Below, one piece after another: positions 1-36,052 of a stretch of DNA of 36,052 bases. Origin of the DNA: Halorubrum coriense DSM 10284 (GTDB taxonomy: Archaea; Halobacteriota; Halobacteria; Halobacteriales; Haloferacaceae). The first letter of the stretch is position 1; each line of letters opens with the position of its first letter. Position numbers and translations under genes: made by a program. The notes beneath the pieces were generated by a model that made no database searches, was not told where the DNA came from, and worked only from the letters and a program-made list of their open reading frames with translations. The stretch is from positions 61,389 to 97,440 of the forward strand of contig NZ_AOJL01000027.1 of assembly GCF_000337035.1 (NCBI RefSeq), in the 5' to 3' direction.

Positions 1-192
1 ATCCGGCTCGGGTCCACACGACGCCCTCGCGCGCTGGCGGAATTAAACCCTCGCTTGGCGGTCAGACGCGGCGCCGTCGCGGCGGTCGAGCCCGACCCGA
101 AGCGAGGGTCGCCTCCCGCCGACGGTCGCGCGCCCGCCGCGCCCGACCCCAGTAGCTATTCGTGGCCGGAGCGACGAGGGGGACCCAGAGCG

Positions 193-423
193 ATGAGCGA
201 CGACGGGATCCTCGGGTCGCTGTCCGCCGTGGGCCTGCTGAGCCTCTGTTGTATCGGCTTCGGCGGGCTGGCGGGCGGGGCGGCGCTGGTCGGCGGCTCG
301 GCCTCGGTGAGCGCGTTCGCGACGGGCGCGACGAGCGCCCGCGGCGCGCTGATCTCCGGGGCCGTCACGTTCGGGACGGTCCTCGTCGCCGCCGCGGTGC
401 TCCGCCGGCGGCTGAACCGGTGA
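193..423 (+). CDS. Small two-helix membrane protein, MerF-like
   Basis: A 76-residue protein with two hydrophobic helices, about residues 9-33 and 50-70, ending in a basic RRRLNR tail. The first helix carries a vicinal cysteine pair (LCC, residues 18-20). Size, the Cys pair inside helix 1, the Gly-rich turn and the basic end after helix 2 resemble bacterial MerF/MerT-type mercury or metal transporters, but overall similarity is low and the second, C-terminal Cys pair of MerF is absent. The ATG at 193 is preferred over an upstream TTG at 55 because a GAGGGGG Shine-Dalgarno-like tract lies about 10 nt before it. The propeller lipoprotein gene follows after 116 bp on the same strand. Bases 1-192 hold no other gene; an AT-rich AATTAAA near 41-47 could be its box A. 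Metal transport is inference. Confidence 0.65.
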   Translation: MSDDGILGSLSAVGLLSLCCIGFGGLAGGAALVGGSASVSAFATGATSARGALISGAVTFGTVLVAAAVLRRRLNR

Positions 424-507
424 GAGGGCGTGAGAGGGCGGGCGAGCCGTCGACGGCGACTCCCCGGCGACGCCGGCGCGCTCGCACCGGAATCGGGACG
501 CCCGGCG

Positions 508-517
508 GGGCTTTACC
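508..517 (+). promoter_or_regulatory. Predicted box A for the propeller lipoprotein gene
   Basis: GGCTTTACCC is centred about 27 nt before the ATG at 540, the spacing expected when transcription starts at the start codon (leaderless mRNA). This supports the long N-terminus chosen for that gene. Confidence 0.4.
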
Positions 518-539
518 CGGCGAGCCCGGTGGTAGCATC

Positions 540-1943
540 ATGACCGACGACCGCCGTCGCGGACGACGCGCGAGGACTCGCCGAGAGGGGGCGGCCCCGG
601 ACGCGGAGCGAGACGACGCCCGGTCCGCCGAGGCCGACCCGCGACCGTCGAAGGGGGCCGCGCTCGCGAACGGCGACCGGACGAACCCGTTCGCCGGCGG
701 CGTCGACCGCCGCCGGCTGCTCCGCGCCTCGGGCGGGGTCGGTGCCGCGGCGGCGCTCGCCGGCTGTTCGGGCGGGGGAGGCGGCGGTGGGCGCGAGGCG
801 GCCGAAGCGCTCCCCACGGTGTTCGCGTTCAACAACGGCGACCGGACGGTGAGCGTCGTCGACCCCGAGCGCGACGAGGCGGTCGCGACCGCGTTCCTCG
901 ACACCACGGCGTCGTTCCCGGCCAACCAGTACTCGACCGGGGCGGACGGCGCGTACGACGTGCTGTGGCTCAACGTCGCCGGCGGCGTCCGCGCGTTCGA
1001 CCAGGGGACCCTGACGGAGCTCGCGTTCGTCGAGACGGGCTACGGGCCGAACTACCCGAACGTGACCCCCGACGGCGACCACCTGCTGATCGCGTCCGGC
1101 GGCACGACGGGGCTCGACCCGGACCCGGACGACCCCCCGGACCACGCGATCTTCCGCGTCGACGCCGACCGCGAGAGCGATACTTTCGGCGAGGTGACCG
1201 GCGAGATGCGGACCGGCTACGTCGGCCCCTGCGACGCGACGCTCGGGCCGGACGGCGACTACTGCTTCGTCGCCGACGTCGCCGACGAGTCGATCCGCGT
1301 GGTGCGCGTCGACCCATTCGAGACGGTCGCGCGCGTCGACGCGGGCGAGCCGGTTACCGACGGGAAGGTCCTCCCGTTCATGTGTACCGCGACGTTCGAC
1401 GGGGAATACCTCCTCGTCGAGAACGGGGAGGGAACCCTCGGGAACGACCCCGAGGTCCCCCGCGAGGGCTCCGAGAGCGTCTGGGACGTTTCCGACCCCG
1501 AGGCTCCCGAAGAGGTGGCGAAGGTCACCCGCGACGACGGGGTGCCGGGCGCGCCGATCACGAGCGAGGTCGACCCGGACAGCGAGGCGGCGTACCTCCT
1601 CATCCCGGGCGAGGGCGTCGGCGTGATCGACTTGGAGACGTTCGAGTACGAGACGACTATCGACGTCGGCGGGAGCGCCATCTCCGCCGCGTGGGGGCCG
1701 CGCCGCGAGAAGCTGTACGTGCCGGTCCAAGACGCGAACCACGTCGCCGTGGTGGAGCACGCCTCGCGGTCGGTGGTCGCGACGATCGAGGCCGGCGAAG
1801 CGCCGACGGGGGCGGCCGCGGGAACCGTCAGGCCGGCGCGGAGCGCCGTCAACGACGTGCGGGCCACGCTCGCCTCGCTCGGGCTGCCGCTCGGCGACAT
1901 GGAGGCGACGTTCTGTATGGACGACCACTGCTACTGCGGCTGA
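540..1943 (+). CDS. Tat lipoprotein, YncE-like beta-propeller with Cys/His tail
   Basis: A 467-residue exported protein. A twin-arginine signal (DRRRLLRASGG, about residues 56-66) leads to a lipobox LAGC with the lipidated cysteine at about residue 76, then a poly-Gly linker. The body has repeated blade-like segments, such as VSVVDPERDEAVAT, VIDLETFEYETTIDVGG and VAVVEHASRSVVATIEAG, typical of YncE/YVTN-type propellers that sit on the outer face of the membrane. The protein ends in FCMDDHCYCG, a dense Cys/His cluster that could bind a soft metal; no family function is implied by this motif alone. About 55 charged residues precede the Tat motif, which is unusually long. The neighbour upstream is a MerF-like membrane protein, suggesting joint metal handling (inference). 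Confidence 0.75.
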   Translation: MTDDRRRGRRARTRREGAAPDAERDDARSAEADPRPSKGAALANGDRTNPFAGGVDRRRLLRASGGVGAAAALAGCSGGGGGGGREAAEALPTVFAFNNGDRTVSVVDPERDEAVATAFLDTTASFPANQYSTGADGAYDVLWLNVAGGVRAFDQGTLTELAFVETGYGPNYPNVTPDGDHLLIASGGTTGLDPDPDDPPDHAIFRVDADRESDTFGEVTGEMRTGYVGPCDATLGPDGDYCFVADVADESIRVVRVDPFETVARVDAGEPVTDGKVLPFMCTATFDGEYLLVENGEGTLGNDPEVPREGSESVWDVSDPEAPEEVAKVTRDDGVPGAPITSEVDPDSEAAYLLIPGEGVGVIDLETFEYETTIDVGGSAISAAWGPRREKLYVPVQDANHVAVVEHASRSVVATIEAGEAPTGAAAGTVRPARSAVNDVRATLASLGLPLGDMEATFCMDDHCYCG

Positions 1944-2016
1944 CGGTCGGCGGGTCCGCGGCGTTCGGCCGAGACGGGGCGCTGCCGGGGAACGAGCAGC
2001 GAAACGGGAAGAGAAA

Positions 2017-2091
2017 TGCTCCGGCTGGGATTTGAACCCAGGTCATCACCGTGAGAGGGTGATATGATTGGCCGGACTACACCACCAGAGC
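2017..2091 (-). tRNA. tRNA-Glu (anticodon CUC)
   Basis: Read on the minus strand this 75-nt segment folds as a cloverleaf. The 7-bp acceptor stem GCTCTGG/CCGGAGC is followed by discriminator A. The anticodon stem TCACC/GGTGA encloses the loop CTCTCAC with anticodon CTC, which reads GAG. The T arm contains GGTTCAAATCC. There is no intron and no encoded CCA. An AT-rich box (TTTTACTAT, minus strand, about 2127-2136) lies roughly 40 nt upstream and may be its promoter. The remaining bases between 2092 and 2198 hold nothing else that I recognise. Confidence 0.95.
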
Positions 2092-2198
2092 ACGTCCGTT
2101 CGTCGCAATCTACGGTAGGAAAGACGATAGTAAAACAGTTCCGTTTCGCCGCCGCCGTGCCCCGGTTTGTCGTGGCGATCCGACCCGCGGCGGGCGGT

Positions 2199-3272
2199 TC
2201 AGACCTCGACGGCGAACGGGTTCGCCGCCCCCTCGCGGTCGCCCGCCGCCGCGGCGATCGCCGCGAGCAGGTCGGCGACGCCGTCGAGGTCCGCGGTGTC
2301 GATCACCTCGACGGGCGTGTGTATGTACCGGTTCGGGATCGAGACGTTGAGCGCGGGGGTCCCCCCGCGGGTCGTGTAGAACGCGTCGGCGTCGGTGCCG
2401 GTGCGCGTGCCGGCCGCCTGGAGCTGAACGTCGACGTCGGCGTCCGCAGCGGCGTCGCGCGCGAGGTCGACGAGGACCGGGTGGTTCGCGCTCCCGCGAC
2501 CGATCACCGGGCCGGCACCGAGCTCGACCGGCCCGCGCCGCTCGCGGTCCACGTCCGGGTTGTCGGTGGCGTGCGTGACGTCGACCGCGACGAAGGCGTC
2601 GACGTCGTCGAGGTCGACGCCGACCATCCGCGCCCCCTGGAGCCCGACCTCTTCCTGAACGGTGGAGACCGCGTACACGGTGGCGTCGACGTCGGCCGCG
2701 GCGGCGCGGCGGAGCCCCTCCGCGGCCGCCCACGCGCCGGCGCGGTTGTCGACCCCGCGGGCGGCGATCCGGTCGCCGACGAGGTCGCGGAGCCCGGTCG
2801 AGAACGTGACGGGGTCGCCGACCTCGACGTGGTCGCGGGCCTCGTCGGCGTCCGCGGCGCCGATGTCGACGAACTGCCCGGCGACGTCCTCGTACTCCTC
2901 GTCGCCGTCCCGCAGGTGGATCGCGGTCTGTCCGATGACGCCCTGAACCGGCTCCTCGGCGTGGACCGTGACGTGCTGGCCCTTCGAGACGGTGCGGTCG
3001 GCGCCCCCGATCCGCCCGATCCGGAGGAAGCCGTCGTCGAGCACGTCCCGGACGATGAACCCGATCTCGTCGGCGTGGCCGGTGACGGCGACCGTCGGCG
3101 CGTCGGGGTCGCCCTCGTGGACCGCGACGGCGTTGCCGTACGCGTCGGTGTCGACCCGGTCGGCGAACTCGCCGACGTAGTCGGTCCACACCCGCTGGGC
3201 GGCGGTCTCGAAGCCCGAGGGGCTCGGCGTCGCGAGCAGGTCGTCGAGGAACGCGCGGCGCGTCTCGTCCAT
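2199..3272 (-). CDS. M42 family metallo-aminopeptidase (TET-like)
   Basis: A 357-residue cytosolic protein of the M42 family (FrvX/deblocking aminopeptidase/endoglucanase-annotated group), whose archaeal members form large tetrahedral complexes that trim peptides from the N-terminus. The expected dinuclear metal site is visible: TGHADEIG with His66 and Asp68, GVDNRAG with Asp175 as bridging ligand, QEEVG with Glu207 as catalytic base and Glu208 as ligand, and DVTH with Asp231. The distal His falls in NRYIHTP near the C-terminus. Length is normal for the family. The ATG at 3272 follows 103 bp of divergent promoter space shared with the zincin-like gene. Its natural peptide preference cannot be read from sequence. 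Confidence 0.92.
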   Translation of the reverse strand: MDETRRAFLDDLLATPSPSGFETAAQRVWTDYVGEFADRVDTDAYGNAVAVHEGDPDAPTVAVTGHADEIGFIVRDVLDDGFLRIGRIGGADRTVSKGQHVTVHAEEPVQGVIGQTAIHLRDGDEEYEDVAGQFVDIGAADADEARDHVEVGDPVTFSTGLRDLVGDRIAARGVDNRAGAWAAAEGLRRAAAADVDATVYAVSTVQEEVGLQGARMVGVDLDDVDAFVAVDVTHATDNPDVDRERRGPVELGAGPVIGRGSANHPVLVDLARDAAADADVDVQLQAAGTRTGTDADAFYTTRGGTPALNVSIPNRYIHTPVEVIDTADLDGVADLLAAIAAAAGDREGAANPFAVEV

Positions 3273-3375
3273 GGGCGAGGCTGTGCGGCGTCGGGCAAGA
3301 AGACACCGGAGTCGGCCGCGCCGGCGACGCACCGGCCGACACAAGCGCTTTGAGGCGGCCGCTCGTCCGATCGGT

Positions 3376-4389
3376 ATGGACATCCTCCGAAGCGTCCGGG
3401 CCGTCGCCGAGGCCGAGGGACCGGGCGTCGTCGACTGGGACCGGGCCGCGGCGGCCGCGAAGGGCGCCACGGACCCCGGGTCGGTCGCGCTCTCCGACGC
3501 GGAGCGCGCGGGGTACGCCGCCGACGTCCGCGACGCGCGCTCGCGGCTCGCCGCGGTCGCCGGGATCGAGTTCGACGTGCCCGACACCGTCGAGGTACAG
3601 AACCGCCACCACTGGATCGACGCGAGCGTCGGCACGTTCCGGCGCGTGATGGACCCGATCGAGGCGGCCGCGGCGGACCTCGACGAGCCGGACGGGACGT
3701 TCGACGCGACGCCCGCGCGGCGCGGTCCCGCGTTCGCGCGGGACCTCAGCCGGGTCGCCAACACGGGGTCGATGGCGTTCGCGCTGGGGTTCCTCTCGCG
3801 GAACGTCCTCGGCCAGTACGACCCCCTCCTCCTCGCCGACGAGCCGGCCGCCGACCACGGCCTCTACTTCGTCCACCCGAACATCGTCGCGGTCGCGCGG
3901 ACGCTCGACGTGGACTACCCCCGCTTCCGGCGGTGGATCGCGTTCCACGAGGTGACCCACGCCGCCGAGTTCGGCGCGGCCCCGTGGCTCCCGGAGTACC
4001 TCGAATCGCGCGTCGAGCGCGGGGTCGAGGGGATGACCGACCGCGGGCTCGACCCCGACGCCTTCGCGGAGCTCCAGGCCGCGATGACGGCGGTCGAGGG
4101 GTACGCCGAGGTCCTGATGGACCGCGCGTTCGACGGCGAGTACGCCGACCTCCGGCGCAAACTCGACGATCGGCGCGGCGGGGGCGGCCCGGTGCGGCGG
4201 CTCGCGCAGCGGCTCCTCGGACTGGGCCTCAAGCGGCGACAGTACGAGCGCGGGGCCGCCTTCTTCCGGCGCGTCGCGGACGAGCGCGGGATCGAGGCCG
4301 CGGGCGCGGTCTGGGAGCGCGCCGAGAACCTGCCGACCGGCGAGGAGCTGGACGACCCGGACGCGTGGATCGCCCGCGTCGACCCCTGA
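3376..4389 (+). CDS. Zincin-like metallopeptidase-type protein (DUF2342 family)
   Basis: A 337-residue protein carrying a zinc-metallopeptidase motif HEVTHAAEF at residues 191-199 (His191, Glu192, His195), followed about 40-60 residues later by EGYAEVLMD, which could supply the third ligand. The overall pattern matches the zincin-like type 2/DUF2342 family, found in actinobacteria and haloarchaea and sometimes labelled coenzyme F420 biosynthesis-associated; its substrate is not known. There is no signal peptide and no membrane span, so it is probably cytosolic. A weak box GCTTTGAG sits about 24 nt before the ATG at 3376. The gene diverges from the M42 peptidase, but a shared role is not shown. 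Confidence 0.82.
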   Translation: MDILRSVRAVAEAEGPGVVDWDRAAAAAKGATDPGSVALSDAERAGYAADVRDARSRLAAVAGIEFDVPDTVEVQNRHHWIDASVGTFRRVMDPIEAAAADLDEPDGTFDATPARRGPAFARDLSRVANTGSMAFALGFLSRNVLGQYDPLLLADEPAADHGLYFVHPNIVAVARTLDVDYPRFRRWIAFHEVTHAAEFGAAPWLPEYLESRVERGVEGMTDRGLDPDAFAELQAAMTAVEGYAEVLMDRAFDGEYADLRRKLDDRRGGGGPVRRLAQRLLGLGLKRRQYERGAAFFRRVADERGIEAAGAVWERAENLPTGEELDDPDAWIARVDP

Positions 4390-4404
4390 GCGCGGTTCGC
4401 CGAC

Positions 4405-4824
4405 TCACTCCAGTTCGTACTCGCGCGCTCGGTTCGCGCCGGAGCCGTCCGAGACCTCGGCGGGCGTTCGGTCGAACCGCTCGTCGAGGTCCTCGGTCGC
4501 CAGCAGCCGGTCGAGCCGCCGCTCGAACTCCGCCTCGTCGATCTCGCCGCTCGCGTACCGATCGCGCAGCGCCGCGATCGGCCGGTCCGCCGCGGCGGAG
4601 TCCGGCGGTTCCCCGGTCTCTCCGTCGTCGGACGCGACGAGCGGGAACGCCTCGCCGAGGACCAACACCAGCGGGATCAGGATGAAGAAGCCGGTGATGA
4701 ACAGCGCCGGTCCGAGCGGCGCTACGGGGCTCGGGAGGAGGACGGCGGACAGCGAGGTGAGCCCGAACGACAGGATCGCGATGAGCCCGACGAGCCGCTT
4801 CTTCTCGAAGGTAGGGAGGGCCAT
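4405..4824 (-). CDS. SHOCT-domain membrane protein
   Basis: A 139-residue protein with two membrane helices, about residues 10-32 and 36-60, a short acidic linker, then a SHOCT-type helical segment (IAALRDRYASGEIDEAEFE followed by RRLDRLL, about residues 84-110). SHOCT domains are short helical modules found at protein ends and thought to mediate oligomerisation; no enzymatic role is known. The gene converges on the zincin-like gene with a 15-bp gap. On the minus strand ACGTTTTTG (about 4847-4856) lies some 27 nt upstream of the ATG at 4824. A GTCGTC-GA-GACGAC inverted repeat lies between box and start (about 4838-4851). Confidence 0.8.
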   Translation of the reverse strand: MALPTFEKKRLVGLIAILSFGLTSLSAVLLPSPVAPLGPALFITGFFILIPLVLVLGEAFPLVASDDGETGEPPDSAAADRPIAALRDRYASGEIDEAEFERRLDRLLATEDLDERFDRTPAEVSDGSGANRAREYELE

Positions 4825-4922
4825 GCGCGGATGCTGTCGTCGAGACGACAAAAACGTACTGCCGCGGCCGGTCCCCGTCCGCGACCGACGGCTATTCCTC
4901 GCGGGCGCGCCCACGTCCGTCC

Positions 4923-5588
4923 GTGCTCAGGTACGTGACGACGAACCCGGGGAAGGTCCGCGAGGCGGAGCGGTACCTCCCGGACGGCTCGGTGGAGCGA
5001 CTCGACTTCGACTACACGGAGGTCCAGGCCGACGGTCTCGGGCCGATCGCGGCTCAGGGGGCCCGCGAGGCGTACCGCCACGCGGACGGGCCGGTCCTCG
5101 TCGACGACGCGGGACTGTTCGTCGAGGGGCTCGACGGGTTCCCGGGCCCGTACTCCTCGTACGTCGAGGAGACGCTCGGGATCGAGCGCGTGTACGAGGT
5201 CGCAAGCGAGCTCGACGACCGCCGCGCCGCCTTCCGGTGTACGCTCGGCTACTGCGACGGCGAGGGGTTCGCCGCGAGCCCCGACCCCGTCGACCGGGGC
5301 GACCGCGACGCGGCCGCGGCGGCGGGCCCGGACGCGGAGGCGGGCGGCGAGAGCGGCGGCGAGGATGACGCGGTCGGAGCCGACGCGGACCCGCTCCCGG
5401 TCAAGCTGTTCGAGGGGTACGTCCCGGGGCGGATCGTCGCGCCGCGGGGCGACGGCGGGTTCGGCTACGACCCGATCTTCGAACACGACGGCGAGACGTT
5501 CGCGGAGATGGACACCGACCGGAAGAACGCGGTGTCACACCGCGGGCGGGCCTTAGAGAAGTTCGCGGAGTGGTACGCGGACCGCTGA
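4923..5588 (+). CDS. rdgB: XTP/dITP pyrophosphatase (HAM1/RdgB)
   Basis: A 221-residue house-cleaning enzyme that hydrolyses XTP, ITP and dITP to monophosphates, keeping deaminated purines out of DNA and RNA. The family N-terminal motif is seen as TTNPGK (residues 6-11), the catalytic Asp region as VLVDDAGLFVEGLDGFPGPYS, the metal/base-recognition region as GGFGYDPIF and the C-terminal signature as NAVSHRGRAL. It starts with GTG at 4923, directly at the conserved beta-strand. An Ala/Gly/Asp-rich insertion of about 40 residues (about residues 118-160) separates GYCDGEGF from VKLFEGYVPG and explains the greater length than the usual 180-200 residues. A possible box A (GGCTATTCC) lies about 28 nt upstream. 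It converges on the aminotransferase gene with a 30-bp gap. Confidence 0.93.
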   Translation: MLRYVTTNPGKVREAERYLPDGSVERLDFDYTEVQADGLGPIAAQGAREAYRHADGPVLVDDAGLFVEGLDGFPGPYSSYVEETLGIERVYEVASELDDRRAAFRCTLGYCDGEGFAASPDPVDRGDRDAAAAAGPDAEAGGESGGEDDAVGADADPLPVKLFEGYVPGRIVAPRGDGGFGYDPIFEHDGETFAEMDTDRKNAVSHRGRALEKFAEWYADR

Positions 5589-5593
5589 GGGCG

Positions 5594-5609
5594 GCCGGCC
5601 CGAGCCGGC
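5594..5609. terminator. Hairpin in the convergent rdgB/aminotransferase gap
   Basis: GCCGGC-CCGA-GCCGGC forms a perfect 6-bp stem with a 4-nt loop inside the 30-bp space between two stop codons facing each other. A bidirectional termination or mRNA 3'-end role is plausible, but there is no T-run, and chance is possible at this GC content. Confidence 0.35.
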
Positions 5610-5618
5610 GGGGACCGC

Positions 5619-6959
5619 TCAGGCCGCGTCCGCGATCGCGTCGGTGAGGAGGTCGCAGCCGAGGTCGATCTCGCGTTCGGTGACGTCGAGCGGCGGGAGG
5701 ATCCGGACGACCTCGTTGCCGCACGCGAGCGTCAGCAGGCCCCGGTCGAACGCGTGTTTCACGACCGCGTCGCGGCGCTCCGTCGTGTCGAACTCGACGG
5801 CGAGCAACAGCCCCTTGCCGCGAACGTCGTCGACGCCGTCGGGCGCGGCGTCGCGTATCGTCTCCTTGAACTGCCGCCCGCGAGCGACCGCGTTGTCCAT
5901 GAGGGCCGCCTCCTCGATGGCGTCGAGCGTGATCGCTCCCTGCGCGGAGGCGATCAGGTCGCCGGCCCCCCACGTCGACGAGAGCCGGCCGGTCTCCTCC
6001 GGGAACACGTCGCTCCGGGAGACGGTCGCCCCCACGCGGAGGCCCTTCGCGCTCGTGATCACGTCGGGGTCGTACGCGTAGTGGTCCGAGCCCCACATCT
6101 CGCCGGTGCGGCCGACGCCGGACTGGATCTCGTCGGCGATCAGCGTGATGTCGTGCTCGTCGGCGAGCGCCGCGATCTCGTCGGTGAACGCCTCGGAGGG
6201 GAACCGGTAGCCGCCCTCGCCCTGGATCGGTTCCATGATCAGGTAGGCCACGTCGTCCGGGTGGACGTTCCCCCGCTTCGGGTCGAGCTTCCGGCGGAGC
6301 CGGGAGACGCCGTCGGCGAAGAAGCCGCACGAGCACGTCTCGGGCGAGCAGGTCCGGTCGTCGCAGTACGGGACGTCCATCACGCCGCTGACCTCGGGGA
6401 ACTCCCGGCGGTAGACGGACTTCGAGCGGTTGAGCGAGAGCGCGCCGAGCGTCCGCCCGTGGAACGCCCCGTCGAAGGTGATCGCGTACTTGGCGCCGTC
6501 CGAGGCGTCGTAGGCGATCTTGATGGCGTTCTCGACCGCCTCCGCGCCGGAGTTCGAGAGGAAGACGGTGTCCATGTCGTAGTGGCTCGTCAGGTCCGTC
6601 AGCCGGTCCATGAGCCCGGACGACCCCGGGATTCCGTCGTCGGGGGAGGGGCCGCCGGCGGCGTAGAAGTCCTGTCCCGCGATCTTCAGCGGGTCGACGA
6701 GGTCGAACTCCGCGAGCCGGTCCATGATGAGCGGGTTGTTGTACCCGAGCGGCGCGGCGGCGACGTGGCTGGTGAAGTCCATGAGGACGTTGCCGTCGAC
6801 GTCGGTACAGAACGGGCCCTCGGCGGGGGCGGTGCGGTCCCAGACGAACTCGTAGACGTAGGTGCTCGGTGCGGCCGACTCGTGGTGGTACTCGACCCAC
6901 TCGCGAGCGCGCTCGCCGGGGAGGTCCGAGACGGCGGGCGTGGCGGTGTCGCGATCCAT
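5619..6959 (-). CDS. Class III PLP-dependent aminotransferase
   Basis: A 446-residue fold-type I PLP enzyme of the acetylornithine/4-aminobutyrate/diaminobutyrate aminotransferase group, transferring an omega- or alpha-amino group to 2-oxoglutarate or pyruvate. The phosphate-binding turn SNSGAEAVENAIK (about 135-147), FHGRT (166-170), the pyridine-N Asp in ADEIQSG (Asp276) and the Schiff-base Lys in TSAKGLRVG (Lys305) are all present. An unusual Cys cluster lies at residues 199-211 (Cys199, 204, 209, 211). Related archaeal proteins include amino acid racemases of the same fold, so transaminase versus racemase is not settled. A predicted box A at 6981-6989 places transcription start at the ATG (6959), and a strong inverted repeat lies just upstream of it. 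Confidence 0.88.
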   Translation of the reverse strand: MDRDTATPAVSDLPGERAREWVEYHHESAAPSTYVYEFVWDRTAPAEGPFCTDVDGNVLMDFTSHVAAAPLGYNNPLIMDRLAEFDLVDPLKIAGQDFYAAGGPSPDDGIPGSSGLMDRLTDLTSHYDMDTVFLSNSGAEAVENAIKIAYDASDGAKYAITFDGAFHGRTLGALSLNRSKSVYRREFPEVSGVMDVPYCDDRTCSPETCSCGFFADGVSRLRRKLDPKRGNVHPDDVAYLIMEPIQGEGGYRFPSEAFTDEIAALADEHDITLIADEIQSGVGRTGEMWGSDHYAYDPDVITSAKGLRVGATVSRSDVFPEETGRLSSTWGAGDLIASAQGAITLDAIEEAALMDNAVARGRQFKETIRDAAPDGVDDVRGKGLLLAVEFDTTERRDAVVKHAFDRGLLTLACGNEVVRILPPLDVTEREIDLGCDLLTDAIADAA

Positions 6960-6980
6960 GAGCCGGGGTGGCACGCGGAC

Positions 6981-7026
6981 GAAATAAATCCGGGGCGGAC
7001 GCGCGAACGTTGGAGAAATCTCCAAC
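6981..7026 (-). promoter_or_regulatory. Aminotransferase promoter with 18-bp inverted repeat
   Basis: On the minus strand ATTTATTTC (6981-6989) is a good box A, centred about 27 nt before the ATG at 6959. About 20 bp further upstream lies GTTGGAGA-AA-TCTCCAAC (7009-7026), two perfect 8-bp arms around a 2-nt centre. Its place next to the factor B recognition region suits an activator or a ligand-responsive regulator of the Lrp/AsnC kind; the identity of the regulator is inference. Confidence 0.55.
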
Positions 7027-7121
7027 TATCGGCCGCCCGTCGGCGTCCGCTACGGCGACCGGACTCGGCGGCGGGGCGGCGCGGAGGGCGATCCCGGGTC
7101 GGATGCGCCGTCGATCGTACT

Positions 7122-7158
7122 GTGTTACAAAACACCAAGATACGTCAGATTTTTATAG
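7122..7158 (+). promoter_or_regulatory. Predicted hsp20 promoter
   Basis: TTTTTATAG (about 7150-7158) is a strong archaeal box A centred 25-27 nt before the ATG at 7179, implying a leaderless transcript. Upstream, GTGTT-ACAA-AACAC (7122-7135) is a short inverted repeat that could be a heat-shock regulator site, though 5-bp arms are weak evidence. Confidence 0.5.
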
Positions 7159-7178
7159 AATCGCGAACCTATTACCAG

Positions 7179-7568
7179 ATGAGTTCGAGGTGGTCAGCAA
7201 TGCCCATGCTCGAGCCAGCCAACGCGTGGACGCAGGGACTCGACTTCCCGAGCAGACTGTTCGAATCCGGTAGTACCGACTACGAACTGTACGAGGAGGA
7301 CGGTGAGTTCGTCCTCTCGGTCGAGCTTCCGGGGTTCGACCCGTCGGAGATCACCGCCTCGTGGAACGACGGCGTGCTCAACGTCGCCGGCGAACACGAG
7401 GACGAGAGCCGCGGGACGCGGCGGACGTACCACCGACGGTTCCGCTTCCCGAAGGCGATCGACGAGGACGGCATCGAGGCCACGTACCGGAACGGCATCC
7501 TGAGCGTCCGGCTTCCGGTGACGGTCGAGAACGCCGTCAGCGGCACGGAGATAGAGATCGAGAGCTGA
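7179..7568 (+). CDS. hsp20: Hsp20/alpha-crystallin small heat-shock protein
   Basis: A 129-residue cytosolic ATP-independent chaperone that holds unfolding proteins in large oligomers. The alpha-crystallin domain spans about residues 27-115, with the typical opening strand DYELYEEDGEFVLSVELPGF, the central WNDGVLNVAGEHE and the closing motif YRNGILSVRLPV (the A-x-x-x-N-G-V-L signature variant). The N-terminal arm is short and the C-terminal tail is VSGTEIEIES, without a clear I-x-I beyond IEI. The ATG at 7179 is preferred to those at 7200 and 7206 because it sits where transcription from the box A at 7150-7158 should begin. It is divergent from the aminotransferase gene across a 219-bp regulatory gap. 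Confidence 0.92.
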   Translation: MSSRWSAMPMLEPANAWTQGLDFPSRLFESGSTDYELYEEDGEFVLSVELPGFDPSEITASWNDGVLNVAGEHEDESRGTRRTYHRRFRFPKAIDEDGIEATYRNGILSVRLPVTVENAVSGTEIEIES

Positions 7569-7585
7569 CGCCGACGCGCTCGGTC

Positions 7586-7602
7586 TGAGACCCCCGCGGT
7601 CT
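7586..7602 (+). terminator. Stem-loop after hsp20
   Basis: GAGACC-CCCGC-GGTCTC forms a 6-bp stem with a 5-nt loop 17 bp past the hsp20 stop codon. No T-run follows, so the terminator role is weakly supported. Confidence 0.3.
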
Positions 7603-7682
7603 CCGGACCGCCGTCACGAACGACCGGTCGCCGACCGCGGCGACCCCGCACGCCTTTTAGCTCCCGCCGCCACGGGAGAGGC

Positions 7683-8330
7683 ATGAACCGCGACGAGTTC
7701 GCCGCCAGCATCGACCACACCGTCCTCGGCCCGGAGACGACGTGGGCCGACGTGCGGACCGTTCTCGACGAGGCCGCGACCCACGGGATGAACGCGTGTA
7801 TCCCGCCGTGTTACGTCGCCGAGGCGGTCGCGTCCGAGGCCGAGCCCGAGGCGATCGCCACCGTGGTCGGGTTCCCGCACGGACAGCACGACCCCGCGGT
7901 CAAGCGCGACGAGGCGGTCGCGGCGTGGGAGGACGGCGCGGACGAGATCGACCTCGTGATCAACGTCGGCCGGCTGAAGGCCGGCGACGACGGCGCGGTC
8001 GCCGACGAGCTCGCGGACGTCGTCGCGGCCGTGCCCGTCCCCGTGAAGGTGATAATCGAGACCGCGCTCCTCGACGACGACGAGAAGCGCCGCGCCTGCG
8101 ATGCCGCGGTCGCCGCGGACGCCGACATGGTGAAGACGTCGACCGGCTTCGCCGACGGCGGCGCGACCGTCCCCGACGTCGAACTGCTGAGCGAGTACCT
8201 GCCGGTGAAGGCCTCCGGCGGCGTCGGCTCCTACGACGAGGCGACGGCCATGCTCGACGCCGGCGCGGTGCGGATCGGCGCGTCCTCCGGCGTCGCCATC
8301 GTCGAGGGACACCCAGAGAGCGGGGACTAG
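7683..8330 (+). CDS. deoC: Deoxyribose-phosphate aldolase
   Basis: A 215-residue TIM-barrel class I aldolase that splits 2-deoxyribose-5-phosphate into acetaldehyde and glyceraldehyde-3-phosphate, the last step in using the sugar of deoxynucleosides. The Schiff-base lysine is in MVKTSTGF (Lys151), the second active-site lysine in PVKASGG (Lys176) and the proton-relay aspartate in EIDLVIN (Asp90). The N-terminal SIDHTVL is also characteristic. Length fits the short archaeal type. CCTTTTAG (about 7652-7660), some 27 nt upstream, predicts a leaderless mRNA. It converges with the transducer gene (33-bp gap), whose lipoprotein partner is of the nucleoside-binding PnrA family; this context hints at nucleoside sensing plus catabolism. 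Confidence 0.95.
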
Positions 8331-8362
8331 AGCCGCCGCCGCCGACGACCCGAGGGCGGGGA

Positions 8363-10810
8363 CTAACGCTCGTCGGTCGAGGGCGGTCGCCCGTCGCCGT
8401 CGGCGGCGAGCCCGTCTCCGAGCGGCGACTCGTCAGTGTCTCCGACGGATCCGCTCTCCGCGTCCCGTCCTTCGTCGCTCCCGCCCCTCGCGTCGCTCTC
8501 GGCCACGTCGTCTCCCCCGGTCGCGTCGACGCCGTCGGACTCCGCGTTCTCGGCCCCGTCGGGATCGACGTCGACCTCGAAGGCGGAGACCGACTCGGCG
8601 AGCGAGTCGGCCTGCCCGCGGAGCCGGTCGGCGTTCTCCGCGATGGTGGCGACGGTCGCGGTCTGCTCCTCCGCGGCCGCGGACACCTGCTCGGAGCCGG
8701 CGGCGACCTCCCCGCTCACCTCGGCGACGTCCTCGACCCCCTCGACCGCGCGCTGCGTCGACCGGGCCTGGTCCTCGGCCGCCTCGCTTATTTCCTGGAC
8801 GCCGTGGTTCGTCTCCTCGACGGCGTCGACGACCGCTTCGAGCGACGACGAGGCCTCGCGGACGGTGTCGGCCCCCTCGTCGATCCGCTCGTTTGTCTCG
8901 CGGATGTCGTCGACGGTCGCGTCGGTCTCGTCGCGGACCGTCGCGATCTGCGACTCGATCTCGGCGGCGGCCTCCTGCGTCTCCTCGGCGAGGTCCTTGA
9001 CCTCGTCGGCGACGACCGCGAATCCCTCGCCGGCCTCGCCGGCGCGGGCCGCCTCGATCGAGGCGTTCAGCGCGAGGATGTTCGTCTGCTCGGCCACGTC
9101 GGTGATGAACTCGACCACCTCGTCGATCTCGTCCATCCGGTCGTCGAGCGACTCCATCTGCTCGACCGCGGCCGCGGAGCGCGCCTCGATCGCGTCCATC
9201 TCGTCGAGCGCCTCCGCGGCCGCCTCGCGACCGGCCTCGCCGCGCTCGGAGGCGGCCTCGGCGGTCTCAGCGACGGACGCGGCGGACGAGGCGACCTCCT
9301 CGATGCTCGCGGAGAGGTCGCTCATCTCGTCGCTCACCTCGTCGAGGCGCTCGTCCTGACTGATCGCGCCGTCGGCGATCTCCTGTATCTGCTCGCTGAC
9401 GGTCCCGCTCGCGGTCTCGACCTCGTCGGCACCGGCGGCGAGCTCCGCGCTCGCCGAGTCGACCTCGCCGGCGAAGGCGGCGACCCGCGCGGTGGTCCGC
9501 TCCAGCTGGGCGACCATGTCGTTGAACTCCTCGGCGATCTCGCGCATCGCCTCGCGGTCCGCGTCCGGGTCCATCCGGCGCGTGAGGTCGCCGTCCGCGA
9601 CCGCGCCCATCACCTCGCTGTAGTCGGCCGCGCGCGCCTCCATGTCGCGGGTGACGGCCTCCGCCTCCTCGCGGGCCGCCTCGGCCTCGTCGGCGGCGGT
9701 CTCGGCCTCGGCGATCCGGTTCCGGAGCGCGTCCCGCATCTCGCCGAAGCTCGTGAACAGGCGGCCGATCTCGTCGATCCGCCCGGTCGACAGGTCGACG
9801 TCGAGGTCGCCCGACTCGATCCGCTCGGCGCGGTTGCGGAGCCGCGAGAGCGGGAGCACCGTGCGGGTCCCGAGCACGGCGCCCACGACGCCCAGCGAGG
9901 CGAGCGTCAGGAGGACGAGGAGCAGCACGGAGTTCCCCACGTCGTTGCGGACGGCGAACGCCGTCGACTGGTCGACGCTCGTGACGGCCACCCAGTCGGT
10001 CTCGGGGACCGAGGCGTACGCGTGGACCTGCCCGTCGCCGATCCGCGTCGCGGTCGTGGCGTTGCCCTCCCGGACCGTCTCGATGCCGTCGGCGTGCGCC
10101 GCCTCGTCGACCGTGCCGTCGATGTCGAGGACGGTCTGCCCCGCGGCGTTGAGGATCATCGTCTCCTCGCCGGTGTCGCTGTTCTGGATGCGTTCGAGCT
10201 GCGGCTGGATGCGGGTGACCACGACGAGGTACCGGCCGTCGGCCCGCGGGACCGAGCTGGCGAACGCCATCACCGGCCGGTCGTTGAGTACGGGCGACCG
10301 GTACGAGCGGTCCGACCGCCAGACGCGGTCGTCCGCGCCGACCCCCTCGGGGACGTCCGCGTCGCTCCACGGCGCGTCGAGGTCGCTCGGCGCGCGCCCC
10401 TCCAAGGGCCGTTCAGTGCTGGCGACGACCCGGTCCTGCGCCGCGTCGACGAGGTGGATGCTGACGATGTCGTCGGAGAGCAGCTGGTCTTTCAACAGCA
10501 CGTACGCCGGCGCTCGACGGTCGGACCGGAGCGCGTCGGCCGCCGACATCGACCGCGTCTCGGTGCGCATCCGGTCGGTCCACGAGCCGATCGCGTCGGC
10601 CTGGAGGCCGCCGGTCTCCGCGAGCTGCGTCGTCGCGTCGGACTCCACGGTCTCTCCGGTCTGGAGGTAGGTGAACGCGCCCCCGGCGGCGACGACGGCC
10701 GCGACCACGAGGAACGCCAGCGCGAACTTCGCGGCGTATCGGCGACGCACCGCGTCCGGGAGGAGCCGGCCGACGGCGCGCACCAGACGCCGGAACGAGT
10801 CGGAGGCCAT
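8363..10810 (-). CDS. Methyl-accepting chemotaxis transducer (Htr type)
   Basis: An 815-residue membrane receptor. Helix 1 is at about residues 27-50. An extracellular domain of about 240 residues follows, including a Cache-like region around [16 protein letters not shown] and [21 protein letters not shown]. Helix 2 is at about 290-313, then a HAMP domain, a second HAMP-like segment (near [12 protein letters not shown]), and a long coiled-coil signalling domain whose tip reads [17 protein letters not shown] (about 570-585) followed by [20 protein letters not shown]. This tip binds CheA and CheW. The tail is very acidic and disordered. Its ATG shares one base with the stop codon of the upstream BMP lipoprotein gene, so the two are translationally coupled and probably act together, like the BasB-BasT and CosB-CosT pairs of Halobacterium (family knowledge; the ligand here is inferred). 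Confidence 0.92.
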
Positions 10811-11973
10811 CAGTTCACCGCCTCCGGGTCCGTGGGGACCGACAGGTCGCCGTCGACGATCCGGTCGCCGGAGTCGGTGATCGCGGCGCGCACGTCGTCG
10901 GGGATCACCGGCCCGAGCGACGTTCCGTAGACGAGCGCGACCCCGTCCTCGGCGAGACCGAGCGCCGTCGTGGAGCCGGTGTCGAGGTCGCCGTCGATCG
11001 TCTCCTCGACGGCGTCGTACACCGCGGTGCCGACCCGCTTCACCATCGACGCCAGGATGACGTCCGCGTACCGGGGGTTGCTGCGCGACTGGTCGGAGTC
11101 GACGCCGATCGCGTACCGGCCGTACTCCTGGGCCGCCTGGAACACGCCGAGGCCGCTGCCGCCGGCCGCGTGGTACACCACGTCGGCCCCCTGTTCGAAC
11201 ATCTCCGCGGCGGCGGCGTACCCGCCCTCGGGGTCGTCGAACGCGCCGAGGTACGTGGACAGCACCGACACGTCCGCGGTCGCGTGGGCGACGCCGGCGC
11301 GGTAGCCGGCCTCGAACTTGCGGACGAGCGGCGAGTCGACGCCGCCGACGTAGCCGACGGTCCGCTCGTCGGGGACGGTCGCCCCCGCGCCGACGGACAG
11401 GTCGCGGTCGGTCACCAGCCCGGCGAGGTGGCCGGCCTGGAACGACCCCTCGTGCTCGCGGAACACGTAGCTCGCCACGTTGTCGCTGTCGACGACGGAG
11501 TCGACGATGACATACTGCTGGTCGGGGTGTTCGCCCGCGACCGTCGAGAGGGCGTCCCCCTGAAGGAAGCCGATACAGCAGATCAGGTCGTACGCGGGGT
11601 CGCTCGACGCCGAGAGCGCGGCCTGCGTGGCCTCGAACTCCGGGATCGATGTCGGCTCCTCGTTCGCGAACGCCACGTCGTAGTCGAGGCGAGCGCGCTG
11701 GATACCCCTGTTCGCGGCGTCGTTGAACGACCGGTCGTCGAGCCCGCCGAGCGCGTATATCATCCCGACCGTCGCGCCGGCGTCGTCTGCGTTAGTGATC
11801 GCGTCGCCCCCGTCGTCTCCCGTTCCGTCGCCCGCCCCGTCGTCGCCGGCGTCCATCGACGCCGTCCCGCTGGGATCCGTTCCCAGACACCCCGCGACGG
11901 CGGCCGCGGTTCCCGATCCGAGGGCGACGGCGAACCGCCGACGTGAGGCCGTGACACGTCTCTCTTTAGTCAT
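10810..11973 (-). CDS. BMP/PnrA-family substrate-binding lipoprotein
   Basis: A 387-residue extracellular lipoprotein. A Tat signal SRRRFAVAL (residues 10-18) and lipobox VAGC (Cys29) are followed by an acidic Gly/Asp linker and a BMP (basic membrane protein) domain. Family motifs seen are [15 protein letters not shown] at the ligand-proximal N-terminus, IGVDSDQS and [15 protein letters not shown]. Characterised members (PnrA, BmpA and relatives) bind nucleosides. Such proteins usually feed an ABC importer, but here the next gene, overlapping by one base, is a chemotaxis transducer and no permease is nearby, so a sensory role is likely (inference). On the minus strand GGTTTTGTCA (about 11997-12006) is a box A at leaderless distance from the ATG at 11973. 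Confidence 0.9.
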
Positions 11974-11996
11974 CGATTTGGATTCGACGGAAGGGT

Positions 11997-12060
11997 GACA
12001 AAACCGCTACGGGGAAATTATCACCGCTAATAGTAAACGGTGCGTGCGCATCTCACGCAC
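11997..12060 (-). promoter_or_regulatory. Promoter region of the lipoprotein-transducer operon
   Basis: It contains a box A (minus strand GGTTTTGTCA, 11997-12006), two direct copies of ACCGCTA 20 bp apart on the plus strand (12003-12009 and 12023-12029), and an inverted repeat GTGCGTG-N7-CACGCAC (12040-12060) with perfect 7-bp arms. The inverted repeat lies between two divergent promoters and could be an operator for either. Confidence 0.45.
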
Positions 12061-12102
12061 GGTCGGCCCCGTTCCCCGAGTCTGAGAATCGTACTGTGCG
12101 GA

Positions 12103-12110
12103 TTTATAAT
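12103..12110 (+). promoter_or_regulatory. Box A of the 12131 small membrane protein gene
   Basis: TTTATAAT is a near-consensus archaeal TATA box centred 25 nt before the ATG at 12131, so the transcript should start at or next to the start codon. Confidence 0.6.
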
Positions 12111-12130
12111 TAGAGCGCGTATGCGAGGGT

Positions 12131-12355
12131 ATGAGCCATCAGAAGGGATCGTCTGGGTTCGACCTCGACGCGGCGTTCAAGACGTTCGGCGCGGTCGGAA
12201 TCGCCATCTCCGTCGCGCTCATCCTCGCCGTGTTCGCGCTGACCGACCCGTTCGGCGAGTACGTCACGGCGTCGCCCGCCCTCTTCGGCACCGTGCTCTC
12301 GGCCCTGCTCGTCGTCGCGGTCGGCTACACGACGTACGCGCTCCGTCGGCGCTGA
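12131..12355 (+). CDS. Small two-helix haloarchaeal membrane protein
   Basis: A 74-residue protein with a short polar N-terminus (MSHQKGSSGFDLD), two hydrophobic helices at about residues 19-38 and 48-69, separated by DPFGEYVTASP, and an RRR end. I do not recognise a characterised family; small membrane proteins of this kind are frequent in haloarchaea. The consensus-like TATA box at leaderless distance indicates that it is truly expressed. It is divergent from the chemotaxis operon and followed after 71 bp by another small gene with its own box A. Confidence 0.75.
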   Translation: MSHQKGSSGFDLDAAFKTFGAVGIAISVALILAVFALTDPFGEYVTASPALFGTVLSALLVVAVGYTTYALRRR

Positions 12356-12426
12356 GCGGGTGCGGTCCGCCTCCGACCGCCCGCGCCGCCGGGAGACATA
12401 AACCGCTCGCGGGCGGACGGACTCGT

Positions 12427-12627
12427 ATGACCGACGACCCGAGCGACGCGGCGGTGGAGCGCTTCCTCGACCGAGCCGAGAGCGCGCTCGACAGCTACGA
12501 TCAGGGGTACGCCGACGCGGACGCGACGCTGGCGACGATTCGCACCCACGTGGACGAGCTGGCGGCGAGCGTGGAAGATTCATCCGCCGAGGACTCTGTC
12601 GCCGAGGATTCCGACGCCGAAGAGTAG
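12427..12627 (+). CDS. Small acidic helical protein, unknown function
   Basis: A 66-residue, strongly acidic protein. Residues 7-48 have a helical heptad-like pattern (AVERFLDRAESALDSY followed by DQGYADADATLATIRTHVDELAAS), and the last 18 residues are a Ser/Asp/Glu tail with repeated AEDS units. I do not recognise a family. ACATAAACC (about 12396-12404) is a box A some 27 nt before the ATG at 12427, which supports a real leaderless gene independent of the upstream one. It converges on the ABC transporter operon with a 39-bp gap. Confidence 0.65.
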   Translation: MTDDPSDAAVERFLDRAESALDSYDQGYADADATLATIRTHVDELAASVEDSSAEDSVAEDSDAEE

Positions 12628-12666
12628 CGGGTGTGTGGAGCCGGACGCGGTGCGGGGATCGACCGG

Positions 12667-13473
12667 CTACGGGTGCGCGCCGATCAGCTCCCTGACGCGA
12701 CCGACGTACTCCGCGAACGCGGCGTCGCCGCGCTCGCGGGGGCGCTCGACGTCGACGTCGACGACCTGCCGGACGCGCCCGGGCTCCGCGGCCATCACCA
12801 CGATCCGATCGGCGAGCGTCACCGCCTCCGCCACGTCGTGCGTCACGAAGAGGACGGTCTTGCCCGTAGAGGCCCACACGTCGAGCAGCTCCCGCTGGAG
12901 CATCTCGCGGGTTTGCGCGTCCACCGCGCCGAACGGCTCGTCCATCAGCAGCAGGTCCGGATCCACCGCGAGCGCCCGCGCGATGGCGACGCGCTGTTTC
13001 ATCCCGCCCGACAGCGATTTCGGGTAGGCGCCCCGGAACTCCGTCAGCCCGACGAGGTCCAGCATCTCGTCGACCCGCGCTTCGCGCTCGGCGGCCGGCC
13101 GGTCGCTCCGTTCGAGGCCGAACCCGACGTTCTCCTCGACGGTCAGCCACGGGAACAGGTGGTACTCCTGGAACACCACGCCCATGTCCGTCGTCGGGGC
13201 CGTGACCTCGGTGCCGTCGAGCAGGACCCGGCCGTCCGTCGCCTCGGTCAGCCCGGCCACGACCCGGAACAGCGTCGTCTTCCCGCAGCCGGACGGCCCG
13301 ACGAGACAGACGAACTCGCCGTCCGCGACCGAGAAGGACACGTCGTCGAGCGCGCGCACCGGCTCGCCGTCGCCGTCGGCCGCGTACGTCTTGCCGACCC
13401 GGTCGAGGGCGACGCTCGCCGCCGCGGGAGAGCTGGACGCGCCGGCGTCGCCGACGGTCCCGTCGTCGTTCAC
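12667..13473 (-). CDS. NitT/TauT-type ABC transporter ATP-binding protein
   Basis: A 268-residue ATPase subunit of an importer in the nitrate/sulfonate/taurine family (SsuB/TauB/NrtD-like). It has Walker A GPSGCGKTT, Q-loop VVFQEYHLFPW, signature LSGGMKQR, Walker B LLLMDEPFGAVD and switch His in FVTHD. The GTG at 13473 is chosen because it overlaps the permease stop codon as GTGA, the classic 4-base coupling; another in-frame GTG at 13482 lies inside the permease gene. It is the last gene of a three-gene operon (binding protein, permease, ATPase). No metabolic gene nearby fixes the substrate. Confidence 0.92.
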   Translation of the reverse strand: MNDDGTVGDAGASSSPAAASVALDRVGKTYAADGDGEPVRALDDVSFSVADGEFVCLVGPSGCGKTTLFRVVAGLTEATDGRVLLDGTEVTAPTTDMGVVFQEYHLFPWLTVEENVGFGLERSDRPAAEREARVDEMLDLVGLTEFRGAYPKSLSGGMKQRVAIARALAVDPDLLLMDEPFGAVDAQTREMLQRELLDVWASTGKTVLFVTHDVAEAVTLADRIVVMAAEPGRVRQVVDVDVERPRERGDAAFAEYVGRVRELIGAHP

Positions 13474-14273
13474 GCCCGCCACGCCAACACCCTCCGTTCG
13501 ACCGCGCGGAACGCGACGTCGACGAGCAGGAACATCAGGCTCAACACGAGGATGTACGCGATCGCCCGGTCGACGCGTAGGTTGTTGCTGGCGCGGATGA
13601 TCTCGCGGCCGACCCCGGGGACGCCGAATATCTCCGAGGCGACGACGAGCATCCAACACCGTCCCAGTCCGGTCCGGATCCCGGTCATGATCCCCGGCAT
13701 CGAGGCCGGCAGCACGATCGACCGGACCGCGTCGAGGTCGCCGCGGACCCCGAGCGTCCGGCCAACGTCGAGCAGGTCCTCGGAGACGCCCTCCACCGCG
13801 CCGTACGCCGCGTAGAAGTTGATCCAGAACGCGCCGACGGCGATGATGAACGCCGCGCCGGCGTCGTTGATCCCGAACCACGCGATCGCGAAGCCGATCA
13901 GCGCGAGCGGCGGGACGGGGCGCAGCGTCCGGACGAGCGGCGCGGTCAGGTCGTCGAGCACCCGGCTCCAGGCGAACGCGACTCCGGCGGCGACGCCGAG
14001 CCCGGTCCCGACCGCGGTGCCCGGGATCCAGTGGCGGACGCTCTGCGAGAGCGCCGCGGTCATGTCGCCCGAGGCGAGCTCCCCGGCGAACGCCTCGGCG
14101 ACGGCGACGGGCGAGGGGAGGACGAACGGGTCCTGCGTGAGCGAGACGGCGTGCCAGACGAGGAGGAACGCCGCGACGCCGACCGCCCCGCGGCGCAGGC
14201 GTCGGCCGTCGCCGAGCGCGAGGCTCGCGAACCCCTCGTCGCCGCCGACGCGCGGTCCGGTTTCGGTCGCCAT
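13470..14273 (-). CDS. NitT/TauT-type ABC transporter permease
   Basis: A 267-residue inner-membrane subunit with about six helices (the first around residues 31-48) and the BPD_transp_1 coupling loop, seen as DVGRTLGVRGDLDAVRSIVLPASMPGIMTGIR, which docks on the ATPase; the usual EAA-G motif is degenerate. The family feature IAWFGIND before the loop matches SsuC/TauC-type permeases. Its ATG shares one base with the stop codon of the binding-protein gene, and its own stop overlaps the ATPase GTG by four bases, so the three subunits are made together. Confidence 0.92.
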   Translation of the reverse strand: MATETGPRVGGDEGFASLALGDGRRLRRGAVGVAAFLLVWHAVSLTQDPFVLPSPVAVAEAFAGELASGDMTAALSQSVRHWIPGTAVGTGLGVAAGVAFAWSRVLDDLTAPLVRTLRPVPPLALIGFAIAWFGINDAGAAFIIAVGAFWINFYAAYGAVEGVSEDLLDVGRTLGVRGDLDAVRSIVLPASMPGIMTGIRTGLGRCWMLVVASEIFGVPGVGREIIRASNNLRVDRAIAYILVLSLMFLLVDVAFRAVERRVLAWRA

Positions 14274-15301
14274 CAGAGCGAGTCGTACACCTCGAGGTCG
14301 AATATCGCGTCGGTCGACAGCTGCTCGTCGATCTGGTCGTTTCCGGCCGCGAACTCGGAGAACACCTGCGTCGCCTCCGTGATCTCGTTGGGGTCGGTGA
14401 TGAAGTTCGACAGCGGCGAGTCGAGCGCCTGCCGCGCGCGGTCGGCCCGCATCCCGATCCCCTCCTCGACGTGGCCCGCGGTCGCGTCGGGGTTCTCGCC
14501 GATGAACTCGGTCGCGCGGACGTGCTGTTCGAGGAACTGCGTCGCGAGCGGGGAGTCCCGGACCTCGTCGCTCATCATGGTGACCGCGGCGGGCTGACCG
14601 GGGAGGACCTCGGCCGCCGTCCGCAGCATCGTCACCGACGACTCCTCCGCCTGCGCGATGGTCGGCACCGGCTCCATGATCGAGGTGCCGTCGATCTCGT
14701 CGTTGGCGATCGCCTGCCAGACGGAGCTTGCGCCGCTGATCTCGATGATCTTGACGCTGTCGTTCGCGGCGGGGTCGACGCCGACGTCGCGGAGCCAGTA
14801 GCGGAGCAGCACGTCCGGGACGCTCCCCTGCGGGAACGTGCCGAAGGTGAACGGCTCGCCCCGCTCTTCGGCCCACGTCGCGAACGCGTCGGCGCCCTGC
14901 CGTTCGAACGTCTCGTGGAACGAGGACTCGGCCATGATTCCCATCGGCTCCCGGATGTTCGCGGCGGTCACTTGCGCGGCGATGCCGCGGTCGATCGCGA
15001 TCATCGCGGGGACGATCCCGAACATCGCGACGTCGATGTCGCTGCCGCCGAGCGCCCGGACGATGTCGGGGCCGTTGCCGAACTCCTGACCGGTGACCTC
15101 GGCGTCGATCTCCGAGAAGTACCCCTCGCCCTCCATCACGTACCACTGGAGGTCGGGGTAGATCGGCATGTGCGCGACCGTCAGCTCGTCGAGTCCGCCG
15201 CCGCCGGAGCCGCCGAGGCAGCCGGCGAGTCCGACCGTCGCAGTTCCGCCCGCCGCCGCGAGGAACGACCGCCGCGACGCTGTCCGCGTTGGTTCGTACA
15301 T
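14273..15301 (-). CDS. NitT/TauT-type substrate-binding lipoprotein
   Basis: A 342-residue extracellular binding protein. It has a Tat motif SRRSFLAAAGG (residues 9-19) and lipobox GLAGC (Cys28), then a Gly/Ser linker and a type II periplasmic-binding fold related to SsuA/TauA/NrtA. Typical features are the early strand LTVAHMPIYPDLQWYVMEGEGYFSE and the ALGGSDIDVAMFGIVPAMIA segment that forms one side of the ligand cleft. Candidate substrates are nitrate, sulfonates, taurine or pyrimidine precursors; I cannot choose between them. The 222-bp upstream gap includes a weak box A candidate (minus strand TTTTGATTT, about 15374-15383) and no gene. Confidence 0.9.
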   Translation of the reverse strand: MYEPTRTASRRSFLAAAGGTATVGLAGCLGGSGGGGLDELTVAHMPIYPDLQWYVMEGEGYFSEIDAEVTGQEFGNGPDIVRALGGSDIDVAMFGIVPAMIAIDRGIAAQVTAANIREPMGIMAESSFHETFERQGADAFATWAEERGEPFTFGTFPQGSVPDVLLRYWLRDVGVDPAANDSVKIIEISGASSVWQAIANDEIDGTSIMEPVPTIAQAEESSVTMLRTAAEVLPGQPAAVTMMSDEVRDSPLATQFLEQHVRATEFIGENPDATAGHVEEGIGMRADRARQALDSPLSNFITDPNEITEATQVFSEFAAGNDQIDEQLSTDAIFDLEVYDSL

Positions 15302-15502
15302 ACCTTCGAAAGCGGACCCGCGGGCAACACCCTCGCGCCACCAGCAACGGAGGCGTGTACCGGTGACGCCGTCAGGAAATCAAAACGTCCGAATTAGCGA
15401 GTTTGAGCCCCTCTACCGCAGACAATCGGATCTGTATCCGTCACCGAATAACGCAAATATTGCTGGCTCGTTCCGCCGACTCGCTTCGGCCCCGCTCGCG
15501 GT

Positions 15503-15530
15503 CGCCGGGTCACGGCCGCCGGGTCACGGC
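15503..15530. repeat. 14-bp tandem duplication over a stop codon
   Basis: CGCCGGGTCACGGC occurs twice head to tail (15503-15516 and 15517-15530). The second copy contains the stop codon (minus strand TGA, 15524-15526) of the zinc-finger gene and the first repeats it just downstream, so the duplication does not change the protein. Confidence 0.8.
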
Positions 15531-15745
15531 CGCTCCGTCGCCTCCTCGTCGAACAGCCCCAGGTCCTCGGCGACGAGGTCGGCGAGCCGGTCTTTGATCG
15601 CCGGGTCGACCTCCGCGACGGAGTCGCCGCCGTGTTTCTCCGCGTTGTGTTTCTCGAGCGCGTCCGCGAGGTCGTCGAGCGGCACGCGGGTCTCCGTCTC
15701 GCACTCGTCGCACACGATCGGAACGGACGGCTCGTCGGTGGACAT
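15524..15745 (-). CDS. Small zinc-finger-like protein
   Basis: A 73-residue protein starting MSTDEPSVPIVCDECETETR. The CxxC pair (Cys12, Cys15) and the later HNAEKHGG (two histidines spaced by four, about residues 33-38) together resemble a C2H2-like zinc knuckle. The rest is an acidic helical C-terminus (LADLVAEDLGLFDEEATERP). Many haloarchaeal mini-proteins have CxxC pairs; this one has no assigned function. A clear box A (minus strand GCATATATCC, 15768-15777) lies 27 nt before the ATG at 15745. It is divergent from the SDR gene. Confidence 0.75.
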   Translation of the reverse strand: MSTDEPSVPIVCDECETETRVPLDDLADALEKHNAEKHGGDSVAEVDPAIKDRLADLVAEDLGLFDEEATERP

Positions 15746-15901
15746 TACCCCGACCATCGCCCGTGTCGGATATATGCCTTCGGGCGTCGGCGCGCGGCTC
15801 GCCGGCGGCTCCCGGTTCAGTGCCGCGGGGAACCGCCGGCGTCTGCGACCGCCGCCGCGTCGAACCGCCACCGTCTACTGGCCCCACCGCGACGGTCCGC
15901 C

Positions 15902-16705
15902 ATGTACGTTCTCGTGACGGGGGCCGCCGGCGGGATCGGCGGCGGCGTCGCGCGCACGCTGGCGACCGCCGGCCACGAGGTCCTCGGCGTCGACCGCGAC
16001 GCCGAGGGGCTCGCGGAGCTGCCGGACGGGGTCGAGACCGCGGTCGTCGACCTCCGCGACGAGGCGGCCGTTCGCGACCTGCTCTCGGAGCGGCCGCTGG
16101 ACGCCCTCGTCTCTTGCGTCGGCGGGTACGAGATCGCGGCGGTCGAGGACACCTCGGCGACGGCGTTCCGCCGGCAGTTGGAGACGAACCTGACCGCGGT
16201 CCACGTCACCGTCTCCGCGGCGCTCCCGACGCTCCGCGAGCGCGGCGGGCGGGTCGTGGTCGTCGGCTCGATGGTCGGCTCGGTGGCGCTGCCGTACCAC
16301 GGCGCGTACAGCGCCGCGAAGGCGGGTCTCGACGGGTACGTCGACGCGCTCCGCAGGGAGGTCGCCCCCCGCGGGGTCGACGTGGCGCTGGTCGAACCCG
16401 GCCCCGTCCCGACCGGCTTCAACGAGCGGGCGGCCGCGGCGGTCAAGGGGGCGGGCGGCGACGGCCCGTACGCCGACGCTTACCGCGAGTTCGAGGGGTA
16501 CTCGCCGGCCGCCACGGACGTCGAGTCGGTCGTCGAGCGCGTGGTGGCGGCGACGACCGACGACCGGCCGCGGACGCGCTACCGGGTGAGCCGCCGGGCG
16601 CGCTGGCTGCCGCGGCTCGCGCTCCTGCTCCCGGACCGTATCTACGACCGGCTGGTCCGCGCCGGCCTCCCGGGCGGACTCCTCTGGCGGCTGCTCCACC
16701 GCTGA
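15902..16705 (+). CDS. Short-chain dehydrogenase/reductase
   Basis: A 267-residue classical SDR. The NAD(P)-binding motif TGAAGGIG lies at residues 6-13, and an acidic Asp at the end of strand 2 (GVDRDAEG) favours NAD(H). The catalytic tetrad is Asn96 (ETNLTAV), Ser123 (GSMVGS), Tyr136 and Lys140 (YSAAK), and PGPVPTGF follows. The C-terminus extends into a basic amphipathic segment (RRARWLPRLALLLPDRIYDRLV) as in SDRs that associate with membranes. The substrate is unknown. GTCTACTGG (15870-15878) may be its box A at leaderless distance. It converges on the PadR gene (33-bp gap). Confidence 0.9.
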   Translation: MYVLVTGAAGGIGGGVARTLATAGHEVLGVDRDAEGLAELPDGVETAVVDLRDEAAVRDLLSERPLDALVSCVGGYEIAAVEDTSATAFRRQLETNLTAVHVTVSAALPTLRERGGRVVVVGSMVGSVALPYHGAYSAAKAGLDGYVDALRREVAPRGVDVALVEPGPVPTGFNERAAAAVKGAGGDGPYADAYREFEGYSPAATDVESVVERVVAATTDDRPRTRYRVSRRARWLPRLALLLPDRIYDRLVRAGLPGGLLWRLLHR

Positions 16706-16738
16706 GGAGTCCGCCCGGCGCGGGAGCCGCGACGCGCG

Positions 16739-17440
16739 TCAGTCGTCCGCGGCACCGGAGGAGGACCCCTCCGCGTCGTCCGCGGGCGCCGACTCGGAGG
16801 ACCCGGGTTCCGTCCGGTCCGGCTCGGCGTTCTCCGGTCCGGCGCTGTCCGACTCGGCGTTCTCCGGTCCGGCGCTGTCCGACTCGGCGTTCTCCGGTCC
16901 GGCGCTGTCCGACTCGGCGTCGTCCGATCCGGTCCCGTCCGTCTCGGCGTGGAACTCCTCGGGCGAGGCGTCGATCCGCTCGAACTCGCCGAAGTCGCGC
17001 TCGTGGTGGCGGATCATCTGTTCGACGATCCACGCGCTGTCGCGTTCGGAGTACCCCCAGTCGGCGTCCGCGTCGGCCACCTCGAACCGGTCGTCGGTGG
17101 CGATCGCGGCGTACAGGTGGTAGAAACCGAGGACGACGTCGCCGAACTCCCGGGCCTCGCCGCCGATCTCGCGGCGCTTCTCCGCGAGCTCCTCGCGGCC
17201 CGCGTCGGTGAGCGCGAAGTACTTGCGGTCGGGCTCCGCCTCGCGCTCGACGCGCTCGGCGACGCCCTCCTCCTCGAACTTGTAGAGGATCGGGTAGACG
17301 GAGCCGTAAGAGGGCTCCCAGTGGCCGCCGCTGATGTCGGTGATCTCGCCGAGCAGCTCGTATCCGTATCGCGGGCGTTCGTCGAGCAGCTCCAAGACGA
17401 GATACGAGATCAGTCCTTTCGGCGGGCCGCTTTTCCGCAT
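16739..17440 (-). CDS. PadR family transcriptional regulator
   Basis: A 233-residue DNA-binding protein. The PadR winged helix covers about residues 8-90, with hallmark segments LISYLVLELLDERPRYGYEL, GGHWEPSYGSVYPILYKFEEEG and RKYFALTDAGREEL. A helical dimer region follows (to about 160), then a low-complexity acidic tail carrying three exact copies of a 10-residue unit (DSAGPENAES). The ATG at 17440 is preferred over one at 17482 because a box A overlaps a palindrome 27 nt upstream of it. The ABC exporter genes lie directly upstream on the same strand (97-bp gap), so it probably controls that exporter and itself; both are inference from context. Confidence 0.9.
   Translation of the reverse strand: MRKSGPPKGLISYLVLELLDERPRYGYELLGEITDISGGHWEPSYGSVYPILYKFEEEGVAERVEREAEPDRKYFALTDAGREELAEKRREIGGEAREFGDVVLGFYHLYAAIATDDRFEVADADADWGYSERDSAWIVEQMIRHHERDFGEFERIDASPEEFHAETDGTGSDDAESDSAGPENAESDSAGPENAESDSAGPENAEPDRTEPGSSESAPADDAEGSSSGAADD
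16831..16920. repeat. Three perfect 30-bp tandem repeats in the PadR tail
   Basis: Identical 30-bp units lie at 16831-16860, 16861-16890 and 16891-16920, with a degenerate unit at 16921-16950 and a partial one before 16831. The unit length is a multiple of three, so copy number can vary without breaking the frame. It encodes the acidic 10-mer of the PadR C-terminal tail. Confidence 0.95.
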
Positions 17441-17462
17441 CGTCTCGGCTTTTCGCGGTCGC

Positions 17463-17478
17463 GTCGAAAGGGTTTCGA
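17463..17478 (-). promoter_or_regulatory. PadR promoter with overlapping palindrome
   Basis: TCGAAA-GGG-TTTCGA (17464-17478) is a perfect inverted repeat with 6-bp arms. On the minus strand its CCCTTTCG part is the only box A-like sequence at the right distance (centre 27 nt) from the ATG at 17440. A repressor bound here would block TBP, as expected for autoregulation. Confidence 0.5.
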
Positions 17479-17537
17479 TCACGGCGACTCCGGCGGGTCG
17501 CCGCGGCGAGCGGACGCGTCGCGGCGGCGAAATCCGG

Positions 17538-18374
17538 TCAGCTCAGATCGGCGCGTCGGAATCCGCCGTACCCGACGACGAGGGGGAGCGCGCCCCAGAC
17601 CAGCAGGACCGCGAGGAACACCGCGGGATCGAGATACGCCGGGGACGGACCACCGAGCGCCGCGTCGGTGGCCGCCCCGCCGAGCAGCGTCCGCTGGACG
17701 AGCGCGTTGTACGCGCCGGTCGGACTGAGCCCCCGGACGAGGAGGAACCACGGAGGCAGGGCGGTGCCGGGGAGTTCGCCGGTGACCAGCAGGTGGACGC
17801 CGTTCGGGGCCAGGTCCCAGAGGAGGGTCAGGCCGAGGTACGCCGTGATCGCGAGGGTCATCGCCCGGCTTCGCGTCGCCGTGAGCGCCGAGATCCCGAC
17901 GGCGATCCCGAGGAACGACACGGCGAGCAACACCGTCAGCGCCGTCGTCGCGAGGAACGCGGCGACCGGGAGTTCGCCGTAGAGGGCGGCCGTGATCACG
18001 CCCGAGATCGCGAACCCCGACGCGATCCCGACGACGACCGCGCCGCCCCGCCCGAGGAACTTGCCGACGAGGACCTCGCCGCGGGAGGGCGGGAGTCCGA
18101 GCAACATCTTCAGACTGCCCGACTCACGCTCGCCGACGATGGAGAGATAGGCCGCGAGGAGCGACATGATCGGGACGAGGAGCCCGGCGAACTGCGACGC
18201 GCCGCCGATGGCCGCCTCGGGGCCGCCGCCCGCCTCGGGGACGAGCAGCGGGAGCGCCGCCGACAGCGACGACATCACCGCGATGACCGCGACGATCCCC
18301 CAGACCACCCGCGACCGGAGCGCGTCGCCGAACTCCTTGCGCGCGATCGTCAGTCGGATCCCGCTCGCCGTCAT
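17538..18374 (-). CDS. ABC-2 type exporter permease
   Basis: A 278-residue membrane protein with six predicted helices. It opens with RLTIARKEFGDALRSRVVWG, the usual amphipathic start of ABC-2 permeases (NosY/CcmB-like). Between helices 2 and 3 lies GERESGSLKMLLGLPPSR, with the conserved E-x-G-S-L-x-x-L-L-x-x-P motif that contacts the ATPase. Its ATG overlaps the ATPase stop codon by four bases (ATGA), so the pair is coupled. The cargo cannot be inferred; homologues move drugs, lipids or copper-linked factors. Confidence 0.9.
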   Translation of the reverse strand: MTASGIRLTIARKEFGDALRSRVVWGIVAVIAVMSSLSAALPLLVPEAGGGPEAAIGGASQFAGLLVPIMSLLAAYLSIVGERESGSLKMLLGLPPSRGEVLVGKFLGRGGAVVVGIASGFAISGVITAALYGELPVAAFLATTALTVLLAVSFLGIAVGISALTATRSRAMTLAITAYLGLTLLWDLAPNGVHLLVTGELPGTALPPWFLLVRGLSPTGAYNALVQRTLLGGAATDAALGGPSPAYLDPAVFLAVLLVWGALPLVVGYGGFRRADLS

Positions 18375-19393
18375 CGCGTACCCCCGTCGGCGTCGGCGGC
18401 GACCGGTCCGGCGGCGTCGGGACCGTCTCGGTTCGGCGATGAACCCCCCGTGTAGGCGCTGAACAGGTCTTCCAGCGACGACTCCGCGATCGTGACATCG
18501 AGGACCGCGGCCCCGTCGTCGCGGACGCGGTCGATGACGTCGACCTTCGCCGCGGCCTCGCCGACGCGGACTCGGATCGTCCGGTCGTCAACTGCGACGT
18601 CGTCGACCCCGGCGACTTCCCCGAGCGTCAGCCGGTCCGGGACGGCGTCGACCGTGAGCGTCACCGTCGATCCGGCGTCGAGCGCGGCGCGAAGCCCCGC
18701 GATGGTGTCGACGGCGACCAGTCGGCCGCGGTCGAGGATCGCGACCCGGTCGCAGACGGCCTCGACCTGACTGAGGATGTGGCTGGAGAAGAACACCGTT
18801 TTCCCCCGATCGGCGTGGTCGCGGGCGATCTCGCGGACGAGGCGGACGCCGTTCGGGTCGAGCCCCGACGAGGGCTCGTCGAGGATCAGCACGTCGGGGT
18901 CGCCGACGAGCGCGATCGCGAGCGCCAGCCGCTGGGTCATTCCCTTCGAGTAGCCGCCGACGGCGCGGTCGGCGGCCGCGGATTCGAGGCCGACTCGATC
19001 GAGCAGGGCGTCGATGTCGTCGCCCGTGCCCTTCAGTTCGACGGCGTACTCCAGGTTCTTGCGGCCGGTGAGCCGTTCGTAGAGCCCGTACCCGTCCGGG
19101 AGGATGCCGACCCGCTCGTGGACCGCGCGCGTCTCCGCCTGCGCGTCGTGGCCGAGGACGGTCACGCTCCCGGCCGACGGGCGGACGTAGTCCATGATCA
19201 CATCGATCGTCGTTGACTTCCCCGCGCCGTTCGGCCCGAGGAAGCCGAATATCTCGCCGGCGTACACGGTCAGGTCGAGGGCGTCGACCGCGAGCACGTC
19301 GTCGCCGTAGCGTTTCGTCAGGTCGGACGTCCGGATGGCGACCGGTCTGTCGTCGGTCGCCTCCTCGGACGATGGAGGTGCGTCAGCGGGCAT
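18371..19393 (-). CDS. ABC exporter ATP-binding protein
   Basis: A 340-residue ATPase of the CcmA/NatA-like family. It has Walker A GPNGAGKST, signature YSKGMTQRL (a variant of LSGGQ), Walker B VLILDEPSSGLDP and switch His in SSHIL. After the nucleotide-binding domain a further C-terminal domain of about 100 residues (to ESSLEDLFSAYTGG) is typical of exporters with ABC-2 partners, followed by an acidic tail. The ATG at 19393 is chosen since a box A (minus strand GTTTTGTAC, about 19415-19423) lies 26 nt upstream; the frame stays open to 19570 but that part is tandem-repeat DNA. It is the first gene of the exporter-PadR cluster. Confidence 0.92.
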   Translation of the reverse strand: MPADAPPSSEEATDDRPVAIRTSDLTKRYGDDVLAVDALDLTVYAGEIFGFLGPNGAGKSTTIDVIMDYVRPSAGSVTVLGHDAQAETRAVHERVGILPDGYGLYERLTGRKNLEYAVELKGTGDDIDALLDRVGLESAAADRAVGGYSKGMTQRLALAIALVGDPDVLILDEPSSGLDPNGVRLVREIARDHADRGKTVFFSSHILSQVEAVCDRVAILDRGRLVAVDTIAGLRAALDAGSTVTLTVDAVPDRLTLGEVAGVDDVAVDDRTIRVRVGEAAAKVDVIDRVRDDGAAVLDVTIAESSLEDLFSAYTGGSSPNRDGPDAAGPVAADADGGTR

Positions 19394-19414
19394 ACCGCCC
19401 GTGATGGAGGGGCT

Positions 19415-19443
19415 GTACAAAACGGTATGCGACGGGACGCATA
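19415..19443 (-). promoter_or_regulatory. ABC exporter promoter with inverted repeat
   Basis: A box A (minus strand GTTTTGTAC, 19415-19423) is followed, on its upstream side, by TATGCG-N6-CGCATA (19426-19443), perfect 6-bp arms abutting the promoter element. This is a plausible operator; it differs from the palindrome at the PadR promoter. Confidence 0.5.
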
Positions 19444-19460
19444 GACTGCGCGACCCGCGC

Positions 19461-19568
19461 GACCGTGGCTCCGGTTTCCGGTGCGCGGGACCCGCGACCG
19501 TGGCCCCGATTTCCGATGCGCGGGACCCGCGACCGTGGCCCCGATTTCCGGTGCGCGGGACGACCCGC
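19461..19568. repeat. Three tandem copies of a 35-bp GC-rich unit
   Basis: Units start at 19461, 19496 and 19531. The first two are 35 bp and the third is followed by a slightly altered end. They differ at only a few positions. At the two unit junctions GCGGG-A-CCCGC gives a 5-bp hairpin or protein-binding palindrome. The array fills the 208-bp gap between the divergent ABC exporter and Cld-Abm genes. Confidence 0.85.
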
Positions 19569-19601
19569 AAACCCCTAAGTCGCGGGGCCCCAACCCGAGG
19601 T

Positions 19602-21182
19602 ATGGTCGAGGCTCCACAGACCGCCGAAGGGTGGTTCTCGCTTCACGACTTCCGCTCGATCGACTGGGACGCCTGGCGCGACGCGCCCGAGTCCGAGCGA
19701 CGGCGGGCGATCGAGGAGGGCGAGGCCTTCCTGAAACACCGCGAACTGGTCGCCGACGCCGAGGACGGCGAGTCCGCGCTGTTCTCCGTGCTGGGACACA
19801 AGGCGGACTTCCTCTGTCTCCACTTCCGCCCGTCGCTCGACGACCTCTCCGCGGTCGAGCGCCGCTTCGAGGACACCGCGCTCGCGAAGTTCACCGAGCG
19901 CGAGACCTCCTACGTCTCCGTCACGGAGGTGTCGGGGTACGTCTCGGACGACTACTTCGAGGAGGGCGCTGACGCCGTCGACGAGGGGCTGCGCCGCTAC
20001 ATCGAGGGGAAGCTCAAGCCCGAGATCCCGGACGACGAGTACGTCAGCTTCTACCCGATGAGCAAGCGCCGCGGGGAGGAGCACAACTGGTACGACCTCG
20101 ACTTCGAGGAGCGCGCTGACCTGATGGCGGGCCACGGCGAGGTCGGCAAGGAGTACGCGGGAAAGATCAAGCAGGTGATCGCCTCCTCGGTCGGCTTCGA
20201 CGAGCACGAGTGGGGCGTCACGCTGTTCGGCGCGGACCCGACCGACATCAAGGACATCGTCTACGAGATGCGGTTCGACCCGGCCTCCTCGCGCTACGGC
20301 GAGTTCGGCGACTTCTACGTCGGCCGCCGGTTCCCGCCGCGCGACCTCGACGCCTTCCTCGCGGGCGAGACGGTCCCGACCGGGCGCGACCCCGAGGCGG
20401 ACAGCGCCGGTCACCACCACGGCGAGGGACACGGCGAGGGCGGTCACCGCGGCGACGACGCCCACGGCCGCGGCGAGGGCCACGACCGCTCGGGCGCGGG
20501 CGGCGGCTCCGCACACGGCGACCACCCCCACGGCGAGGACGGCGGCAGCGAGGGCGACCACCCCCACGGCGACGAGGCGGCCGGCGACGGGACCTCCGAC
20601 GAGGAGATCCGCGGCGAGCTCGCCGACCTCGACATCTACGCCGGGACGCCCCACGGCGAGGACGTGTACGCCACGGTGCTGTACAGCGAGGCCGACGTGG
20701 ACGAGCTGTTCGACGAGGTCGAGGGGCTCCGGGGCAACTTCGACCACTACGGCACCCACGTCAAGACGGCGGTGTACGAGGGCCGCCACACCGACCGCGC
20801 CGCCGTCGTCTCTATCTGGGACACGGCGTCGGCGGCCGAGACGGCGGGCGGCTTCCTCTCGGAGCTGCCCGACATCGTCGCGCGCGCCGGCGAGGAGTCC
20901 GGCTTCGGCACGATGGGCATGTTCTACACCGTCAAGCCGGACTACCAGACGGAGTTCGTCGAGACGTTCGACGACGTCGGCGACCTGCTCACCGAGATGG
21001 ACGGCCACGTCGAGACCGACCTGATGGTGAACGTCGAAGACGAGAACGACATGTTCATCGCGAGCCAGTGGAACGCCAAGGAGGACGCGATGGGCTTCTT
21101 CCGCTCCGACGAGTTCTCCGAGACCGTCCAGTGGGGCCGCGACGTGCTCGCCGACCGCCCGCGCCACGTCTTCCTGGCGTAG
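19602..21182 (+). CDS. pitA: Cld-Abm fusion: chlorite dismutase-like heme protein (PitA type)
   Basis: A 526-residue fusion. Residues 1 to about 245 form a Cld-family domain of the HemQ/ChdC lineage. The motif YPMSKRR (Tyr151) and the histidine in LMAGHGEVG (His178) are 27 residues apart, exactly the spacing of the catalytic Tyr and proximal heme His of coproheme decarboxylases, and EWGVTLF follows. A His/Gly/Asp-rich linker (about residues 258-330) joins it to a C-terminal antibiotic-biosynthesis-monooxygenase-like (ABM/Dabb) ferredoxin-fold domain. Haloferax volcanii PitA has the same two-domain plan. Probable function: heme synthesis or heme-dependent chemistry in the cytosol, not chlorite detoxification; this is inference. 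CCTAAGTC (about 19573-19580) may be the box A. Confidence 0.9.
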   Translation: MVEAPQTAEGWFSLHDFRSIDWDAWRDAPESERRRAIEEGEAFLKHRELVADAEDGESALFSVLGHKADFLCLHFRPSLDDLSAVERRFEDTALAKFTERETSYVSVTEVSGYVSDDYFEEGADAVDEGLRRYIEGKLKPEIPDDEYVSFYPMSKRRGEEHNWYDLDFEERADLMAGHGEVGKEYAGKIKQVIASSVGFDEHEWGVTLFGADPTDIKDIVYEMRFDPASSRYGEFGDFYVGRRFPPRDLDAFLAGETVPTGRDPEADSAGHHHGEGHGEGGHRGDDAHGRGEGHDRSGAGGGSAHGDHPHGEDGGSEGDHPHGDEAAGDGTSDEEIRGELADLDIYAGTPHGEDVYATVLYSEADVDELFDEVEGLRGNFDHYGTHVKTAVYEGRHTDRAAVVSIWDTASAAETAGGFLSELPDIVARAGEESGFGTMGMFYTVKPDYQTEFVETFDDVGDLLTEMDGHVETDLMVNVEDENDMFIASQWNAKEDAMGFFRSDEFSETVQWGRDVLADRPRHVFLA

Positions 21183-21255
21183 ATCGACCGGCTCCCCACG
21201 GTCCGCCCTCTACCGACCGCCGGGTTTTAGGTGTCGTTGCGGCGAACGGGTGGCC

Positions 21256-21720
21256 ATGTTCGACACCATCGTGGTCGCGACCGACGGCTCCGACAGCGTT
21301 CAGCGGGCCGTCTCGGTCGCGGTCGACGTGGCGGCGCGGTTCGACGCCGAGGTCCACGCGGTGTACGTCGTCGACGCCGGCGAGGTCGAGTCGTCACCCG
21401 ACACGGTCCGCGACGACCTCCGCGACGCGCTCGACGACGAGGGACGCGACGCCCTCGACCGCGTGTCCGACGCGGCGCGCGACCGCGACGCCGCCCTCGA
21501 CGTGACGGTCGAGGTCCGCGAGGGGCGGCCGGCCTCGGAGATCGACGCCTACGCGCGGTCGGTCGACGCCGACGTCGTCGCGATGGGCACTCGCGGTCGC
21601 CACGGCGAGAACCGCTTCCTCATCGGCTCCGTCGCCGAGCGCGTCGTCCGGACCTGCCCGGTCCCGGTGTTGACGGTGCGACAGCTGACCGAGGAGGACC
21701 CCCGGCGGACGACGATCTGA
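21256..21720 (+). CDS. Universal stress protein (UspA family)
   Basis: A 154-residue single Usp domain. The N-terminal strand is MFDTIVVATDGSDS, and the nucleotide-binding motif G-x2-G-x9-G-S is intact in GTRGRHGENRFLIGS (about residues 115-129), so ATP binding is expected. The ATG at 21256 is chosen over a GTG two codons earlier (21250). GGTTTTAGG (21223-21231) is a box A about 28 nt upstream. Usp proteins act in stress survival; the specific partner is unknown. Confidence 0.92.
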   Translation: MFDTIVVATDGSDSVQRAVSVAVDVAARFDAEVHAVYVVDAGEVESSPDTVRDDLRDALDDEGRDALDRVSDAARDRDAALDVTVEVREGRPASEIDAYARSVDADVVAMGTRGRHGENRFLIGSVAERVVRTCPVPVLTVRQLTEEDPRRTTI

Positions 21721-21769
21721 GCGCCGGCGAGAGCGGCGGAGTTTTCCGGCTGCCGCCCGGGTCGACGGT

Positions 21770-23008
21770 ATGGACGACGACCTGATCGACACGGGGGACG
21801 CCCCCCGATCGCGGTACACGAAGCTGCCGGGGAAGGGGTTCTTCTACCCGGACTCGCTGGACGACGAGCGCGCGGAGCGGCGGGCGCGGGAGACGATCGA
21901 GGGCAGCGAGGCGGTCGTGATCGCCGACGGCGACGCGGACGGCCTCGCCTGCGCGGCGATGATCCGCGAGGCGTACGACGCCGCCCTCGACGTCGCGCCC
22001 TTCGAGGACGCCATCGCGGCCCGGCTGGAGGACGAGCGCGAGAGCGACGAGTCGGACGAGACCGCGGACGACGAGGACCCCCTCGAAGACGCCCACGCGC
22101 AGTCCCCCGTCGGGCTGCTCTCCGCGGGCCCGTACTCGATCGACACCGCGCTCGAACGCGTCGCCGCGCACGCCGACGACGGCGTCGACCTGTTCGTCTG
22201 CGACCTCTGTCCCGACGACTACGAGTGGATCGCGGAGCCGCTCGCGGAGCTGGCGGACTCGACCGATTCGATCCGCTGGTTCGACCACCACCAGTGGGAC
22301 GACGAGACCGCGGCCGCGGTCCGCGAGGCCGGCGTCGACCTCGTCGTCGGCGAGTCGGACGAGGAGTGCACCGCGGACGTGACGCTCCGCTCGCTCGACC
22401 ACGCGTTCGACGACCGCTGGGCCGAGCTCGCCGCGGTCACGCGCGACCACGACCTCTGGCTCAAGGAGGACCCCCGCTCGGACGACCTCGCCGACTACTC
22501 CTACTGGGCCGGCGCGGAGGAGTACGCGGCCGTCGTCGGCGCGTACGGCGTCGACCTCCCCGAGACGGTTCGGTCGTTCGTGTCGGAGCGCCGGGTCGAG
22601 AAGGAGGCGCGCATCGACCTCGCCGTCGACCGCGCGGTCACCCACGAGGTCGGCGACTGGCGCGTCGCGGTCACCTACGGGCGCTGCTCGCAGAACGAGG
22701 TCGCGGAGGGGCTCCGCGAGGCGGGCGCGGACGCCGCCGTGATCGTCAAGCCCGCGGGGTCCGCGTCGATCCGCGGCTCCGACGACTTCCGCCACGCCCA
22801 CGAGGTCGCCGGCCGGGTGAACGGCGGCGGCCACCCGCAGGCGGCGGGCTGTAAGCCCGACATCTACGACGACATGCTGGACTACGCCCACCACTGGAGC
22901 ACCGAGGGACAGGCGTGTCAGCGCATCATCCTCGCGGCGTTCGAGGCCGTCGCCGAGGAGGTCGAGGCCGAGGAGAGCGACGCCGACGAGACCGCGACGG
23001 CCGAGTAG
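21770..23008 (+). CDS. DHH/DHHA1 family phosphoesterase
   Basis: A 412-residue archaeal protein of the DHH superfamily (RecJ-like nucleases and nanoRNases/cyclic-dinucleotide phosphodiesterases). The Mn-binding motifs are seen: ADGDADG (Asp53, Asp55), CDLCPDD, and the name-giving DHH in WFDHHQW (residues 172-174). The C-terminal DHHA1 substrate motif GGGHPQAAG is at about 352-360. An acidic insert (about residues 90-107) separates the first motifs. It could be a RecJ-like exonuclease that associates with replication proteins in archaea, or a small-oligonucleotide hydrolase; sequence alone does not separate these. A weak box (GTTTTCC) sits about 27 nt before the ATG. The sugar kinase starts 4 bp after its stop. 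Confidence 0.85.
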   Translation: MDDDLIDTGDAPRSRYTKLPGKGFFYPDSLDDERAERRARETIEGSEAVVIADGDADGLACAAMIREAYDAALDVAPFEDAIAARLEDERESDESDETADDEDPLEDAHAQSPVGLLSAGPYSIDTALERVAAHADDGVDLFVCDLCPDDYEWIAEPLAELADSTDSIRWFDHHQWDDETAAAVREAGVDLVVGESDEECTADVTLRSLDHAFDDRWAELAAVTRDHDLWLKEDPRSDDLADYSYWAGAEEYAAVVGAYGVDLPETVRSFVSERRVEKEARIDLAVDRAVTHEVGDWRVAVTYGRCSQNEVAEGLREAGADAAVIVKPAGSASIRGSDDFRHAHEVAGRVNGGGHPQAAGCKPDIYDDMLDYAHHWSTEGQACQRIILAAFEAVAEEVEAEESDADETATAE

Positions 23009-23012
23009 GCCG

Positions 23013-24029
23013 ATGGCCGGCATCTTCGTCGCCGGAGAGACGCTCGTCGACTTCGTGCCCGAGGCGGGCGAGACGCTGCGCGAGGTCGACGGGTACGCCC
23101 ACCGCCCCGGCGGCGCGCCCGCCAACGTCGCGGTCGGCCTCGCCCGGCTCGGCTCCCCGCCCGCGTTCTGGACGCGCGTCGGCGACGACGCGTTCGGCGC
23201 GTTCCTCGCCGAGACGCTCGCGGACGAGGGGATTCCGGATACCCACGTCGAGCGCGTCGAGGGGAAGACGACGCTCGCGCTGGTGTCGCCGCCCGGCGCG
23301 GACGGGCCGCGGTTCTCCTTCTACGGCCCCCGCGAGGCGACGTTCGGGTTCGACCCGGACGCGGTGCCGACCGAGGCGCTGACGGGCGACGACGCCGCGC
23401 CGTCGCCGGGGGGCACGAGCGCCCCGCCGTGGGTTCACCTCGGCGGCGTGGCGCTGACGCACCCGCGGGGGCGGGCGGCCACCCGCGAGATCGTCGCGAC
23501 GGCGACCGCGGCCGGCTGCCCGGTCTCGTTCGACGTGAACTACCGCCCCGACCTCGTCCCGGACGACGCGGCCGAGGCGGCGTCGACCGCGGTCCGCGAG
23601 ACCGTCGCCGAGAGCGGCGTCGTGCTATGTAGCGACGAGGACGTCGCCGCGGCCGGCCTGTCGACGAGCGAGGGGGAGGAGCTGGCCCGCGACCTGCTCG
23701 CGCTCGGCCCCCACACCGCGGTCGTCACGCTGGGCGACGACGGCGCGCTCGCGGTCAGTACCGACGACGCGCCGTGGGGCCCCGCGACGGTCCGGCACGA
23801 GGGGTTCGCGGTGGAGGCCGTCGACGCGACGGGCGCGGGCGACGCGTTCACCGCGGGACTGCTCTCGCGGCTGGCTGGGGAGCCCGGAGCCGCTCCCGGG
23901 GAGAACGCGCTTCGCGAGGCGCTCGTGGTCGGCAACGCGACCGCCGCGCTTTCGATCCGGTCGGTGGGCGGTATGGGGTCGATGCCGTCGCGCGAGGGGG
24001 TCGAGGCGTTCCTCGCGGAGAGGGAGTGA
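23013..24029 (+). CDS. PfkB family sugar kinase (fructokinase-like)
   Basis: A 338-residue ribokinase-fold kinase. It has the N-terminal PfkB region RPGGAPANVAVGLARLG (close to the fructokinase consensus), VGDDAFGAFL, and the second signature DATGAGDAFTAG (about 271-282) with the catalytic Asp in GAGD. FDVNYRP matches the D-x-N-x-R motif of sugar kinases. It phosphorylates a hexose or keto-sugar with ATP; fructose is the likeliest by motif, 2-keto-3-deoxygluconate the main alternative. Only 4 bp separate it from the DHH gene, so they are probably co-transcribed. It is followed by 62 bp up to the convergent EMC3-like gene. Confidence 0.88.
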   Translation: MAGIFVAGETLVDFVPEAGETLREVDGYAHRPGGAPANVAVGLARLGSPPAFWTRVGDDAFGAFLAETLADEGIPDTHVERVEGKTTLALVSPPGADGPRFSFYGPREATFGFDPDAVPTEALTGDDAAPSPGGTSAPPWVHLGGVALTHPRGRAATREIVATATAAGCPVSFDVNYRPDLVPDDAAEAASTAVRETVAESGVVLCSDEDVAAAGLSTSEGEELARDLLALGPHTAVVTLGDDGALAVSTDDAPWGPATVRHEGFAVEAVDATGAGDAFTAGLLSRLAGEPGAAPGENALREALVVGNATAALSIRSVGGMGSMPSREGVEAFLAERE

Positions 24030-24091
24030 GAGCGGACGGAGAGAGGAGCGGGAACGCGAAGAACGCGAAGGGAGCCGAGTAGGCGCGCCGT

Positions 24092-24994
24092 CTACGAGGC
24101 GGACGGCGACATCTCGATGTTGAGGCTCTTCTGGACGAGCTGGGTGAACGCCATCGAGCAGAGGAAGTACCAGAGGATCCACATCTGGATCGGCCCGACG
24201 ATCCCCGTGTCCCAGGTCACGGTGCCCGCGAGCGGGACGACCAGCTCTTGGGCGGCGACGGCCGGGTACGCGGCGTCCGACCCGCGGTAGCCGATCACCC
24301 AGAACATCCAGAGGAACGCGGGGATGGTGAGGAACATGATCCACACCATCGGGCGGAACTGCTCTTTGAACATGCCGAGCTGGTCGCCCATCGCCTCCAT
24401 CTGCTCCTCCTGGATCTCGTCGAGCGCCTCGTCGTCGTCGCGCTCCTCTGCCGCCTTCCGGCGCTCCTGGATGTCCTTCATCCGCTCTTGGTACGCGCCC
24501 ATCTTCTCCATGTCCATGAGTCCGGCGCGCAGCAGCGTCGAGTACAGCCCCGTGCCGAGCGCGATGACCATGATCACGACGTAGAAGGGGACGACGTTGA
24601 GGAGGGGACCGAGGACGACGTCGATGCCGCCGGCGATCGCGTTCCGAACCGGGGTGACCGCGTAGCCGACGAACGCGCCGACCGTCGCCAGTCCGGCGAG
24701 CTTGTCCCACTTCGACCAGGTCGTCGTCTCCGGCGTCTCCACGTCGCCGCCGCCCGAGTCGTCTTCCATTCCGGCCTCGATGTCGTCGCGGTCGGCCAGG
24801 GCGAAGCCGTCCTCGCCGTCGACGAGGACCTCCTTCTCGATGAGCCGGCCCCACTGCCCGCTGGTTATCTGGTCGCGGACGTCGACCCAACGCACCTCGC
24901 CGCCGCTGGCGTTGTCGAGGACCACTTGGATGGCGTCCCGCATCTCGCCGTCCTCCCGGACGAGCGAGCGGACTCGCCGTTCGACTTTACTCAT
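24092..24994 (-). CDS. DUF106 membrane protein (EMC3/YidC-Oxa1 superfamily)
   Basis: A 300-residue membrane protein. Its N-terminal ~90 residues are charged and soluble. Hydrophobic helices follow at about 98-125 and 131-157, then a cytosolic coiled coil rich in Met, Glu and Arg (MEKMGAYQERMKDIQERRKA onward, about 160-212), and two more helices at about 215-235 and 268-290. The coiled coil between helices plus MFKEQFRPMVWIM is the DUF106 pattern; these archaeal proteins are distant relatives of YidC/Oxa1/EMC3 insertases and likely help insert membrane proteins. On the minus strand CTTAACCG (about 25015-25022) is a box A at leaderless distance. It lies downstream of adk across the 23-bp repeat array. 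Confidence 0.88.
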   Translation of the reverse strand: MSKVERRVRSLVREDGEMRDAIQVVLDNASGGEVRWVDVRDQITSGQWGRLIEKEVLVDGEDGFALADRDDIEAGMEDDSGGGDVETPETTTWSKWDKLAGLATVGAFVGYAVTPVRNAIAGGIDVVLGPLLNVVPFYVVIMVIALGTGLYSTLLRAGLMDMEKMGAYQERMKDIQERRKAAEERDDDEALDEIQEEQMEAMGDQLGMFKEQFRPMVWIMFLTIPAFLWMFWVIGYRGSDAAYPAVAAQELVVPLAGTVTWDTGIVGPIQMWILWYFLCSMAFTQLVQKSLNIEMSPSAS

Positions 24995-25043
24995 TAGCGA
25001 CCGGTTAGCAGTCGACGGTTAAGAACCTTGTAGGATCGCGGCT

Positions 25044-25147
25044 CGGATCGGTTCGCGGCAGCGCCGCGGATCGGCTCGCGACGGTGTCGCGGATCAGTTC
25101 GCGACAGTCTCGCGGATCAGTTCTCGACGGTGTCGCGGATCCGGTCG
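25044..25147. repeat. 23-bp tandem hairpin repeats at the adk 3' end
   Basis: Four copies of a 23-bp unit start at 25044, 25067, 25090 and 25113, with a partial fifth from 25136. The fourth copy contains the adk stop codon (25117-25119) and the rest continue into the adk/EMC3-like gap. Units 1 and 2 contain perfect 6-bp stems with 3-nt loops: CGCGGC-AGC-GCCGCG and CGCGAC-GGT-GTCGCG. Units 3 and 4 have one mismatch each in the stem. Confidence 0.9.
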
Positions 25148-25740
25148 AAGACCTCGTCCGGGGTCGCCTCGCCGTCGACCTCGACGAGCACGCCCTCGTC
25201 GCGGAAGTGGTCGATCACGGGCTCGGTGTTCTCGTAGAACACCTCGAGGCGCTCGCGGGCGGTCTCCTCGGTGTCGTCCTCGCGCTGGACCAGTTCGCCG
25301 CCGCACTCGTCGCAGACGCCGGCCTCCTCGGGCGGCTGGAAGTCGACGTGGAAGTTCGCGCCGCAGTCGTCACAGACCCGGCGTCCGGTGAGCCGGTCGA
25401 CGAGGACCTCCTCGTCGACGTCGAGCAGGATGACGGCGTCGAGGTCCGTGATCTCGGAGAGGTACTCCGCCTGGTCGAGGTTGCGCGGGTACCCGTCCAG
25501 CACGAACCCATCGGCGTCGTCGAGCGCGGCCCGAACGATCTCGTTGACGACGGGGTCGGGGACCAGTTCGCCCGCGTCCATGAACGACTTCGGCGTCCCG
25601 TACTCCGTCTCCATCTCCTTGTTCGCGCGGAGCGCGTCGCCCGTCGTGACGTGCTCGACGCCGTACTCGTCGGCCAGCTTCGCGCTCTGTGTGCCCTTCC
25701 CGGCTCCGGGAGCTCCCAACAGCAGAATTCGGTGACTCAT
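25117..25740 (-). CDS. adk: Adenylate kinase
   Basis: A 207-residue enzyme interconverting ATP + AMP and 2 ADP. P-loop GAPGAGKGT is at residues 9-17, the AMP-binding segment is [20 protein letters not shown] is the usual DGFPR motif variant, and the LID domain carries a structural zinc site with Cys123, Cys126, Cys143 and Cys146. This is the bacterial-like long type with zinc LID, as is usual in haloarchaea. Minus-strand CCTTTAGG (25763-25770) lies 27 nt before the ATG at 25740. The last codons fall inside the 23-bp repeat array, so the C-terminus (RDTVEN) is encoded by a repeat unit. Confidence 0.96.
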
Positions 25741-25790
25741 ATCGGAGCGGTCGCGGGCCGCCCCTAAAGGCTTGAAGATTCCGGCCAACC

Positions 25791-26372
25791 CTACTCGCCG
25801 CCGTCGGCACCGTCGGCCGCGGGCTCCTCCGCCACCTCGTCGGCGCGGAGCCGGAGCCCCATCTCCAGTTCGAAGCTCTCCGCGTCGGAGGTCTCGAAGC
25901 CGATCTTCTTGTACAGGGAGACGGCGGCGCGGTTCCACCGCTCGACGGTGAGCCACACCTTCCGGACCCCGTTCGCCTGCCCGTGGCCGAGCAGGCCGCG
26001 GATGAGGTGCGTCCCGATCCCGGCGCGCTGGTACTCCTGGTGGACGAAGATCGCCAGCTCGTAGGCGTCGCCGTCGGGGACGAGCGTCGCGTGGCCGGCC
26101 GCCTCGTCGCCGCACCAGGCGATCACGTTGTAGCAGTCGTCGGCGAGGATCGCGTCGAGCCACTCGCGGATGCGCTTCTCGCCGCCGGGGGGGATCCCCT
26201 GCGCGCGGTCGGCCGGGTCGAAGGTGTCGTACATCTCGACGAGCGTCTCGTGGTCGGCCTCGTTCCCCTCGTAGGGCCGGATCTCGACCTCGCGGTCCTC
26301 GCGGTCGGTGAACGCGGTCGGCGGCGGCGGGAACTCGTCCGCCACCGCGTCCGGGTAGCCTCGGTCGCTCAT
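25791..26372 (-). CDS. GNAT family N-acetyltransferase
   Basis: A 193-residue acetyltransferase. The acetyl-CoA pyrophosphate loop (motif A) is seen in [20 protein letters not shown] (Q-x-x-G-I-G), followed by [21 protein letters not shown], the usual motif B. The acceptor is unknown. The C-terminus is an acidic Ala/Glu tail. Its ATG overlaps the stop codon of the upstream UspA gene by four bases, so the two are translationally coupled; a Usp-acetyltransferase pair suggests stress-linked acetylation, but this is inference. Confidence 0.88.
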
Positions 26373-26737
26373 CTGACCAGCGTGACCGACGTCTTCGCGT
26401 TCAACAGGACGAACTCGGCGATCGACCCGATCGTGATCTTCCCCATCGGGCTCGTGTGCCCGCCGCCGAGGACGATCTCCTCGAACGCCTCCGTCTCGGC
26501 GATCTCCACCAGTCGGCTTCCGGGATCTCCCTCGACGCGCCGCACCTCGGCGTCGATCCCCGCCTCGTCGACGGCCGCCTCGGCGCGGTCGACGACCTCC
26601 GCCGGGGCGACCGACGAGTCGTCGTTGTCAACCACGGCGATCGTCAGGTCGTCGTTCGCGACCGCCGCGCGCTCGACCGTCCGGTCGAGCGCGCGGAACG
26701 AGTCGTCGCTGCCACCGATACCGCAGAGCACCTTCAT
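26369..26737 (-). CDS. Universal stress protein (UspA family), variant ATP motif
   Basis: A 122-residue short Usp domain ([19 protein letters not shown] at the start; [15 protein letters not shown] near the end). Compared with G-x2-G-x9-G-S, the second glycine is replaced by His, so nucleotide binding may be lost or changed. Its N-terminal signature GIGGSDDS also departs from the usual DGS. Minus-strand TTTTGTAT (26760-26767) is a box A 27 nt before the ATG at 26737, which supports that start over an ATG nine codons upstream. It is coupled to the GNAT gene. Confidence 0.85.
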
Positions 26738-26852
26738 GTGCCACCCCTCCACGCGGCGATACAAAAGTGGATCTCCGATGACGCGGGTGGAGCCACGCGG
26801 CCGTCGCCGGATCGGCTCTCGATCGCCGTCCGCCGCGCCGCGAGAAATGTTT

Positions 26853-26892
26853 TTACAACCGTTGTAATATAATTTATTAAAAATAATTAGTC
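26853..26892. promoter_or_regulatory. Orphan AT-rich promoter-like island with 15-bp palindrome
   Basis: Within the 312-bp gap 26738-27049, bases 26846-26892 are almost entirely A/T. They begin with the perfect palindrome TTACAAC-C-GTTGTAA (26853-26867) and continue into TATAATTTATTAAAAATAA, which contains good box A matches on both strands. No recognised gene starts at the expected distance on the minus strand; on the plus strand only a 25-codon frame follows. The palindrome has the size of a TetR/MarR-type operator (inference). Confidence 0.5.
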
Positions 26893-26917
26893 ATGATTCT
26901 CCGTCGCAACGGACGCG

Positions 26918-26995
26918 ATGTCAGACAACCGAGAGCGAGCGGACGAGGCGAGGGTCGTGACGCTCCGACCGGCAGCGTCGTCGTCGCCCGAGTGA
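26918..26995 (+). other. Candidate 25-codon micro-ORF or gene remnant
   Basis: ATG TCA GAC AAC starts a 25-residue frame (MSDNRERADEARVVTLRPA, then ASSSPE and a stop). The first residues look like a normal haloarchaeal N-terminus, and the frame sits about 40 nt after the AT-rich island. It may be a small protein, the 5' scar of a deleted gene, or chance. Nothing else is seen in this gap except the box A of the next gene (CTTTTGTCC, about 27020-27028). Confidence 0.25.
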
Positions 26996-27049
26996 GACCG
27001 GTAACCGGCCACCGACAAGCCTTTTGTCCGCCCGTGGAGTTTCAGACGT

Positions 27050-27757
27050 ATGAGCGATCACACCGGTCCGTCGGCCGACTCGACCGACGGACCGGACGAC
27101 CCCGTCGCCGACCGAACTCCGCCGGAGGACGGTGAGCCGGACGGGGACGACTCGGCCGACACCCCCCGGGGTGACGAGGCGGACGAGGAGCAATCGACCA
27201 CCGGGACGGACGCGACCGACGCAGACGTCCCCCGCGACGTCCGGAAGTACGAGCGGTTCAAGAAGATGGACGGGGCGCGCTACGAGCGCGTCAACGAGTT
27301 CCTCCGGGACCGGACGTACATCACGGCCCGCGAGTGGGCGATCGCGCGGCTCTGCGCCGACTTCCGCACGGAGACCGGCGTCGAGATGACGAAGATCGGC
27401 GAGAACCTCCCGGAACTCGTCCCCTTCATGACGGACACGTACACGCCGCAGGCGGTCAATCAGGCGCGCTACTCCTTCGAGGAGAAGGTGACGAAGGCGG
27501 GCGCGACGTTCCTCTACGGCGCGATGTCCGGGTTCTTCACCGCCGAGGACTTAGACGAGATGATGTACGAGGTGACGGAGGTCGCGAAGTTCCTCTTGGA
27601 GGTCGAGGGCGTCGACCTCGCGGTCGCCGACGAGCTGGAGGCCGAAGACAAGATCAGCGAGGTGATGCGCGACGTGCGGGCCTCCTCCGCGGACCTCCGC
27701 GGCGAGGAGGTTCGCTGTCCCGAGTGCGGTCACGTCCACGAGCCGACAGAGGAGTGA
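27050..27757 (+). CDS. Conserved haloarchaeal protein (DUF5806-like) with zinc-ribbon end
   Basis: A 235-residue protein. Residues 1-60 are a very acidic disordered tail; residues 62-215 form a compact helical domain (RKYERFKKMDGARYERVNEF, TYITAREWAIARLCADFRTE, EMTKIGENLPELVPFMTDTY). The end, EVRCPECGHVHEPTEE, has a C-P-x-C-G-H half zinc ribbon. I think it matches a haloarchaea-specific domain of unknown function (DUF5806), but I am not certain of the number. A box A-like CTTTTGT lies about 27 nt before the ATG. The histidine kinase gene begins 2 bp after its stop, so they form an operon and may share a pathway. Confidence 0.78.
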   Translation: MSDHTGPSADSTDGPDDPVADRTPPEDGEPDGDDSADTPRGDEADEEQSTTGTDATDADVPRDVRKYERFKKMDGARYERVNEFLRDRTYITAREWAIARLCADFRTETGVEMTKIGENLPELVPFMTDTYTPQAVNQARYSFEEKVTKAGATFLYGAMSGFFTAEDLDEMMYEVTEVAKFLLEVEGVDLAVADELEAEDKISEVMRDVRASSADLRGEEVRCPECGHVHEPTEE

Positions 27758-27759
27758 GC

Positions 27760-29451
27760 ATGAACCGGTTCCCAGGGGCGATCGACGCGACGCCCGACCC
27801 GACGCTGGTCGTCGACGGCGACGGCGTCGTCCACGCCGGGACGCCGAGCGTCGAGGCGGTGTTCGGACTCGACCCGGCGGAGCTGGCCGGCCGATCGATC
27901 GACGAGGTGTTCGAGGACCCGACCGAGCTGGACTGGGGGAGCGCCCCGTCGATGGCGTCCTCCGAGGACGGCGAGAAGGGCGACGGCGACGATAGCGGCG
28001 AAAGCGGAAACGACGAGGGCGACGAGGACATCGCTCGGACCGACGGTCCCGGGGACGCGGGGGTGTCGGGGACCCGGCACGACGTGACGGCGCTGATCGA
28101 GACGACGCGGGCCGGCGAGGCGCGGTCGCTGGCCGACGGGTTCGAGCTGGCCGTGCGCCGCGGCGACGGGGTCCTCGTGCCGGTTCGGGTCAGCGTCGGC
28201 CCGTTCGAGCTCGACGGCGAGCCGTACGCGGTCGTCACGGCGATAGACGTCTCGGACGAGCGGACGCGGCGGCTGGCGCTCCAGCGCCGCACGGAGACGC
28301 TCGAATCCCTCCACGAGGCGACCCGGGAGCTGTTGAAGACGACCGACAAGCGGGCGGCCGCCGGGGCGGCGGTGTCGTACGTCGAAGACGTGCTGGGCCA
28401 TCCGATCGCCGCGATCTGGCTACACGACGAGGACGCCGACGCCCTCGAACCGGTCGTCTGGACCGACAGCGCCGAGGCGGTCGTCGGCGACCACCCGACG
28501 TTCGCGGCCGACGAGCCGAGCATCACCTGGGACGTCTTCGAGAGCGGCGAGCCGACGTACGTGGCGGACGTCGGCGACGACCCCGACCGCTACAGCGACG
28601 ACGCGACGATCCGGAGCGAACTCGTCGTCCCGCTGGGGCGGTACGGGGTGTTGAACATCGGTGCCACGGCCGCCGACGCCTTCGACGATTCCGACCTGGC
28701 GATCGCGCGCATCTGGGCGGCGACGGTGACGATGGTGCTCGTCCGGATCGAGCGGGAGCGGCAGCTCAAACGTCGCGAGGCGGAGGTGTCGCGCGAGCGC
28801 GACCGGCTGGAGGAGTTCGCCAGCCTCGTCTCGCACGACCTGCGCAGCCCGCTCAACGTCGCCGCCGGGAACCTCGAGATCGTCACCGACCGGCTCGCCG
28901 GGGAGTCGATAGACGCCGCGGAGCTGGGGGCGGTGAAGCGCTCGCTCGACCGGATGGACGCGCTCATCGAGGACCTGCTCGCGCTGGCGCGACAGGGTGC
29001 CGGCATCGACGAGACCGAGCCCGTGACCCTGGCCGACCTCGCCGCCGAGTGCTGGTCGACCGTCGACACCGAGTCGGCGACGCTGTCGGTCGAGACGGAG
29101 GCCGTCGTCGCCGCGGACCGCAGCCGCCTCCGGCAGGCGCTGGAGAACCTCTTCGGCAACGCGGTCGAGCACGCCGGACCCGACGTCACGGTCGAAATCG
29201 GCGCGCTCGACGACGGCGACGGGTTCTACCTCGCGGACGACGGCCCCGGGATCGACCCGGAGCGCCGCGAGGAGGTGTTCGAGGCGGGGATGACGACCGA
29301 CCCGGAGGGCACCGGCTTCGGGCTGAAGATCGTCGGGGAAGTCGCGGAGGCGCACGGGTGGACGGTGGAACTCGTCGCGGGCGAGCGCGGCGGCGCGCGG
29401 TTCGAGTTCCGCGGCGTCGACTTCGACTCGGCCGACGGGAGCGGCGAGTAG
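27760..29451 (+). CDS. PAS-GAF sensor histidine kinase
   Basis: A 563-residue soluble sensor kinase with no membrane helix. A PAS domain opens the protein (FPGAIDATPDPTLVVDGDGV) and is interrupted by an acidic Ser/Gly/Glu insertion (about residues 68-99) before FELAVRRGDGVLVPVRVSVGP. A GAF domain covers about 190-335. HisKA has the phospho-acceptor His359 in LVSHDLRSPLN; HATPase has N-box ENLFGNAVEH (Asn467), G1 DDGPGID and G2 GTGFGLKIV. No response regulator is encoded next to it, as is usual for haloarchaeal kinases. It is co-transcribed with the DUF5806-like gene (2-bp gap). The signal is unknown. Confidence 0.92.
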   Translation: MNRFPGAIDATPDPTLVVDGDGVVHAGTPSVEAVFGLDPAELAGRSIDEVFEDPTELDWGSAPSMASSEDGEKGDGDDSGESGNDEGDEDIARTDGPGDAGVSGTRHDVTALIETTRAGEARSLADGFELAVRRGDGVLVPVRVSVGPFELDGEPYAVVTAIDVSDERTRRLALQRRTETLESLHEATRELLKTTDKRAAAGAAVSYVEDVLGHPIAAIWLHDEDADALEPVVWTDSAEAVVGDHPTFAADEPSITWDVFESGEPTYVADVGDDPDRYSDDATIRSELVVPLGRYGVLNIGATAADAFDDSDLAIARIWAATVTMVLVRIERERQLKRREAEVSRERDRLEEFASLVSHDLRSPLNVAAGNLEIVTDRLAGESIDAAELGAVKRSLDRMDALIEDLLALARQGAGIDETEPVTLADLAAECWSTVDTESATLSVETEAVVAADRSRLRQALENLFGNAVEHAGPDVTVEIGALDDGDGFYLADDGPGIDPERREEVFEAGMTTDPEGTGFGLKIVGEVAEAHGWTVELVAGERGGARFEFRGVDFDSADGSGE

Positions 29452-29484
29452 GCGGAGGAGGGCGACCGCGGGCCGACAGATCCC

Positions 29485-31206
29485 TCAGTCGTCGGCGGTC
29501 GCCGCGCTCGCCGGGTCGAGCCCGTCGCCGTGGTCGGGGACCGTGCCGTCGTCGTTCCAGCCGCGGAGCGCGTAGTACTCCGAGAGCGCCGCGTCGAACC
29601 CCTCGATCGCGTCGGCGTACGGGAGGGTGTCGTCGCTCCGGTCGAAGCCGCGGGCGTTATTGAACGCGCGCTCCAGCTCGACGATCCGCGCGCCGAGCGC
29701 CTGGAGGTCGTCGTAGTCGGCGTCGAGGAGCGCGGCGAGTCGGTCGTCGGTCACCGTCCCCCGCGAGAACTTACAGACGACCGCGGAGTCGAGGACCGCG
29801 TTGCGGTTCTCCTTCGCGACGAGCTTCGGCGGCTTCCCGTCGAGCCCCTGGGGATCGAGCGCCTCGTCCGGGTCGACGAGCGGGTACTCGTACGGGTAGA
29901 ACTCGCCGTACATGTGGTCCGCGCCGCGGTTCGCGGTCGCGAACGCGAGCCCCTGGCCGTTCAGCGCGCGGCCGTCGTGCCCGGAGAATGCCATCCCCTT
30001 CACCGTCCAGTCGTCCGCGCCGAACTCCTCGTGGGCGCGGTGGACGCCCTCCGCGAGCTTGTCGCCGACGCCCTCGCGGTAGGCGATCTGCTCGACGAGC
30101 GACCGGACGAGCCCCGCGTTGCCGAACTCGTCTTCGCTCTCCAAGAACATCGAGACGACGTCGCCACAGGAGATGGTGTCCATCCCGAGCTCGTCGCACA
30201 GCTCGTTCGCGCGCATCACGTCGACCACGTCGTCGACGCCCGCGTTCGAGCCGAACGCCATCACCGTCTCGAACTCCGGTCCCTCCGTCTCGACGCCGGT
30301 CGCCTCGTCGCGGGTGGGGAGCTTACAGGCGAACGCGCACTGCGAGCAGGTCGCCTTCTTGTACTTCTTCTCTTCGACGCGGTCGCCGGAGATCCCCTCG
30401 GCGCCCTCGAAAGAGGTCTCCGCGAAGTAGTACGACGGGAGCGCGTCGACCTCGTTCGCCAGCTCCGTCACGCTCGTCGTCCCCTGCCGTTTCATGATCG
30501 AGTCGGAGGTGGCCGCCTCACGGTGGACCTCGCCCGCCTCGTCGGGCCAGTCGAGGTCGATCTCGGGAGCCGCGTCGCCGGCAAACGTGAGCGCCTTCAC
30601 GCCCTTCGCCCCGAGGACGGCGCCGAGCCCGCCGCGCCCGAACGCCCGCGTATCGGAGGTCATGATCGACGCGAACCGCACCTCGTTCTCGCCCGCGGGA
30701 CCGACGCAGGCGACGTGTTCGGGCTCCAACTCGTGCGTCTCCGCGAACCGGTCGGAGACGGCCGACACCTCGGCCTCGGCCAGGTCGTCGACCGCCTCGA
30801 AGGTCACGTCCGGCTCGCCGCCCGGGCCGATCTCGCGGACGTGGACCGCGAGCAGGTCGTCGCTCGCCCCCACTATCTCGACGGCGGCGTACCCCGCGCC
30901 GGTGAAATTGCGCGAGAGGAACCCGCCCGCGTTCGACGAGCAGAGGCCGTTCGTGAGCGGCGAGAGGCTCGTGGCGGCCATCCGCCCGGTGTAGGAGGTC
31001 GTCGAGTACTGCATCGGCCCCGTCGAGAGGTAGAGGCGGTTCTCCGGGCCGAGCGGGTCGGCGTCGAACGGGATCCGGTCGTACGCGAGCGACGTGTTGA
31101 GCCCGCGGCCGCCGACGAACGACGCCAGTCGGTCGTCGATCCGGGTCGTCGACGCGGTCCGCTCCGTCAGGTCGATCGTGAGGAGCGGGCCCTGTGCGTG
31201 TCTCAT
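29485..31206 (-). CDS. Aldehyde:ferredoxin oxidoreductase family protein
   Basis: A 573-residue tungsten- or molybdenum-pterin enzyme oxidising an aldehyde to the acid with ferredoxin as electron acceptor. The [4Fe-4S] ligands are in CSQCAFAC (Cys287, Cys290, Cys294) and CKFS (Cys478). Pterin-binding segments are GGRGLNTSLAYDRIP (N-terminal) and GPAGENEVRFASIM near 169-182. GHDGRALNGQGLAFATANRG replaces the usual D-P-R-x-x-x-G-x-L cofactor loop. Length is slightly under the 600-residue norm. The substrate is unknown. Minus-strand AGTTTTATCG (31230-31239) is a box A at leaderless distance from the ATG at 31206. Convergent to the histidine kinase (33-bp gap). Confidence 0.9.
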   Translation of the reverse strand: MRHAQGPLLTIDLTERTASTTRIDDRLASFVGGRGLNTSLAYDRIPFDADPLGPENRLYLSTGPMQYSTTSYTGRMAATSLSPLTNGLCSSNAGGFLSRNFTGAGYAAVEIVGASDDLLAVHVREIGPGGEPDVTFEAVDDLAEAEVSAVSDRFAETHELEPEHVACVGPAGENEVRFASIMTSDTRAFGRGGLGAVLGAKGVKALTFAGDAAPEIDLDWPDEAGEVHREAATSDSIMKRQGTTSVTELANEVDALPSYYFAETSFEGAEGISGDRVEEKKYKKATCSQCAFACKLPTRDEATGVETEGPEFETVMAFGSNAGVDDVVDVMRANELCDELGMDTISCGDVVSMFLESEDEFGNAGLVRSLVEQIAYREGVGDKLAEGVHRAHEEFGADDWTVKGMAFSGHDGRALNGQGLAFATANRGADHMYGEFYPYEYPLVDPDEALDPQGLDGKPPKLVAKENRNAVLDSAVVCKFSRGTVTDDRLAALLDADYDDLQALGARIVELERAFNNARGFDRSDDTLPYADAIEGFDAALSEYYALRGWNDDGTVPDHGDGLDPASAATADD

Positions 31207-31273
31207 GCGGGTACGGAACGCGCGAGCGGCGATAAAACTCGGGGTGGGATCGGACGCCCGTGATCGCGGGCCG

Positions 31274-31783
31274 TCAGCCGTCGAGGACGTGGTGCGTCAC
31301 CGCGTCGACGCCCGACTCGGCGGTGTCCAGCGTCGCGACGCGGAACGAGTCGTCCGCGCCGTCGACCGGAATCGGAAGCCCGCCGGGGTTCACCCGAACG
31401 GTCCCGTCGCGCTCCTCGACGCCGTGCGCGTGGCTGTGGCCGTGGAGCACGTAGTCGTAGTCGCCGCAGTCGACGAGCGCGTCGACGACGAGAGAGCTCG
31501 TGCCGTGGGTGACGGCGATATCCGTACCATCGAACGAGAGCGCGGCGGCCTCGCCGTGGTATTCGCCGAACTCCTCGACGGTCGACTCGACCGCCCACTC
31601 GCCGTCGTTGTTCCCGCGGACGGCGTGGAACGCGAAGTCGGCGTCGAACGGGGTCACGGAGAAGGGGGCGACGAAGTCGCCGCAGTGGACGACCGCGTCG
31701 ACCCCCTCGCGCTCGAACAGCGAGACGGCCGCCTCGACCGCGGCCAGGTCGTCGTGCGTGTCGGAGACGATGCCGATCGGCAT
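31274..31783 (-). CDS. MJ0936/YfcE-type metallophosphodiesterase
   Basis: A 169-residue calcineurin-like phosphoesterase. All five metal-site motifs are visible: SDTHDD (Asp8, His10), HCGDF, RGNNDGE, VTHGTS and LHGHSHAHG. Archaeal relatives hydrolyse phosphodiesters such as bis-p-nitrophenyl phosphate in vitro; the physiological substrate is unsettled, with 2',3'- or 3',5'-cyclic nucleotides among the proposals. The ATG at 31783 begins directly at the conserved first strand; the frame extends eight codons upstream to 31807, but the box-like GTTGAAGT (31806-31813, minus strand) makes 31783 the better choice. Confidence 0.9.
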   Translation of the reverse strand: MPIGIVSDTHDDLAAVEAAVSLFEREGVDAVVHCGDFVAPFSVTPFDADFAFHAVRGNNDGEWAVESTVEEFGEYHGEAAALSFDGTDIAVTHGTSSLVVDALVDCGDYDYVLHGHSHAHGVEERDGTVRVNPGGLPIPVDGADDSFRVATLDTAESGVDAVTHHVLDG

Positions 31784-31819
31784 ACCGGCCGGTCGCCGCC
31801 GCGCCACTTCAACCCCCGG

Positions 31820-32821
31820 CTACTCGCCCGTCAGCGCCTCGCTCGCTGGCGCGAAGTCGATGGTCTCCCCGCGGCCCGCCTCGCTCGCGCGCTCGTACAG
31901 CATGTGCGCGGCCGCGACCGTCTCGACGCCGGTGCCGCCGGAGTCGAAGACGGTCACCTCCTCGTCGCTCGTCCGGCCGGGGTGGTCGCCCGCGACGACC
32001 GCGCCGAGGTCGGCCGCGATTCCCTCTCCCTCCTCGATCAGGCCGGCCGCGACCGCGGCGAGGTACGAGCCGGCGTCCTGCGCCGCGCGCGCCCTGAGGT
32101 CGGGGACGTAGGTGGCGCGCGCGACCAGTTCCGGCGGCAGCTCGTTCTTCTCCGGGTCGTACTGGCCCATCGCCGTGACGTGGGTCCCCGGCTCCACGTC
32201 GGCGTCGTCGATCACGGGCTCGCTCGCGGTCGTCGCGGTGATGACGACGTCGGCCCCGTCGAGCGCGGCGCTCGCGCTCTCGACCGCGGCGACGTCGGCG
32301 GCGAGTCGGTCGTCGAAGTCGGCGGCGAACGCCTCGCGATTCTCGCGGGTCGGCGAGAAGACCCGGACCGCCTCGAACTCGCGGACCGTGGCGGTCGTCG
32401 CGACCTGCCCGCGCGCCTGCGCGCCGCTGCCGATCACGGCGAGTTCGGTCGCGTCGTCGCGGGCGAGCGCGTCGACCGCGACCGCGCCCGCGGCCCCGGT
32501 CTTGAACGGGTTCATCGACGCGCCGTCAAGCAGCGCGAGCGGCGCGCCCGACTCGGCGTCGAACAGCGGCGTCACGAACCACGCGTCGCCCGCGCCGAAG
32601 CCGGCGGAGTAGGTGTATCCGCCCATCGCGCCCGTCTCCGGGAGGACGGCGGCGTAGGTGGTGAGCATCCCCGGCGGCTCGCGGTTGAAGAGCTTCGTCC
32701 GCGGCTCCGCGGGCGCTCCCTCGCCGACCTGTCGGTACGCGTCGCGCACGGCGGCGACGTAGTCGGCCGGCTCCGCGAGGTCGTCGACCTCGGAACTGGA
32801 GAGGAACAGGGCGTCGGTCAT
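31820..32821 (-). CDS. Ornithine cyclodeaminase/mu-crystallin family protein
   Basis: A 333-residue Rossmann-fold protein of the OCD/mu-crystallin/archaeal alanine dehydrogenase family. A substrate-contact Lys is in RTKLF (Lys43), the nucleotide loop is VIGSGAQARGQ (residues 129-139), and FDSGGTGVETVAAA is the conserved C-terminal segment. The usual Arg in the R-T-x-A motif that binds the substrate carboxylate is Lys here (NPFKTGAAGA, Lys107). Function could be NAD-dependent alanine dehydrogenase, ornithine cyclodeamination or imine reduction. Minus-strand CCGTTTAGTC (32843-32852) is a box A 27 nt before the ATG at 32821. It converges with no gene; the phosphodiesterase follows 36 bp downstream. 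Confidence 0.88.
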   Translation of the reverse strand: MTDALFLSSSEVDDLAEPADYVAAVRDAYRQVGEGAPAEPRTKLFNREPPGMLTTYAAVLPETGAMGGYTYSAGFGAGDAWFVTPLFDAESGAPLALLDGASMNPFKTGAAGAVAVDALARDDATELAVIGSGAQARGQVATTATVREFEAVRVFSPTRENREAFAADFDDRLAADVAAVESASAALDGADVVITATTASEPVIDDADVEPGTHVTAMGQYDPEKNELPPELVARATYVPDLRARAAQDAGSYLAAVAAGLIEEGEGIAADLGAVVAGDHPGRTSDEEVTVFDSGGTGVETVAAAHMLYERASEAGRGETIDFAPASEALTGE

Positions 32822-32879
32822 ACCCGGCCACTCGGGGCGCGGGGACTAAACGGTACAGGACGCGGCGATCCGTCGGGCG

Positions 32880-33113
32880 TCAGACGGACGACCGTCCGCC
32901 CTCGCCGCGGCCGGAGCGCGCCGCGTCCGCCCGCGCGTCGGCGTCGGTGACCGGGGCCCTGACGAACACCGCGTGGGCCATCACGGTGGCGGCGGCCACC
33001 GCGCCCGCGGGCAACGCCGACGTCAACGACAGTCCGGCCAGGGTGAGGAGGGCGGTCACGCCGATCAACGCTGCCGGGATGAGCCCGAGGACGTAGTCGT
33101 AGTATCCGGTCAT
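32880..33113 (-). CDS. Small two-helix membrane protein
   Basis: A 77-residue protein with two hydrophobic helices (about residues 7-29 and 34-51: VLGLIPAALIGVTALLTLAG and LPAGAVAAATVMAHAVFV) and a soluble charged tail (VTDADARADAARSGRGEGG). I do not recognise a named family with confidence. A strong box A (minus strand ATTTAATAT, 33142-33150) lies about 33 nt before the ATG, giving a leader of only a few bases. The promoter abuts a 13-bp stem-loop (33151-33194). Confidence 0.75.
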   Translation of the reverse strand: MTGYYDYVLGLIPAALIGVTALLTLAGLSLTSALPAGAVAAATVMAHAVFVRAPVTDADARADAARSGRGEGGRSSV

Positions 33114-33150
33114 GCTTCCGTTGAATACTAGTCGAAAATCGATATTAAAT

Positions 33151-33194
33151 CTTTCTCGTGGTTCGGAGGTAGTTCGTTCGTGAACACGAGAAAG
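33151..33194 (-). terminator. Strong stem-loop followed by AT-rich tract
   Basis: CTTTCTCGTG (33151-33160) pairs perfectly with CACGAGAAAG (33185-33194); past a bulged G, TTC/GAA extends it to 13 bp around a 17-nt loop. Read on the minus strand it follows the DUF3054 gene and is succeeded by ATTTAATATCGATTTTCG, like a hairpin-plus-U-rich terminator. The same tract holds the box A of the next gene, so an operator role is also possible. The rest of the 186-bp gap shows nothing recognisable. Confidence 0.5.
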
Positions 33195-33299
33195 CGATTC
33201 ATAACTTACGAATCGGGTCGCGGTCGCACCGACGCGAGTCGCGGAGGTGGTGAAGGAGAGCCGGAAGCGGTCCGGGTCGATATCTGGAACGGAGCGCGT

Positions 33300-33710
33300 C
33301 TACCGGAGCCGGAAGTAGAGGGCGCGCCAGCCGCCGAGCGCGAGCGAGCCGAGCACGAGCATGACGGCCGCGAAGGTGAGTTCGGCCCCGCCGCGGAAGA
33401 CGAACGCGCGCAGCGCGAGTCCGACGGCCGCGGCCGGGATCCACGACCGGATCACGAGCGGCACCGACGACTTCGCGGTCTCGACCGCGCCGGCGGAGTA
33501 GGCCCCCACGAGCGGTGCGACCGCCGCCCAGCCGATCAGGAAGGGCGCGTACACGCCCGGCAGGTACAGCGGGTTCGCGGTGAGGAACTCGACGGTGGTG
33601 TGGTTGAGCGTTCCAACGGTCAGTAGCAGGATCAACGCGATCACGTCCCCGACGACGAGCGGCGCGGCGCCGCGGTCGAGGCGGGCGGCGAGAAACGGCG
33701 GAGCGTCCAT
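33300..33710 (-). CDS. DUF3054 family membrane protein
   Basis: A 136-residue membrane protein with about four helices. Residues 20-34 read VGDVIALILLLTVGT, followed by LNHTTVEF, YAPFLIGWAAVAPLVGAYS and VIRSWIPAAAVGLALRAFVF. The G-D start of helix 1, N-H after it, P-F-L-I-G-W, and a W...G-L-x-L-R motif correspond to the DUF3054 family, widespread in actinobacteria and haloarchaea and without known function. Minus-strand CGTAAAAG (33734-33741) is a box A 27 nt before the ATG at 33710. Confidence 0.82.
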   Translation of the reverse strand: MDAPPFLAARLDRGAAPLVVGDVIALILLLTVGTLNHTTVEFLTANPLYLPGVYAPFLIGWAAVAPLVGAYSAGAVETAKSSVPLVIRSWIPAAAVGLALRAFVFRGGAELTFAAVMLVLGSLALGGWRALYFRLR

Positions 33711-33787
33711 ACCGACCCCTGCGAGCCGCCCCCACTTTTACGCACGGATTCGTCCGCGCCGGCGCGGTCCGGCGACGGCGCGGTCGG

Positions 33788-35035
33788 TTACTCGTACAGC
33801 GGGTGCGCCTCGCAGAGCTCGACGACGCGCTCGCCGACCTCGTAGATGACGTCCTCGCTGTCGACGTCGTCGACGACGCGGTAGATCAGCTCGCCGACCT
33901 CCTCGATGGCGTCGGCGTCGAAGCCGCGGGTGGTGAGCCCGGCGGTGCCGGCGCGGATCCCCGAGGGGTCGAACGGCGAGCGCGTCTCGCCGGGGACCGT
34001 GTTCCCGTTGAGGACGATGTTCGCGGCCGCGAGCGCGTCCTCGGCGTCGCCGCCCGAGAGGTCCGGGTGGGAGTCGCGCAGGTCGGCTAACACGAGGTGG
34101 TTGTCGGTCCCGCCGGAGACCAGAGAGAGGCCGTGCTCCTGAAGCGTCTCGGCGAGCACCTCGGCGTTGTCGACGACCTGCTGGGCGTACTCCTCGAACG
34201 AGGGGTCGAGCGCCTCCTTGAAGCCGACCGCCTTGCCGGCGACGTTGTGCATCAGCGGGCCGCCCTGTCCGCCGGGGAAGACGGCCGAGTCGATGTCGTC
34301 CGCGAACGCCGCGTCGCACATCACGATCCCGCCGCGGCCGGCGCGGATCGTCTTGTGGGTCGACCCCGTGACGAAGTCGGCGACGCCGACCGGCGAGGGG
34401 TGGACGCCCGCCGCGACGAGCCCGGTGATGTGTGCGATGTCCGCGAGGTGGTAGGCGTCGACCGCGTCGGCGGCCGCCTGGATCCGCTCCCACTCGACGG
34501 CGCGCGGGTACGCGGAATAGCCCGACACGACGATGTCGGGGTCGAACTCCTCGGCGACCTCGCGGAGCCCCTCGTAGTCGATGTACCCCGTCTCGGGGTC
34601 GACCTCGTACTGCTCGACGTCGTACAGCTGCCCCGTGAAGTTCGCGGGGTGGCCGTGCGAGAGGTGGCCGCCGTCGTTGAGCTTCAGCGAGAGGATCTTG
34701 TCGCCCGGTTCGAGGACGGAGTAGTACACCGCCTGGTTCGCCTGCGTGCCGGAGTGCGGCTGGACGTTGACGTGGTCGGCGCCCCACAGCTCCTTCGCGC
34801 GCTCGATCGCCAGCTCCTCGACCTCGTCGGCGTACTCACAGCCGGCGTAGTAGCGCGAGCCCGGGTAGCCCTCGGCGTACTTGTTGGTGAGGACGCTCCC
34901 CTGCGCCTCCAGTACCGCCTCGCTCACGTGGTTCTCGCTCGCGATCATCGCGAGGGTCTGTTCCTGTCTGTCGCGCTCGCCCGCCAGCGCGTCGGCGACC
35001 GCCGGGTCGACCTCCCGCACGTGCTCGTTGTCCAT
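33788..35035 (-). CDS. glyA: Serine hydroxymethyltransferase
   Basis: A 415-residue PLP enzyme converting serine and tetrahydrofolate to glycine and 5,10-methylene-THF, the main one-carbon source in haloarchaea. The N-terminal substrate region is IASENHVSEAVLEAQGS followed by LTNKYAEGYPGSRYYAG. The pyridine Asp is in YHLADIAHITGL, and the Schiff-base Lys228 is in TGSTHKTIRAGRGG. RAGTAGLTTRG carries the substrate-carboxylate Arg. The length is normal. Minus-strand GGATTAATGC (about 35058-35067) is a box A 27 nt before the ATG at 35035. It diverges from the TbsP-like regulator across 242 bp. Confidence 0.97.
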   Translation of the reverse strand: MDNEHVREVDPAVADALAGERDRQEQTLAMIASENHVSEAVLEAQGSVLTNKYAEGYPGSRYYAGCEYADEVEELAIERAKELWGADHVNVQPHSGTQANQAVYYSVLEPGDKILSLKLNDGGHLSHGHPANFTGQLYDVEQYEVDPETGYIDYEGLREVAEEFDPDIVVSGYSAYPRAVEWERIQAAADAVDAYHLADIAHITGLVAAGVHPSPVGVADFVTGSTHKTIRAGRGGIVMCDAAFADDIDSAVFPGGQGGPLMHNVAGKAVGFKEALDPSFEEYAQQVVDNAEVLAETLQEHGLSLVSGGTDNHLVLADLRDSHPDLSGGDAEDALAAANIVLNGNTVPGETRSPFDPSGIRAGTAGLTTRGFDADAIEEVGELIYRVVDDVDSEDVIYEVGERVVELCEAHPLYE

Positions 35036-35236
35036 GTAGAAACGGGGGCACGACCGCGCATTAATCCTTCTGTCGCCGTCGGGAAGTGCCGCGGTCGCGC
35101 CCCCGGACGCCGCTCCGCGCCGTCCGCGGTCCGGGAGCGGAGTCGGCGATCCGTTGCCCGGGATTTCTGACGGGCTGATCGCTCGTTTTCGACGGTTTAA
35201 GCCCCTCTACGTGAGTTGTTCGAGGCACAAGTCCCG

Positions 35237-35267
35237 ATAATATTAAATACGCAACCGGCTTTTATAC
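35237..35267 (+). promoter_or_regulatory. Promoter of the TbsP-like regulator gene
   Basis: Two AT-rich boxes precede the ATG at 35278: GATAATATTAAAT (35236-35248), with the 8-bp palindrome TAATATTA, at the right distance for a start a few bases before the ATG, and CTTTTATACC (35259-35268), probably too close to act as box A. About 40 bp upstream lies GTTTAAGCCCCTCTAC (35195-35210), nearly repeated at 15401-15416. Confidence 0.45.
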
Positions 35268-35277
35268 CGAGAGACAA

Positions 35278-36015
35278 ATGGTATCGAATTTACTCGCGGC
35301 CGACGTGGAGGCGGCGCTGGACGCGGCGTTCGCCGGGGACGACGACGAGCTGCTCGTCGTGGACCCCTCCGCGGAGACGATCGTGTCGCTGATCGAGACG
35401 GCCGTCGGGCGGGACGACCTCCCGGAGCTGTCCGTGCTCGCCGACGAGCGCACCCTCAAGGACGTGCTGGACGACTTCGTCGTCGCGTCCCGGGCCGCGG
35501 ACCTCGTCGCCGACGGGGCCTTGGACCTCCGGGTGCTGGACGGGGCGGTCGACAACGCGCTGTTCGTCTCGCCGTCCCGGGTGGTCGCGCTCGTCACCGC
35601 GGGCGACGGCGTGGCCGCGCTCTCGACCGACGACGGCGAGTTCGTCGGCGAGGTGTACGAGACGCACCGCGGCGCGTTCGAGGACGCGGAGTCGTACACG
35701 CTCCGCACGCCGGCGATCAGCCGGGTCCGAGAGACGCTGGAGTCCGAGATCGGCGCCGCGGCCCGCGCCGACTTCGACGCCGTCCTCGACGCCGCCGAGC
35801 GCGACGGCGGGGCGGAGCTCGACGAGGTGACCGTCTCGCTGCTCGTCGCGGCGAAGAACGACGTGCTGCTCTACGACATCTCGAAGTGGGGCGAGGACGT
35901 GGGGATCGCGTCGAAGGCGACCTTCTCCCGGACGAAGACGCGGCTCGAAGACCTCGGGATCATCGACACGGAGAAGGTCCCGATCGACGTCGGCCGACCG
36001 CGGCTCCGCCTGAAG
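35278..36015 (+). CDS. tbsP: TbsP-like transcriptional regulator, truncated by contig end
   Basis: 246 codons are visible with no stop. The N-terminal part (MVSNLLAADVEAALDAAF, then LLVVDPSAETIVSLIETAVG) is an alpha/beta domain. The C-terminal part (LLVAAKNDVLLYDISKWGED then VGIASKATFSRTKTRLEDLG) is a winged helix whose TFSRTKTRLEDLGII is a recognition helix. The layout matches TbsP, a haloarchaeal regulator linked to glucose-dependent control of gluconeogenic genes together with TrmB in Haloferax. The frame runs into adapter sequence at 36016, so the true C-terminus is missing; residues after RLRLK in this sequence are not real. Confidence 0.75.
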
Positions 36016-36052
36016 CTGTCTCTTATACACATCTCTGAGCGGGCTGGCAAGG
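36016..36052. other. Nextera transposome adapter contamination
   Basis: CTGTCTCTTATACACATCT (36016-36034) is exactly the reverse complement of the 19-bp Tn5 mosaic end used in Nextera libraries, and CTGAGCGGGCTGGCAAGG (36035-36052) is the reverse complement of the early Nextera/454 primer B core. This is library sequence left on the contig end, not genomic DNA and not a transposon insertion. Confidence 0.95.

Follow-up and report, generated by a model that had tools for sequence, protein, structure and literature searches.

A gene for a lipoprotein of the Bmp/PnrA family and a gene for a chemotaxis transducer (MCP) overlap in the analysed window (the whole stretch of 36,052 nucleotides from Halorubrum coriense DSM 10284) and are almost certainly a sensor pair. 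We consider it likely that the two genes form an operon for binding-protein chemotaxis of the BasB-BasT type, in which the Bmp protein would bind a nucleoside. The features concerned are as follows (positions in the window):

10810 to 11973, minus strand: Bmp/PnrA-family Tat lipoprotein, 387 aa (PF02608, PDB relatives, residue mapping, Tat motif and lipobox)
8363 to 10810, minus strand: chemotaxis transducer (MCP), 815 aa (Pfam, hydropathy, AF2 model)
10808 to 10812, minus strand: one-base stop/start overlap (TGATG) from the Bmp gene into the MCP gene (read from the sequence)
7683 to 8330, plus strand: deoC (deoxyribose-phosphate aldolase; TIGR00126), the convergent neighbour, judged to lie outside the module

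An earlier sequence-only reading of this DNA had called the three genes at these positions, and all three were confirmed as real genes. The overlap that it described was also found: on the coding strand the junction reads GGTGAACTGATGGCC, where the A of the Bmp stop codon TGA is the A of the transducer start codon ATG. The deoC product matched the TIGR00126 equivalog with 188.7 bits (cut-off 117.3), and 32 bp lie between the deoC stop and the MCP stop. As that reading had noted, the Bmp gene has neither a permease gene nor an ATPase gene directly beside it; the nearby NMT1-type ABC operon (12667-15301, minus strand) has its own binding protein in addition to a permease and an ATPase. This operon is kept in most of the Halorubrum relatives read at the pair locus.

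The transducer was recognised in Pfam by its MCPsignal (147 bits) and HAMP (62 bits) domains, and the hydropathy profile revealed two hydrophobic stretches (TM1, approximately residues 24-51; TM2, approximately residues 290-319). The order is thus TM1, an extracellular dCache-like domain, TM2, HAMP and an MCP signalling domain with the consensus hairpin tip. The match of the sensor piece to dCache_1 was weak (25.9 bits, cut-off 45); eight of ten transducer orthologues matched this family, and an AF2 model of residues 30-310 (mean pLDDT 60) matched dCache domains, with VIA as the best (Z 15.4) and most of the listed rows at Z 12-14. The genome that carries the pair also has genes for chemotaxis and the archaellum: 17 MCP matches above the Pfam cut-off, three archaellin matches and CheW were found.

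Conservation of the pairing was assessed by searching 391 Halobacteria genomes with the sensor domains from ten pairs (threshold E < 1e-120). An orthologous transducer was found in 40 of them, belonging to nine genera and five families (14 Halorubrum genomes and members of eight other genera), and when coordinates were compared by reading, a Bmp gene was directly upstream on the same strand in all 40. The adjacency anticipated for other Halobacteria is therefore kept, and the pairing is not due to chance: with 17 MCPs among roughly 3,600 genes (an assumed gene number), an MCP would be found directly downstream of a given Bmp with a probability of about 0.2%. Named pair loci came from Halorubrum, Haloarcula, Halobacterium, Halorhabdus and one MAG. 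At every junction measured, the genes were in tandem with an overlap or a small gap. Halorubrum relatives showed overlaps of 1 bp and 4 bp; the overlap was 1 bp in Haloarcula and in two genomes of Halobacterium, and 4 bp in H. salinarum (L106, L194), whereas at three more distant loci (L070, L098, L110) the genes lay a few bp apart. A few pair loci are approximately 100-150 bp apart, a distance taken between domain matches and not start codons. In a tree of 128 Bmps, calculated with a quick method, a branch with an SH-aLRT value of 99 grouped all 34 MCP-linked Bmps together, and 87 ABC-linked Bmps fell outside this clade. Because the MCP-linked Bmps form one clade, the tree points to a probable single origin of the pair in Halobacteria, after which the two genes stayed together. 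Among the matches listed for a wider phylum sample, none to Bmp from beyond Halobacteria was strong. At one locus (L210:8312-15812), a Peripla_BP_6-MCP pair lies in tandem behind a Bmp-MCP pair.

The lipoprotein matched Bmp (PF02608) with 196 bits compared to a curated cut-off of 24.1, and this was the sole Pfam family matched. Its N-terminus reads as a Tat motif (SRRRF) and a lipobox (AVAGC, Cys29), and the protein is a predicted extracellular ligand-binding receptor. Relatives in the PDB were 7x0r, 4pev, 6yab, 6shu, 9q1u and 2fqw (E 1e-31 or better), the nearest solved proteins being Lbp, an Aeropyrum Bmp, pneumococcal PnrA, BmpD, BmpA and TmpC. PnrA/TmpC, BmpD, BmpA, Lbp and pneumococcal PnrA, which share the family and the contact residues with the window protein, have been described as nucleoside binders (PMC13325309, PMC7093131). 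These proteins have been assigned to ABC transporters as their binding proteins, whereas the window Bmp is encoded with a chemotaxis transducer.

Contact residues were mapped to F83, D158, F220, F245, D292 and K312 of the window Bmp. The studies of BmpD and BmpA name F27 and F176 as the stacking Phe residues and D98, D225 and K242 as the sugar contacts (PMC7093131, PMC13325309), and in our alignment, which reproduced the published TmpC numbering (D27, F186), BmpA F27, D98, F176, D225 and K242 correspond to F83, D158, F245, D292 and K312. TmpC, Lbp and pneumococcal PnrA carry the same five residues. All 33 MCP-linked Bmps whose sequence spans the site have the Phe-Phe sandwich and the Asp/Asp/Lys set unchanged (one further MCP-linked Bmp without its N-terminus is outside the 33), and pocket columns were 99.5% conserved in the MCP-linked clade compared to 74.5% overall. 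A comparison with the PnrA ligand residues had been proposed as a check on the nucleoside reading, and Phe/Phe, Asp, Asp and Lys are indeed kept in the window Bmp and the MCP-linked clade, but the base-edge Asp is not: this residue, present in TmpC (D27), BmpD (D19), Lbp and PnrA, is Ala74 in the window Bmp. MCP-linked Bmps have Ala or Ser at this position, most haloarchaeal Bmps have Ala, and since TmpC D27 touches the base, base specificity may differ. The five-residue signature is common to nearly all Bmps sampled, in a sample that contains no non-nucleoside Bmp as a control, and it therefore indicates that the pocket is kept and does not separate nucleoside binders from others. An AF2 model of the window Bmp, built from a shallow alignment, had a pLDDT of 49 and was set aside as too poor.

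The ABC-linked sister Bmps adjoin genes resembling those for cytidine deaminase, uridine phosphorylase and thymidine phosphorylase (neighbours named by eye), and they are also found beside a nucleoside hydrolase with a ribokinase-like PfkB and DeoC (by eye except DeoC). Since the contact residues are invariant and the ABC-linked relatives lie beside nucleoside-catabolism genes, the sequence comparisons make a nucleoside the likely ligand of the MCP-linked Bmp. The additional Bmp gene present in every pair-bearing genome (see below) also speaks for the nucleoside reading. Next to the pair itself, no nucleoside genes were recognised by eye outside Halorubrum. Two Halobacteriales MAGs (L134, L150) harbour Bmp clusters of the ABC-linked type with an apparent nucleoside hydrolase, a PfkB kinase and a DeoC-like aldolase.

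A sensor of the same build could instead respond to a ligand other than a nucleoside, e.g. a sugar, a nucleobase, riboflavin or a B6 vitamer. For some Bmp-family chains, a different ligand is known or annotated (atrazine-binding 6pi5; the NCBIfam B6 model), Bmp proteins have mostly been predicted to bind sugars (PMC9602780), and the replacement of TmpC D27 by Ala74 would be compatible with such a change. However, the aromatic sandwich and sugar contacts are fully conserved, the window Bmp scored 51 bits against a cut-off of 400 in the NCBIfam B6 model, and BmpD and BmpA bind nucleosides and not ribose (PMC7093131, PMC13325309). We therefore regard a non-nucleoside ligand as unlikely.

For the nucleoside-sensing pair, we propose that the Bmp/PnrA lipoprotein would be exported by the Tat route and anchored outside the cell, where it would close on a nucleoside stacked between F83 and F245, and D158, D292 and K312 would hold the sugar. 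Once closed, the Bmp would dock on the dCache domain of the transducer encoded with it, and HAMP and the MCP hairpin of this transducer would relay the signal to CheA/CheW and the archaellum. We infer the ligand class, the docking and the attractant response, and the pair probably lets cells swim towards nucleosides. The dCache domain itself could also act as a ligand binder. This possibility is part of another explanation, in which the Bmp would mainly serve the ABC nucleoside importer (contig 39) as an additional binding protein, the transducer would sense its own ligand via dCache, and the operon arrangement would exist without functional coupling. The dCache-like fold of the transducer is in keeping with such an arrangement, and pair-bearing genomes always had a further Bmp gene (40 of 40, compared to 239 of 351 other genomes; Fisher p value of 6e-7, kinship ignored), which was ABC-linked where the locus was read. 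However, the ABC operon encodes its own Bmp (L033), the presumed OE2170R of H. salinarum (see below) co-purifies with the transducer Htr6 (PMC3579733), and the Bmp and the transducer occur together in 40 of 40 genomes, so that we consider this explanation very improbable.

The sequence-only reading had also taken the neighbouring deoC as a pointer to a nucleoside ligand, and this part was not upheld. Searches found deoC in 52 of 52 Halorubrum genomes. At every Halorubrum pair locus with an available flank, it is the convergent neighbour of the pair, and among the pair-less Halorubrum loci read, it adjoins a 74-aa gene in 14 of 16 (in L243 and L244, deoC is elsewhere); in the window, the pair lies between deoC and this 74-aa gene. 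One of the 14, in a pair-less Halorubrum (L237:9387-9949), has a degraded piece of the 3' part of the transducer gene between deoC and the 74-aa gene, and this apparent remnant points to loss of the pair there. The pair thus comes and goes, while deoC stays. A search for deoC at the pair in other Halobacteria had been proposed, and none of the pair loci read beyond Halorubrum had a deoC nearby. H. salinarum carries deoC next to basB, in divergent orientation (L190:10536-12513), and BasT, the transducer of the basB-encoded protein, responds to branched-chain and sulphur amino acids (PMC3579733). The positions of deoC beside basB-basT in H. salinarum and beside Bmp-MCP in Halorubrum may both be coincidence. 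Because deoC stays without the pair, is absent beside the pair at the loci read in other genera and adjoins an amino-acid sensor gene in H. salinarum, its position says little about the ligand, and a partnership of deoC with the pair was dropped as an argument for the ligand. A three-gene module, in which deoC would work with the pair and the deoxynucleosides sensed would supply the sugar that DeoC breaks down, would account for the convergent deoC at all Halorubrum pair loci with a flank, but is highly improbable given the pair-less loci, the L237 remnant, the other genera read and the deoC next to basB. Overall, the nucleoside module first suggested was retained for the Bmp-transducer pair and its seemingly nucleoside-type pocket, and given up for deoC.

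Among known systems, the window pair resembles BasB-BasT (ligands Leu, Ile, Val, Met and Cys; PMC3579733), where the lipoprotein gene likewise overlaps the gene of a two-TM transducer with dCache-like, HAMP and MCP domains; in the window, too, a lipid-anchored secreted binding protein stands next to a two-TM/HAMP/MCP transducer. CosB-CosT (compatible osmolytes) follows the same lipoprotein-transducer scheme but differs in the family of its binding protein. The BasB locus encodes a Peripla_BP_6 protein (PF13458) and the CosB locus an OpuAC protein (PF04069), neither of which is a Bmp, so that the Bmp pair adds a third binding-protein family to the scheme. The possibility that BasB is a Bmp protein, and the window pair simply BasB-BasT, was ruled out by the same family assignment. 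The suggestion of a BasB-BasT-like pair with a PnrA-type partner was thereby borne out, the pair being conserved across Halobacteria with its contact residues kept. A second overlapping lipoprotein-transducer pair (Peripla_BP_6 and MCP, BasB-BasT-like) was observed on the same contig (contig 27, approximately 52-56 kb; L207:7923-11560), about 15 kb from the Bmp pair. E. coli Tap mediates a response to pyrimidine deoxyribonucleosides, which has been inferred to be indirect via a binding protein (PMC12584664); this is nucleoside chemotaxis as predicted for the window pair, but by a bacterial receptor.

In H. salinarum DSM 3754, a single contig carries an MCP gene with a downstream lipoprotein gene, a lone MCP gene and a Bmp-MCP pair with the Bmp gene directly upstream of the transducer gene. 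The locus tags htr18/OE2196F, htr4 and OE2170R/htr6 have been listed for this species (PMC3579733), and the three MCP genes on the contig correspond in order and strands to htr18 + OE2196F, htr4 and OE2170R + htr6. From this match of gene order and strand, the H. salinarum pair is most likely OE2170R-Htr6. OE2170R was reported as a "putative periplasmic binding protein" that co-purified with transducers, and signals were listed for only 8 of 18 H. salinarum transducers, Htr6 not being among them (PMC3579733, 2012). The system is therefore already known in part, as a co-purifying binding protein and transducer in the presumed orthologue; in a literature search of partial coverage, we found no ligand assigned to Htr6 and no description of Bmp-MCP pairs. 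The arrangement, which is real and conserved, is of the known BasB/BasT kind, and what is new is the predicted ligand class. We consider it reasonably probable that haloarchaea possess an extracellular chemosensor dedicated to nucleosides, made of a copy of the binding protein of their nucleoside importer and a dCache transducer coupled to it, and that this is also the function of Htr6 in H. salinarum. The sequence-based ligand class makes the function of Htr6, an orphan receptor of a model archaeon, specifically and cheaply testable. If true, archaeal binding-protein chemotaxis would extend to nucleosides, which would fit the use of extracellular DNA, as a phosphorus source, by saltern communities including haloarchaea (PMC8443641). 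The window pair and the presumed Htr6-OE2170R pair both have a Bmp lipoprotein gene directly upstream of the transducer gene, but the window pair adjoins deoC and the H. salinarum pair does not. On the H. salinarum contig, the presumed OE2196F lipoprotein gene (L192:7978-9228, minus strand) is downstream of and overlaps the gene of the Htr18-like transducer; its product had no Pfam match at E 1e-3 and may represent a further binding-protein family in the scheme.
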